This document shows, piece by piece, positions 1 to 43,634 of a stretch of DNA of 43,634 nucleotides. Position 1 is the stretch's first letter. Each line of letters begins with the position of its first letter. The stretch comes from a virus: positions 1 through 43,634 of IMG/VR virus record IMGVR_UViG_3300043436_001827. One strand, 5' to 3'. A program made the translations under genes and the position numbers. Below the pieces are notes generated by a model. That model was not told the origin of the DNA. It searched no databases and was given only the letters and a program-made list of their open reading frames with translations.

Positions 1-11
1 AGTGAAAAATT

Positions 12-398
12 TTAATTTAGCCACGCATAAACCTGTTCACTAGCTCGCTTACTAGAGTTCTTAAGTTCATGCATAATGATGTCGTATTTGATAGCTATAC
101 CGGATCCTCCTGCATTCATAACGTACATACCATCCTTCATCACGATAACAGATGATGGCTTGTAACTAATGTCAATTGGTAGTTGTGGTAGTTCTGATTC
201 ACCGACTAAGTATAAATATACATCATTCCAAAAGTCGTACCCTTCACGTGATTGATTCCAATCAAATAGCGTCATGAGTTCTGTTGATGCTAACGTACCT
301 TCTTCCTGGTACGCTACATTGAAATCATCCATGTTGCTAACGATTCTGTCAACATATGATTCAGGTAACCTTTGAAGTAGTACGTCAATTATTTTCAT
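12..398 (-). CDS. Hypothetical protein, 128 aa
   Basis: An intact acidic soluble protein that I do not recognise. It has no signal peptide or membrane segment. It contains Trp/Tyr-rich stretches around residues 45-65 and a Gly-rich turn (NAGGSGIAI) near residue 95. It is the most downstream gene in the window of the long minus-strand block, so its mRNA probably starts far upstream. The start is the first ATG of the frame and lies in an A/T-rich context without a Shine-Dalgarno site, as for its neighbours. Confidence 0.7.
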   Translation of the reverse strand: MKIIDVLLQRLPESYVDRIVSNMDDFNVAYQEEGTLASTELMTLFDWNQSREGYDFWNDVYLYLVGESELPQLPIDISYKPSSVIVMKDGMYVMNAGGSGIAIKYDIIMHELKNSSKRASEQVYAWLN

Positions 399-406
399 AC
401 TCTAAT

Positions 407-574
407 TTACAATATAATTCCATATAGTACAATTTCAATTGCTCTAAATCTATCTTCAATATGATCTCCCATATCATATTGTTCAAACCTCCTGATAGTC
501 TCGTCTATTATAGACTGATCTATCTCTATGTGCAAGTATTCAGCTACCTGCACTACATCTTCTTGAGTGACCAT
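407..574 (-). CDS. Small hypothetical protein, 55 aa
   Basis: A 55-residue acidic frame beginning MVTQEDVVQVAEYLHIEID and ending IVLYGIIL. I found it by translating the gap between neighbouring genes. Its ATG lies inside the last codons of the upstream gene (stop at 553-555), the tight overlap usual in this block, and the next gene begins 9 nt after its stop. Its composition (EDVVQVAEYL, IDETIRRFEQY) suggests a short amphipathic helical protein. Function unknown. Confidence 0.55.
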   Translation of the reverse strand: MVTQEDVVQVAEYLHIEIDQSIIDETIRRFEQYDMGDHIEDRFRAIEIVLYGIIL

Positions 575-723
575 AGTGTTTCTTGTTTAGCTATGTATAT
601 TATTTCATCATACTGATGCTCAGAAGCGAACTTCGTTATTGCATCTATCTCATTTATTGCAGAGATATTTACGCCTGTAGGCAGTTGGTTTTTGCGTGTG
701 TAGAATATGTGATATGTACTCAT
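553..723 (-). CDS. Small hypothetical protein, 56 aa
   Basis: A 56-residue frame (MSTYHIFYTRKNQLPTGVNI...) that overlaps the stop of the upstream gene by a few bases and runs 22 nt into the next gene. It starts with a beta-strand-like segment (YHIFYTRK) and ends in a charged helix, like the small stand-alone phage proteins at 6544-6702 and 6715-6885, which also begin MK/MS plus an aromatic strand. This could be one repeated small fold, but similarity is too weak to claim homology. No function assigned. Confidence 0.6.
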   Translation of the reverse strand: MSTYHIFYTRKNQLPTGVNISAINEIDAITKFASEHQYDEIIYIAKQETLWSLKKM

Positions 724-956
724 GTAGTATAGATTAATGTTTCTTTATATCCGTTTCTTTGTCGTTCAAAGAATAGTGCTGCACCACCATCGTTGCATTC
801 GTCATCTGTTACTGGAAGCATAAAGTCTCCACCCTCAAATACAATTACTAATGGTTTCTTGTAGAAGCCAAAGTCCTGAGCTTCTTGATCAGTCATATAC
901 CTTACGCCTGATATCTTCTTACCTACTAGGTATTCGAATTCTTTGTTGTGATTCAT
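720..956 (-). CDS. Small hypothetical phage protein, 78 aa
   Basis: This 78-residue protein (MNHNKEFEYLVGKKISGVRY) has alternating strands, a hydrophobic strand LVIVFEGGDF and a cluster of acidic residues DDECNDGG. The pattern suggests a small beta-rich domain. Its stop overlaps the ATG of the next gene, consistent with translational coupling. No catalytic motif is visible and the function is unknown. Confidence 0.7.
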   Translation of the reverse strand: MNHNKEFEYLVGKKISGVRYMTDQEAQDFGFYKKPLVIVFEGGDFMLPVTDDECNDGGAALFFERQRNGYKETLIYTT

Positions 957-1168
957 TGTTGTTGTCTTAAGTTAATTAAATCATTCATTCTATTTGATAA
1001 TAGGTATGCTATTTCGCATATGTTATATACCAACTCCTCATCATCTTCCAATGATAGTTCTGCAATTGTTTCAGCATCTAAACGACCAATTGGATTTTTT
1101 GAGAATTCAGTTTCTATAATTGTTTTCAATAGATACTTGCGTGTATCATCCGACAGTACTCTTTTCAT
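953..1168 (-). CDS. Hypothetical protein, 71 aa
   Basis: A 71-residue, mostly helical acidic protein (MKRVLSDDTRKYLLKTIIET) with no recognisable motif. It overlaps the start of the downstream gene by 4 nt and abuts the upstream membrane-protein gene, so it is clearly part of the same polycistronic unit. The plus-strand frame over the same bases is a shadow. Confidence 0.65.
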   Translation of the reverse strand: MKRVLSDDTRKYLLKTIIETEFSKNPIGRLDAETIAELSLEDDEELVYNICEIAYLLSNRMNDLINLRQQQ

Positions 1169-1356
1169 TTTGTTTTAATTAAGTGTTCGTAATAACCTAT
1201 CTCTCTTTCGTTAGCGCAGTCACTCATATCGCCAACCTTTGGTATCTCTACAATGCTGTATATCTTTTCTATTTCTTTTTCATACATCGTTGTAGCCAAT
1301 AGCATACCTATCGCAATCCCTGCAAATAGGTAAAGTATATTCTCAAACCTCCTCAT
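1165..1356 (-). CDS. Small single-pass membrane protein
   Basis: The open frame extends up to 1413, but its first residues overlap the acidic C-terminus of the upstream gene. The better start is the internal ATG giving MRRFENILYLFAGIAIGMLL. That N-terminus is a clear transmembrane segment (LYLFAGIAIGMLLATTMY) with Arg-Arg before it, followed by a charged tail of about 40 residues ending HLIKTK. The topology looks like a small inner-membrane protein with its C-terminus outside. Role unknown; small phage membrane proteins are often involved in superinfection exclusion or lysis, but nothing here proves either. Confidence 0.6.
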   Translation of the reverse strand: MRRFENILYLFAGIAIGMLLATTMYEKEIEKIYSIVEIPKVGDMSDCANEREIGYYEHLIKTK

Positions 1357-1597
1357 ACTCATCGTAATTATCATCGTCATCGAATGTAGTGTAATAGAAG
1401 TACTCCTCTGCATAGAAGTAATCCATTAGGTCTTCGTCATGATCGAAGCTTACCTCGTTACCATCAAGGTCAATCCAGTCAAGTGAGCGTAAGTGCTCAA
1501 TCAAATACTTTTTTTCACTGAAGTATAGTAGTGTATCAAAGTGGTCAACCACATAACCTGATGTCATGCGTTCACCTGTCTTACTGCAAGTTCTCAT
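1343..1597 (-). CDS. Hypothetical acidic protein, 84 aa
   Basis: An 84-residue protein with two Cys/Thr-rich positions at the N-terminus (MRTCSKTGERMTSGYV) and a strongly acidic aromatic C-terminus (DYFYAEEYFYYTTFDDDDN). The start matches a common opening for small phage proteins in which a Cys near residue 4 is followed by GE/TG, sometimes a zinc or DNA-mimic fold; this is a guess. It overlaps both neighbours by a few bases, supporting translation. Confidence 0.65.
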   Translation of the reverse strand: MRTCSKTGERMTSGYVVDHFDTLLYFSEKKYLIEHLRSLDWIDLDGNEVSFDHDEDLMDYFYAEEYFYYTTFDDDDNYDEYEEV

Positions 1598-1818
1598 TTG
1601 TAATCCTCTGTTAATTCTAAATTCATTAATCTTCCTTCGTCATATATTTGGTCATGAATTCTTTCATATATCCAATCACTACTAAGGACATTGTCAAGTA
1701 TTTCATCAGCCTCATCGTCAGTGCAGTGAAATTTTTCTCTAACATCAGACCTATGCCACATCTCACCGACATAGTATCCGTTGCTTTTTAATAGTTCAAT
1801 CGCTTCTTGTATTGTCAT
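1594..1818 (-). CDS. Hypothetical protein, 74 aa
   Basis: A 74-residue acidic helical protein starting MTIQEAIELLKSNGYYVGEM. The opening helix plus NGYYV turn is a frequent layout of small phage helix-turn proteins. Its stop overlaps the ATG of the following gene (ATGA type). No known domain can be assigned. Confidence 0.7.
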   Translation of the reverse strand: MTIQEAIELLKSNGYYVGEMWHRSDVREKFHCTDDEADEILDNVLSSDWIYERIHDQIYDEGRLMNLELTEDYK

Positions 1819-1829
1819 AGCTAATTTTT

Positions 1830-2039
1830 TTAAAGTTCATCATCTAATTCCGGCATACCCTCGTAAAAGAAATCAGGGCAGTCACATGACTCCATCTCTC
1901 GCTTGCATGAATAGCAATTGATTACCTCATCGTCAAGTCTATGCAGGAGAATACTACCGCAGTGACCACAGGTAATTAAGTTGATGTCAGTCTTGTTTAA
2001 TACCTCACGCATGAGGTCTACTTGGTGTCTTAGTGTCAT
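1830..2039 (-). CDS. Small Cys-pair protein (zinc-ribbon-like), 69 aa
   Basis: A 69-residue protein with CGHCGS around residue 24 and CYSCKREMESCDCPD near residues 42-54. Two CxxC pairs about 18 residues apart are the signature of a zinc ribbon, here followed by extra cysteines. Zinc ribbons of this size often bind nucleic acid or a polymerase, but no partner can be named from sequence. It is transcribed with its neighbours. Confidence 0.7.
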   Translation of the reverse strand: MTLRHQVDLMREVLNKTDINLITCGHCGSILLHRLDDEVINCYSCKREMESCDCPDFFYEGMPELDDEL

Positions 2040-2212
2040 TTTATATAAGTAAAAAGTGTTATTGTATTCTCTCCATCATACCAAACTTCAGCAGTGCTAT
2101 AAGCTATATCTAATTCAGGGTCTTTTGAATCAGTGTTATTACCAATGAAATCAATTGTTGCTTCTTTGTTATCTACCAATTGTAGTAGATTGATTAACTC
2201 TTGTACTCTCAT
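2036..2212 (-). CDS. Small hypothetical protein, 58 aa
   Basis: A 58-residue frame (MRVQELINLLQLVDNKEATI ... TLFTYIK). Its ATG overlaps the stop of the upstream gene (2209-2211) and its own TGA overlaps the ATG of the zinc-ribbon-like gene, so both junctions are coupled. The mixed alpha/beta pattern has no motif. I am fairly confident it is translated but cannot assign a function. Confidence 0.6.
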   Translation of the reverse strand: MRVQELINLLQLVDNKEATIDFIGNNTDSKDPELDIAYSTAEVWYDGENTITLFTYIK

Positions 2213-2400
2213 AAATCTTTTATTTGGCTAATTAATAATTTACTTTTTAAAGAGTACTCAACTGACTCAGTCATCTTATCAAAACCCATGTCTTTACATA
2301 GTCTTTCTAATGCTGGCACACAATCTTTGTATGTATACTCATCCATGAACACAGCGACTAACTCAGCGTGTCCACTTCTCTCAAAAAATACTCTTATCAT
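2209..2400 (-). CDS. Small hypothetical protein, 63 aa
   Basis: A 63-residue protein (MIRVFFERSGHAELVAVFMD) with a strand-helix-strand pattern. It directly follows the Api92-like gene, with its ATG overlapping that gene's stop. No motif recognised. Confidence 0.65.
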   Translation of the reverse strand: MIRVFFERSGHAELVAVFMDEYTYKDCVPALERLCKDMGFDKMTESVEYSLKSKLLISQIKDL

Positions 2401-2954
2401 TACTTCTTTTTTGTTTCATTTAATACTTGATTCCATTCAGCTTCAGTTAGATGTGGTTTGAAGTTATCTTCAACATACTCGAAGTCATAGTATATGTCAT
2501 CATTAAGATCACTGATAAGCCTGTCAATAGCATACTCTCTATCTTGCAATAGGTCATACTCAAAGCAAGTCATCTCAGTGTCATTAAGATTACCATCCTC
2601 AGCAGTATAGATACCAGCGAAGTCCATTCCCATCTCATAATAGTTACCCTCAGCACGAACATTGAACACCTCAGTAATCTCAGCTATCAATCGCAGTGGT
2701 GGTGACCATGCACTACTACCTTGAATGTTTAGGTAGCCTTCTCCAATATCTTGTACATCAAATTCCCACCATTTTGTACCATATGAATAACCCCACTCAA
2801 ATGTACTTTTGTCACTAATCTCCTTGCCTAATACAAACTCAGCAAAGTTGGTAAAGTATTCATGCTCACGATAGCGTTTGAATCGCTCATCAATAATCTC
2901 TAAATCTTTTTGGTCACCGTAAAATGTGACATTGTTGTCGCAATAATTTGGCAT
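2400..2954 (-). CDS. Api92/YubB-like ferredoxin-fold protein
   Basis: 184 residues beginning MPNYCDNNVTFYGDQKDLEI. This opening (MPNxCxNxVxxxG) is the hallmark of the Api92-like / YubB (DUF1281-type) family, common on plasmids, phages and other mobile elements, where the N-terminal half adopts a ferredoxin-like fold. A second conserved-looking part, WGYSYGTKWWEFDVQ with SAWSPPLRLI near residues 58-90, fits the family's middle region. The C-terminus is acidic and helical. Molecular function is not established for the family. It lies between two small coupled genes in the accessory block. Confidence 0.8.
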   Translation of the reverse strand: MPNYCDNNVTFYGDQKDLEIIDERFKRYREHEYFTNFAEFVLGKEISDKSTFEWGYSYGTKWWEFDVQDIGEGYLNIQGSSAWSPPLRLIAEITEVFNVRAEGNYYEMGMDFAGIYTAEDGNLNDTEMTCFEYDLLQDREYAIDRLISDLNDDIYYDFEYVEDNFKPHLTEAEWNQVLNETKKK

Positions 2955-2965
2955 GGTAGATAATT

Positions 2966-3682
2966 TTATACACCTAATGCGGTGTTGTTAATAACAAATC
3001 CTGTTGTATCTTTCTTTGCTTTACCCTTTGCAACGAGGCCTACAACAACTCCTCGCTCATCGGTGTACCTGAGGTCATCTTCGTCTCCACTTACCACACG
3101 GAATCCATTCCATGTATCAGGTAACTTATTGAATACTACAGCTACATTTCCTCCTAATCTAAGATACTCAATACATTCTAAATCATTGGTCTCTGACCTT
3201 GAAAATGTCAAGTGATAATCAGTGTTCAGGTATTGTATTGCACGCTTGAGATTCTTTGTGTAATCATAGAACTTAATGTTAGTCAATGACTTAAGTATGT
3301 CTGCATTAAGCTTTACTTTAAGTAGACTGATAAAGTCAATGTCTGAAGTTCCGTTCAGCCTGATGGCAACCTCTTCATTTTTAGAGTTGATAGTGATGAG
3401 TTCTCCTAACAACTGCTTGAGGAACGCTGACTTATCCGATAGGAAGTAATCGGTCTTGCGTATCCTAGCTGATTGTACATTAGAGAATGCACCACGACCT
3501 GCCGAGTTAAGGCAAGCCGTAGCACATCCTACTGATGCGTGACCACATACATTTTTACCATAGCTATTCTGCTTGTATGGTGAGAGATGCATGATGTAAC
3601 TTTTAATTGGGTTCTTAGCAGTTTTAGTATTGCTGCTCCCCGGACTCAGTAGCTTCATCTTCATGTTCATCTTCTTCTTCAT
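2966..3682 (-). CDS. Phage gp88-like protein (Cys-cluster)
   Basis: 238 residues. The N-terminal third, SPGSSNTKTAKNP followed by HLSPYKQNSYGKNVC and CGHASVGCATACLNSAGRG, resembles the 'gene product 88' family of phage proteins. The cysteines at about residues 46, 53 and 57 (Cx6Cx3C) are the likely metal or cluster site. The remainder has an IRLNGTSDIDF segment and a C-terminal KAKKDTTGF segment typical of that family. The biochemical role is unknown to me; the Cys arrangement invites comparison with radical-SAM-like proteins. The frame overlaps the preceding gene by 59 nt if the first ATG is used. Starting at Met9 (3658, MKLLSPGSSN) reduces this to 35 nt and is equally likely. Confidence 0.7.
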   Translation of the reverse strand: MKKKMNMKMKLLSPGSSNTKTAKNPIKSYIMHLSPYKQNSYGKNVCGHASVGCATACLNSAGRGAFSNVQSARIRKTDYFLSDKSAFLKQLLGELITINSKNEEVAIRLNGTSDIDFISLLKVKLNADILKSLTNIKFYDYTKNLKRAIQYLNTDYHLTFSRSETNDLECIEYLRLGGNVAVVFNKLPDTWNGFRVVSGDEDDLRYTDERGVVVGLVAKGKAKKDTTGFVINNTALGV

Positions 3683-4040
3683 CTTTTAAGTTATCTAATT
3701 CTCTAATCAATTCCTCAAGGAAATCATCAGCCATTCTGCGTGATGAACCTAATTGATCCGATACGATATCTTGTAGGTCGAATGTGATATCGATGTCAAT
3801 ACCACCACCATATACATTTTGTTGGTATGATGTATCAAGCTCACTAAATACATTCTTGTCAATAAACCTGTCAAGTAAATCGATGATAGTTTCTTTTACT
3901 ACATCAGATATTTCATACTTACCTACTGGTTGTTGCTCTTCCTTTGCGGAAATGATAGCATCTGATAGGTCAACTCTAAGTCTTACTAATTCTGATTGTA
4001 AGCTGTCTAATCTTTCTGATAATTGTTCTAAATTGTTCAT
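3624..4040 (-). CDS. Hypothetical coiled-coil acidic protein, 138 aa
   Basis: The N-terminus MNNLEQLSERLDSLQSELVR is a heptad-patterned coiled coil of about 35 residues. A middle domain contains YGGGIDIDITFDLQDI, and the tail is very acidic (DEEEDEHEDEATES). It is possibly an oligomeric DNA-mimic or adaptor protein, but no homologue is recognised. Its 3' end overlaps the start of the gp88-like gene. Confidence 0.65.
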   Translation of the reverse strand: MNNLEQLSERLDSLQSELVRLRVDLSDAIISAKEEQQPVGKYEISDVVKETIIDLLDRFIDKNVFSELDTSYQQNVYGGGIDIDITFDLQDIVSDQLGSSRRMADDFLEELIRELDNLKDEEEDEHEDEATESGEQQY

Positions 4041-4062
4041 GGTATATATATTTATTTATTGG

Positions 4063-4275
4063 TTACTTAATTAAATAGTTCATTACTTTATCTGCATATG
4101 CGTGAGTAGTTACTTCTGTTAGATACTCATATGCTTCCATTTGGTCCGTGCATTTCCAATTACGCAGTACATCTTTTGTGTTCCAATCAAGTACTTGAAT
4201 ATGCATTACTCCTTTCTTATTGTCAGCCTTGATGATACCACCCATGCATGACTCTCCAATCTTAAATGTTTTCAT
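4063..4275 (-). CDS. Hypothetical protein, 70 aa
   Basis: A 70-residue protein (MKTFKIGESCMGGIIKADNK) of alternating strands with an aromatic helix at the end. Its ATG overlaps the stop of the preceding gene (ATGA), indicating coupling. No recognised domain. Confidence 0.65.
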   Translation of the reverse strand: MKTFKIGESCMGGIIKADNKKGVMHIQVLDWNTKDVLRNWKCTDQMEAYEYLTEVTTHAYADKVMNYLIK

Positions 4276-4580
4276 ACTCCTAATCCTTTTACATCAATGA
4301 AATCTCCATCCCATACCTCACCATTGAGATGCCACTGCCAATTCTTTTGATGTATGTGTACTCCAGGAATTGCGTTGAGACGCTCTTTCGTTGTGTTTGT
4401 GAACCAACCTCTATTAGTTATGGTTAAAGTTCGTTCAGGGTCATTAAATCGGTACGCAATCGCATTACCGTATAGTTTCATTACAGTTACATTTGGCAAC
4501 ACCTCTATTGTCATGTTGTCTTTCTTGAATGGTCGAGCGTTCATGAATGCATCGATTGATTGTGCTGTTATCTTTTTCAT
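4272..4580 (-). CDS. Hypothetical protein, 102 aa
   Basis: A 102-residue basic protein. Its C-terminal half (TNRGWFTNTTKERLNAIPGV followed by QKNWQWHLNG) is a pattern seen in many small phage and plasmid proteins of unknown function. Its start is one of the seven copies of the AAACAA..GAACAATG start-site element. No catalytic residues are evident. Confidence 0.7.
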   Translation of the reverse strand: MKKITAQSIDAFMNARPFKKDNMTIEVLPNVTVMKLYGNAIAYRFNDPERTLTITNRGWFTNTTKERLNAIPGVHIHQKNWQWHLNGEVWDGDFIDVKGLGV

Positions 4581-4807
4581 TGTTCTTGTTTAAAGGTTTC
4601 ATCCCAATACTCTTCAAATGTTTGCCAATTTTCTTCTGCAATACCTTTGCCTTCAAATCTACCCGCTTGATGTGCTACATCCCAAGTTTCTTTGTGGGCT
4701 TGTTTATCCATTTCTTTAGCTTGACTTAGAAGATTAAGTACTAAGCCTTTTGTTAAAATTCCATATTGGTTTACTTCTTTTTCAAGCCATTCTACTGCTG
4801 TTTTCAT
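4577..4807 (-). CDS. Hypothetical protein, 76 aa
   Basis: A 76-residue helical protein (MKTAVEWLEKEVNQYGILTK) ending EETFKQEQ. The MKTAVEWLE opening and helical pattern are common among Bacteroidota phage and mobile-element small proteins. Related openings occur at 5154-5351 (TAVEFLESVE), so the two are probably paralogues that duplicated locally. The stop overlaps the next ATG. Function unknown. Confidence 0.7.
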   Translation of the reverse strand: MKTAVEWLEKEVNQYGILTKGLVLNLLSQAKEMDKQAHKETWDVAHQAGRFEGKGIAEENWQTFEEYWDETFKQEQ

Positions 4808-4968
4808 TTTTCTTGTTGTTTAAAGGTTTCGTTGTAACAATTTGTGCATTGTATTAATCCCGCTTCCATCCAAATTTCAGTAACATATACATCTTCTTTA
4901 GTATATCCACAAGTGTCACAATAATTATGTGTATACATTGTTTTAATAAAATTAAATAGCTTCTTCAT
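4804..4968 (-). CDS. Small Cys-pair protein (zinc-ribbon-like), 54 aa
   Basis: A 54-residue frame with CDTCGYTKED around residues 18-27 and CTNCYNETF near residue 41, a two-CxxC zinc-ribbon layout. The C-terminus FKQQEK is encoded by the recurrent start-site element of the next gene. It begins with that same element (AAACAAGAACAATG). The clear Cys spacing and coupled ends make it a real gene, though its function is unknown. Confidence 0.65.
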   Translation of the reverse strand: MKKLFNFIKTMYTHNYCDTCGYTKEDVYVTEIWMEAGLIQCTNCYNETFKQQEK

Positions 4969-4977
4969 TGTTCTTGT

Positions 4978-5157
4978 TTAAGGTTGTTCAAGTTCTAATT
5001 CTTTTCTAACTTCTTGCCAAAAGTCTCTATCTCCTAATGGTAAAAGATTTAATATATCACATTGTATAGATGCTTCAATGTCATAATATCCTATATATTC
5101 TTTTGCTTCAGCATAATACTTAATCACTAACTCTTGTGCTTTTTCTTTTGGTGTCAT
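4978..5157 (-). CDS. Small hypothetical protein, 59 aa
   Basis: A 59-residue protein starting MTPKEKAQELVIKYYAEAKE. The opening is very typical of small Bacteroidota phage/mobile-element proteins with an MTPKEKAxELxxKY helix. The ATG sits directly in an AAACAACAAGAACAATG element and overlaps the upstream stop. Function is unknown. Confidence 0.7.
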   Translation of the reverse strand: MTPKEKAQELVIKYYAEAKEYIGYYDIEASIQCDILNLLPLGDRDFWQEVRKELELEQP

Positions 5158-5351
5158 TGTTCTTGTTGTTTAAGTAGTTCAATTGCTTTTTGGAATCCTT
5201 GTTTAAATCCATAAATTGTATCTAATTTTTGAGTTTCTGAAGTTGTGTTTTCACCATAACTATTGTATCTATGTTTAATACTATCTTTAGCAAACTTATC
5301 AACCTCAACACTTTCTAAAAATTCTACTGCTGTTAATTCTGTTGTTTTCAT
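5154..5351 (-). CDS. Hypothetical protein, 65 aa
   Basis: A 65-residue protein (MKTTELTAVEFLESVEVDKF ... KAIELLKQQEQ). It resembles the protein at 4577-4807 in its TAVEFLE/TAVEWLE opening and KQQEQ/KQEQ ending. Part of the C-terminal identity is a by-product of the repeated start-site element of the next gene. No function recognised. Confidence 0.65.
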   Translation of the reverse strand: MKTTELTAVEFLESVEVDKFAKDSIKHRYNSYGENTTSETQKLDTIYGFKQGFQKAIELLKQQEQ

Positions 5352-5485
5352 TGTTCTTGTTGTTTAGGTTTAGGTAATATTCCGTCTTTAATTAGTTTGT
5401 TCCATTCAATTCTTTCTTGGTTCTTTCCCAAATAGAAAAACACGAATGCTACCAATACAATTGGTACTATAAATAATGCTATCAT
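5348..5485 (-). CDS. Small single-pass membrane protein, 45 aa
   Basis: A 45-residue frame: hydrophobic N-terminus MIALFIVPIVLVAFVFFYLG (one transmembrane helix) followed by a charged tail ending KPKQQEQ. Its ATG lies in an AAACAACAATAACAATG variant of the local start-site element and its stop overlaps the next ATG. Role unknown. Confidence 0.6.
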   Translation of the reverse strand: MIALFIVPIVLVAFVFFYLGKNQERIEWNKLIKDGILPKPKQQEQ

Positions 5486-5497
5486 TGTTATTGTTGT

Positions 5498-5662
5498 TTA
5501 AATGTCAAAATCATCCTTAATAAATTGATATATAAGGTAATAAACTAATGCAAAAGATATAGTGCATAATGCTACTAATCCTAATATTGGAAATAAATAT
5601 ATTAATCCAATACATCCAATTATTAAAATGATAATAATAGATGTTATTAAATGTGTCTTCAT
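5498..5662 (-). CDS. Small two-helix membrane protein, 54 aa
   Basis: A 54-residue frame with two hydrophobic segments (SIIIILIIGCIGLIYLF and VALCTISFALVYYLIY) joined by a short turn, with a small acidic tail FIKDDFDI. It is preceded by the AAACAACAAGAACAATG element. This could be a holin-like or exclusion-type membrane protein by topology alone, but nothing more specific supports either. Confidence 0.6.
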   Translation of the reverse strand: MKTHLITSIIIILIIGCIGLIYLFPILGLVALCTISFALVYYLIYQFIKDDFDI

Positions 5663-5678
5663 TGTTCTTGTTGTTTAG

Positions 5679-5948
5679 TTAGTATTTAAGTTTGCCCTCT
5701 TCATAGAAGAATCTAATTCTTTCTTTGATATCTTCAGCGATACCTATCCAACCTTGCATTGAAATCATAGGTATCTTGCCTTGCAGCATCAGTTCTTCTT
5801 CTTCTTTAATCATCTCTTCTTTCCTTGATATTACCTCATCGCAGAATGTTTCGAGTCCTTGCATAATAAAAGCTTGGCATAGTCCACCGTATGGGCTATA
5901 GTTCATCAAGTTTTTGATTAGGTCTTCGTTAGTTAATTGCTTGCTCAT
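5679..5948 (-). CDS. Hypothetical protein, 89 aa
   Basis: An 89-residue helical protein starting MSKQLTNEDLIKNLMNYSPY with a YGGLCQAFIMQGLETF helix. This opening and the CQAFIMQGL segment are the sort seen in many Bacteroidota phage proteins of unknown role. Its stop is 17 nt before the next start. No motif found. Confidence 0.7.
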   Translation of the reverse strand: MSKQLTNEDLIKNLMNYSPYGGLCQAFIMQGLETFCDEVISRKEEMIKEEEELMLQGKIPMISMQGWIGIAEDIKERIRFFYEEGKLKY

Positions 5949-6094
5949 TTTTCTTTGCTTGTTAAATAATTAATTAATTCATTCTCTTGTTTGTCATTCA
6001 ATATTAATTGACCACTCAGGTACATTGAAACAATTTCATAACCTGTTGGAGTGTATCCGTATTTTACTTCGAATTGTTTTTTAATTTCTTCCAT
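5945..6094 (-). CDS. Small hypothetical protein, 49 aa
   Basis: A 49-residue frame (MEEIKKQFEVKYGYTPTGYE ... LTSKEK). The stop overlaps the ATG of the 5679-5948 gene, supporting coupled translation. An amphipathic N-terminal helix is followed by a second helix; function unknown. Confidence 0.6.
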   Translation of the reverse strand: MEEIKKQFEVKYGYTPTGYEIVSMYLSGQLILNDKQENELINYLTSKEK

Positions 6095-6106
6095 TGTGTT
6101 TATTTA

Positions 6107-6547
6107 TTAAATGTATCCTTCATCTGCCATTGATAGATATCCGGTATCCGATAGAATGATGTGGTCCAGTACTTGTATGTCTAGTATGTCTCCTGCATTT
6201 TGTAGCTTACGAGTTAACTCGATGTCTTGCTGACTTGGTTTGAGTGCTCCTGATGGGTGATTGTGTGCTAAGATTATGCTATGTCCGGCCACCGATAGTG
6301 CGCGAGTGAACACTACTTTTGTATCTACAATTACTCCTGCTGTACCGCCACTTGATAGTTTGTCTACTGATATAACTTCATTAGCACGGTTTAATATAAT
6401 CATCGCACTCTCTTCGGTCCATTGTATTGTATCTGCATCGAATATAGTTCTGAAGAATTGTGCAGCGTCTGCACTGCTCTTCATCTGATAGGTTATGCCG
6501 TCACCTTTCTTGGTTTTGACTGTGATTTTTGTTTGTGGTAGTTTCAT
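6107..6547 (-). CDS. radC-like: Stand-alone RadC-like JAB-domain protein
   Basis: 146 residues covering just the JAB/MPN domain of RadC. The metal-binding signature is complete: catalytic Glu at residue 45 or 46 (WTEESAMIIL), then HNHPSGALKPSQQD at residues 95-108 with His95, His97, Ser105 and Asp108. The helix-hairpin-helix half found in chromosomal RadC (about 220 aa total) is missing, as is usual in phage and plasmid copies. The family is often called a DNA repair protein, but the function is not settled; the fold is that of Zn-dependent isopeptidases. It sits among early accessory genes, consistent with a role against host defence or in DNA processing (inference). Confidence 0.88.
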   Translation of the reverse strand: MKLPQTKITVKTKKGDGITYQMKSSADAAQFFRTIFDADTIQWTEESAMIILNRANEVISVDKLSSGGTAGVIVDTKVVFTRALSVAGHSIILAHNHPSGALKPSQQDIELTRKLQNAGDILDIQVLDHIILSDTGYLSMADEGYI

Positions 6548-6702
6548 TTGATTAGTCTTAGTGTATACTTATCTCTTATTCCTTGCCAAGACAATAGATT
6601 CTTGGCTATCTTTACTGCTTCTGCTCTATCATTTGCGGATATCATTGTGCTATCCACTTCACCTCCGTCATGTGTGAGTACAGTTAATCTCCAGTGTTTC
6701 AT
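6544..6702 (-). CDS. Small hypothetical protein, 52 aa
   Basis: A 52-residue frame (MKHWRLTVLTHDGGEVDSTM) whose TGA overlaps the ATG of the RadC-like gene. It is a strand-turn-helix protein: MKHWRLTVLT then ANDRAEAVKIAKNLL. This opening resembles the next gene upstream (MKYYHLTFLRDG), so the two may be tandem paralogues. Confidence 0.6.
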   Translation of the reverse strand: MKHWRLTVLTHDGGEVDSTMISANDRAEAVKIAKNLLSWQGIRDKYTLRLIK

Positions 6703-6714
6703 GTTGTTTTGTGT

Positions 6715-6885
6715 TTATTGATAAAATGAATTATATTCTTCTTCATCTATCTCTCTTGAGTATAGAATGTGTACTTCTCTTCCTAATTCTTTCTCAATTA
6801 AAATGAAGTTTGCAATGCTTGTTGCAATAGTGAGGGCAGTAAAGTATTTGCCATCTCTTAAAAATGTTAAATGGTAGTATTTCAT
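6715..6885 (-). CDS. Small hypothetical protein, 56 aa
   Basis: A 56-residue frame starting MKYYHLTFLRDGKYFTALTI with a strand then a helical stretch, ending NSFYQ. The ATG lies in an A-rich run (AAAATAAAACAAAATG), the usual Bacteroidota-like start context. It is probably a paralogue of 6544-6702. Function unknown. Confidence 0.6.
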   Translation of the reverse strand: MKYYHLTFLRDGKYFTALTIATSIANFILIEKELGREVHILYSREIDEEEYNSFYQ

Positions 6886-6917
6886 TTTGTTTTATTTTAA
6901 AAAGTTTGCGTTGATAG

Positions 6918-6943
6918 TGATGCGAAAAGAAATAGGCGCATCA
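6918..6943 (-). other. Hairpin in 99-nt intergenic gap
   Basis: TGATGCG (6918-6924) and CGCATCA (6937-6943) can form a perfect 7-bp stem with a 12-nt loop, on either strand. On the minus strand it is not followed by a U tract, so it is not an obvious terminator. It lies in the only unannotated gap of this part of the block and may be an RNA processing or stabilising hairpin. Confidence 0.4.
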
Positions 6944-6984
6944 GTTAAGACACGCCTTTCTTCTCTATCTACCACAACAGAATG

Positions 6985-7074
6985 TTATTTCTTCTTTGGT
7001 TTGTATTGAATGTACTTGATGAATAACACTACATTGAGTGTTAATGATAAATATATAAGTTCTCCTAAAGTCAT
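6985..7074 (-). CDS. Very small membrane protein, 29 aa
   Basis: A 29-residue frame: MTLGELIYLSLTLNVVLFIK plus a basic tail YIQYKPKKK. One hydrophobic helix with positive residues after it fits a type N-out single-pass micro-protein. Its ATG overlaps the stop of the gene upstream (7071-7073), which raises the chance that it is translated. Too short for a firm call. Confidence 0.45.
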   Translation of the reverse strand: MTLGELIYLSLTLNVVLFIKYIQYKPKKK

Positions 7075-7292
7075 GGCTTCTCAATTAAATAGTGAATAGT
7101 ATAGTCCTCTTGATCTTCGTATAGTACCTCACGAATGTTCCCGTACTTGCGTACTAATTCCTTGAGCTTTACATACTTTTCGATACTAATCCATTGTCCC
7201 TTGACTTCTCCCGGATTACATAGGAACACATTTGTCCTGTTGCTTGGTCGTAGTACTTCTGCACTCCAGACCTTGTTGATTTGTACACGCAT
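7071..7292 (-). CDS. Hypothetical protein, 73 aa
   Basis: A 73-residue basic protein (MRVQINKVWSAEVLRPSNRT) with strands and one helix (VKLKELVRKYG). It ends in HYLIEKP and its TGA overlaps the ATG of the micro-protein downstream. No family recognised. Confidence 0.65.
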   Translation of the reverse strand: MRVQINKVWSAEVLRPSNRTNVFLCNPGEVKGQWISIEKYVKLKELVRKYGNIREVLYEDQEDYTIHYLIEKP

Positions 7293-7305
7293 TTGTTCTC
7301 TGTTT

Positions 7306-7485
7306 TTAGTGGTTATTTCTTCTGTTATCTAATTCTGTTGCGGCTATAATTCCTCCGATAGTTGACACTACGGTTAGCCCCATACTAAATAATGTTGCCT
7401 CTATTTCATTGCTCATAATAGAGTTCACGAGTATGCACAATGACATGAATAATGACACGAGCATTAAGATAAAAATTCCTTTCAT
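7306..7485 (-). CDS. Small membrane protein downstream of hammerhead ribozyme
   Basis: The open frame extends up to 7533, but the extra N-terminal codons lie inside the ribozyme, so I choose the ATG at 7485 (MKGIFILMLVSLFMSLCILV). This gives 59 residues with two hydrophobic helices (residues 4-24 and about 33-50) and a basic tail NRRNNH. If the ribozyme cleaves, the 3' product starts TTAACCAATTAATT and reaches this ATG after 23 nt, so the gene would be translated from a ribozyme-processed mRNA with a very short leader. The alternative start at 7515 overlaps the cleavage site and would be destroyed by cutting. Function unknown. Confidence 0.65.
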   Translation of the reverse strand: MKGIFILMLVSLFMSLCILVNSIMSNEIEATLFSMGLTVVSTIGGIIAATELDNRRNNH

Positions 7486-7502
7486 TTGGTAGATAATTAA
7501 TT

Positions 7503-7585
7503 GGTTAAGACTCATAAAGAAAAGGGGATGCACCCATATAGTACACCCCCTGGAGTTTCGTCTAATAAAGACTCGTCAGTTAACC
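7503..7585 (-). ncRNA. Type I hammerhead ribozyme
   Basis: Reading the minus strand 5' to 3': stem I GGTTAA (7585-7580); core CTGACGA (7579-7573, C3-A9 of the hammerhead); stem II GTC/GAC (7572-7570 and 7562-7560) with loop TTTATTA; core GAA (7559-7557); stem III ACTC (7556-7553) closed far downstream by GAGT (7513-7510); cleavage-site C17 at 7509; stem I return strand TTAACC (7508-7503). Every conserved core nucleotide is present, including the A15.1-U16.1 pair, and all three helices pair perfectly. Both ends are in stem I, so this is a type I hammerhead. Predicted cut is between 7509 and 7508. It begins one base after the stop codon of 7586-8014. Hammerheads are known from phages and gut viromes; activity here is inferred. 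Confidence 0.9.
7514..7551 (-). terminator. Terminator-like hairpin inside ribozyme stem III
   Basis: On the minus strand AGGGGGTGTAC (7551-7541) pairs with GTGCATCCCCT (7533-7523), 11 bp with two G-U pairs and a 7-nt loop, followed by TTTCTTTAT. This has the shape of a rho-independent terminator after the 7586-8014 gene. It is also the apical part of ribozyme stem III, so a transcript ended here would lack the 3' part of the ribozyme. Confidence 0.65.
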
Positions 7586-8014
7586 TTAGATTGCGGCAGT
7601 CTTTTTGTTTTGTGCCTCAACTTTTGTTTTTGTTACGGCTAACTTATTGAATTTAGCTAATACATTGATGCCGTCCCAAGTAGAGTACAAAGCTTTAGGT
7701 TTTCTAGTTATTTCCTCGAGAAATTCAGCATAACTAGGCATTTTACTTTTGCCTAGCACTAACTTAACATTATCGGCAATTTCTCCTTTTGTTTTGTTTA
7801 GTCTATTGTAAACTGCACTCGGGCTTTTGTCCTCGAGCATAATCAAGGTATTGACTAAACTTTTTAGTTCGGCTAAGTTAAGCCCCTCGGATTTTTGCTT
7901 GGTTTTCAATGCATCTAAACGCATCATTTTTTTGTCAAAGCTTGACAATTTGTTAGCACTTACAACTTTTGTAGTTGTTACTTTTTTCGCTGTGTTTTGT
8001 GTTTTTGTTTTCAT
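7586..8014 (-). CDS. Basic hypothetical protein, 142 aa
   Basis: 142 residues, Lys-rich and Thr-rich at both ends (MKTKTQNTAKKVTTTKVVSA; KTKVEAQNKKTAAI). The middle helical region has LNLAELKSLVNTLIMLEDKS and PSAVYNRLNKTKGEIADNV. No catalytic motif is visible; it could be nucleic-acid binding by charge. It is the first gene of the minus-strand block and is flanked by a tRNA-like element upstream and the hammerhead ribozyme directly after its stop, so its mRNA would carry structured RNA at both ends. The start lies in an A/AC-rich stretch (AAAACAAAACAAAATG). Confidence 0.75.
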   Translation of the reverse strand: MKTKTQNTAKKVTTTKVVSANKLSSFDKKMMRLDALKTKQKSEGLNLAELKSLVNTLIMLEDKSPSAVYNRLNKTKGEIADNVKLVLGKSKMPSYAEFLEEITRKPKALYSTWDGINVLAKFNKLAVTKTKVEAQNKKTAAI

Positions 8015-8057
8015 TTTGTTTTGTTTTGTTTTTATTGATTATTAATTAAAAATTAGC

Positions 8058-8126
8058 GGTGCAAGTGGATTCGAACCACTTAACAAATAATTATTTCAAT
8101 TTGTTAACGCCTTAACTTTTGCACCT
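8058..8126 (-). tRNA. tRNA-like element (degenerate or non-canonical)
   Basis: On the minus strand GGTGCA near 8125-8120 pairs with TGCACC near 8064-8059. A near-perfect T arm precedes the 3' strand: AGTGG, loop TTCGAAT, CCACT. A short D-like hairpin GTTAAGGCGTTAAC carries the GG of a D loop. In place of a normal anticodon arm there is a 9-bp stem TTAACAAAT/ATTTGTTAA with a 10-nt loop TGAAATAATT, sharing bases with the D hairpin. No encoded CCA is seen. If the loop is read as a broken anticodon loop, TTGAAAT would give GAA (Phe). It may be a decayed tRNA or a tRNA mimic; a normal tRNA is unlikely. Confidence 0.5.
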
Positions 8127-8127
8127 T

Positions 8128-8470
8128 TGCCCCGTTCCATTATTACGGCTTTCATTTATTTGCATCTCCCCCTTTTTTAATTCGGTTCATTGCTAGAGGA
8201 TTTTGCTTGTTGCCCCTACATTTGCGTATTGTTGCTACCTAGTTGCTAATTAGGTTACGCCTTTATCGTTTGGTCTAGACAATTGCAAGTGCCTTGAAAG
8301 GATTAACTAGATGCCTTTTTACTAGTGTTCGGTTATGCTTTGTGTTACAATTGTAACTAATCTCAATTGAGAGTAAGCCCGAAGCCCTTATTAACTTGCG
8401 TTAGTGTGTAGCCCGTATGTCAAGTGGTGTTGCGTTCTCGTTTGAACAAGGCTAATGTATGGAATAAAGT
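8128..8470. other. Noncoding region with CAATTG palindromes
   Basis: No credible gene in about 340 nt. It holds two perfect palindromes 16 bp apart centre to centre: GTTACAATTGTAAC (8344-8357) and TCTCAATTGAGA (8361-8372), both with a CAATTG core, plus a third CAATTG at 8280-8285. An imperfect dyad ACCTA...TAGGT lies near 8237-8255. This is operator-like structure between the divergent gene blocks; alternatively part of a structured RNA continuing into the tRNA-like element on the minus strand. Confidence 0.5.
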
Positions 8471-9180
8471 TTGAATAAACCTAAAGAAAGTTTAAGAAAA
8501 TTTCAAAAAGCTAGGAAAATCAAGGGTTTCAGAGTCGTATATAAATACTGGAAATGGGCAAAATTGGGCTATTTTTGGGCAAATTGGCGTGAATTAAACG
8601 CAACAAATTGTGGGTATTTTTGGCGTAAATCAGCACTAAAAAAGGGGTTTGAATAGGTCTATATTGAACGCATATAAAAGCCCTATATAAACGGGCAAAA
8701 GGCCTAGCAAAGTGGATAAACCAAAGCTTGAAAAAAAGATAGTTAACTCGCTGAAAATGAGGAAGTTTGACCTTGCGTTTTCGGTACGGAACGGGGAGGG
8801 GATACCTTAGGGCGTATAAGACCCTAAAAAACAGAGAAACTTTTCAGGGGATAGCCTGATATTAAAGTAAATTAGTAAGGGTATAGCCTTATAGAAGTGG
8901 GAGGGGTAGTAGTACTAGGCATAGGGTACATTCGATGTAGGGATAAATGATTATGATGCTGATCCTATCCTTTCGGTATACAATCAGATGTTCACTTCGT
9001 ACACATCAGATTATATATTCAAGGTATCAATGATATTATGTTAGAATGACGTAGAGATAAACAGTATATAGAGAATATTTTTAAGTAGTTGATTACTAAT
9101 AAGTTAGTATAGTAAAAAGTGGTAACAAGTTGTTCTGACAAAAGTGTATACAAAGTGCTTGTTTTCTTAAATTTTATTTA
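8471..9180. other. Noncoding region with short direct repeats, possible origin
   Basis: About 700 nt without a convincing gene. Three related 12-16-nt units occur: GGGGATACCTTA (8798-8809), GGGGATAGCCTGAT (8847-8860) and AAGGGTATAGCCTTAT (8877-8892). Two ATCAGAT copies lie at about 8983-9012. The area becomes AT-rich toward 9190. Iteron-like repeats beside an AT-rich stretch and close to a RepL-like gene suggest a replication or control region. The repeats are imperfect, so this is tentative. Confidence 0.35.
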
Positions 9181-9188
9181 TATATTTG
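9181..9188 (+). promoter_or_regulatory. Bacteroidota-type promoter -7 element
   Basis: TATATTTG matches the TAnnTTTG element of Bacteroidota primary-sigma promoters, with a TTG about 22 nt upstream in GCTTGTTTTC. It is only 4 nt before the ATG of the first rightward gene, so the mRNA would start at or next to the start codon. Confidence 0.65.
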
Positions 9189-9192
9189 CCAT

Positions 9193-9429
9193 ATGAAAGT
9201 AGTAAATGGATTTTTATTAACTCGATGTAGCTTTAAGGCTGATGATAAGTTGGCTCATTTAGGTTTACCTAGTGCTAATGAGTTTGATGACTTTAGAGTT
9301 AAGGTTAGTGAGATCATTTCCTGGAATAGTTCTGAGGATGGAATGCATACAACCATAAGAACTATTGTTGGTGATTTTACTATTGAGGAGACAATGGAGG
9401 ATTTGGACATTTTAATGCTGAGTAAATGA
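9193..9429 (+). CDS. Hypothetical protein, 78 aa
   Basis: The first gene of the rightward block: 78 residues, MKVVNGFLLTRCSFKADDKL, with beta strands and an acidic C-terminal helix (EETMEDLDILML). It directly follows a TATATTTG promoter element, so translation may be leaderless or almost so. Its stop (TGA 9427-9429) overlaps the ATG of the HNH gene. No domain recognised. Confidence 0.7.
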   Translation: MKVVNGFLLTRCSFKADDKLAHLGLPSANEFDDFRVKVSEIISWNSSEDGMHTTIRTIVGDFTIEETMEDLDILMLSK

Positions 9430-9746
9430 TTACCAAGGATGGAGTAGACTTAAGTGTCTGTGCTTATTGTAAGACCACGTTGGATGACTATAGTAGAACT
9501 GTGGATCATCTGATACCTAAAAGTCGTGGCGGTAAGTTAAGCAATGCAAATAAGGTACCTGCCTGTGGTGATTGTAACAAGATGAAAGGAGATATGAGTG
9601 TTACTGAATTCAGTAGGGCTCTAAATGGATTAATCTTCTATGAGCACACACGCCATAAGCAAACCATATCGCATTTGAAGAAAATTAAAATTAACGTAGA
9701 CACACTTATTGTAGATCGGAACATCCGATCCAAAGACAAAAAATGA
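9426..9746 (+). CDS. HNH endonuclease
   Basis: 106 residues with a complete HNH nuclease: zinc-binding CAYC (Cys12, Cys15) and CGDC (Cys47, Cys50), catalytic DHLIPKSRGG (Asp27-His28), central Asn around residues 40-42, and CNKMKG after the second Cys pair. The layout matches compact HNH proteins of the type often next to phage terminases, where they help cut genome concatemers, as well as free-standing homing types. Its position four genes before TerL and in an operon with a RepL-like protein fits a replication or packaging role. The start overlaps the preceding stop by ATGA. Confidence 0.9.
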   Translation: MITKDGVDLSVCAYCKTTLDDYSRTVDHLIPKSRGGKLSNANKVPACGDCNKMKGDMSVTEFSRALNGLIFYEHTRHKQTISHLKKIKINVDTLIVDRNIRSKDKK

Positions 9747-10285
9747 ACAACATAGTATTCGACTTGATTCTGCTAGAAGCGGATAGGGTAATTAATCAGA
9801 AAGTAAAGGGCCTCGATCTTTACTATAAAAACCAAAAGGGAGAATTCGTACAGATTGCGGAAGGATACAACTCGCAGGCGGATGACGTTATTGCAAACCT
9901 GCTACGCAGGAAGAAGATGAGGTATATGATTACGTTTACCGAGTCGTTATCCATAATGAACGAAATCAAGCCATCGTCAAATAAGATTCTTAGGCTAATG
10001 TGTCAGCAGATGAACTACGGTAATTTAATCAAAAATTACAGTTTGCGTGATATCCAACAGTTGTCGGACATGAATATGAAGTTTGTGATGAACAGCATCA
10101 AAGAACTTTGTGCCAAAGATATTATTAGATTTACATCCGAAAAAAATAGAAGAACCTACATGGTCAACCCAATTTATTTCTACAAGGGTACAATCAAGAA
10201 AATGTTTTACTGCGTAAAGGAGTTTGACCGTATGCCAAAGAGGAATGAAGAATTAGATATAGAATATTCACCAACATTAGAATAA
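9743..10285 (+). CDS. RepL-like winged-helix protein
   Basis: 180 residues. The C-terminal half (about residues 75-150) is a winged-helix domain: SSNKILRLMCQQM, then NYSLRDIQQLSDMNMKFV as the turn-recognition helices, then the wing KNRRTYMVNPIYFYKGTIKK. The end YMVNPIYFYKG resembles the signature Y-x-(V/I)-NP-x-(L/x)-FKG of RepL-type plasmid replication proteins. The N-terminal 60 residues (LYYKNQKGEFVQIAEGYNSQ) also fit that family. It is therefore probably a replication initiator or transcription regulator, acting on the repeat-bearing region just upstream; this is inference. It overlaps the HNH and phosphoesterase genes by a few bases. Confidence 0.65.
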   Translation: MNNIVFDLILLEADRVINQKVKGLDLYYKNQKGEFVQIAEGYNSQADDVIANLLRRKKMRYMITFTESLSIMNEIKPSSNKILRLMCQQMNYGNLIKNYSLRDIQQLSDMNMKFVMNSIKELCAKDIIRFTSEKNRRTYMVNPIYFYKGTIKKMFYCVKEFDRMPKRNEELDIEYSPTLE

Positions 10286-11175
10286 TGCAATTAATTAGAC
10301 ACTCCAAAAACATCCACGAATTAAAGATTCAAGGAACCAAAGTACAGATCGCTATGTTTTCAGATATACACTGGGACAATCCTAAATGCGATTGGGATCT
10401 GCTAAGAAGACACCTAGATTACTGCTTAAAAGAATCAATTCCGATGATGTTTAACGGGGACACCTTCTGCCTTATGCAGGGGAAATGGGACCCGAGGGGT
10501 ACTAAATCCGACATCAGACCTGAGCACAACAATATTAGATACCTAGATTCCATCGTAGAGACTGCGGTGGATTTTTTTTCGCCCTACGCTCACTTAATTA
10601 CGGTTATCGGATACGGCAACCACGAGACTGCGGTGCTAAAACGTCAGGAGACAGATTTGCTACAGAGATTTGTTGACCTACTTAACTACAAGAATCATTC
10701 GAATGTTAATACCGGAGGGTATGGTGGATGGTTAATCATTAACCAAGATGTAAGAACAAATAGAAGAATCTCTACCAAGATCAAATATTTCCATGGAAGT
10801 GGAGGAGGGGGTATGGTTACGCGTGGTGAGATCAATCTTACTCGTGCCCTAGAAATGTATGAAGACTTTGAGGTATTCAGCATGGGACATATCCACGAGA
10901 ATAAGTGCACTAACGTAGTGCGTGATACTATTGATCACAACGCTGCAGATGGATGGGTCAATAGACATAAGCAAATTCATATGATGATTACCGGTACTTA
11001 CAAAGAAGAGTACGGTGATGGGTCAAAAGGATGGCACGTTGAGCGTGGCGCACCTATTAAACCTATTGGCGGAAGAATTCTTACCATAGATACTAGAAGA
11101 GTAAGAGGAGTTAATGGAGATAGTTTAACTGATAGAACTGAAAAATTAATTGACAGCATTAAGTTCCCATTCTAA
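10285..11175 (+). CDS. Calcineurin-like metallophosphoesterase
   Basis: 296 residues with the five blocks of the calcineurin-like family: DIH at residues 27-29 (FSDIHWDN), GD in MFNGDTFC near residue 58, GNHE at 111-114, HGSGGGG around residue 170, and GHIH at 201-204. These residues would hold two metal ions. Family members are phosphodiesterases or nucleases such as the Mre11/SbcD-type; the sequence alone does not say which substrate. Its place beside an HNH nuclease and a RepL-like protein, just before the terminase unit, suggests work on DNA. Overlaps the upstream stop by one base and is followed by a promoter and a terminator. Confidence 0.88.
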   Translation: MQLIRHSKNIHELKIQGTKVQIAMFSDIHWDNPKCDWDLLRRHLDYCLKESIPMMFNGDTFCLMQGKWDPRGTKSDIRPEHNNIRYLDSIVETAVDFFSPYAHLITVIGYGNHETAVLKRQETDLLQRFVDLLNYKNHSNVNTGGYGGWLIINQDVRTNRRISTKIKYFHGSGGGGMVTRGEINLTRALEMYEDFEVFSMGHIHENKCTNVVRDTIDHNAADGWVNRHKQIHMMITGTYKEEYGDGSKGWHVERGAPIKPIGGRILTIDTRRVRGVNGDSLTDRTEKLIDSIKFPF

Positions 11176-11182
11176 AAATTAT

Positions 11183-11190
11183 TATATTTG
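11183..11190 (+). promoter_or_regulatory. TAnnTTTG promoter element before terminator
   Basis: TATATTTG just after the phosphoesterase stop. The only thing between it and the strong terminator at 11243-11274 is a short noncoding stretch, so it may drive a small RNA. No good TTG lies about 20 nt upstream. Confidence 0.45.
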
Positions 11191-11194
11191 CCTA

Positions 11195-11274
11195 ACCTTT
11201 GTTGTTTAAGGTACTCTTGTTTTTTGTTTGTTTGTTTTGATGTAAGGGGGTATAATAGCCCCCTTATTTCTTTT
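11195..11274 (+). ncRNA. Candidate small RNA, about 80 nt
   Basis: Bounded by a TATATTTG element (11183-11190) and a rho-independent terminator (11243-11274), with no open frame. It can form a 5' hairpin ACCTT/AGGT (about 11194-11212), then a T/G-rich single-stranded stretch, then the terminator hairpin. This is the anatomy of a phage small RNA or simply a promoter-terminator pair between units. Confidence 0.35.
11243..11274 (+). terminator. Rho-independent terminator
   Basis: TAAGGGGG (11243-11250) pairs perfectly with CCCCCTTA (11259-11266) around an 8-nt loop, followed by TTTCTTTT. It ends the 9193-11175 unit. Confidence 0.88.
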
Positions 11275-11288
11275 ATAACAATTATTCA

Positions 11289-11296
11289 TATATTTG
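11289..11296 (+). promoter_or_regulatory. TAnnTTTG promoter for terminase unit
   Basis: TATATTTG located after the terminator and 16 nt before the ATG of the next gene. It should start the mRNA that includes the two small proteins and TerL. Confidence 0.6.
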
Positions 11297-11312
11297 TGAC
11301 AAATACATTGAT

Positions 11313-11492
11313 ATGAAAGGAGATAAGTACTGGGCATCAAACCCTAAAAAAAGTGGAAGCTACCTTGGTCAGGGCCGTGTAGAAGGCAGACCTGCGTCAC
11401 CTAATACTCTTAAGGAGGATATGTCGTGCGCTTGTAAACCTGGATTTAAGCTAATGTATAAGAATACCAAGGATAAAAAATATTGTGATTAA
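11313..11492 (+). CDS. Small Cys-containing protein, 59 aa
   Basis: A 59-residue frame: MKGDKYWASNPKKSGSYLGQ, then GRPASPNTLKEDMSCACKPG, ending KKYCD. It is basic with three Cys in the second half (CAC, C) that might bind metal. It has its own promoter element and lies directly upstream of the terminase gene. Phages often have a small protein here, including small terminase subunits, but this one is too short to be a normal TerS. Function unknown. Confidence 0.7.
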   Translation: MKGDKYWASNPKKSGSYLGQGRVEGRPASPNTLKEDMSCACKPGFKLMYKNTKDKKYCD

Positions 11493-11506
11493 TTAATTTA
11501 CTTGAC

Positions 11507-11641
11507 ATGAAGACAATGATGAAAAAGAAAATTGGCAAAGCTATTGAAAAAGCTATGGCCAAAGGAGAAGCTAAAATGGAGAAAATGCCTAAAGGTAAAT
11601 CCACTAAGCCTGCAATGAAAAAAGGAATGAAGAACTATTAA
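11507..11641 (+). CDS. Lys/Met-rich micro-protein, 44 aa
   Basis: A 44-residue frame (MKTMMKKKIGKAIEKAMAKG ... KKGMKNY) extremely rich in Lys (about one third) and Met, so it probably binds nucleic acid or is packaged with DNA. It starts 14 nt after the preceding stop and ends 13 nt before the TerL ATG. The unusual composition makes coding uncertain, but the neat fit between genes supports it. Confidence 0.6.
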   Translation: MKTMMKKKIGKAIEKAMAKGEAKMEKMPKGKSTKPAMKKGMKNY

Positions 11642-11654
11642 TTCCAACGACTAT

Positions 11655-13715
11655 ATGCGTCAATCAAAAGACGGTATAGCTCAAAGGGAAATTAAAACGT
11701 CTGAATGGAAACCTTCTCACGCTGAGTTTGATTATCCTAAACCATTTGTAGATTGGATTGATTCCATAAACAGCGGATGGCAAAATAAGATTAGTTTTAA
11801 ACCCTTTGATTTATACTGCGAACAAGCAAGGATCTGGCTAGAAGATGATACTCTCTTAACAGACTTTGAGAACGAAGAGGATCAATACAACTGGCTCGCA
11901 AAAGAAATCCAGAAGTGTAACGACAATACACTATATTTCTGTAACAAGTATGGGTGGATCAAAGAAGATAAAGCCGAAAACGGTATGCTACGCTATCAGG
12001 CGTGGGATGCACAGAGAGTTCTACTATTTTTATTCGACTGCGGTTACTCACTAATGATCGGTAAGGCACGTCAGATTGGTTTTACCACTACGATGTGTCT
12101 TGCAGGAATGAAACGTGTAAACTTAAACAAATCATATTTCATTAAATTTGTTACACACTCTAAAGACAAAGGTGTCGAGATCTTTAGGGATAAAGTTAAA
12201 TGGACATACACCAAGATTCCAGACTACCTAGCGCAAGACGTTAAGAACTGGACTGACCAGGTGATGTCATTTGACAAAAAAGGAGAAAAGAAAGGTCGTG
12301 ACGAAGGTGGTGCATCTCGCTTCCAAGTAGACAGCCCTCAGGTAGATGCTATCAATGGTGGATCTCCATCAGCGGTATTCATCGATGAGATTGGTCTATT
12401 TGACATATTCGGTGAGATGATGCGTGAAGGTCGACCTGCCTTATTTAAGTACAACCCTGAGACTGGCAAAATGACCATGCAGCAACAGTTCTTAGCATGG
12501 GGAACAGGGGGAGAGATGGATAAAGGGGGCTCTGTATTCGAAGCAGAGTTCAAAATGGCTCTTAGTCAGTGGAAGGAAAAAAACTACGAGTATGGAATCA
12601 TACCTTTATTCTTCAACGCCTATGCACGAAGAGGAGTCACAGACGATCACATCAACAACGAACGTAAAGCATACCTTGCATTGGAAGGAACCAAGAAAGG
12701 AGAGGTCGCTAAAGTTCAGTTCCACCAACATTATCCTATCACAATTGACGATATGTTCCTGCGAAAAGCAAGAACGCTCGTTCCGATTCATTATTGTAAC
12801 GAAAGACTGAACAGTATATACGGAAAGGATGTACCAATTGAGTACGGATACTTCGAGCCAATCATGGATATGACCCAACCAACACCTGACTTAATCACTG
12901 AATATAGGATTACAGGTGCAAGATGGATCCCAACATCAGGAAGAGAAGACATATCCACCACAGCAATGGTAGTTCACCATCCACCTGAGAACGAAATATG
13001 GAAGAATCGCTGGTATCAAGGGACTGACCCCATCAACTCTGAGACAGGTCACTCCATGATGTGTAGTGCCATATGGGATGCGCTGACAAATACAGTATCT
13101 TCTGTGGTATTTCACCGTGATCGCAAGTTTAAGTTTACATATCTACAGGTATTGCTACAAAGTTTGTACTACGATCAGCAGAAAAGAGGTGGTATTAAGG
13201 AGCTTGTAGAGAATAACATCGGTGATATGCACGTTGACTTCCAAGAAGTACACGGATTTAAGAATAAATTCACCGCAAACACGCAGTTGCCTGAATATTT
13301 CCAAACTTATGGTGGGAAATGGTTCGGCATTTCCAACAAAGCGAACACAGCACCAAGAATTATTGCAAAAATTGAGGAAATGATTGATGCCTACGGCATC
13401 AATATAGATGTTCCATGGATCTGGGAGCAGCTGAAGACATTTGTCGAGAAAGACCTGAAGAGTTCAACGAGTCATCGCCAAACTAGATATCAGGCTGCAG
13501 ATACGAGATACGATTATGATGATGCCATCTTTGCTATTGGCTTTGCATATATCAATGCACAGTCACACGCTAGGTATGAGCCAGAGAATATCAGGTCACA
13601 AGACAAGGAAACGCACGTAATTACGAAATATGTTCAGTGTAAAGAGACTAACTACAGAATGAAGTTAGCCAAAGTTGACAAAAGGACTGGGAAGGTTCTA
13701 AAAATTTTGAACTAG
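11655..13715 (+). CDS. terL: Terminase large subunit
   Basis: 686 residues, the DNA-packaging motor ATPase and nuclease. The ATPase domain has a Walker-A-like loop GKARQIGFTT at residues 136-145, in the place where many TerL proteins have a variant P-loop, and Walker B with catalytic Glu VFIDEIG (Asp244-Glu245). The C-terminal RNase-H-like nuclease shows the usual acidic residues: WYQGTDPINS (Asp458) and DYDDAIFA (residues 620-626). Length is normal for TerL of crAss-like and related short-tailed phages. It cuts and translocates the genome into the prohead through the portal (gene at 16875). Its last codons overlap the end of the convergent gene at 13698 by 18 nt. Confidence 0.93.
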   Translation: MRQSKDGIAQREIKTSEWKPSHAEFDYPKPFVDWIDSINSGWQNKISFKPFDLYCEQARIWLEDDTLLTDFENEEDQYNWLAKEIQKCNDNTLYFCNKYGWIKEDKAENGMLRYQAWDAQRVLLFLFDCGYSLMIGKARQIGFTTTMCLAGMKRVNLNKSYFIKFVTHSKDKGVEIFRDKVKWTYTKIPDYLAQDVKNWTDQVMSFDKKGEKKGRDEGGASRFQVDSPQVDAINGGSPSAVFIDEIGLFDIFGEMMREGRPALFKYNPETGKMTMQQQFLAWGTGGEMDKGGSVFEAEFKMALSQWKEKNYEYGIIPLFFNAYARRGVTDDHINNERKAYLALEGTKKGEVAKVQFHQHYPITIDDMFLRKARTLVPIHYCNERLNSIYGKDVPIEYGYFEPIMDMTQPTPDLITEYRITGARWIPTSGREDISTTAMVVHHPPENEIWKNRWYQGTDPINSETGHSMMCSAIWDALTNTVSSVVFHRDRKFKFTYLQVLLQSLYYDQQKRGGIKELVENNIGDMHVDFQEVHGFKNKFTANTQLPEYFQTYGGKWFGISNKANTAPRIIAKIEEMIDAYGINIDVPWIWEQLKTFVEKDLKSSTSHRQTRYQAADTRYDYDDAIFAIGFAYINAQSHARYEPENIRSQDKETHVITKYVQCKETNYRMKLAKVDKRTGKVLKILN

Positions 13716-14036
13716 TTTTTTATCTAGGCCTAGTTTTTTATTCTCCCAAACTGTACCATTACGTCCATCAACTTCTACGTTGTATTCACTTATTATAGAA
13801 AGGAATAGTTTAAGTTCTTTTCTATTCATAAGTTTACAAGACATATTCTTGTATCTAGGATACTCTTCAAATACTCCTTTGTTTAGATTAATCCAATAAA
13901 GATGATATTCTGATTTTTTTCTTTGATGCTCAAAAGCTGGATACACAAAAGATTTGAGGATAAAGTGCTGAGTCTTATTTTCTAAAACTTGTTTGAGTTT
14001 ATTACTTGAATAGGCACTAGATGTGCTCATACACAT
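13698..14036 (-). CDS. Hypothetical protein, 112 aa
   Basis: 112 residues, basic, with strands rich in aromatic residues (YHLYWINLNKGVFEEY, MNRKELKLFLSIIS). Nothing diagnostic. The last gene of a three-gene minus-strand island; its start overlaps the end of the nuclease gene, and its end overlaps the TerL stop on the other strand. It may be functionally linked to the nuclease. Confidence 0.7.
   Translation of the reverse strand: MCMSTSSAYSSNKLKQVLENKTQHFILKSFVYPAFEHQRKKSEYHLYWINLNKGVFEEYPRYKNMSCKLMNRKELKLFLSIISEYNVEVDGRNGTVWENKKLGLDKKLVQNF
13710..13739. terminator. Weak bidirectional terminator candidate
   Basis: AACTAG (13710-13715) pairs with CTAGTT (13730-13735), followed by TTTT on the plus strand; the loop includes the palindrome CTAGGCCTAG. 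It sits between TerL and the convergent minus-strand gene. The six-bp stem is weak, so the call is tentative. Confidence 0.45.
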
Positions 14037-14778
14037 TCCAAATTAGGTCGACTTCATCACTTAAATCAAGCGTATCAACCACTTTAAAGGTGTCATTCAC
14101 TTCATTTATCCAACAAATATAGGAATTACCTAATTTAATTTGACAATTTTCTTCGATTATTTTTTTATAGATGCCTAATTGCAAGCTAAACTTTACTAGT
14201 TCACAAGAATCAAGATGCTTTAATGGACCTATCATTTTTTTGTTGTACATTGATTTTGAATCAATCTTCTTGCTAGTCTTATAATCCCATATCTGGAGCT
14301 CTTTAGCTTTTACATTGTAGAATAGTTTGTCTATCATTCCACATATTCCTTTGTCTTTATCTCCTACAACCCATTCCATCTTTATAGGAATAAGTCTTCC
14401 TTTAGCCATAGAGTAGAAGTCTTCAATCATTCCCATTAGGTTTACAGGAATCTCAAGATCAGAATTAGGCGTATAGCATTTCTGACCAAAGCGCATTTCT
14501 GCGTACTTATGTATTTCGGTACCTACAGTTGCTGATCGATCTCTAATGTTCTCCCAATCTTTAAGAACATCAAACATATCTAAGCCGTGTTTCTTTGCAT
14601 ATAAGCTTGCCATTAGCTCTTGATCAAAGATGGGCTCAAAGTTTTTAATCATTGTAGTTACAGAAACACACTCATGACCATCGTACAAGTATTTATGTTC
14701 TTCTTCATGGAATACAATCCCATTGAACTTATCTAGTTTTTCAAATACATCAAACATTCTGTAGCTCCAATTCTTCAA
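14017..14778 (-). CDS. PD-(D/E)XK superfamily nuclease (Cas4/exonuclease-like)
   Basis: 253 residues. The N-terminal opening FHEEEHKYLYDGHECVSVTT is the usual one for phage exonucleases of this superfamily. Motifs follow in order: GTEIHKYAE (His90, Glu94), then MEWVVGDKDKGICGMIDKLF with Glu135 and Asp150, then ELQIWDYKTSKK with Asp165 and Lys167 (the D/E-x-K). A Tyr/Leu-rich helix QLGIYKKIIEEN comes after, matching the final motif. No Cys cluster, so it lacks the iron-sulphur site of Cas4. The role is a DNA exonuclease in recombination, replication or host DNA breakdown. The likely true start is Met8 (14757), which overlaps the upstream stop by 8 nt. Confidence 0.85.
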   Translation of the reverse strand: MKNWSYRMFDVFEKLDKFNGIVFHEEEHKYLYDGHECVSVTTMIKNFEPIFDQELMASLYAKKHGLDMFDVLKDWENIRDRSATVGTEIHKYAEMRFGQKCYTPNSDLEIPVNLMGMIEDFYSMAKGRLIPIKMEWVVGDKDKGICGMIDKLFYNVKAKELQIWDYKTSKKIDSKSMYNKKMIGPLKHLDSCELVKFSLQLGIYKKIIEENCQIKLGNSYICWINEVNDTFKVVDTLDLSDEVDLIWNVYEHI

Positions 14779-15034
14779 TTAATTCCTCAACTAATTTTTC
14801 AGCGATAGCATCGTCATCGGAATATGGTCTGAATCGGTTTGCTAAAAAGTATTCATATGGAGAATTTGCAGGAATCTCTACCTCTGCAAGTTTATATCCA
14901 AGAACCATATGCTGTCTTGCCAACTTTGCCGCATCTACAACCGTGTAAACTGAACCCTTTTTGATCCAAGATGATTTAGGAAATGTACTTGGCATACCTG
15001 AATCATTAACACAAACTACTCTGAAATTTTCCAT
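14750..15034 (-). CDS. Hypothetical protein with structured mRNA leader, 94 aa
   Basis: 94 residues: MENFRVVCVNDSGMPSTFPK then WIKKGSVYTVVDAAKL, an acidic C-terminus EELIEELELQNV. The opening is like many small phage proteins carrying an SH3-like beta barrel (KKGSVYTV). It is preceded by an unusual leader RNA that can form a terminator or pseudoknot, so it is probably expressed under control of RNA structure. First gene of the nuclease island. Confidence 0.7.
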   Translation of the reverse strand: MENFRVVCVNDSGMPSTFPKSSWIKKGSVYTVVDAAKLARQHMVLGYKLAEVEIPANSPYEYFLANRFRPYSDDDAIAEKLVEELIEELELQNV

Positions 15035-15120
15035 AACAAAAAGAAACCCCCCGTAAGATTAGCAGGAAACAGGGGGTTGAAAACCTTTTATCTCTAAAAC
15101 TATGCTGAGTTGCTAATCTC
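15035..15120 (-). promoter_or_regulatory. Leader RNA with potential terminator and pseudoknot
   Basis: On the minus strand, an 86-nt leader starts near 15119, just after a promoter element. GATTAGCA (15118-15111) is complementary to TGCTAATC (15064-15057). CCCCC (15076-15072), inside that loop, is complementary to GGGGGG (15052-15047), outside it, and the latter is followed by TTTCTTTTT. The C:G helix is a rho-independent terminator; the other 8-bp helix invades its loop. Both pairings together make an H-type pseudoknot. This resembles an attenuator or a riboswitch, but matches no class I recognise. Confidence 0.55.
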
Positions 15121-15124
15121 GATA

Positions 15125-15132
15125 CAAACCTA
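15125..15132 (-). promoter_or_regulatory. Promoter element of nuclease island
   Basis: On the minus strand TAGGTTTG matches TAnnTTTG, with TTTG 20 nt further upstream (GAATATTTGGTGG), which fits the Bacteroidota -33/-7 spacing. The transcript would start close to GATTAGCA. Confidence 0.7.
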
Positions 15133-15162
15133 CGAACCTTTTTTCTATCCACCAAATATTCG

Positions 15163-15283
15163 GTGAAAAAATTTAAAGAAAGAAAAAGAAAAATAAGAAA
15201 AGAGAAAAGAGAAAAAAGAAGCAAAAAAGAGAAAAGAGAAAAGAAAAGATTAACTATATATTCGTATATACTACGTATATACT
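15163..15283 (+). repeat. Polypurine tract and spaced CGTATATACT repeat
   Basis: Bases 15172-15248 are nearly all A or G (runs of GAAAAGA). Next come two copies of CGTATATACT (15263-15272 and 15274-15283) spaced 11 bp, one helical turn. They lie between the divergent promoters of the nuclease island and the structural gene. No plausible protein is encoded here. Confidence 0.55.
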
Positions 15284-15350
15284 CACATATACTTAATCAA
15301 AAAGAAAAAGAAAGAAACCCAAACCCAAAATTTTTTATCAATTTTTTGTT

Positions 15351-15358
15351 TATATTTG
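15351..15358 (+). promoter_or_regulatory. TAnnTTTG promoter of abundant structural gene
   Basis: TATATTTG, about 75 nt before the ATG at 15433. This is the only late promoter here with a long leader. Confidence 0.6.
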
Positions 15359-15364
15359 CCGAGT

Positions 15365-15432
15365 ACTATGCACGGTGCATGGTTATTGTTTTAACCACAC
15401 AGACTTAGGTCGGTGTATAATTTTATTTAAAA
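15365..15432 (+). promoter_or_regulatory. Structured 5' leader with three hairpins
   Basis: ATGCA (15368-15372)/TGCAT (15376-15380), GGTTA (15381-15385)/TAACC (15392-15396) and ACAC/GTGT (about 15397-15416) can form three consecutive small hairpins before the ATG. They may protect a highly expressed mRNA from decay. Confidence 0.4.
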
Positions 15433-16245
15433 ATGGCAATTACTTACAAATTACCGGTAATCAATGCTGATTCAGCGTTGATTTTGAACACTCCAGTAGC
15501 GGCTACTGATGTTGTTCTTGCTTCTGGCTTACTTAGCATTAAAGATGAGTCAGGTGCTGTTGCTTTGAAAATCAAAGCTTCTGATCTTTTAGGATTCCGC
15601 TACACTGCTGGAACTGCTGGAACTGCTAACATCGTTGATGTTGCTCTTGCTGCTGTAACATTCCCTGCTGTTGGTGGTGCTAACTTTGCACTTACTATTT
15701 CTGCTCCTTACGCTCAAGCTTTCTTCAGTGGTGGTGTTGAAACTAATGCGGTTTTCCAAGCTCGTACTTACACTGTTGGTACTGATACTACTCCAACTGC
15801 TGCTGAATTAGCTACTGCTTTTGCTGCTGCTATCAATGCTGATATTAATGCTTATTTTTCTGCAACTGTAGTTTCTTCTACAACTGTACGCATCACTTGT
15901 GATAACGCAGGATTTGGTGCTCTTAACGTAGTTGCTCCTATCGGTGCTACTGTTACAGATCAAACTGCATGGGTTGCTCCTGCTGGTACTCCAGCTCAAG
16001 TATTGAATCAAGTAAACGTAGCTACTTACGTTACAGGTGCAAGCTACCAAACTTACCAAATTATTTATAGTAAAGCTATCCGTAGCAACATCGTTAACGG
16101 TCTTGAGGTTTCTAAGCCAGTTACTGCTTTGGTATATCTTGATGCTGCAAATGGTGGTACTGCTGCAACTGTTACAAAATTGACTTCAATCTTGAACGGT
16201 TCTTACACTCCAGTTGCTGACTTCTTAGGTTGTCCAGCTGTATAA
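15433..16245 (+). CDS. Abundant virion structural protein (likely head decoration)
   Basis: 270 residues, very rich in Ala, Thr and Val with alternating beta strands (FALTISAPYAQAFFSGG, TVRITCDNAGFG). A domain with TYTVGTDTTPTAAELATAFA near residues 110-130 is of a kind found in phage structural proteins. Codon choice is strongly biased (GCT, ACT, CTT), matching the capsid gene, and it has its own promoter, leader and terminator. This suggests a protein made in many copies, such as a decoration or cement protein. The family is not recognised, and a tail-tube or fibre role is not excluded. Confidence 0.6.
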   Translation: MAITYKLPVINADSALILNTPVAATDVVLASGLLSIKDESGAVALKIKASDLLGFRYTAGTAGTANIVDVALAAVTFPAVGGANFALTISAPYAQAFFSGGVETNAVFQARTYTVGTDTTPTAAELATAFAAAINADINAYFSATVVSSTTVRITCDNAGFGALNVVAPIGATVTDQTAWVAPAGTPAQVLNQVNVATYVTGASYQTYQIIYSKAIRSNIVNGLEVSKPVTALVYLDAANGGTAATVTKLTSILNGSYTPVADFLGCPAV

Positions 16246-16257
16246 TTAAATTTTAAT

Positions 16258-16265
16258 TATCTTTG
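16258..16265 (+). promoter_or_regulatory. TAnnTTTG promoter overlapping terminator
   Basis: TATCTTTG, immediately before the 5' arm of the next terminator. Expected start is about 16269-16272, inside the arm. Confidence 0.55.
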
Positions 16266-16299
16266 TAGGGTAGGCATTAAATTGTCTACCCTATTTTTT
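16266..16299 (+). terminator. Rho-independent terminator after structural gene
   Basis: TAGGGTAG (16266-16273) pairs with CTACCCTA (16286-16293), 8 bp perfect, 12-nt loop, followed by TTTTTT. It separates the abundant structural gene from the portal unit. Confidence 0.9.
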
Positions 16300-16309
16300 T
16301 ATTACTTTT

Positions 16310-16873
16310 ATGGCAGGAAATGAAGCAGATTTGCAGATTTTTGGAATCGAAGGTGACAACGATTTAAGGTTAGAATACCCTGAATTAGCTGAAATCGAAG
16401 AGTTCAAATCTCTCAAAGCAAAAGAAGTAAGACTCGCTTGGTATCTTGGAAACAGAACAAGTCCAATATACAAGTTGAGCAAAAGAGAAAAGTTATCCAA
16501 GTCGTTAGAGTTAACATACGGCAAGGATTACCACGTGAGAAAAGATCTTGGAGAAATCATAAATGGACATCTCCCAGATTATTTGATCAATGCTATCAGA
16601 AAGATGGAGTCTTTCAATCCTGAGTACAGATTGAGGGCAAAACTGATGACGCAGTATATGTTTGAAGTACTCAACGAAATGATTGTTCTTGACTCTCAAA
16701 CACTTGCGAGCATGGACATTGATGAAAAGAAAAAGTATACTGACTTAGTTGTTAAAGTCAATGATGAGTTACCGAGTATGATTAAAAATCTAGAATCAGC
16801 ATACGGTGCTAAGGTTGTTGAAAGGAAAGCTAAGAAACAGGTTCTTGTTAAAATTAATGACGTATTGAAGTGA
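16310..16873 (+). CDS. Hypothetical protein upstream of portal, 187 aa
   Basis: 187 residues, mostly helical: an acidic N-terminus (NEADLQIFGIEGDNDLRLEY), then KAKEVRLAWYLGNRTSPIYK and a basic C-terminus KAKKQVLVKINDVLK. It starts 11 nt after the terminator T tract and ends one base before the portal ATG. It is a conserved-looking head-module protein; its size and position could fit a small terminase or head-assembly factor, but neither can be proven here. Confidence 0.7.
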   Translation: MAGNEADLQIFGIEGDNDLRLEYPELAEIEEFKSLKAKEVRLAWYLGNRTSPIYKLSKREKLSKSLELTYGKDYHVRKDLGEIINGHLPDYLINAIRKMESFNPEYRLRAKLMTQYMFEVLNEMIVLDSQTLASMDIDEKKKYTDLVVKVNDELPSMIKNLESAYGAKVVERKAKKQVLVKINDVLK

Positions 16874-16874
16874 T

Positions 16875-19079
16875 ATGAGTTATATGTTTAGCACTGGTAG
16901 GTTACGACCTAACAAGTTACAAGGTAAAAAAGACAAAGACTACCACAAAGAATATGCGAAGTTCTGTCTTGCTATTATGAGCAATTACATCTATCGCAGA
17001 TACATTAACAAGTGCTTAATCAACTGGTCCTTCTTCAAGGGACAGGATGGACAATGGATCTTCGAAGAAGATATCGAGGCATTCTTCCTTGATGAGTCAG
17101 GTGATGTTCGTAACCGCCTTAAATGGACAAAGAACGTAATCAAGCCAATGGTACAGCAGTACGTTGGTAATGCAATCCGTTTAGCTTATGATGCTCGTGC
17201 TAATTGCGTATCTGATTTCGTCATTAACAAAAGAGAAGAAGAATTAAAGCAATTAAAAGCATATCAAAAGATTGCAGATAACTTCCCTTTCTTAAAAGAG
17301 ATTATTCAAGAAAATGCACCTGTACTTGATACGGAGCAAGAAACTGAAGAATTATTCTACAATACATTCGTAGAAAATTACGAAAAAGACATCAATAACT
17401 TAATTGAATTCATTGCGAACGAAATTAACATTGATGAGTTAAAAACTCAGATTACACGTAACCTAGCTATTTGCGGTCTTGGTATTTACAAGGGATATGA
17501 AGCAGGAGAAAATTATGCGGCTGAAGCAATTAACCCACTATTCTTTTTGTGGGATATGTCTGCTAAAAAACCTGATTTGACTGATTCTGAGTTTATGGGT
17601 GAGTGGTATTATATGGATACACCATCTATTTTTGAAAGATACCCACACTTGACTAAAGATGAGCGTGAAGCTATCGAGAACTACTCAAATCATACCAACC
17701 AAAACAATATGCATAAAATTGTGAATGGTATTTATACTATTCCTGGTGGTAAAGTTCCTACATACGAAATATACTGGAAAGATGTTGAGAGAAGAGAGTA
17801 TGGATGGGTTATGGATGAGTATGGATATCCTTACTACACGATGATTAATGATTCAAGTAGTAAATACACAGACAAAGACCTAATCGAACCTCAGACTGAA
17901 AAACATAAAGAGGAAATGGGTGGTAAGAAAAAACAAACCATCTATGTCGATATTTTACGTTACTGTATTATGATTCCTCAAGAGGAAATTGGATACGGTG
18001 ACATTGTCCTTGAGTATGGTATTATGCCTTATCAAGAAAAAAATCTTTACGATCCTGCAAACGTAAGATTTCCATACAAATGTTATACTTGGGTTTATGA
18101 TCGTGGAGAGGTTTTAACGCCACTAGATGACGTTATTGATCCTCAAAGGTTCCTTAACCGTACTATATCTGTTATTGAGTCTCAGATGGCAAATATGCGT
18201 GGTAGCGGTACAGTTATTTCTAAATCTGCTGTTGACGATAGAGATGGTGAAGCTGATATTAACAGAAATATTAACTCATCTAAACCAATCTTTGTGGATA
18301 CTGATCGTGTTGGATCGGTTCAGAATGCTATTGGTACTTACGGAACAAACATTGGACCAGGTACACTTCAAATGTTTCAAGTAATTCAAGCTGTTCAGCA
18401 ATCTATTCAGGATGTGACAGGTGTGAATGAAGCTATGACAGGGACTCAAGGTGGTGGTGATGTTCTAGTTGGTGTGGTTGAAGCTCAAATTCAACGTGGA
18501 TCACTTGTACAAGAACCATTCTATTGGGCACTTACTTCTATCTTGCGTCAGGCATACGAGCATATGGCTACAGTTGGTAAGGCTATCTATCACGATAACC
18601 CACGTAAATTAGCAATGATGGTTGGGGATGAAGGTTTATCTAGAATTGAAATCACTAAAGATCACTTGCTTCAAGATTATAGAATCTTTATTAAGCGTTC
18701 TGAAACTCCTGAGCAAGGTGTTAATGCTGCAAATCAATTATTGTTTACATTGCTACAAGCAGGTATGATTGATCAATTAATTTTTGCAAATCTATTTAAT
18801 CGTGCAACACCTGAATTAGTAGCTAGTGCATTACGTCAATACCAACGTGATAAAGCAATGGCTCAACAAATGTCAGATAAAGCAGCGGTTGAAGGCGCAG
18901 CTCAAGGTCGTGCAGCTCAAGCTGATATGTTAGCTCAAGTTCAACAAGACCAAGCTTCTCAACAGCAGCAAGCTATGGATATGGAGAAAATGGTTCATCA
19001 ACAGGAGATGGAAAAAGTTGCATTAAAAGAAGGTGCTAAAACAGAAAGAGATATAATTAAAATGCAGGGATTACAATAA
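16875..19079 (+). CDS. Portal protein
   Basis: 734 residues, located just after TerL and before scaffold and capsid genes, the standard place for a portal. Typical features: N-terminal helices, a core with AINPLFFLWDMSAKKPDLTD, GVNEAMTGTQGGGDVLVGVV near residues 516-535 (the VTGVNEA region of large podovirus/crAss-like portals), and a Gln-rich helical C-terminus (ADMLAQVQQDQASQQQQAM) forming the barrel. Twelve copies should form the packaging and ejection vertex. No frameshift is visible. Confidence 0.85.
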   Translation: MSYMFSTGRLRPNKLQGKKDKDYHKEYAKFCLAIMSNYIYRRYINKCLINWSFFKGQDGQWIFEEDIEAFFLDESGDVRNRLKWTKNVIKPMVQQYVGNAIRLAYDARANCVSDFVINKREEELKQLKAYQKIADNFPFLKEIIQENAPVLDTEQETEELFYNTFVENYEKDINNLIEFIANEINIDELKTQITRNLAICGLGIYKGYEAGENYAAEAINPLFFLWDMSAKKPDLTDSEFMGEWYYMDTPSIFERYPHLTKDEREAIENYSNHTNQNNMHKIVNGIYTIPGGKVPTYEIYWKDVERREYGWVMDEYGYPYYTMINDSSSKYTDKDLIEPQTEKHKEEMGGKKKQTIYVDILRYCIMIPQEEIGYGDIVLEYGIMPYQEKNLYDPANVRFPYKCYTWVYDRGEVLTPLDDVIDPQRFLNRTISVIESQMANMRGSGTVISKSAVDDRDGEADINRNINSSKPIFVDTDRVGSVQNAIGTYGTNIGPGTLQMFQVIQAVQQSIQDVTGVNEAMTGTQGGGDVLVGVVEAQIQRGSLVQEPFYWALTSILRQAYEHMATVGKAIYHDNPRKLAMMVGDEGLSRIEITKDHLLQDYRIFIKRSETPEQGVNAANQLLFTLLQAGMIDQLIFANLFNRATPELVASALRQYQRDKAMAQQMSDKAAVEGAAQGRAAQADMLAQVQQDQASQQQQAMDMEKMVHQQEMEKVALKEGAKTERDIIKMQGLQ

Positions 19080-19092
19080 ATTTGTATTTTTG
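19077..19092 (+). promoter_or_regulatory. Two tandem TAnnTTTG elements
   Basis: TAAATTTG (19077-19084, overlapping the portal stop) followed at once by TATTTTTG (19085-19092). Either could serve the scaffold-capsid unit, whose first ATG is at 19112. Confidence 0.55.
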
Positions 19093-19111
19093 AACCAAAT
19101 AATATATAAAC

Positions 19112-20287
19112 ATGGATGCAAATCTTGAAAAAGAAGTTGCTCAAGCAAGCCAGGACATATTCTCTGCACCAGTTGTAGAGAATCTTGAACCAGAGATGCA
19201 AGAGCAGCTACGACAAATTGAAGCTTTGGCCGGAATGGACCCTAGCTTTGCAAACTCTCAGGAGTATAAAGACTTGATTTCTAGCATTTCTCAAGCAAGC
19301 AGTCAAGCATCAGATGACGATGAAGAAGACGAAGACGAAGAAGAAGAGGATATTGAGGATGAAGATTCTCAAGAAAAACCTGAAGACATCTTTGGCATTA
19401 TGTCAACTCCAAAGAAGGCAAAGGAAATTAAACTTAACTTTGAACCACCTAAGGAGATGATTGATTTGATTTCAAATAAATTTGGAGTCAATGATGCTTC
19501 TAAGTTCTTTTCATCTGTCGAGACATGGAGATCGCAAGCACAGGAAGGATCTGAAGTAAAGAAAGAGTATGAAGCTCTTACTTCTGACCTTCAAGCTTTA
19601 CCTAGCGACATTCGTATGCAAATCGAAATGTGGGCTAATGGTGAAGACCATACTGCTGCTCTTGCTTCTTCACAAAGACTGGACTTCTCAGCTGATTGGA
19701 AAAATCAGGAACATGAGAGCCTTGTCCAGCACTATTTTGGTGAGCAGTTTGATGAATTAGCCGAAGAATTTGAAAGCGGCAACATTTCTGAATCTGAATA
19801 CGATGATAGGATAAAGCTCTTGGCAAATACAACTAAACGGTTGTTCGCTGAAGATAAAAAAGCTCTAGAAAAAGATCGTGAGGAGTTTGTTAATCGTCAG
19901 AAACATGAATACGAAAACATGAAGAAGACAGCTCTCCTTTCCGTGGAAAACCTAGGTAAGACTTACCCTAACTTCAGTAAATCTGAAATCTCTAAGATTA
20001 GGAGTATCTTGGTTGAGGGGAAGGCGGATAACTTGTTTATGAATGCTGATGGTACATATAAGGAAGATGCAGCTGAATTAGTTGCATACGCTATGTACGG
20101 CAAGAAAATGTTGGAGTCTGTCAAGAAAATCGCTGAACGTCAAGGTGAGAGTAGGGCTAATCAGAAAATAGTAAGCACAAGTCCTAAAGAACTCCGTAAG
20201 AGCAAGGCTGATGCCCCTAATCAGGCAGGTGTCCCTCAAGGAGCTCAACACTTGAGCGGTCTATTTAAAGGTGATCCTTACGCATAG
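19112..20287 (+). CDS. Scaffold-like protein
   Basis: 391 residues, acidic, helical and with a very acidic low-complexity block at residues 69-88 (DDDEEDEDEEEEDIEDED). The middle has coiled-coil patches (DREEFVNRQKHEYENMKKT). The C-terminus is short and polar (SKADAPNQAGVPQGAQHLSG). These traits, plus position directly before the capsid gene, match phage scaffolding proteins that guide prohead assembly and are then lost or cleaved. A serine-protease motif for self-cleavage is not seen. Confidence 0.7.
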   Translation: MDANLEKEVAQASQDIFSAPVVENLEPEMQEQLRQIEALAGMDPSFANSQEYKDLISSISQASSQASDDDEEDEDEEEEDIEDEDSQEKPEDIFGIMSTPKKAKEIKLNFEPPKEMIDLISNKFGVNDASKFFSSVETWRSQAQEGSEVKKEYEALTSDLQALPSDIRMQIEMWANGEDHTAALASSQRLDFSADWKNQEHESLVQHYFGEQFDELAEEFESGNISESEYDDRIKLLANTTKRLFAEDKKALEKDREEFVNRQKHEYENMKKTALLSVENLGKTYPNFSKSEISKIRSILVEGKADNLFMNADGTYKEDAAELVAYAMYGKKMLESVKKIAERQGESRANQKIVSTSPKELRKSKADAPNQAGVPQGAQHLSGLFKGDPYA

Positions 20288-20322
20288 TAATTAATTAGTA
20301 ATTTTTTTAAACCCGAAGCAAA

Positions 20323-21561
20323 ATGGCTTTATATAATGAACCGAACGTAAAGTTCACTAACCAGAACTACAACTCCGTAGGATCTGAGTATGCTGCTTTA
20401 TACGGACACGACATTTCGTTGCTCGTACAAAAGTTGACTAACCGTGCGATCTTTGATGCTGCTCCTCAGCAGTTCATGGATTTGAAATTGTTAAACATGG
20501 TACCGGCAGAGCAAGTTAACTCTGACGAATTCTTCTACCAAGAGATGGGTTACCAACGTGAGCCGCTTGTAGCTACTGCATCATCTGCTGCTGTTTCTTA
20601 CCCAACTACTCAAACAATTTCTGTTACTTCAACTGATAACATCTCTACTAACACAATCATTTCTTACCCTAACGGTCAGAAAGGTAGCGTTGTTGGTGTT
20701 GACACATCTTTGTTGACTGTAACTGTTTCTCCTTACAATGGCGATACTCTTCCTGCTGTTGCAGCTGACGATATCCTCGCTAACGTATCTTCTGTTGACC
20801 ACGATGGTTCTGACGGTTTCGCTCAGTACTTCCGTGCTTCTACAATTGAGCGTGCTAACTACATTCAGTTGTTCAACAAAGCAATCCGTTACTCTGAAGT
20901 TGAGCTTCACAAGTTGAAGACTATGGGTACTACCTCTAACTTCCTTGAAATGGAACGTAATGCAATGTTCAACCAACACCGTATCGACCTTTCTAACGCA
21001 TTCTGGACAGGTCAAAAAGGTGAAATCATCACTGCTGATGGTACTCCTGCTAAAACAACTGGTGGTGTTTACACTTCTATGTTGGAAGCTGGTTCTCCAA
21101 ATGCTGTTGCTAACTCTAACACGTTAGTTGACGCATTCGAAGATATGGTATTGTCTTCTGAATATGGTGACTATGGTCAAGCTCGTATGGCGTTCATGAC
21201 TCCACGTATGCACCGTATGCTTTCTTTAGCTTACAAAGAAGAGCTTACTCGTTACGCTCCTAACGATGATATCGCTTTATTGAACTTGAAAGAGATCAAC
21301 CTTGGTTCTTCTCGTATCGTTCTTGTTCCATTCAAGCGTTTCGAAGATAAAGCATCATTCCCAGGTTCTTTCGAGAATCGTATTGTTATCCTTGATATGA
21401 AAAACATCAAGCGTACACAACTTTGGGGTGAGCGTTCAGGTGACACCCTCAAATTAGAGGATGGTGTTCCTAAGCGTTATGGAGATGTTTGGGTAGACTG
21501 CAACATGGGTGTGAAATTCCACAACCCACTTGCTTGTGCTTACCTTAACGTAAACCCATAA
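20323..21561 (+). CDS. Major capsid protein (HK97-fold inferred)
   Basis: 412 residues following the scaffold. N-terminus VGSEYAALYGHDISLLVQKL, then a strand-rich insertion around residues 90-155 (TISVTSTDNISTNTIISYPN) and a C-terminal domain with ARMAFMTPRMHRMLSLAYKE. Strongly optimised codons (AAC, GCT, TTC, CGT) suggest very high expression. The insertion resembles an Ig-like or E-loop-borne extra domain. The fold is inferred from gene order and pattern. It is ended by a terminator. A shadow frame lies on the other strand. Confidence 0.85.
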   Translation: MALYNEPNVKFTNQNYNSVGSEYAALYGHDISLLVQKLTNRAIFDAAPQQFMDLKLLNMVPAEQVNSDEFFYQEMGYQREPLVATASSAAVSYPTTQTISVTSTDNISTNTIISYPNGQKGSVVGVDTSLLTVTVSPYNGDTLPAVAADDILANVSSVDHDGSDGFAQYFRASTIERANYIQLFNKAIRYSEVELHKLKTMGTTSNFLEMERNAMFNQHRIDLSNAFWTGQKGEIITADGTPAKTTGGVYTSMLEAGSPNAVANSNTLVDAFEDMVLSSEYGDYGQARMAFMTPRMHRMLSLAYKEELTRYAPNDDIALLNLKEINLGSSRIVLVPFKRFEDKASFPGSFENRIVILDMKNIKRTQLWGERSGDTLKLEDGVPKRYGDVWVDCNMGVKFHNPLACAYLNVNP

Positions 21562-21580
21562 TCTGAATAGATTCTTAATC

Positions 21581-21609
21581 GAGGGGGGAGTAAAATCTCC
21601 CCTCTTTTT
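21581..21609 (+). terminator. Rho-independent terminator after capsid gene
   Basis: GAGGGG (21581-21586) pairs with CCCCTC (21599-21604), followed by TTTTT. It probably reduces downstream expression relative to capsid, since no promoter element is visible before the next gene at 21627. Confidence 0.85.
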
Positions 21610-21626
21610 AAATTAAAAATAAAATC

Positions 21627-22412
21627 ATGGCAGTAAAAAAAGTAGAAAAAGACGTTACTCCTAAAGCTGAAGAAACAGTATTTCAGGAGGTTAACGCAGA
21701 AGAAGTGAAAAAAGAAGAAACACCGGTAGTTGAAGAAAAGAAAGAAGAAGTTCTACCTGTTTCGCTTGTTCAAAAAATGATGAAGGAATTGGAAGACCGA
21801 TTCACTAATCAGATTAACAAAATTAAAACTAACGTAGCTCAAAAAGATATTGATGCTGATTTAGATTACATTCAAGATCTTCAAGACGATTGGTTAGAGC
21901 AACCTGTAGTATTCTTTGCGTTCTCACTTAACTTCTCTATTCACGGTGATAAAAAACGTGGCATCGAGTCAACTCCACCTAATGGAGCTATTAAATTTAA
22001 ACCACTTGTTCGCACAAAGCGTAAGCGTGGTCGTGATGTTCAAGTAGTATCTGTATCATCTGTTAAGATTCAATCTCAATCTGAGTTAGATTATTTACGT
22101 AATCATAGTCAGTATGGTATTGCATTCTTTGAGAATATGACATCAGCTATGGCTGTAGATTCTACTTGGGCACAAAAAATGATGGAAGCACAACAGTCTA
22201 TTTCAAGATTGTCTGATATGCAAGTTATTGCTCGTATTCAGCAAGAAGGATTGTCTGTTTCTCAAAGCCCAGAAGCTATGCGTAGACAATTAGTTGAGTT
22301 AACAGCTGAAAGAGCTAAGGCACAACAGGATCGTTTATTGTACGGCTCGCTTAAAGGCAGTGTAATGGATAAAAACACTGGTCGTGTTATAACAGAAAAA
22401 ACTATCGGATAA
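21627..22412 (+). CDS. Head-associated hypothetical protein, 261 aa
   Basis: 261 residues. The first 45 residues are a Lys/Glu/Val-rich, probably disordered linker (EEVKKEETPVVEEKKEEV), then a helix and a beta-rich region (NGAIKFKPLVRTKRKRGRDV), then a helical Gln-rich C-terminus. Position between capsid and connector genes indicates a head or vertex role; no family is recognised. Confidence 0.65.
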   Translation: MAVKKVEKDVTPKAEETVFQEVNAEEVKKEETPVVEEKKEEVLPVSLVQKMMKELEDRFTNQINKIKTNVAQKDIDADLDYIQDLQDDWLEQPVVFFAFSLNFSIHGDKKRGIESTPPNGAIKFKPLVRTKRKRGRDVQVVSVSSVKIQSQSELDYLRNHSQYGIAFFENMTSAMAVDSTWAQKMMEAQQSISRLSDMQVIARIQQEGLSVSQSPEAMRRQLVELTAERAKAQQDRLLYGSLKGSVMDKNTGRVITEKTIG

Positions 22413-22414
22413 TT

Positions 22415-23173
22415 ATGATCTTAGCTCAGGAACTACGGAATCAAATGGCCTTCGCACTAGATGCGGAGAACTCTGATCACTATTTAGATCAGTTAGACTA
22501 TATCCCTGCAATTAACGCAGCGATTAAATGGTTGACAAACGTAGTGAATGCAGCTTACGGTGAAGATAAATTAGGCGAAGAGTTCTTTAGGGATCTAGCA
22601 TACTCGGGGGTGTTTAAAACTACTAACACCTCCAGGGTATCCCTAAATGTATTTCCAAGTGAAGTATGGACTATTCTTGGAGTATATGCTAATCCTAAAA
22701 CAGAAAAGATTTCAGGTTATCCACCTGTACCAACACCTGATAATACACAAAGCTATTTCTTAAGCGATGAACTTCATAGATCGTCTACAGACTCTTGTAA
22801 GAGACTTAGTGTAGAGGAATGGTCAACTAACGCTTCAAATCCATTAGAGTCAGGATATGACGGTAATCAGATATGTGATGCACTTAAGTTGTATGCTTAT
22901 CTAGCACCTGCTAATTACCAAGGCTTAAATACAGGTGATAAAGCCGCAGAAATTGAAATTAGACCATTATCTGTTAATGGAAAGGTTACTGTGTTCTGGG
23001 CAAAGAAACCATCGGTTATCACTACATTATCTCAAAACATAGAATTTCCAAATAGTGTGTTCCAATTACTATTTGACAAAGCATTGAGTTACATTGCATA
23101 CAAGCAGGGTGACCAAACAAGCATTTACTCGGTAACTGCTCAAGATATTCAACAACTATTAAGTTCAATGTAA
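22415..23173 (+). CDS. Putative head-tail connector protein
   Basis: 252 residues; N-terminal helices LRNQMAFALDAENSDHYLDQ, then strands and a C-terminal helix (AYKQGDQTSIYSVTAQDIQQ). The pattern of an N-terminal helix bundle ending with a short helical tail suits head-completion/adaptor proteins that dock under the portal. It is the first of three similar-sized genes in a row, each nearly abutting, as in crAss-like and T7-like connector/tubular modules. Specific order is inferred. Confidence 0.6.
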   Translation: MILAQELRNQMAFALDAENSDHYLDQLDYIPAINAAIKWLTNVVNAAYGEDKLGEEFFRDLAYSGVFKTTNTSRVSLNVFPSEVWTILGVYANPKTEKISGYPPVPTPDNTQSYFLSDELHRSSTDSCKRLSVEEWSTNASNPLESGYDGNQICDALKLYAYLAPANYQGLNTGDKAAEIEIRPLSVNGKVTVFWAKKPSVITTLSQNIEFPNSVFQLLFDKALSYIAYKQGDQTSIYSVTAQDIQQLLSSM

Positions 23174-23174
23174 G

Positions 23175-23903
23175 ATGACATATAGATACGTAATATATGA
23201 CTTAGACAAAAGCTTTAACTCTGCTTTTGATGATGCTGACTTCACGTTAAATCAGATTCTTTATTGGACAATGGTTGTGGCTAACCGTATGCGTTTACAG
23301 CAGACGATGGCTACCAATACTGACTTATTCACATCTACATTCAATAGTGTAGAGGTTAAAACAGATTCAAAAGGAAGAAAGTACATCGATCTTCCTGCTC
23401 AAATTATGGACTTACCTAATAACTCAGGTGTAGTCTACATTACATATAACGAGGATACTTGTAAGTGTGATGGACCAACATTTGCTCAAGTATGGTTTCA
23501 AGGTGTGAATGTTGGAAGTGTTCAGCATTTGTACTTGGATGAGTATACAAAACCTAGTGCTAAAAATCCTTACTTTTATAGAATAGGTGATCACATTGAT
23601 GGGGTTAAAGTTAACCGTATCTATCTACTTGGTTTAGAGTGTGTTCCTGTTAAGGATGTTGAGATTGCAATTAAAGCAACTCTAGATCCACGAACATTAT
23701 GTAGTCTTGATGAAGAGATTCCATTGCCGGATGAAATGATTCAAGAGTTAATGATGCAGGTACTACAGCTTGGTAGATTTGTAATGTTAATGCCTAAGGA
23801 AAATATTAACGATGGAGAAGATGATAGTGAACTTGACCCTAGACTTTATGCCAATAGATCTGTTCCTACTCCTGATACAACAACTCAACAAACCGCTCAA
23901 TAA
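23175..23903 (+). CDS. Putative connector/tail-tubular protein
   Basis: 242 residues with MTYRYVIYDLDKSFNSAFDD and IYLLGLECVPVKDVEIAIKA strands and a helix PLPDEMIQELMMQVLQLGRF; the C-terminus is disordered (PTPDTTTQQTAQ). It abuts the following gene by one-base overlap. Probably a short-tail ring protein; exact role is uncertain. Confidence 0.55.
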   Translation: MTYRYVIYDLDKSFNSAFDDADFTLNQILYWTMVVANRMRLQQTMATNTDLFTSTFNSVEVKTDSKGRKYIDLPAQIMDLPNNSGVVYITYNEDTCKCDGPTFAQVWFQGVNVGSVQHLYLDEYTKPSAKNPYFYRIGDHIDGVKVNRIYLLGLECVPVKDVEIAIKATLDPRTLCSLDEEIPLPDEMIQELMMQVLQLGRFVMLMPKENINDGEDDSELDPRLYANRSVPTPDTTTQQTAQ

Positions 23904-24673
23904 TGACATCTAACGATTTCGTATCCATAGAACACTTATTAGCAGAGGTTACTGCCACTGTTAATGACACTGATTATAAAAAAGGATTCCCTAAGGGTTG
24001 GTACATTTCTCGTATCCAAGATGCCATGCAGGAATTATCTTTTGATACTTTTTGGTTAAAGGTTCAGCAGGATGTTGAAATGCCTGAGAGTTGTCAGATT
24101 GAAATGCCTAAAAACACATTTAATATTCGTGAAATATATCTTTATACTGGTAGCATTTGTAATCCTGTTAAGAGTCAGGTTGTTTATTGGAAGCGTTTGT
24201 TTAACAACACAGCCGATGGAACTGGATACACCGCTCAAGTAAAAGACGATGGCAGTAATGGATCTGATATCTATCAGCCAAACCAACGTATTTACACTCA
24301 CAATATGCAGGGTTTTTACGGTCCTAAATACTATTATAATGTATTAAATGGACTAGTTATGTTCAGCAAGGAGTGTAAAGGTTATCCATTTGTTCGTATT
24401 GTATATAACGGTATGGGAGTAGAGAATGGTGATCTGCCTGTTATCCCTAGATTCTTTGAGCGTGCTGTAGTTGACTATGTTGAAGAGAAGTTCTACAATG
24501 CAATGAAGGCTCGTGATCCTAGAACATACAGACCTTTATGGAGTGATGCTTACCAAAAACTAAATGATTTAGTTAATGGAAGTTGGAATAAAGCTAGAAA
24601 ACGTATTAAAGCCATGGATAGCCGTGAGAAAGGATCTATGGAAGAATATATCTCATCAATGTACCATAAGTAA
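23903..24673 (+). CDS. Putative tail tubular protein A-like
   Basis: 256 residues. N-terminal helix region SIEHLLAEVTATVNDTDYKK then GWYISRIQDAMQELSFDTFW, followed by strands ending in NIREIYLYTGSICNP, then a C-terminal helix DYVEEKFYNAMKARDPRTYR. The layout helix pair, beta sandwich, and final helix is typical of tail tubular/adaptor proteins that join portal and tail. Comparable with crAss-like tail tube proteins; not proven. Confidence 0.6.
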   Translation: MTSNDFVSIEHLLAEVTATVNDTDYKKGFPKGWYISRIQDAMQELSFDTFWLKVQQDVEMPESCQIEMPKNTFNIREIYLYTGSICNPVKSQVVYWKRLFNNTADGTGYTAQVKDDGSNGSDIYQPNQRIYTHNMQGFYGPKYYYNVLNGLVMFSKECKGYPFVRIVYNGMGVENGDLPVIPRFFERAVVDYVEEKFYNAMKARDPRTYRPLWSDAYQKLNDLVNGSWNKARKRIKAMDSREKGSMEEYISSMYHK

Positions 24674-25065
24674 TGAGCACTGCAAAGAAAAGTAACCCTG
24701 GGTTATGGAAGCGTATTGTTGCTTCTGTTAAAGCTGGATCAAAGGGAGGTAATCCTGGTCAGTGGTCAGCTAGAAAAGCTCAATTAGCAGTTCAGAAATA
24801 TAAAGCTGCTGGTGGTGGTTATTCAGGTGCAAAGTCTTCTTCAAACAGTTTATCCAAGTGGACTAAGCAAAAATGGAGAACAAAGAGTGGTAAGCCAAGT
24901 TCAGAGACAGGAGAAAGATATCTACCTGAAAAAGCTATTAAGTCATTAAGCTCATCTGAATATGCTTCAACTACTAGAGCTAAAAGAATAGGAAAAGCTA
25001 TGGGTAAACAATTCGTAGCTCAACCTAAAAAGATAAAAGAGAAAACCGCTAAATACAGAAAGTAA
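24673..25065 (+). CDS. DUF5872-like basic protein
   Basis: 130 residues, Lys/Ser-rich, with GLWKRIVASVKAGSKGGNPG, then QWSARKAQLAVQKYKAAGGG, SLSKWTKQKWRTKSGKPSSE and GERYLPEKAIKSLSSSEY. The string of motifs resembles DUF5872, a domain shared by phages, algal viruses and giant viruses. Its strong positive charge suggests binding to DNA and packaging in the head or tail. It overlaps the previous stop by one base. Confidence 0.78.
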   Translation: MSTAKKSNPGLWKRIVASVKAGSKGGNPGQWSARKAQLAVQKYKAAGGGYSGAKSSSNSLSKWTKQKWRTKSGKPSSETGERYLPEKAIKSLSSSEYASTTRAKRIGKAMGKQFVAQPKKIKEKTAKYRK

Positions 25066-25337
25066 TGCCACAGATGCTCAAGAAAGAGTTGATGAAGTGC
25101 AATTCGCCTAAGTCAACACCTAGTCACCCAAAAAAGTCTCACGTTGTTAAAGCGTGTGCTAATGGTGTAGAAAAGATTATTCGCTTTGGTCAGCAGGGCG
25201 TAAAGGGCTCGCCTAAGAAAGCCGGAGAGTCTGAGTCATATGCTAAACGCAGAAAGAGTTTTAAAGCTCGTCACGCAAAGAATATTTCTAAAGGTAAAAT
25301 GAGTGCTGCATACTGGGCTGACAAAGTAAAATGGTAA
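25065..25337 (+). CDS. Small basic DNA-virus-type protein, 90 aa
   Basis: 90 residues, basic, with KKSHVVKACANGVEKIIRFG, QQGVKGSPKKAGESESYAKR and RKSFKARHAKNISKGKMSAA. This ordered set (SHVVK..FGQQGVKG..RRKSFKARH..K..SAAYWA) recurs in small proteins of phages and large eukaryotic viruses. Its role is unknown, but charge suggests DNA binding. One-base overlap with the DUF5872-like gene; the two appear to travel together. Confidence 0.72.
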   Translation: MPQMLKKELMKCNSPKSTPSHPKKSHVVKACANGVEKIIRFGQQGVKGSPKKAGESESYAKRRKSFKARHAKNISKGKMSAAYWADKVKW

Positions 25338-25522
25338 GAAACATATTTGAAATGGCTGAAATGAAAGGTCTTGGTGATGTAGTTGAGAAGGTTGCTCAAA
25401 TCACCAAAATGGATAAAGTTGCTAAATTTGTTGCTAAAGCATCTGGTGATACGTCAGGCGGCTGTAGTAGCTGCCAACAAAGAAAGGATACTTTAAATAA
25501 GCGTTTCCCATTTAAGAAATAG
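25331..25522 (+). CDS. Small Cys-pair protein, 63 aa
   Basis: 63 residues ending GGCSSCQQRKDTLNKRFPFK. A CxxC followed by R-x3-LN-x-x-FPF is a common C-terminus in small proteins of Bacteroidota phages, often found near tail genes. The overlap of 7 nt with the previous gene supports translation. Function unknown. Confidence 0.7.
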   Translation: MVRNIFEMAEMKGLGDVVEKVAQITKMDKVAKFVAKASGDTSGGCSSCQQRKDTLNKRFPFKK

Positions 25523-25523
25523 T

Positions 25524-28500
25524 ATGAAGCAACAACATCATCCATTAGATAATAAAACATATCAAAAAGGTATTAATTCTGATACCAATAATGAGATATT
25601 AGGTTCAGCAACAGAAGGAGAACACCTTGATGCGTTGAATATGCGCAGTATGCCAATGGATGGTAACAACATGGCAAAGAAAAAGATTAAGGGAGAAGAT
25701 ATGCTTTTTCCTTTAATCGATAACAGGTGCAATCCTACACCACCTGCTCTTACATTTACTGCTTACCAATGTATGATGGCTCAAGAAATCAATGGTCATA
25801 TCGTAGAGATATGGGCATCTTCTGATGTAGATGAGCATCCTATTATTCGTGTAGATGGTGTTATTGTTGCTTACAGCTCTGATTTACCATTTGATTTACA
25901 ACACCCACTTCAATACGATAAGAATGAAAGTTGTGTCGGTGGGGAATTTTACGTTACAAATAATAACACACCACCATTGGTGTTCAATGTAAAAGACTTA
26001 CTAGATAATTCTACTGGTTCTGATTGCAATGAAAAGTATTTCTCTGAATTTAATGTAGAGATTTATGAGATTCAAGCATCAGCCATACTTTATAAACCTG
26101 CCTTCATTAAGCAAGATCCAAGCTCATCAGGCTATGATTACGTTATTGGTGGAACTGGGCTTCCTGTTGGCAGTTATTCTTACGCCTATCGATTTGTTGA
26201 TAATGAAGGTGAATATACAGAATGGTCTCCGATTACTGAATTGATTCCTGTTGTTAGAAATAATAGTCCTGCAAATGGACCTCAGTTTCCACATTCAAGA
26301 ACATTTTCTAGTGAGCCAAATGTAGCATCTCCAACAAACTACGGTAACCACTTAAGAATAAGATATCAAAATGACAATCTATTTGCATTCATAGATGTAA
26401 GAAGAGATTCATGGTACGCAGGTGATCCGATTGGAACGCCTCCTGTTTCTCAAATTATTGCAAGTATCCCTGTAGCTACAGGTATGAATGTAATAAATGT
26501 CATGGATAAAGCTCCTGCTGATTTTGATGGTGCAGTTGAACTAGATGCTGGAGAGCAGAGCAATACATCATCAAACGTAAAAAGAGCTAAATCAATTAGA
26601 TATTTCAATAGTAGATTATACCTAATGAACGTAGGTTACGAATCTAAAGATATTGAGGATCAAATTCAATTTGTTGATGATACTGTTACAGGTAGATTCC
26701 CTGTAATTAAAAATATAGGAAAGCCAGGTCATAAGCACGTGTACAACTCAGCTATGTACAAAAGCAATATGCGTGGTGAAAGAACAGGTTTTGGTATTGT
26801 GTTATTCGATAAGAGTAACAATCCCACATATGCACTTCCTATCCCTAACGCTGAAAACTTTGAGTTTCCAAACAGGAGAGATGAAGTAAGCACAAATACA
26901 TTGAATACATCTTATCAAGGTTGTGTTTATGCAGCTGATACTAACGGAGATGTGTCTTATACTCACGAGGTATTTGATCATTATGAAGCTGTAGCAAAAG
27001 AAGGTCAGAATGATGACAAAGATGATGTTGGATTAATGTACAATTATCACGACAATCAAACATTCACAAACTGGTGGGAACACGCTAACACGCAAATGAA
27101 TCCTGTATCTCAATTTGATACAAATAGCAAGTTGAATAAGGCAGTTAACGGAATTGCTTCTGTTGACAATGGCTCTAGTGTAACTTATGCACCTGAAGGA
27201 TTTGGATTAAACTACTATGCTCAAGGATTTGGTTTTAAAGGTATTGACCTTTGGCCTAAATGGGCTGATGGATTCTCTGTAGTACAAACTGAACCTGCAA
27301 AAAGAGTTGTTGCTCAGGGTCTAGGATTTTACTCTCTTATTCCTCAAGATGGAATTATAGCCACTGTAGAGAAAGAGTTAAATTCTTTTTGGTCTTATTT
27401 CCCTGATTTAGATATATTAAACCCTGAGATTGCAGAGGATTTAATTAATAATCCAAATTCATACAAGATTCAATTGGTTTCGCCTCTTGGATACTTTTCA
27501 GAAATTTACAATACTTATAAAGAAGAGCTTGACAGCAGAAGAAAGGGTACTGATATGATTACATATGCACGTATCCTTAGAGACAGAAACTCTTCTGATA
27601 TAGCGGATCAATTGAATCCTGGTCTCGGTAATGAGTCTGGTATCCCAGATCCTAATGATCCATTCAACTTTTTTAAGTATGTTGCATACGGGAGATATAC
27701 CAACCTTGTAACAGGTGATTCTCCAGCTTTCCCTTCAAATGGGAATGGTAACTTAGAATTTACTATTTCAGATGTTCAAGAAACGACAACCAACTCTACT
27801 AGACAGTCTTACTTTAAAGTAACATTAGATTCTTCAAATCCTGATGTGTACAACGCAGTAAATGGATTGACAGCATTAAATACAAATAATAATGCTAACG
27901 AACCTGGTGTTATGGAGTGGAGAGAGCCTTTATATGTCATAAACTTAGTTAAGGATATAGATGTAAATCAAGGCGTTATTACTGAGTACAAATACGGATC
28001 TTCATATGTTAAATTCAAGTCATTAGTTCTTGAATCAAATGGAGATGCAAATCAAAGTGCTGTTTTAGTATCTGAAAGATGGGAAGATTGTATTCCTAGA
28101 ATTGATGGTCAGGTTACTACAGCTTACGACTCAACAAAGAGATTTGTATTTATTGAAGAGCCGAATGGAAATGTAAAACCTTGGATGAACATTCAATTCG
28201 AATCTCCTACTAATAAAACTACAATACTAAACGGATTAGCTGCTGCTGCTCCTGGTCCATATACTAATTCAACCTTAACAAATGGAATTGGAATATATGG
28301 AGTATATACTAGTACCGAATCAGCAGGCGATGGAGATGGTGTATGTCGTGTATTTACATTAAACTTTAACGAGATATCAGGATATAGTTTATTCTCTGTT
28401 GTACCTAAAGATAGAAAGGTTTATGTAAATTACGACCCTAGAATACCTGTTCAGGTTTATGGTGGTGATACTTATATAAATGAATCTATTTGGGCAGCTC

Positions 28501-30101
28501 TAGACAATAACTATGACAATGATGCCAACCCATCTCAATTAGAAGGTGGTTGGTTGTTCCCTAATAATGAGTTCAAGTTAGACTTACCATTCCCACTTAA
28601 GAGATATACATTTGTTGATACATATCCTATTTGGGAAAACTCTGCTCCATGGAACTATGACTTTGGATATGACTTCCAATTCTGTGGTGCACTTAAAGCT
28701 AACGCTGCATTAATGAGACAAATGATTCTTGTTTGGACAGCAGAAACTAGGATTAACCTATCTTTTGCATTCAATGTAGAACAACCTGATAAAGCAGTTA
28801 GTGATCAGTATTATCCTTTAATTAATTACATTCCAAGACCTTACAAGTGGGAGGAAAGTGATCCTATGGATGCTGTTCAATTTGCTGACGATAACAATAT
28901 GATACCTGGTTATTTTAATGACTATGGTTACGAATGGAATCTATGGAACAATGGTGGATTCAGATTCTTGATGAATGACTTGCAGACTAACATTGATTAC
29001 TCTAAAGGTCAAACAAATAAAAGCTTTTTTACAAAACCATCTGTAGGATTTCAAGAGCAAACAGATTTTTGTACTAGAATATTATGGTCTCTAAGAAGGC
29101 CTATTAATTCACAAAATACACCTTCAGTAAAAACATATCCTGCTGCAAATTACTTTGATATTTCTGATGATACAGGTGAAATCAAATTTGCTTGGTCTGC
29201 TATATCAGGTGATAAAGGAAATAACCTTTACGCATTTACAGATAGCGGTATTTGTTTATTACTTGTTGATAAAAGAATTATTCACGAAATTAACGCTAAT
29301 GAGCTTGCTACTATTGGTTCTGATGTTGGTGGTATTCTTAATCAGCTTTGGATTGACAAGACTATTGGAATGCATGATGAGACTTGGAGATCTTGGGCTG
29401 AATATTCTAATGCTATTTTCTTTGCTAATGGCATATCTGCTTACGCTTTTTCTGACAATCAATTAACTGAGATTGCTAGAACAGGATTCTTTGAATTGCT
29501 AAACCGTAAATTCAATCAGTTGGTCGGAGAAGGTTACGAAGCTAAAATATCAGGCGGATTCAATGTACTCAATAAAGAGTATATTATGAATATACAAAAT
29601 GAAGATGAGTTCAGTACATTGATTTATGGAATCAATCAGAATGCACTTCAATGTCAAAGTTCATACAACTACGATAAATATCTTTACTATAAGAACCATT
29701 TATTCGGAATGAAAGGTTCAGGTACTTATGAATTAGGTATTGGAAATGAAATTAATGGAGACGATATGCCAGCTTATTTAACAGGTATTTCTGATGCTCA
29801 AATTATTTCAGATAAAGAATTTATTAGAATCCGTGTAAACTCAAATAGCAAACCTGAGCAGATTTACTTTTACAAATCGCTTTCTGATTACAATAATGAC
29901 ATTTATGATTCTGTAGTTGATGCTAATGCTGTTCCATTGAGCATTAAGAACTATTTTGGATATGAGTGTTACATTCCAAGATCAATCTACGCTCCTTACG
30001 AAAGAAATCAAGGCAGAGTAGTAATATTTAAGATTGTAAGTTCTGCTGACGAAGACTTCTTGGTAACAAGTACAGCAGTGCAGTACAAGGCTTTAAAATA
30101 A
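25524..30101 (+). CDS. Large tail protein (stabilisation/tubular-like)
   Basis: 1525 residues, the largest gene here. The start KTYQKGINSDTNNEILGSAT then EHLDALNMRSMPMD matches the opening (xKGxNxDx...ALNxR) of the crAss-like tail stabilisation / tail tubular B family. The rest is beta-rich with many Asn/Tyr and repeats of short strands, as in a propeller-like or fibre-like body. It should form the distal short tail or its collar. No coiled coil or enzymatic site is evident. Confidence 0.7.
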   Translation: MKQQHHPLDNKTYQKGINSDTNNEILGSATEGEHLDALNMRSMPMDGNNMAKKKIKGEDMLFPLIDNRCNPTPPALTFTAYQCMMAQEINGHIVEIWASSDVDEHPIIRVDGVIVAYSSDLPFDLQHPLQYDKNESCVGGEFYVTNNNTPPLVFNVKDLLDNSTGSDCNEKYFSEFNVEIYEIQASAILYKPAFIKQDPSSSGYDYVIGGTGLPVGSYSYAYRFVDNEGEYTEWSPITELIPVVRNNSPANGPQFPHSRTFSSEPNVASPTNYGNHLRIRYQNDNLFAFIDVRRDSWYAGDPIGTPPVSQIIASIPVATGMNVINVMDKAPADFDGAVELDAGEQSNTSSNVKRAKSIRYFNSRLYLMNVGYESKDIEDQIQFVDDTVTGRFPVIKNIGKPGHKHVYNSAMYKSNMRGERTGFGIVLFDKSNNPTYALPIPNAENFEFPNRRDEVSTNTLNTSYQGCVYAADTNGDVSYTHEVFDHYEAVAKEGQNDDKDDVGLMYNYHDNQTFTNWWEHANTQMNPVSQFDTNSKLNKAVNGIASVDNGSSVTYAPEGFGLNYYAQGFGFKGIDLWPKWADGFSVVQTEPAKRVVAQGLGFYSLIPQDGIIATVEKELNSFWSYFPDLDILNPEIAEDLINNPNSYKIQLVSPLGYFSEIYNTYKEELDSRRKGTDMITYARILRDRNSSDIADQLNPGLGNESGIPDPNDPFNFFKYVAYGRYTNLVTGDSPAFPSNGNGNLEFTISDVQETTTNSTRQSYFKVTLDSSNPDVYNAVNGLTALNTNNNANEPGVMEWREPLYVINLVKDIDVNQGVITEYKYGSSYVKFKSLVLESNGDANQSAVLVSERWEDCIPRIDGQVTTAYDSTKRFVFIEEPNGNVKPWMNIQFESPTNKTTILNGLAAAAPGPYTNSTLTNGIGIYGVYTSTESAGDGDGVCRVFTLNFNEISGYSLFSVVPKDRKVYVNYDPRIPVQVYGGDTYINESIWAALDNNYDNDANPSQLEGGWLFPNNEFKLDLPFPLKRYTFVDTYPIWENSAPWNYDFGYDFQFCGALKANAALMRQMILVWTAETRINLSFAFNVEQPDKAVSDQYYPLINYIPRPYKWEESDPMDAVQFADDNNMIPGYFNDYGYEWNLWNNGGFRFLMNDLQTNIDYSKGQTNKSFFTKPSVGFQEQTDFCTRILWSLRRPINSQNTPSVKTYPAANYFDISDDTGEIKFAWSAISGDKGNNLYAFTDSGICLLLVDKRIIHEINANELATIGSDVGGILNQLWIDKTIGMHDETWRSWAEYSNAIFFANGISAYAFSDNQLTEIARTGFFELLNRKFNQLVGEGYEAKISGGFNVLNKEYIMNIQNEDEFSTLIYGINQNALQCQSSYNYDKYLYYKNHLFGMKGSGTYELGIGNEINGDDMPAYLTGISDAQIISDKEFIRIRVNSNSKPEQIYFYKSLSDYNNDIYDSVVDANAVPLSIKNYFGYECYIPRSIYAPYERNQGRVVIFKIVSSADEDFLVTSTAVQYKALK

Positions 30102-30105
30102 TTAT

Positions 30106-30113
30106 TAAATTTG
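30106..30113 (+). promoter_or_regulatory. TAnnTTTG promoter element
   Basis: TAAATTTG, 13 nt before the ATG at 30127; it would drive the ejection-protein unit with a leader shorter than 10 nt. Confidence 0.55.
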
Positions 30114-30126
30114 AAAAAACAAAATT

Positions 30127-30882
30127 ATGGATCCGTTCTTAATAATGCAAGCCGCTAATATGGCTAAAGACGTTGCCGCCAACAATACTTCTGGTTATTC
30201 AAATCCAAGTGGCGTACCTAGTAATACGCTAGGTCAGGCAGATGGTTCTCTACGTGGTGGTTCAGGTGGAGGTTCAGGAATTGGATCTTCTCTATCTTCA
30301 TTAATGGAAAAGTTACCATCTTTTGGTCAAATTGCACAAGTTGGATTTGGGGCAGGACAGGCTTTATCAGGATACCTGAAAAAGAAAAAAGGTGAGGCAA
30401 TGACTCCAATGGCAGAGAATCCAATGGAGCGTCAAATGCTATCTACTATTCAAAGAAGAAGAAAAGCTCTTCAATCAGGAACTGCTTACAATTCTCAATT
30501 AGCCGCTAACAAACAGTTAGGTAAGACACTTATGACTAACTCAATGAGAGCAGGCGGAACTCCTAATTTTGGTCAATACAATCAGTTAATTGGTAATGCT
30601 GCAAGAGAAATATCATCTCAATATGGTGGTCAATTAGCTCAATTACTTGGTGCTGAACAACAGCAAACTACTAGTATGGCTAACAGAGCTACGGATATTC
30701 AATTACTTCAGAGAGCACAGCTTATGGCTGATGCTGCTAACCTTCAGAAATCAGGTACTTCTAACTTACTATCTGTAATGGGTGCAGGTAAACTTGAAGC
30801 TGAAAACCAAGGATTAAAGAAACAATTATCAGCACTTCAAGCTGCAATGAATAATACTCAAACAGGAACTACAAATGGCTAA
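30127..30882 (+). CDS. Putative internal/ejection virion protein, 251 aa
   Basis: 251 residues. Gly/Ser-rich N-terminal linker (SLRGGSGGGSGIGSSLSSLM), a short amphipathic segment (GQIAQVGFGAGQALSGYL), then long Gln/Ala/Met-rich helices ending MNNTQTGTTNG. Small internal head proteins of podoviruses such as T7 gp14 show the same Ala/Gly/Gln helical make-up and lie before two large ejection proteins, as here. Its end overlaps the next start by 8 nt. Confidence 0.6.
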   Translation: MDPFLIMQAANMAKDVAANNTSGYSNPSGVPSNTLGQADGSLRGGSGGGSGIGSSLSSLMEKLPSFGQIAQVGFGAGQALSGYLKKKKGEAMTPMAENPMERQMLSTIQRRRKALQSGTAYNSQLAANKQLGKTLMTNSMRAGGTPNFGQYNQLIGNAAREISSQYGGQLAQLLGAEQQQTTSMANRATDIQLLQRAQLMADAANLQKSGTSNLLSVMGAGKLEAENQGLKKQLSALQAAMNNTQTGTTNG

Positions 30883-33268
30883 AGGAAAAATAAGAAGAAA
30901 AATTACAGAAGTAATTTCTAATGAACCAGCTAAAAAACCCGTAGACCCAAATACAACTCTTGGGAATCAGGGTGTTGAGTTTGTAGAGCCAACTCCACAA
31001 GCACCTATTGAAACTACTGGATCAAAATTAGCATCTACAATCTCTAATGATCCATCTCCATCTATCACTAAAAATGAAGTACTTGCTGCCGCAGTTAAAA
31101 ATGCTGAAACACCATCTCAATTAGAGCAAGCAGGCGCATTAGCTAATCAAGCCAAGCAAGAAGCAGGAATCATGCAAGCTAAAGCAGCTGAAGGAGTATC
31201 TACTATTCAAGAACAATTAAACTCTGGTTTACTATCTAATGAACCTGCAAAACAACCTGTTGATCCTAATACTGTTTTAGGTAATCAAGGTACTGAAGTT
31301 AATTTTGGTCAACAAGCACCATATCCAGCTGTTGCAGGTGTTGTCGCAGGAGCAGGAACTGAGCCTCAAACACCAACTGTTGTAAATACTGACACTAAAC
31401 CTCAAATAGAAAATCAGGTATTAAACGCATACACTAATTTCACTGACAATCTACCTAAAGCTGTTGTAGAAAAACTTGGCGTACAAGATTATTTTCCTGA
31501 TGTAGCTAGAGATATAGCAGTAGGAACATTTAGTGGAAGCCGTATTGGTAGCCAAACTATTTACTCTGGCGTAGGTGGTTTATTACCTATGGGATTGTAT
31601 GATGCTCGTAAACGTGCATTATCTGATGCAGCTAAAGAAAAACAAAAGCAGTTAGATAAATACTTTGATGTTATTGAAACTGCTCCACAATACCAGCAAT
31701 CCTTTAACCAGGCTACAATGCAATTTGTAAACGAATCTCTAGCTGGTGTAAATGGTAATGCTGATGCATTATTGAAAGATCCTAAATTCAGAATGGAATA
31801 TGCTAAGAGATTAGGTACTGCAAAGGATATAAAGTTTTGGGCAGAATGGTCTGATCAATTATTGAAAGATGCTGCTAAAAACGAAAATTACGTTAATGGA
31901 GAGGCGATTGATATAGCTGGAAAAATTAAGTCAGCACTTGTTGATCACATGGATGAGATTGTATCAGGTAAGAAAAGTTTGAAAGACTTTGTAGATATTG
32001 AAAAAGCTCAACTATATCAAAACATTATTCCTCAATTAGACAAGTTAACAGCTGAACTCCTAGATCCAAATAGAATTGGTAAAATGCCTATCAATATGAG
32101 AACAGGAGATGCAGAAGGAAGATTAAGTCCTGAAGAATTTGCTGCTCAAAGAGATGAGTTCGTAATGAAAATGAAAAATAAAACCCTAACTAAGCAGGGA
32201 TTCATTAGTGGATTCAAAAAATTCTTTACTGGAGATTACGAAAAAACAATTGATTCATTAATTGCTAGTGGTAAATATAGTGAAGATCAAAGACAGGCGG
32301 CTCTAGATTACTTTGCTAGTAAATTACAAGAACAAGTAGAACTTAACCCTGAGTTTATTGATTCAGGTCAAATGGAAGCAGCAAGACTTGCCGAACAAAA
32401 AAGACAAGCAGATTTAAATAGACAGGATCAAAAGAATACTGTTTGGACTAATCAAAACAACTTAATGAATCAAAAGAATCCTGTTACAGGTTTAAGTATG
32501 CAGGATGAAATTGATAGATTTAAAGCTCAAGGATTACGTGGAGAAAAACTTCAAGCTGCAATTATGAATAAAGCTAGACAGCTTGGATTTACTAATGCTG
32601 AATATGATCCTTATTTAAAGACAGTTGTTATTAAGGCAAATTCTAGTGAAAAAGAAGGATCTGAATATCACGCAGTAAATGCTCAACAACAACAAGTTGG
32701 CATTAGAGTTAGGGTTAGGAAATGGAATAAATCTACTAAGAAGTTCTATTGGCAACCTGAGGTGGTTCCAGTCAGTCAATTTGTTAAAGGAGAATCTAAA
32801 AACTACTTGTTTGAGGATGGTACAAAAGTAACTGATGAAGATATGAATAATTGGAAAAAGGCATATGACAACAATAAGATTGCAATTAATGCTACATCTT
32901 ATGAGTCTTATTGGGGTGTGTCTGATAAACAGACAGGTAAACAAGCTCCTGTGAACAGTAATACTATCGGTTCATATGGGAAAGATAAAGCTGTAAACAT
33001 GAAAAACTCAACAGGTAGACCTGCTGCTGTAGTCGATGTTTTAGATGACAACAATCAGAAAGTTATAGATCCTAAAACAGGTCTTCCTGCTCAAAAGAAA
33101 GTTACTCTTAGAGGTACAATTACTGTTTCTTCAGATATTTCAGATGAAACTCAAAGATTTGTTGAGGATGCTAGATTTGGAAATAATCCAAAAAATACTA
33201 TGTTTACTGATCCAGGGTATCAAACAGGTTCAGGAAGTAGCACATCTATGTCTTATCAATCTCAATAA
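30875..33268 (+). CDS. Putative internal virion protein, 797 aa
   Basis: 797 residues: basic N-terminus (MAKGKIRRKITEVI), a Pro/Gln-rich low-complexity region with two copies of a peptide (NEPAKKPVDPNTTLGNQG at 16-33 and NEPAKQPVDPNTVLGNQG at 122-139), then helical central domains with DYFPDVARDIAVGTFSG and a C-terminal polar part ending SGSSTSMSYQSQ. This fits an ejection-type protein whose flexible parts unfold to pass through the tail. Function not proven. Confidence 0.6.
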   Translation: MAKGKIRRKITEVISNEPAKKPVDPNTTLGNQGVEFVEPTPQAPIETTGSKLASTISNDPSPSITKNEVLAAAVKNAETPSQLEQAGALANQAKQEAGIMQAKAAEGVSTIQEQLNSGLLSNEPAKQPVDPNTVLGNQGTEVNFGQQAPYPAVAGVVAGAGTEPQTPTVVNTDTKPQIENQVLNAYTNFTDNLPKAVVEKLGVQDYFPDVARDIAVGTFSGSRIGSQTIYSGVGGLLPMGLYDARKRALSDAAKEKQKQLDKYFDVIETAPQYQQSFNQATMQFVNESLAGVNGNADALLKDPKFRMEYAKRLGTAKDIKFWAEWSDQLLKDAAKNENYVNGEAIDIAGKIKSALVDHMDEIVSGKKSLKDFVDIEKAQLYQNIIPQLDKLTAELLDPNRIGKMPINMRTGDAEGRLSPEEFAAQRDEFVMKMKNKTLTKQGFISGFKKFFTGDYEKTIDSLIASGKYSEDQRQAALDYFASKLQEQVELNPEFIDSGQMEAARLAEQKRQADLNRQDQKNTVWTNQNNLMNQKNPVTGLSMQDEIDRFKAQGLRGEKLQAAIMNKARQLGFTNAEYDPYLKTVVIKANSSEKEGSEYHAVNAQQQQVGIRVRVRKWNKSTKKFYWQPEVVPVSQFVKGESKNYLFEDGTKVTDEDMNNWKKAYDNNKIAINATSYESYWGVSDKQTGKQAPVNSNTIGSYGKDKAVNMKNSTGRPAAVVDVLDDNNQKVIDPKTGLPAQKKVTLRGTITVSSDISDETQRFVEDARFGNNPKNTMFTDPGYQTGSGSSTSMSYQSQ

Positions 33269-33280
33269 CCTATCATTGGT

Positions 33281-33288
33281 TATCTTTG
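33281..33288 (+). promoter_or_regulatory. TAnnTTTG promoter with overlapping dyad
   Basis: TATCTTTG lies 14 nt before the ATG at 33303 and overlaps the 3' half of a dyad, ATAACC (33265-33270)/GGTTAT (33278-33283), which could bind a regulator. Confidence 0.55.
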
Positions 33289-33302
33289 TATAAATTATAG
33301 AT

Positions 33303-36300
33303 ATGAAAGAGGATTTAATGCAGACTCAAACGGGAGGTCAAGGTGAAACTATTCAACTTCAAAATACTAATGCTCCTACAGCTCAGGAATTTGATGTAAA
33401 GATTAAACCTACAGCCGCACAGCCTACCGAGCCTGTAAAAACTCAACCTACAGTTCCTACTCAACAGCAAGCTGGAATGCCACAAGGTCCAGTAATTGAG
33501 GAGCAGGTTACTACTCAAGTAGTGCCTGAAGCAGCACCTCAAGAAGTACCACAAGTAGAAACTACTGAAGACATATTTAATGATGATTCTTTAGTTCAGC
33601 CTAGACCTTTGTCTATTCCTAATCAAGAGGAAAAAGTTGAAATTCAAGAACCTATAACTGAAGTTAAGACTGATTTAGTTCAGCCTATTCAATTTGTAGA
33701 TGATGACTTTGATCCTAACAAGAAAGAAGTTTCATTTGAAAATATAGAATTACCTGTAGCATACAAAGAGGACCCATCTAATCCTGATATGTTGATTCCT
33801 ACAACTGATACTACTCCTCAGTTAAATCAGGAATATAAAGACAAACCTGTAAAGGTAAATCCTAATGGTCACGTTGTAAAATCTCAACCAAAGAAGACAG
33901 AACAAGTTGCTTCTAAACCTGATGGATTTTACATTTATGGAGATGACATATATAAGAAGTCAGGAAACAAGTGGTACAAAGATATTGGAGAAGGAAACTT
34001 TAAGCCATTACAAAGTGGAGATGTAGCCGCTAGACAAGCAGAGCTTAATAAAAACGCATCTCAAATAAACTACAACACTAAAACTCAATTATACAAATAC
34101 AATGATCACTTCTATGAAAAAAGAGGTTCAGAGTGGTATAAGGAGGTAAACGGAAGCTTTGTTAAACTAACAGGTGAAAAGATTCCTGAGAGAAAAGCAA
34201 TACTAGATGCTAACGCAAAACGATACTATCCATCAGGAGATCAGACTCAGTTAAATAAAGCTAATGAAATTCTTGCTAGTAAGTATGGTAGAATTGGAGA
34301 TTTCAATTCTTATAATGCACTTACCTCAGGAGGAGATAGATCTATGGCTGCTGGATTGTCATTCTCTACATTAACAGCTAATCCAATTGCACCTAAAGAC
34401 CGTATGTACAACGATGATGGTACATATAACTTTACATACGATGCAAACTACGCTAAATCAAGCCCACAGACTAGAGCTATTATAGATAAGTCGCAAGAGA
34501 AGCCTAAAGTAGCAGCTATGCCTACAGTTAAGCTAACTACAGGTTTAGATTTAAATGGAGTAAAGAATACCGTGAATCAGTTAAATGATCCACAGTATCA
34601 ACAAGCATTTCAAAACGCTGTAAACTTCTCTAATAAGGATTTACAGACTATGTTTGCCAAAGAAGCGAAACTATCTGCTAGTCAATTAACTGCACTAGAT
34701 CAATTTCAGAATCAGGCAAAGAAGATTATTGGAGATGGTAAATACACAGCAGACAAAGCAAAGGCTTTAACTCAGGTAATGAGTGATGCTGAGAACTTTT
34801 TCAATCAAGCAAAGGAAGTAAATCAATTTGTTAATGAGGCTTATGCTAGAGATATGAGTCTTGCTAGATACTCTTTAGAAAAGAAGAAAGAAGAGTATAT
34901 GGATCAATTGAACCTTCGTGACAACGGAGACTTCCAAGATGCGGCTAGACAATCATTTGAATCAACTGTAAAGATTGCTGATTTTATCCAGGATAATATT
35001 GATGCTGGTAAAATTATGTATGATAGAGCTACAGGTGGATATAAGTTCTCTACAAACATAAGTGACACTGAAAGAAAGTATATTGAGAATCAGTTGTCTA
35101 CTATGAATGCTGGATACGAAAAACTACAGCAAGAAAACTATGCATCTGTAAGATCAGAAATAAGTGATTATAAAGGTGAGCTTTCAACTATTAATGCTCA
35201 AATAAATTCTCTTAAAAGACAAGCTCAAGGTTTAAGTAAAGATGATCCTAGATTAAAAGAAATCAATGGACAATTATTTTCTTTAAATAAAGAAAGAAAT
35301 TTATTAGAAAAGAAAATTGACAACAACGAATCTTTATTGTCTACTGTATTTAAAACAGAGCCATTAAAGTTAGCTAAATCAGCTTCTAGAAATTTAACTA
35401 ATACATCTGAAAACATCTTATCAGCTATTCCTAGTGACTTTAGTCCTAAGGAAAGATTTGATTTCTTCTATCGTCAATTGTCACAAGCAAACCAAAATCT
35501 AGCTAAAAATAACGGTATAGATGAAGAATACTTATCTAGACTAAGCAGAAGATTTAAAGATATGTTTGATTGGGGTGGGTATATGTCTCTTACACAACAA
35601 GAGAAAGAATATCTACATAACAAAGCTTTACTCAATCAGCTTGCTCCAATGTATTACAACAATGACTTTGGAATTACTCAATCAAGTGGTGGTTTCTTTG
35701 AGTCATTTATGAATGGATTTGCTAAAACATTAACTCCAGCAACTGCTGCCGCTGATGGTTATTTTGCTCAAAGCGAAGCTGCTAATACCGCTAAAGCATT
35801 TCTTAATGAAAAAGGATTCTCTGACGATGATTTCGTTGATGATGAGGCGATGGCAGCATTAGAAGAAGCCACAAAGGTTGACTTCAACAGTAGAGAGACT
35901 TGGGGTAGTATGCTTGGTACAACTGCTGCTATTATTGCTCCATTAGTTATTACTGATCAGATACCTGCTACTGCATTCAGAGTTGGTAATTCCGTTGAGA
36001 AATTAGTCACAGGAACTAAAAATGTTCAAAAGGTATCTCAATACATAAATAGAGCAGAAAATGCATTTGATGCAGCTTTATCTACAACCAAGTTTGGTAA
36101 GTACATATTAACACCTGCTGTAAAAGAAGGTCTTAAATTTGAAGCAACAGGTAGAATATTTGGATCTACTGAGGAAGAGATGTACTTTATGTCTGGTTTA
36201 GTTGGTGGTGCGGCATCTGAAGCATTTTCAATTGCATTAAGCAAGATGGCTCCAAGTGCTGCTTATAAGTATATTGAGTCAATATTTGGAGGTAGCGCAT

Positions 36301-37244
36301 CTAAAGCTGTATCTGCACTTAAGAAAGGTGGACAGGCTATAGTTCGTGGATCTGTAGAAACAGTAGAAGAAGCATCTCAAGAGCTTACAAATATTTATAC
36401 AGATGAGTTGCGTCAAAATGGATTCTTTGAGGAGGTTCAGAATAGATTTGGAACATTAGATGATGTTCAGAAATTTTTAGTGTCATCATTTGTAATGGGT
36501 GCTGCATTTGGTCTTGTTAGTGGAGATACATCTAATGATGCATATGACTCTTTAAGTGACGCTAAGAAAAAGCAATTAAACGATGTTTTAACTGCTGTTA
36601 AGGCTGACTTTAATTTTGCAGAAGAAAAGACTGAAGAGTATGTTGATGCTCAGGAAAAACAAATCAAAAAAGAGGAGAGAGTTGATAGTGAGCCTGAGAT
36701 TAATCCTGATTTTGCTGAATCAGGACAGATTGACTTTGACGTTGAAAATATAGAAAAAGCGGATGAGGGTAAGCCTTCTGTTGTTGAGAAAGCAGAAGAG
36801 AATCCATCTTCATTTACAGAACCAATAGATTTATTTAATACTGAAGGAAATGATCAAGAAAACCAACAAGGGTTACCAAGTGAAGAGCGAGTCGGGCAAG
36901 AACCTGTCCAAGAACAACCTGTCACTCAACCAAGCGAAGAAACGCCTAGCCCTAGTGGAGTGGTTCAAGGAGAACAAGGGCAAGCTCAAGAAGTAGTCAC
37001 TGAAGAAGCTCCTGTCACTGAACCTGTCGGAAAAACCGAAGAGTTGCCAACTACTGAGGCTAATCCATTCGAAGAAATATCAGAGGCTAATAAGCTAAAA
37101 GGTACAGCTAAAACAAACGCTATTAAGGACCTTAAGCAGAAGTATGGTGCTGACTATAATAGAATTTCAAAAATAGATACTAACTTTGCTAGTATAGTGA
37201 AAACGCTAGAAAAGAATAATTTAATCAATAAAGATTGCGGATAA
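33303..37244 (+). CDS. Large virion protein with tandem repeats, 1313 aa
   Basis: 1313 residues. Residues 1-190 are Pro/Gln/Glu-rich and probably disordered. Next come two copies of a module (DGFYIYGDDIYKKSGNKWYK at about 206 and QLYKYNDHFYEKRGSEWYKE at about 261). A long helical body follows, with a membrane-like or buried segment MLGTTAAIIAPLVITD near 868-885 and another region around residues 890-990. The acidic C-terminus is Glu/Pro-rich (QGLPSEERVGQEPVQEQPVT). The pattern suits an ejected internal protein. Its stop overlaps the ferritin ATG. Confidence 0.6.
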   Translation: MKEDLMQTQTGGQGETIQLQNTNAPTAQEFDVKIKPTAAQPTEPVKTQPTVPTQQQAGMPQGPVIEEQVTTQVVPEAAPQEVPQVETTEDIFNDDSLVQPRPLSIPNQEEKVEIQEPITEVKTDLVQPIQFVDDDFDPNKKEVSFENIELPVAYKEDPSNPDMLIPTTDTTPQLNQEYKDKPVKVNPNGHVVKSQPKKTEQVASKPDGFYIYGDDIYKKSGNKWYKDIGEGNFKPLQSGDVAARQAELNKNASQINYNTKTQLYKYNDHFYEKRGSEWYKEVNGSFVKLTGEKIPERKAILDANAKRYYPSGDQTQLNKANEILASKYGRIGDFNSYNALTSGGDRSMAAGLSFSTLTANPIAPKDRMYNDDGTYNFTYDANYAKSSPQTRAIIDKSQEKPKVAAMPTVKLTTGLDLNGVKNTVNQLNDPQYQQAFQNAVNFSNKDLQTMFAKEAKLSASQLTALDQFQNQAKKIIGDGKYTADKAKALTQVMSDAENFFNQAKEVNQFVNEAYARDMSLARYSLEKKKEEYMDQLNLRDNGDFQDAARQSFESTVKIADFIQDNIDAGKIMYDRATGGYKFSTNISDTERKYIENQLSTMNAGYEKLQQENYASVRSEISDYKGELSTINAQINSLKRQAQGLSKDDPRLKEINGQLFSLNKERNLLEKKIDNNESLLSTVFKTEPLKLAKSASRNLTNTSENILSAIPSDFSPKERFDFFYRQLSQANQNLAKNNGIDEEYLSRLSRRFKDMFDWGGYMSLTQQEKEYLHNKALLNQLAPMYYNNDFGITQSSGGFFESFMNGFAKTLTPATAAADGYFAQSEAANTAKAFLNEKGFSDDDFVDDEAMAALEEATKVDFNSRETWGSMLGTTAAIIAPLVITDQIPATAFRVGNSVEKLVTGTKNVQKVSQYINRAENAFDAALSTTKFGKYILTPAVKEGLKFEATGRIFGSTEEEMYFMSGLVGGAASEAFSIALSKMAPSAAYKYIESIFGGSASKAVSALKKGGQAIVRGSVETVEEASQELTNIYTDELRQNGFFEEVQNRFGTLDDVQKFLVSSFVMGAAFGLVSGDTSNDAYDSLSDAKKKQLNDVLTAVKADFNFAEEKTEEYVDAQEKQIKKEERVDSEPEINPDFAESGQIDFDVENIEKADEGKPSVVEKAEENPSSFTEPIDLFNTEGNDQENQQGLPSEERVGQEPVQEQPVTQPSEETPSPSGVVQGEQGQAQEVVTEEAPVTEPVGKTEELPTTEANPFEEISEANKLKGTAKTNAIKDLKQKYGADYNRISKIDTNFASIVKTLEKNNLINKDCG

Positions 37245-37711
37245 TGAAAAAACTATTGACAAATCAGGAAATAGAAATGATTAACTCCTTAGGACACGAA
37301 GAGCTTAAGGCTAGTCAGGTGTACCTTCACCTAGCTAATACAATGAAAACTATTGGATTCTTCGGTGCTGAGAAGTTCTTTATGAATGAGTCAAATAGTG
37401 AACGTGAGCATTTCAATGGATTAGAGACATTCATGAATGATATGAATGAGCAAATAGAAGTTCGTGCATTAGATGCTGTAGAAGTAGATGTAGACGATCT
37501 TATGGAAGCATTTGAAACAGCTCTAGAAATGGAGATGGATCTTCTTGATAAATACGAAGCTGCTTGGGACAAATGTAGCCCTAAAATCAAACCACTTATT
37601 CATCACTATATCGAGAAGCAAGTAGAAAGCGTTGGAGAATACGGTGATTTAATTGCTCGTTTAAGCAGAACTAGCGAACCTATTTTGATTGATCAAGAAC
37701 TAGGAAAGTAA
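37244..37711 (+). CDS. Ferritin
   Basis: 155 residues of full-length bacterial-type ferritin in a four-helix-bundle layout. Iron-site residues align with E. coli FtnA: Glu20 (HEELKAS), Tyr27, Glu53 and His56 in SEREH, Glu97 in EME, and Gln126 in KQVE; FtnA Glu130 is replaced by Ser or shifted to Glu128. The end ILIDQELGK matches the bacterial FIDKELS tail. It should bind iron and form a 24-mer shell with ferroxidase activity. The ATG at 37244 overlaps the upstream stop and gives the normal ferritin length; the longer frame uses TTG. It lies between two giant virion-type genes, so a virion or infection role is plausible. Confidence 0.92.
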   Translation: MKKLLTNQEIEMINSLGHEELKASQVYLHLANTMKTIGFFGAEKFFMNESNSEREHFNGLETFMNDMNEQIEVRALDAVEVDVDDLMEAFETALEMEMDLLDKYEAAWDKCSPKIKPLIHHYIEKQVESVGEYGDLIARLSRTSEPILIDQELGK

Positions 37712-37712
37712 T

Positions 37713-40700
37713 ATGGCAAAGCCTTGCAGATACCAATTGCCAGGTGAAGACAAATGGATGTCTGAATCTGAATTTAAGAAAGCACTCAATGATGGACTTA
37801 TTGATAAGTACATTAGTGATGGGACAATTGCCATTCGTAATTTCAAGCCTAAAACTCAAGCAGCTCCTGTTGTAGAGACACCTGCCGTAGAAGCACCTGT
37901 AGCTGAAGTTAAAGAAGTCAAAATTCCTAAGAATAAGAAAGAAAGGCAAGAAGCAGCTGATAAAGATGAAATGGTTTACCATGATTTATTTGGAGATGTT
38001 ATTGAATCTACTCCTGAGCAGTACGAAGCCGCACTTAAAGAAAAGGCAGAAACAGGCAGTATTGCAGATATAATGAAATATGGTAAAAAGATACCAAGTA
38101 AACAAGCTCCTAGGCCTGATTCATTTAGAAATTCTTTACTTAGTTATGGTCAAGAAGATGCTCAATATGAATTAGATCAAAGAACACAAAAAACCGCTCC
38201 TGTTGCTGAAGCCAAGACAGAACCTACTGAAGCAAAAGAAGCCGAAGCTGAGTACAAGAAAGAAGAGCCTAAAAAAGTTGATACAACTAAAGCAAGATAT
38301 CAAGGTAAAACTAGATTCGGTGCTGATAAAGAATATGCTGTAACTTTAGACAAAGATGGAAATCCAACTGAAGTTAAAGCTATCATAGATGGCAATGAAG
38401 CCAAATCATTAACCATTCAAAAAATCCGTGAAGATAAAGACGGAAATAAAATAATTACTACCACTACTGATGATGTTATATCATTAGGAAAACCTGCTGC
38501 ACAACAGGAGAAAGTTTCTTTTGAAACGCAAAGATCCAAGAATGCAGAAATGATGGCTAAAGCTAAAGAAGGTAGTGGAGACCATACCATTATATATACT
38601 AGAACAGGAGATGCCGTTCCACTTAAGCTCAATAGAGTTACAGGTAAATGGATGGTGGCAAATAGTAATGGAGAGTTGATCGAAGCTTCCGAAGCCTACC
38701 AACAAAAAGCAAAAGACTCTGTAAACTGGACTAGAAGAGATGCCAAGATTGTAGACCTTAAGACTTCATCAAATGGAGTTCCTACAAATACTAGAATGGT
38801 ATTTGATTTCTCTGACAATACATGGAAGAAATTAAATGAAGATGAAGGAAGTCTTTATCCTGTAACAGAGGGTATGCAACAGCAGGCTCAAAAACAGTTT
38901 GTCAAAGAAAATCCTAAGCGTGCTTCTAAAAAAGAAGTAGTAAAAGATAAAGTTGATCAAGCATTTGAAGCTGTTAAATTTGATACTAAAGGCAAAGCAG
39001 TATCTTCACTTATACCACCTACTCTTTGGAATGCTATTATTGATATAGCCAAAAAATTAGTACTTAGCGGTGTTGACGTTACGTTTGCAATGAATGAAGC
39101 CGCAAAGAGAGTACTTAATAAAGAAGTTGCTGATGGAAGATTATCAGCTGAAGATTCACAAAAGTACAAAGACGAGATTGCTAGAGGAGAGGATATCCCT
39201 GAATTAACTTCTATTAAGAACGAATTTACTAGTGATCTAGCTAAATCTATTGCCGCTGAAAGCTTTGAGTCAATGTCTTACACTGAGATATTTGATACTG
39301 CCGAAGCCGCTATTGCAGAGGGAGAAATTAATCCTGATACTTTAGTTAGACAACTTGCTGACAAGCCTAGACCTACAATGCCAATAGAAACTGCTGTATT
39401 ATTGTATAGCACGACTAAAGCATCTAATGAGTTAAAGGACTTATATGATCAATTAGAGGATGCTCCTGAAGGAACAGACACCTCTGAGATAGAAGCTAAA
39501 ATTAACGATTTAAGAGATAAGATTGTTAAGTATGAAGTTGCTATTAACTTGAGTGGATCCATGATGGGTCAGTCATTCGGACTACGAAGAGTAATGATGA
39601 ATGCTAAATACGACCTAGTTCTTCCTGAAATCAAAAAGATTTACGAAAGTGCAGGTAAAGAAATGCCTGAAGGATTAGCAGAGAAAATAGCTGAAGCTCA
39701 AAAGAAACTTAGAAAGCTCAATAGAGATATCGAGAAACTAAGAAAAGAAGAGTCTTCACTTAAAGAAAAAGAAGCCATTGAAGGAATCAAATCCGGTAAA
39801 GGAAAGAAATCTGGTAAAGGCAAAAAAATAATGTCATCTGATGGTAAAATTGCTGTCAGTATAGATAAGATTAGAGAAGCTGTAGAAAAGGGAGCTACTG
39901 AAATTGAAGACGTAATAGACTACGTTCGTGATGAGGTTAAGGCTAAATTCCCTGATGCTACAGATCGTCAAATCAGAGATGCCATATCTAACTATGGTAG
40001 AGAAGTAAATAAGACCAAAGATAGCCTTACTCAAGAAGTAAATAGGATTAAAGCTGTTGGTAGATTGATTTCAAACATTGAAGATGTTCAGAAGCAATTA
40101 GCTACTAAAGTAGGTAAGTTAAAAAATCCAGGCGTAAAATCTAAAGCAATAACAATACTTACTGCTCGTGAGGCTTATTTAAAGAAATTGCTTAAAGATG
40201 AAATGGCAAAACTTCCTGTAACAGATCAGGAGATTGCTGACTTCAATAAATACAAATTAGAAGCATATAAGAAAAGCCTAAAAGAAAGAGCTCAAACATT
40301 AAAGCAAAGAATTGCTGATGGAGACTTTGAATCCAAGAAAAGAGTTAGGTCTTTTGAGTTAGATGATGAGGCAAGACAATTAGAAGCTGAGAAACAAGCT
40401 CTAGTTGAGGAATTTGAGTATGAAAAGGTTAAGGCTGAAATGGATACTGATACTCGATGGAAAAAAGCGAGTAGAGCCATACTTGCTGGTTTCAATCTTC
40501 CAAAAGGACTTATTGCATCAGTCGACCTTTCTGCACCATTTAGACAAGGTGTAATCCACATGATGACTCAGAACCCTGCTACATCACTAAAACAAATTGG
40601 GTTAATGATGAAGTTTTGGGCTCAAAAAGGAACATATGATAAGTGGCTCAATGAAATAAAATCTTCTGAATTCTATCCATTAATGAAAGAAAGTGGATTG

Positions 40701-41795
40701 CATATTTCTGAGCAGAATGGAAAGATGACAGCAATGGAAGAAAGATTTGCTAGCAATCTTGGAAATAAAATTCCTTTGTTCGGTCAGGCATATAATATTA
40801 GGGGAAGAAAATTACCAGGTCTTGACTTATACCAAAGATCTGAAGACGCATATACAGGATTCTTAAATAACTTGAGAGTTCAGTCATTCATGGAAGGGGT
40901 TGAAGTTCTTAAGCAAAATGGATATGACTTTAGATCTAATCCTCAAGAATTCAAAGATTGGGCTACATTCGTTAATGCAGCTACAGGTAGGGGTAAAATG
41001 GATGCAAAATTAGCTCTTGGATTAGGTCCTGTATTCTTCTCCCCTAGATTAATTAAAGCAAGGTTTGACACCTTTATGAATCCCGTGTTCTACGCAAGAA
41101 TGTCTCCTGCCGCTAGAGCTATGGCCGTTAAGAAGATGGCAACATTTATGGCTGTAACAGGTACGGTTATAGGATTGACTGCATTAGGATTGAATAATGA
41201 TGATGATGAAACAACATCAGTAGAACTAGATCCTAGAAGCTCTGACTTTGGTAAACTTAAGATTGGAAACGCTAGGGTAGATCTTACAGGTGGAGCTGCT
41301 GCATATTACAGAACGGCTGTTCAGGCAGCGTCTTTTAGTAAGAAAAACATATCTACAGGACAGGTAGAGGAATTAAATAAAAAATTCGGAGGACCAACTT
41401 CTGCTAGTGTTGTTAGTGACTTTTTAGCTAATAAATTATCACCTATTGGGTCATCAATTTGGAAGTATTACTCTCTTACTGACTCTGAAAAACAAAGTAG
41501 AGAATTAGAAGAGGCATCAGAAGATAATTTATTTAATAAAGCAGGAATGCCACTTGTTGCTCAGGATTATCTTATTCCACTTTGGATGAGAGATGTTGAA
41601 CCAATTATGAAAGAGCAAGGTATTGTTGGTGGTGGAGCATTAATGTTAGCTAACATTTTCGGGGAAGGTGTTCAATACATAAAACCAAAAGGCCCTAAGA
41701 TTTCATTTGATACTTCAGATGGCTTTGATGATTTCGATGATTTTGATGAATTTGATGATTTTAATGAGTTTGATGAATTCAATGATTTTGAGTAG
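37713..41795 (+). CDS. Giant virion-type protein with polyvalent-protein-like domain, 1360 aa
   Basis: 1360 residues. It begins MAKPCRYQLPGEDKWMSESE, then a Lys/Glu-rich linker, helical coiled-coil stretches (about residues 650-690 and 890-910), and a C-terminal domain (about 935-1150) with VDLSAPFRQGVIHMMTQNPA and FSPRLIKARFDTFMNPVF. The latter resembles domains found at the ends of large phage polyvalent proteins. A hydrophobic segment ATFMAVTGTVIGLTALGL follows near 1143-1160. The last 25 residues are Asp/Glu-Phe repeats (DDFDDFDEFDDFN). No enzyme motif was seen. It begins one base after ferritin and is likely an internal or ejected protein. Confidence 0.6.
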   Translation: MAKPCRYQLPGEDKWMSESEFKKALNDGLIDKYISDGTIAIRNFKPKTQAAPVVETPAVEAPVAEVKEVKIPKNKKERQEAADKDEMVYHDLFGDVIESTPEQYEAALKEKAETGSIADIMKYGKKIPSKQAPRPDSFRNSLLSYGQEDAQYELDQRTQKTAPVAEAKTEPTEAKEAEAEYKKEEPKKVDTTKARYQGKTRFGADKEYAVTLDKDGNPTEVKAIIDGNEAKSLTIQKIREDKDGNKIITTTTDDVISLGKPAAQQEKVSFETQRSKNAEMMAKAKEGSGDHTIIYTRTGDAVPLKLNRVTGKWMVANSNGELIEASEAYQQKAKDSVNWTRRDAKIVDLKTSSNGVPTNTRMVFDFSDNTWKKLNEDEGSLYPVTEGMQQQAQKQFVKENPKRASKKEVVKDKVDQAFEAVKFDTKGKAVSSLIPPTLWNAIIDIAKKLVLSGVDVTFAMNEAAKRVLNKEVADGRLSAEDSQKYKDEIARGEDIPELTSIKNEFTSDLAKSIAAESFESMSYTEIFDTAEAAIAEGEINPDTLVRQLADKPRPTMPIETAVLLYSTTKASNELKDLYDQLEDAPEGTDTSEIEAKINDLRDKIVKYEVAINLSGSMMGQSFGLRRVMMNAKYDLVLPEIKKIYESAGKEMPEGLAEKIAEAQKKLRKLNRDIEKLRKEESSLKEKEAIEGIKSGKGKKSGKGKKIMSSDGKIAVSIDKIREAVEKGATEIEDVIDYVRDEVKAKFPDATDRQIRDAISNYGREVNKTKDSLTQEVNRIKAVGRLISNIEDVQKQLATKVGKLKNPGVKSKAITILTAREAYLKKLLKDEMAKLPVTDQEIADFNKYKLEAYKKSLKERAQTLKQRIADGDFESKKRVRSFELDDEARQLEAEKQALVEEFEYEKVKAEMDTDTRWKKASRAILAGFNLPKGLIASVDLSAPFRQGVIHMMTQNPATSLKQIGLMMKFWAQKGTYDKWLNEIKSSEFYPLMKESGLHISEQNGKMTAMEERFASNLGNKIPLFGQAYNIRGRKLPGLDLYQRSEDAYTGFLNNLRVQSFMEGVEVLKQNGYDFRSNPQEFKDWATFVNAATGRGKMDAKLALGLGPVFFSPRLIKARFDTFMNPVFYARMSPAARAMAVKKMATFMAVTGTVIGLTALGLNNDDDETTSVELDPRSSDFGKLKIGNARVDLTGGAAAYYRTAVQAASFSKKNISTGQVEELNKKFGGPTSASVVSDFLANKLSPIGSSIWKYYSLTDSEKQSRELEEASEDNLFNKAGMPLVAQDYLIPLWMRDVEPIMKEQGIVGGGALMLANIFGEGVQYIKPKGPKISFDTSDGFDDFDDFDEFDDFNEFDEFNDFE

Positions 41796-41832
41796 CAATA
41801 AGAGCCTTAAAAAAAGACAATTAAATAAAACT

Positions 41833-41840
41833 TAAATTTG
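41833..41840 (+). promoter_or_regulatory. TAnnTTTG promoter element
   Basis: TAAATTTG, 15 nt before the ATG at 41856, starting the Cys-rich appendage unit. Confidence 0.55.
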
Positions 41841-41855
41841 TAACAATAACTAAAA

Positions 41856-42605
41856 ATGGCAACACCTATTAACAACCCATTTAAAGCCTCATTACTAGTA
41901 AACTCATGTAGTTCACTTGAGGTATCATGTGACTGCAAGAAGATCACGTTTAAAGATACTTCTAACTACTCGACTAATGATCTTCCGGGACACGAGTCTA
42001 CTGACTTTACTAGCCGTACTATTACTATTACTCGTGGTGATGGTAGTACTTACATTATGGCTACATCGGATATTGCTAATAGGGATTTCACCATTCCACC
42101 TCACAATATTTCAAACAATACTTTTTCATATTCATTTACGAATACTGATGAGGATGGACTATGGAAAGTAGAATTATGTACTTATCCTAATTGGCGAGAT
42201 GATGTATTCTATCAAGCGTTTCTTAAGCCTATCGTACTGCGCAATGGCGTATTGTACCAAGCTGTTGGTTCTTCTACTGATATTGATCCTGCTCTTGATA
42301 CGAACCACACTTATTGGTCTGTTTATACTGATACTAGTGATTGCAGTGATACCCGTTACTGTACTTCACAGACTATTGTAATTACCTGCATTTCTATTGA
42401 GAACTGTTATCGTCAAGCTGTAGCTGATGCGTTCTGCGGAATGGAATCTGCTCCTTGTAAAGATATGTGTGACAACAAATCTTTTATGAAAGCTATGAAG
42501 ATGCGAGTGGTAATGGATGGACTTGAATTCGCTGCTTGTGCTTTTGATTGGACTAACGCTCAGAAGCATATGGATATACTTAAATCACTTTGTTGCTGTA
42601 ACTAA
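41856..42605 (+). CDS. Cys-rich appendage/tail protein, 249 aa
   Basis: 249 residues with an N-terminal strand-rich part (SCSSLEVSCDCKKITFKD), a middle module with LRNGVLYQAVGSSTDIDPAL and HTYWSVYT that resembles carbohydrate-binding modules (aromatic-rich W/Y face), and a Cys-rich helical C-terminus (CYRQAVADAFCGMESAPCKD, CC/CN end). At least 15 cysteines. Probably a tail spike/fibre or baseplate adhesin; the C-terminal helix NKSFMKAMKMRVVMDGLEF parallels the C-terminus of the next protein. Confidence 0.6.
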   Translation: MATPINNPFKASLLVNSCSSLEVSCDCKKITFKDTSNYSTNDLPGHESTDFTSRTITITRGDGSTYIMATSDIANRDFTIPPHNISNNTFSYSFTNTDEDGLWKVELCTYPNWRDDVFYQAFLKPIVLRNGVLYQAVGSSTDIDPALDTNHTYWSVYTDTSDCSDTRYCTSQTIVITCISIENCYRQAVADAFCGMESAPCKDMCDNKSFMKAMKMRVVMDGLEFAACAFDWTNAQKHMDILKSLCCCN

Positions 42606-43540
42606 TGGCTTGTAACTGTAATCACACTCCCAACTGCACTGAGGTATCTACTTGCCTATGTGGTGTTATCATGGATATCTATGATGACGGTATACTTATT
42701 GAGTCTATAGTATTCAATACATATACTGACGGAACAAATGTTTTCTTTGAGACAACTGAGGATACAGCATTTAATCCTCCAGCCACATCTCCTCTTACTA
42801 TTTCTTATAGTAGTGGATCTACAGAGTGGCAGTTGTCGTATAATGATGGTGATGCTGCGGTTGTATTTGGTCGTTTTGATGGCACGTCTATTTGTCCTAT
42901 TAGTGATTGTGATTGGGTACTTACTTCAGATGTTTCATCTACTTACTCTATTAAGGTTCGTTCTGTAGATTGCGGATGCTGTGATGAGAGTTTGAATGTA
43001 GCATTAACTTATTTAGGTGATGACTATACTGCCACTGCCAATATCGCAAAGGATGAGTATGGCAACACATTGGCTTACAACGGTTATCCTTACTACTCGT
43101 TCACTATTTACACAGGTGACGAGCCATTTACTTACTACATTTGGTTTAACTTAGATGAGTGGTATGTATCAGAAGAGCTTGGTGATACAGGTGTATTTAT
43201 GAGTAAGGTAGATGTTACTACCGAATGTCCATTTGGACCATATGATACGTCAGGTGATTTCACAAGATTCTCTGTAACAGGAGCTGAGTGTTTTGACTGT
43301 TGTAATTATTATACGCCAAGATTTAGTAACTTTATCAAGAAAAAGAAGTACCAACTTGTTGATGGTATTTCTGCTATTCGTAGCAAAGAGTTGTTTGGAT
43401 TTAAATGTGGGCCTGAATGGACTGATTTAATGAAACAACATTTAATAATGGATGTATTGCATTGTTTACCATATGGAGTAATCTGTGAAGATACAGAACA
43501 ATGCTTGATGAATAATTTGAATGAAAACTGTAACTGTTAA
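42605..43540 (+). CDS. Cys-rich appendage/tail protein, 311 aa
   Basis: 311 residues, beta-rich, with three similar strand-turn units ending in a Cys cluster (CPISDCDWVLTSDVSST; CGCCDESLNVALTYLG; CFDCCNYYTPRFSN). The C-terminal helix region KKKKYQLVDGISAIRSKELF ... LMKQHLIMDVLHCLPYG ... NENCNC looks homologous to the previous protein's end. Overlaps the previous stop by one base. Likely part of the receptor-binding or distal tail structure. Confidence 0.6.
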   Translation: MACNCNHTPNCTEVSTCLCGVIMDIYDDGILIESIVFNTYTDGTNVFFETTEDTAFNPPATSPLTISYSSGSTEWQLSYNDGDAAVVFGRFDGTSICPISDCDWVLTSDVSSTYSIKVRSVDCGCCDESLNVALTYLGDDYTATANIAKDEYGNTLAYNGYPYYSFTIYTGDEPFTYYIWFNLDEWYVSEELGDTGVFMSKVDVTTECPFGPYDTSGDFTRFSVTGAECFDCCNYYTPRFSNFIKKKKYQLVDGISAIRSKELFGFKCGPEWTDLMKQHLIMDVLHCLPYGVICEDTEQCLMNNLNENCNC

Positions 43541-43543
43541 GAT

Positions 43544-43634
43544 ATGAGCTGTACTAACTGCGGAAGCAAAAGCTGTTCTTGTTCTGATAACTGTCCTAAT
43601 AAGACATCAGACATCACGGTATTTGATGGACAAC
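43544..43634 (+). CDS. Partial Cys-rich protein, 5' end only
   Basis: The frame MSCTNCGSKSCSCSDNCPNK continues to the window edge. Six Cys occur in the first 18 residues. It follows two other Cys-rich tail genes and probably belongs to the same unit; the 3' part lies outside. Confidence 0.6.
   Translation, partial: MSCTNCGSKSCSCSDNCPNKTSDITVFDGQ

Follow-up and report, generated by a model that had tools for sequence, protein, structure and literature searches.

Self-cleaving ribozymes of phages

Type I hammerhead ribozymes were described in phages and prophages by Perreault et al. in 2011, who found them between phage genes (PMC3088659). Their proposed role there is to divide long phage transcripts into mRNAs the length of one gene or operon, and self-cleavage was shown in vitro for several of them, and also in E. 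coli for the A. tumefaciens set (PMC3088659). A review describes the function of phage hammerheads as an open question (PMC6155905). Other viral cases are the hammerhead of haloviruses HF1 and HF2, located 13 nt upstream of the helicase start codon (PMC3088659), and the Theta (HDV-like) ribozymes that adjoin phage suppressor tRNAs, some of them in phages of Bacteroidota (PMC10879173).

We analysed a 43.6-kb virus record in its full length, hereafter the window, in which terminase and portal genes are present. It harbours a hammerhead with the same core, type I layout and intergenic phage position as those of PMC3088659. In contrast with them, the loop of its stem III holds a probable intrinsic terminator, so that completing the ribozyme would need read-through; a text search of PMC3088659 found no mention of terminators. 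Clustered phage hammerheads flank successive genes (PMC3088659, Figure 3), whereas our covariance model found a single hammerhead in the window. A circular-RNA role was set aside, as the window has only this one. Like ours, the HF1/HF2 ribozyme is a viral hammerhead placed so that the gene behind it keeps a short leader after cleavage, but it belongs to an archaeal virus, has an altered core and has no terminator reported with it. Theta ribozymes are likewise self-cleaving phage RNAs used for RNA end processing, but they are of another class and trim tRNA 3' ends instead of separating mRNAs.

A complete type I hammerhead motif between two co-oriented genes

The motif spans positions 7585 to 7503 of the minus strand, which is the sense strand of both neighbouring genes, and its stem I is open-ended. 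Read 5' to 3', it comprises the first strand of stem I, GGUUAA (7585-7580, pairing with 7508-7503), the core stretch CUGACGA (7579-7573), stem II GUCU/AGAC closed by loop II UUAUU (7572-7560), the core GAA corresponding to G12 A13 A14 (7559-7557), and the first strand of stem III, ACUC, with A15.1 as its first base (7556-7553). After 39 nt come the partner strand GAGU (7513-7510), which includes U16.1, then C17 (7509) and the second strand of stem I, UUAACC (7508-7503). Thus, every core position agrees with CUGANGA, GAA, A15.1-U16.1 and H17 (here C), as the first-pass annotation had claimed for this strand. Stems I, II and III have 6, 4 and 4 pairs with no mismatch; that annotation was right about the perfect pairing, but its stem II (GTC/GAC) was one pair too short. 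The A before stem I, the AA after it and the U..U-ended loop II follow the sequence pattern conserved in 198 phage hammerheads; these are the bases considered for a possible tertiary contact between stem I and loop II. By every sequence test available, 7585-7503 is a hammerhead, with cleavage predicted 3' of C17, between 7509 and 7508.

The upstream gene, P0001 (7586-8014, minus strand), is the first gene of the leftward operon of the phage. It codes for a small basic protein of 142 aa with a K/T-rich N-terminus containing TTTKVV; it matches phrog_15227 weakly, and a Pfam search with it returned nothing. Its UAA stop codon (7588-7586) is followed directly by the first base of stem I, in agreement with the earlier description. 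The downstream gene, P0002 (7306-7485, minus strand), codes for a hydrophobic small protein of 59 aa, and a homologue in L002 supports its start. Its ATG (7485) lies 17 nt from the end of the motif and 23 nt from the predicted cut, and the 23-nt leader proposed earlier is recovered as UUAACCAAUUAAUUAUCUACCAA (7508-7486), which has no Shine-Dalgarno sequence. Leaders in this phage are A-rich, and a Shine-Dalgarno-like word precedes 3/32 ORFs.

Neither the hammerhead region nor P0001 had a match among GenBank phages in DNA and protein searches, and the terminase matches only distant T4-like ones. Short matches to a consensus hammerhead in Streptomyces phages and in a Manatee Spring podovirus were discarded, since the covariance model found no hammerhead in those records. 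Of three genome hits to the GTTAAC-type hammerhead, two are Bacteroidota MAGs, and the host is likely a member of the Bacteroidota.

Statistical support and typical position

We searched for all three hammerhead topologies in the window and in 150 first-order Markov resamplings of it. One type I motif was found in the window and none in the 150 resamplings, which yielded three type II and two type III motifs. We built a covariance model (R1) on 48 type I hammerheads taken from viral contigs other than the window; the family of the window was excluded. The model scored the window hammerhead at 57.1 bits (E 2.2e-13), and the second-best place in the window at 13 bits. The 48 training sequences were picked by our own stem criterion, which makes the pair counts of R1 partly circular, and we did not use these counts as evidence. 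Among the places found by the core and the stem II letters GTC/GAC only, all but 8 also close stems I and III, 107 of them as type I and 25 as type III, with a few places counted in both.

The covariance-model check suggested in the first-pass annotation gave a divided answer, as the dedicated phage model detects the motif but Rfam does not. An Rfam search of the window gave no hit at the gathering score; Hammerhead_3 reached 22 bits against a threshold of 48.5, and in the wrong topology. Rfam also gave no hammerhead hit in seven other loci with clear siblings of this ribozyme (L117, L020, L179, L160, L182, L002 and L125). We therefore did not count the miss against the hammerhead, and we rejected Rfam as an arbiter: what the miss reflects is its models or thresholds and not the window RNA. 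A dedicated model for type I phage hammerheads would be useful.

For comparison, we collected 268 type I hammerheads in viral loci, which are partly non-independent and in whose selection distances played no part. In 174 of them (65%), an ATG opening at least 30 codons lies 18-28 nt after the cut, against 7.7% for random same-strand positions and 3.4% for the opposite strand. An upstream stop codon ends between -6 and +3 of stem I in 156/268 (58%), with control values of 5.4% (random, same strand) and 11.6% (opposite strand). With an ATG distance of 23 and a stop-codon offset of 0, the window hammerhead is typical of phage hammerheads as a group, in which stem I comes directly after the stop codon and some 23 nt separate the cut from the ATG. 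Records of its relatives contain up to nine hammerheads each. Eight occur in a row at 532-4574 of L198, a 5.8-kb contig from a MAG labelled Aliivibrio, where a ninth scores weakly.

A probable intrinsic terminator nested in stem III

The stem III loop contains a hairpin (7551-7523, minus strand) of 12 pairs with a loop of 5, followed by TTTCTTT within the T tract TTTCTTTAT (7522-7514). The G+C-rich hairpin preceding a U tract corresponds to the definition of an intrinsic terminator used here. The element at 7551-7514 shares with intrinsic (Rho-independent) terminators this hairpin, the T tract directly after it and the place behind a stop codon, but it is enclosed in a ribozyme and its T tract is interrupted by a C. 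The last strand of the ribozyme, 7513-7503, lies past the putative terminator, and would thus be made only if the polymerase passes it. This nested element was overlooked in the first-pass annotation, and it changes the likely role of the ribozyme.

A terminator scan of positions 1-9500 of the window found 4 sites, with 4.0 expected in shuffled sequences, and the significance of the nested hairpin hence rests on its homologues. By protein similarity alone and ignoring ribozymes, we identified 13 loci with relatives of the L160/L182 gene that corresponds to P0001, some of which are duplicates or the query records themselves. A hammerhead with a nested hairpin follows the stop codon in L204 (= L160) and L206 (= L182). 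A plain hairpin with a T run and no hammerhead occupies this place in L205, L207/L208, L209/L210, L211, L212 and L213, and these plain hairpins precede TTTTTT. After the stop codon of the gene, there is no such hairpin in L214 and none that is clear in L215, and the sequence of L216 ends early. As relatives have a plain terminator at the same place, the hairpin inside the ribozyme is probably a genuine terminator too. The proteins of L205 and L206 have almost the same start, but L206 has the ribozyme and L205 the plain terminator. Ribozymes thus appear to come and go around a constant terminator, and the near-identical gene without a hammerhead in L205 indicates that the ribozyme is dispensable.

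We scanned IMG/VR exhaustively for hammerheads with a long stem III, stem I being fixed as GGTTAA. This gave 47 distinct sequences, seven of which have a nested terminator: those of the window, L002, L003, L160, L182, L179 and L236. Six of the seven follow one kind of gene, while that of L236 follows an unrelated one. In the open-access literature searched, none of the papers describes a hammerhead around a terminator. As far as that literature shows, the enclosure is new; the window element is otherwise an ordinary phage hammerhead between genes.

The nested hairpin might also be an elongated, non-terminating stem III of an active hammerhead that only trims, either the leader in front of the downstream gene or the P0001 message at its tail. 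That most phage hammerheads have no nested terminator (6/268 have one), yet share the same stop codon and leader register, speaks for such simple trimming, as does the T tract of L182, which is just three long. Nevertheless, genes of this kind are followed in relatives by hairpins with TTTTTT and no hammerhead in the corresponding position, which argues for termination. So does the T tract itself, which is retained in the window, L002 and L003 although its letters shift. We therefore regard trimming alone as unlikely.

Conservation and folding of the ribozyme

The close comparison involves two relatives only, L002 and L003, which are nearly alike in the hammerhead element; their proteins are 89% identical to P0001, and both carry the element. 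The flanking DNA of the window and these relatives differs by ~15%. Within the element, the sequences differ at N7 (position 7575, C in the window and U in L002/L003), in loop II, in the loop of the nested hairpin and in the T tract, and otherwise only by a compensatory change of the fourth pair of stem II, from U-A in the window to C-G in L002/L003. Stem I, stem III, GAA and C17 are invariant among the three sequences. Across the seven nested cases, covariation is seen in stem II (GUCU/AGAC, GUCC/GGAC, GGGC/GCCC) and in basal stem III (ACUC/GAGU, ACGC/GCGU, ACAC/GUGU, ACCA/UGGU). L003 has another downstream gene with the same element, which shows that the element travels with the upstream gene.

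In an energy model without tertiary contacts, the hammerhead fold lies 2.8 kcal/mol above the nearest-neighbour minimum, whereas the median gap for compact phage hammerheads is 0. This gap is due to the long loop that the 4 bp of stem III have to close. It would fit a situation in which only the terminator works and the hammerhead, with its short stem III around a stable hairpin, seldom cuts and persists as a passenger or relic. That such elements decay is indicated by the loss in L205 and the U4C core in L209/L210. However, with ~15% divergence in the flanks, the retention of all core bases and stems and the compensatory change are hard to reconcile with a relic, which we consider improbable.

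In the window, L002 and L003 alike, the minimum-energy fold differs from the hammerhead, and in principle the hammerhead could alternate on a signal with the minimum-energy fold, in which the core GAC pairs with a 3' GUC, to give cut and uncut messages. Such a conditional switch is very improbable: the element has no conserved ligand-binding domain, the competing pairing is not common to L160, L182 and L179, and the energy model excludes tertiary contacts.

Possible exchange of elements at the site upstream of P0001

Just before P0001, we found a tRNA-like element (8125-8057, minus strand) with the acceptor GGUGCA/UGCACC, the T-arm GUGGUUCGAAUCCAC with loop TTCGAAT, and a long second arm but no D-arm. 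It was not detected by ARAGORN with default settings or by Rfam. Relatives have tRNA-like elements before position 5953 (L002 and L003), 7062 (L179) and 3013 (L212); in L002, L179 and L212 the acceptor and T-arm letters differ from those of the window and still pair. Positions 8015-9192 form a gene-free region of ~1.2 kb that separates divergent operons and is possibly a long non-coding leader or RNA; in the relatives examined, the same gene is preceded by a region of similar size.

In other loci the tRNA-like site is occupied by a type I hammerhead (L160 5697+, L182 7124-, L213 2769+, and L209 2868+ with a U4C core), by a type III hammerhead (L215 2888+, 37 bits with Rfam) or by a decayed hammerhead (L205). 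The L209/L210 sequence (2868-2941) has all hammerhead stems and the core CCGATGA, and is a candidate inactivated or slow variant. Another structured element, GCCTTGTTTACTATGAGTAATTAAC..AGCGAAA..G CRAGGC ACTAACC, lies ~80 to 30 nt upstream of the gene start in L207, L208, L211 and L214. It has a 7-nt loop and a 5-bp arm that covaries, and an Rfam search at E <= 2 in loci L207 and L214 gave no match for it. The loop UUGAAAUAAUUA, or a close variant, occurs both in the long arm of the window tRNA-like element and in stem III of the hammerheads of L160 (5697), L182 (7124), L205, L209 and L213.

Processing elements thus look as if they had been exchanged at one site before the P0001-type gene. A tentative extension, to which we give somewhat less than even odds, is that in phages, probably of Bacteroidota, RNA-processing elements that can replace one another lie on both sides of the first small gene in an operon. 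On the upstream side, these would be a type I or III hammerhead or a D-arm-less tRNA-like element, likely a substrate of RNase P/Z, and on the downstream side a terminator that some phages have enclosed in a hammerhead serving as read-through cutter. If this is true, selection would act on the cut itself, whichever type of RNA produces it.

Proposed role of the nested hammerhead

We propose as the probable role of this element that, at the end of P0001, a functional type I hammerhead encloses an intrinsic terminator and divides read-through transcripts into two mRNAs. The proposal draws on the motif, its conservation, covariation and position, and the homology of its nested hairpin to plain terminators. 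Transcripts that stop at the nested terminator would give a P0001 message devoid of the last ribozyme strand, GAGUC UUAACC, and therefore unable to cut itself. If the polymerase reads through, the hammerhead would be completed and would cut at 7509/7508. The P0001 message would then have a fixed 3' end, closed by structure and bearing a 2',3'-cyclic phosphate. The next gene would obtain a message of its own, with a 5'-OH and a short, probably unstructured leader of 23 nt. In general RNA biology, ends of these two kinds, 5'-OH and 2',3'-cyclic phosphate, would be expected to withstand enzymes that require a 5'-monophosphate or a 3'-OH. The T tract is followed by the next ATG after ~30 nt, with no promoter evident in between, and the downstream genes thus probably depend on read-through. 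A boxA-like antitermination signal precedes the gene in L160, L182 and L213, but it is absent from the window and was dropped as a general feature.

We infer that cleavage takes place in the cell, that termination is partial and that the hammerhead is linked to gene regulation. The benefit to the phage would be the separation of two messages, with their ratio and stability set by the element. The register of stop codon, ribozyme, ~23 nt and ATG recurs in hundreds of phage hammerheads, and this locus makes their function testable. Here terminator and ribozyme share one element, so the ribozyme would act only on read-through transcripts, and near-identical relatives with (L206) and without (L205) the ribozyme exist for comparison. 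Lastly, the exchange of hammerheads and tRNA-like elements at the neighbouring site suggests that the property under selection is the cutting of RNA as such.
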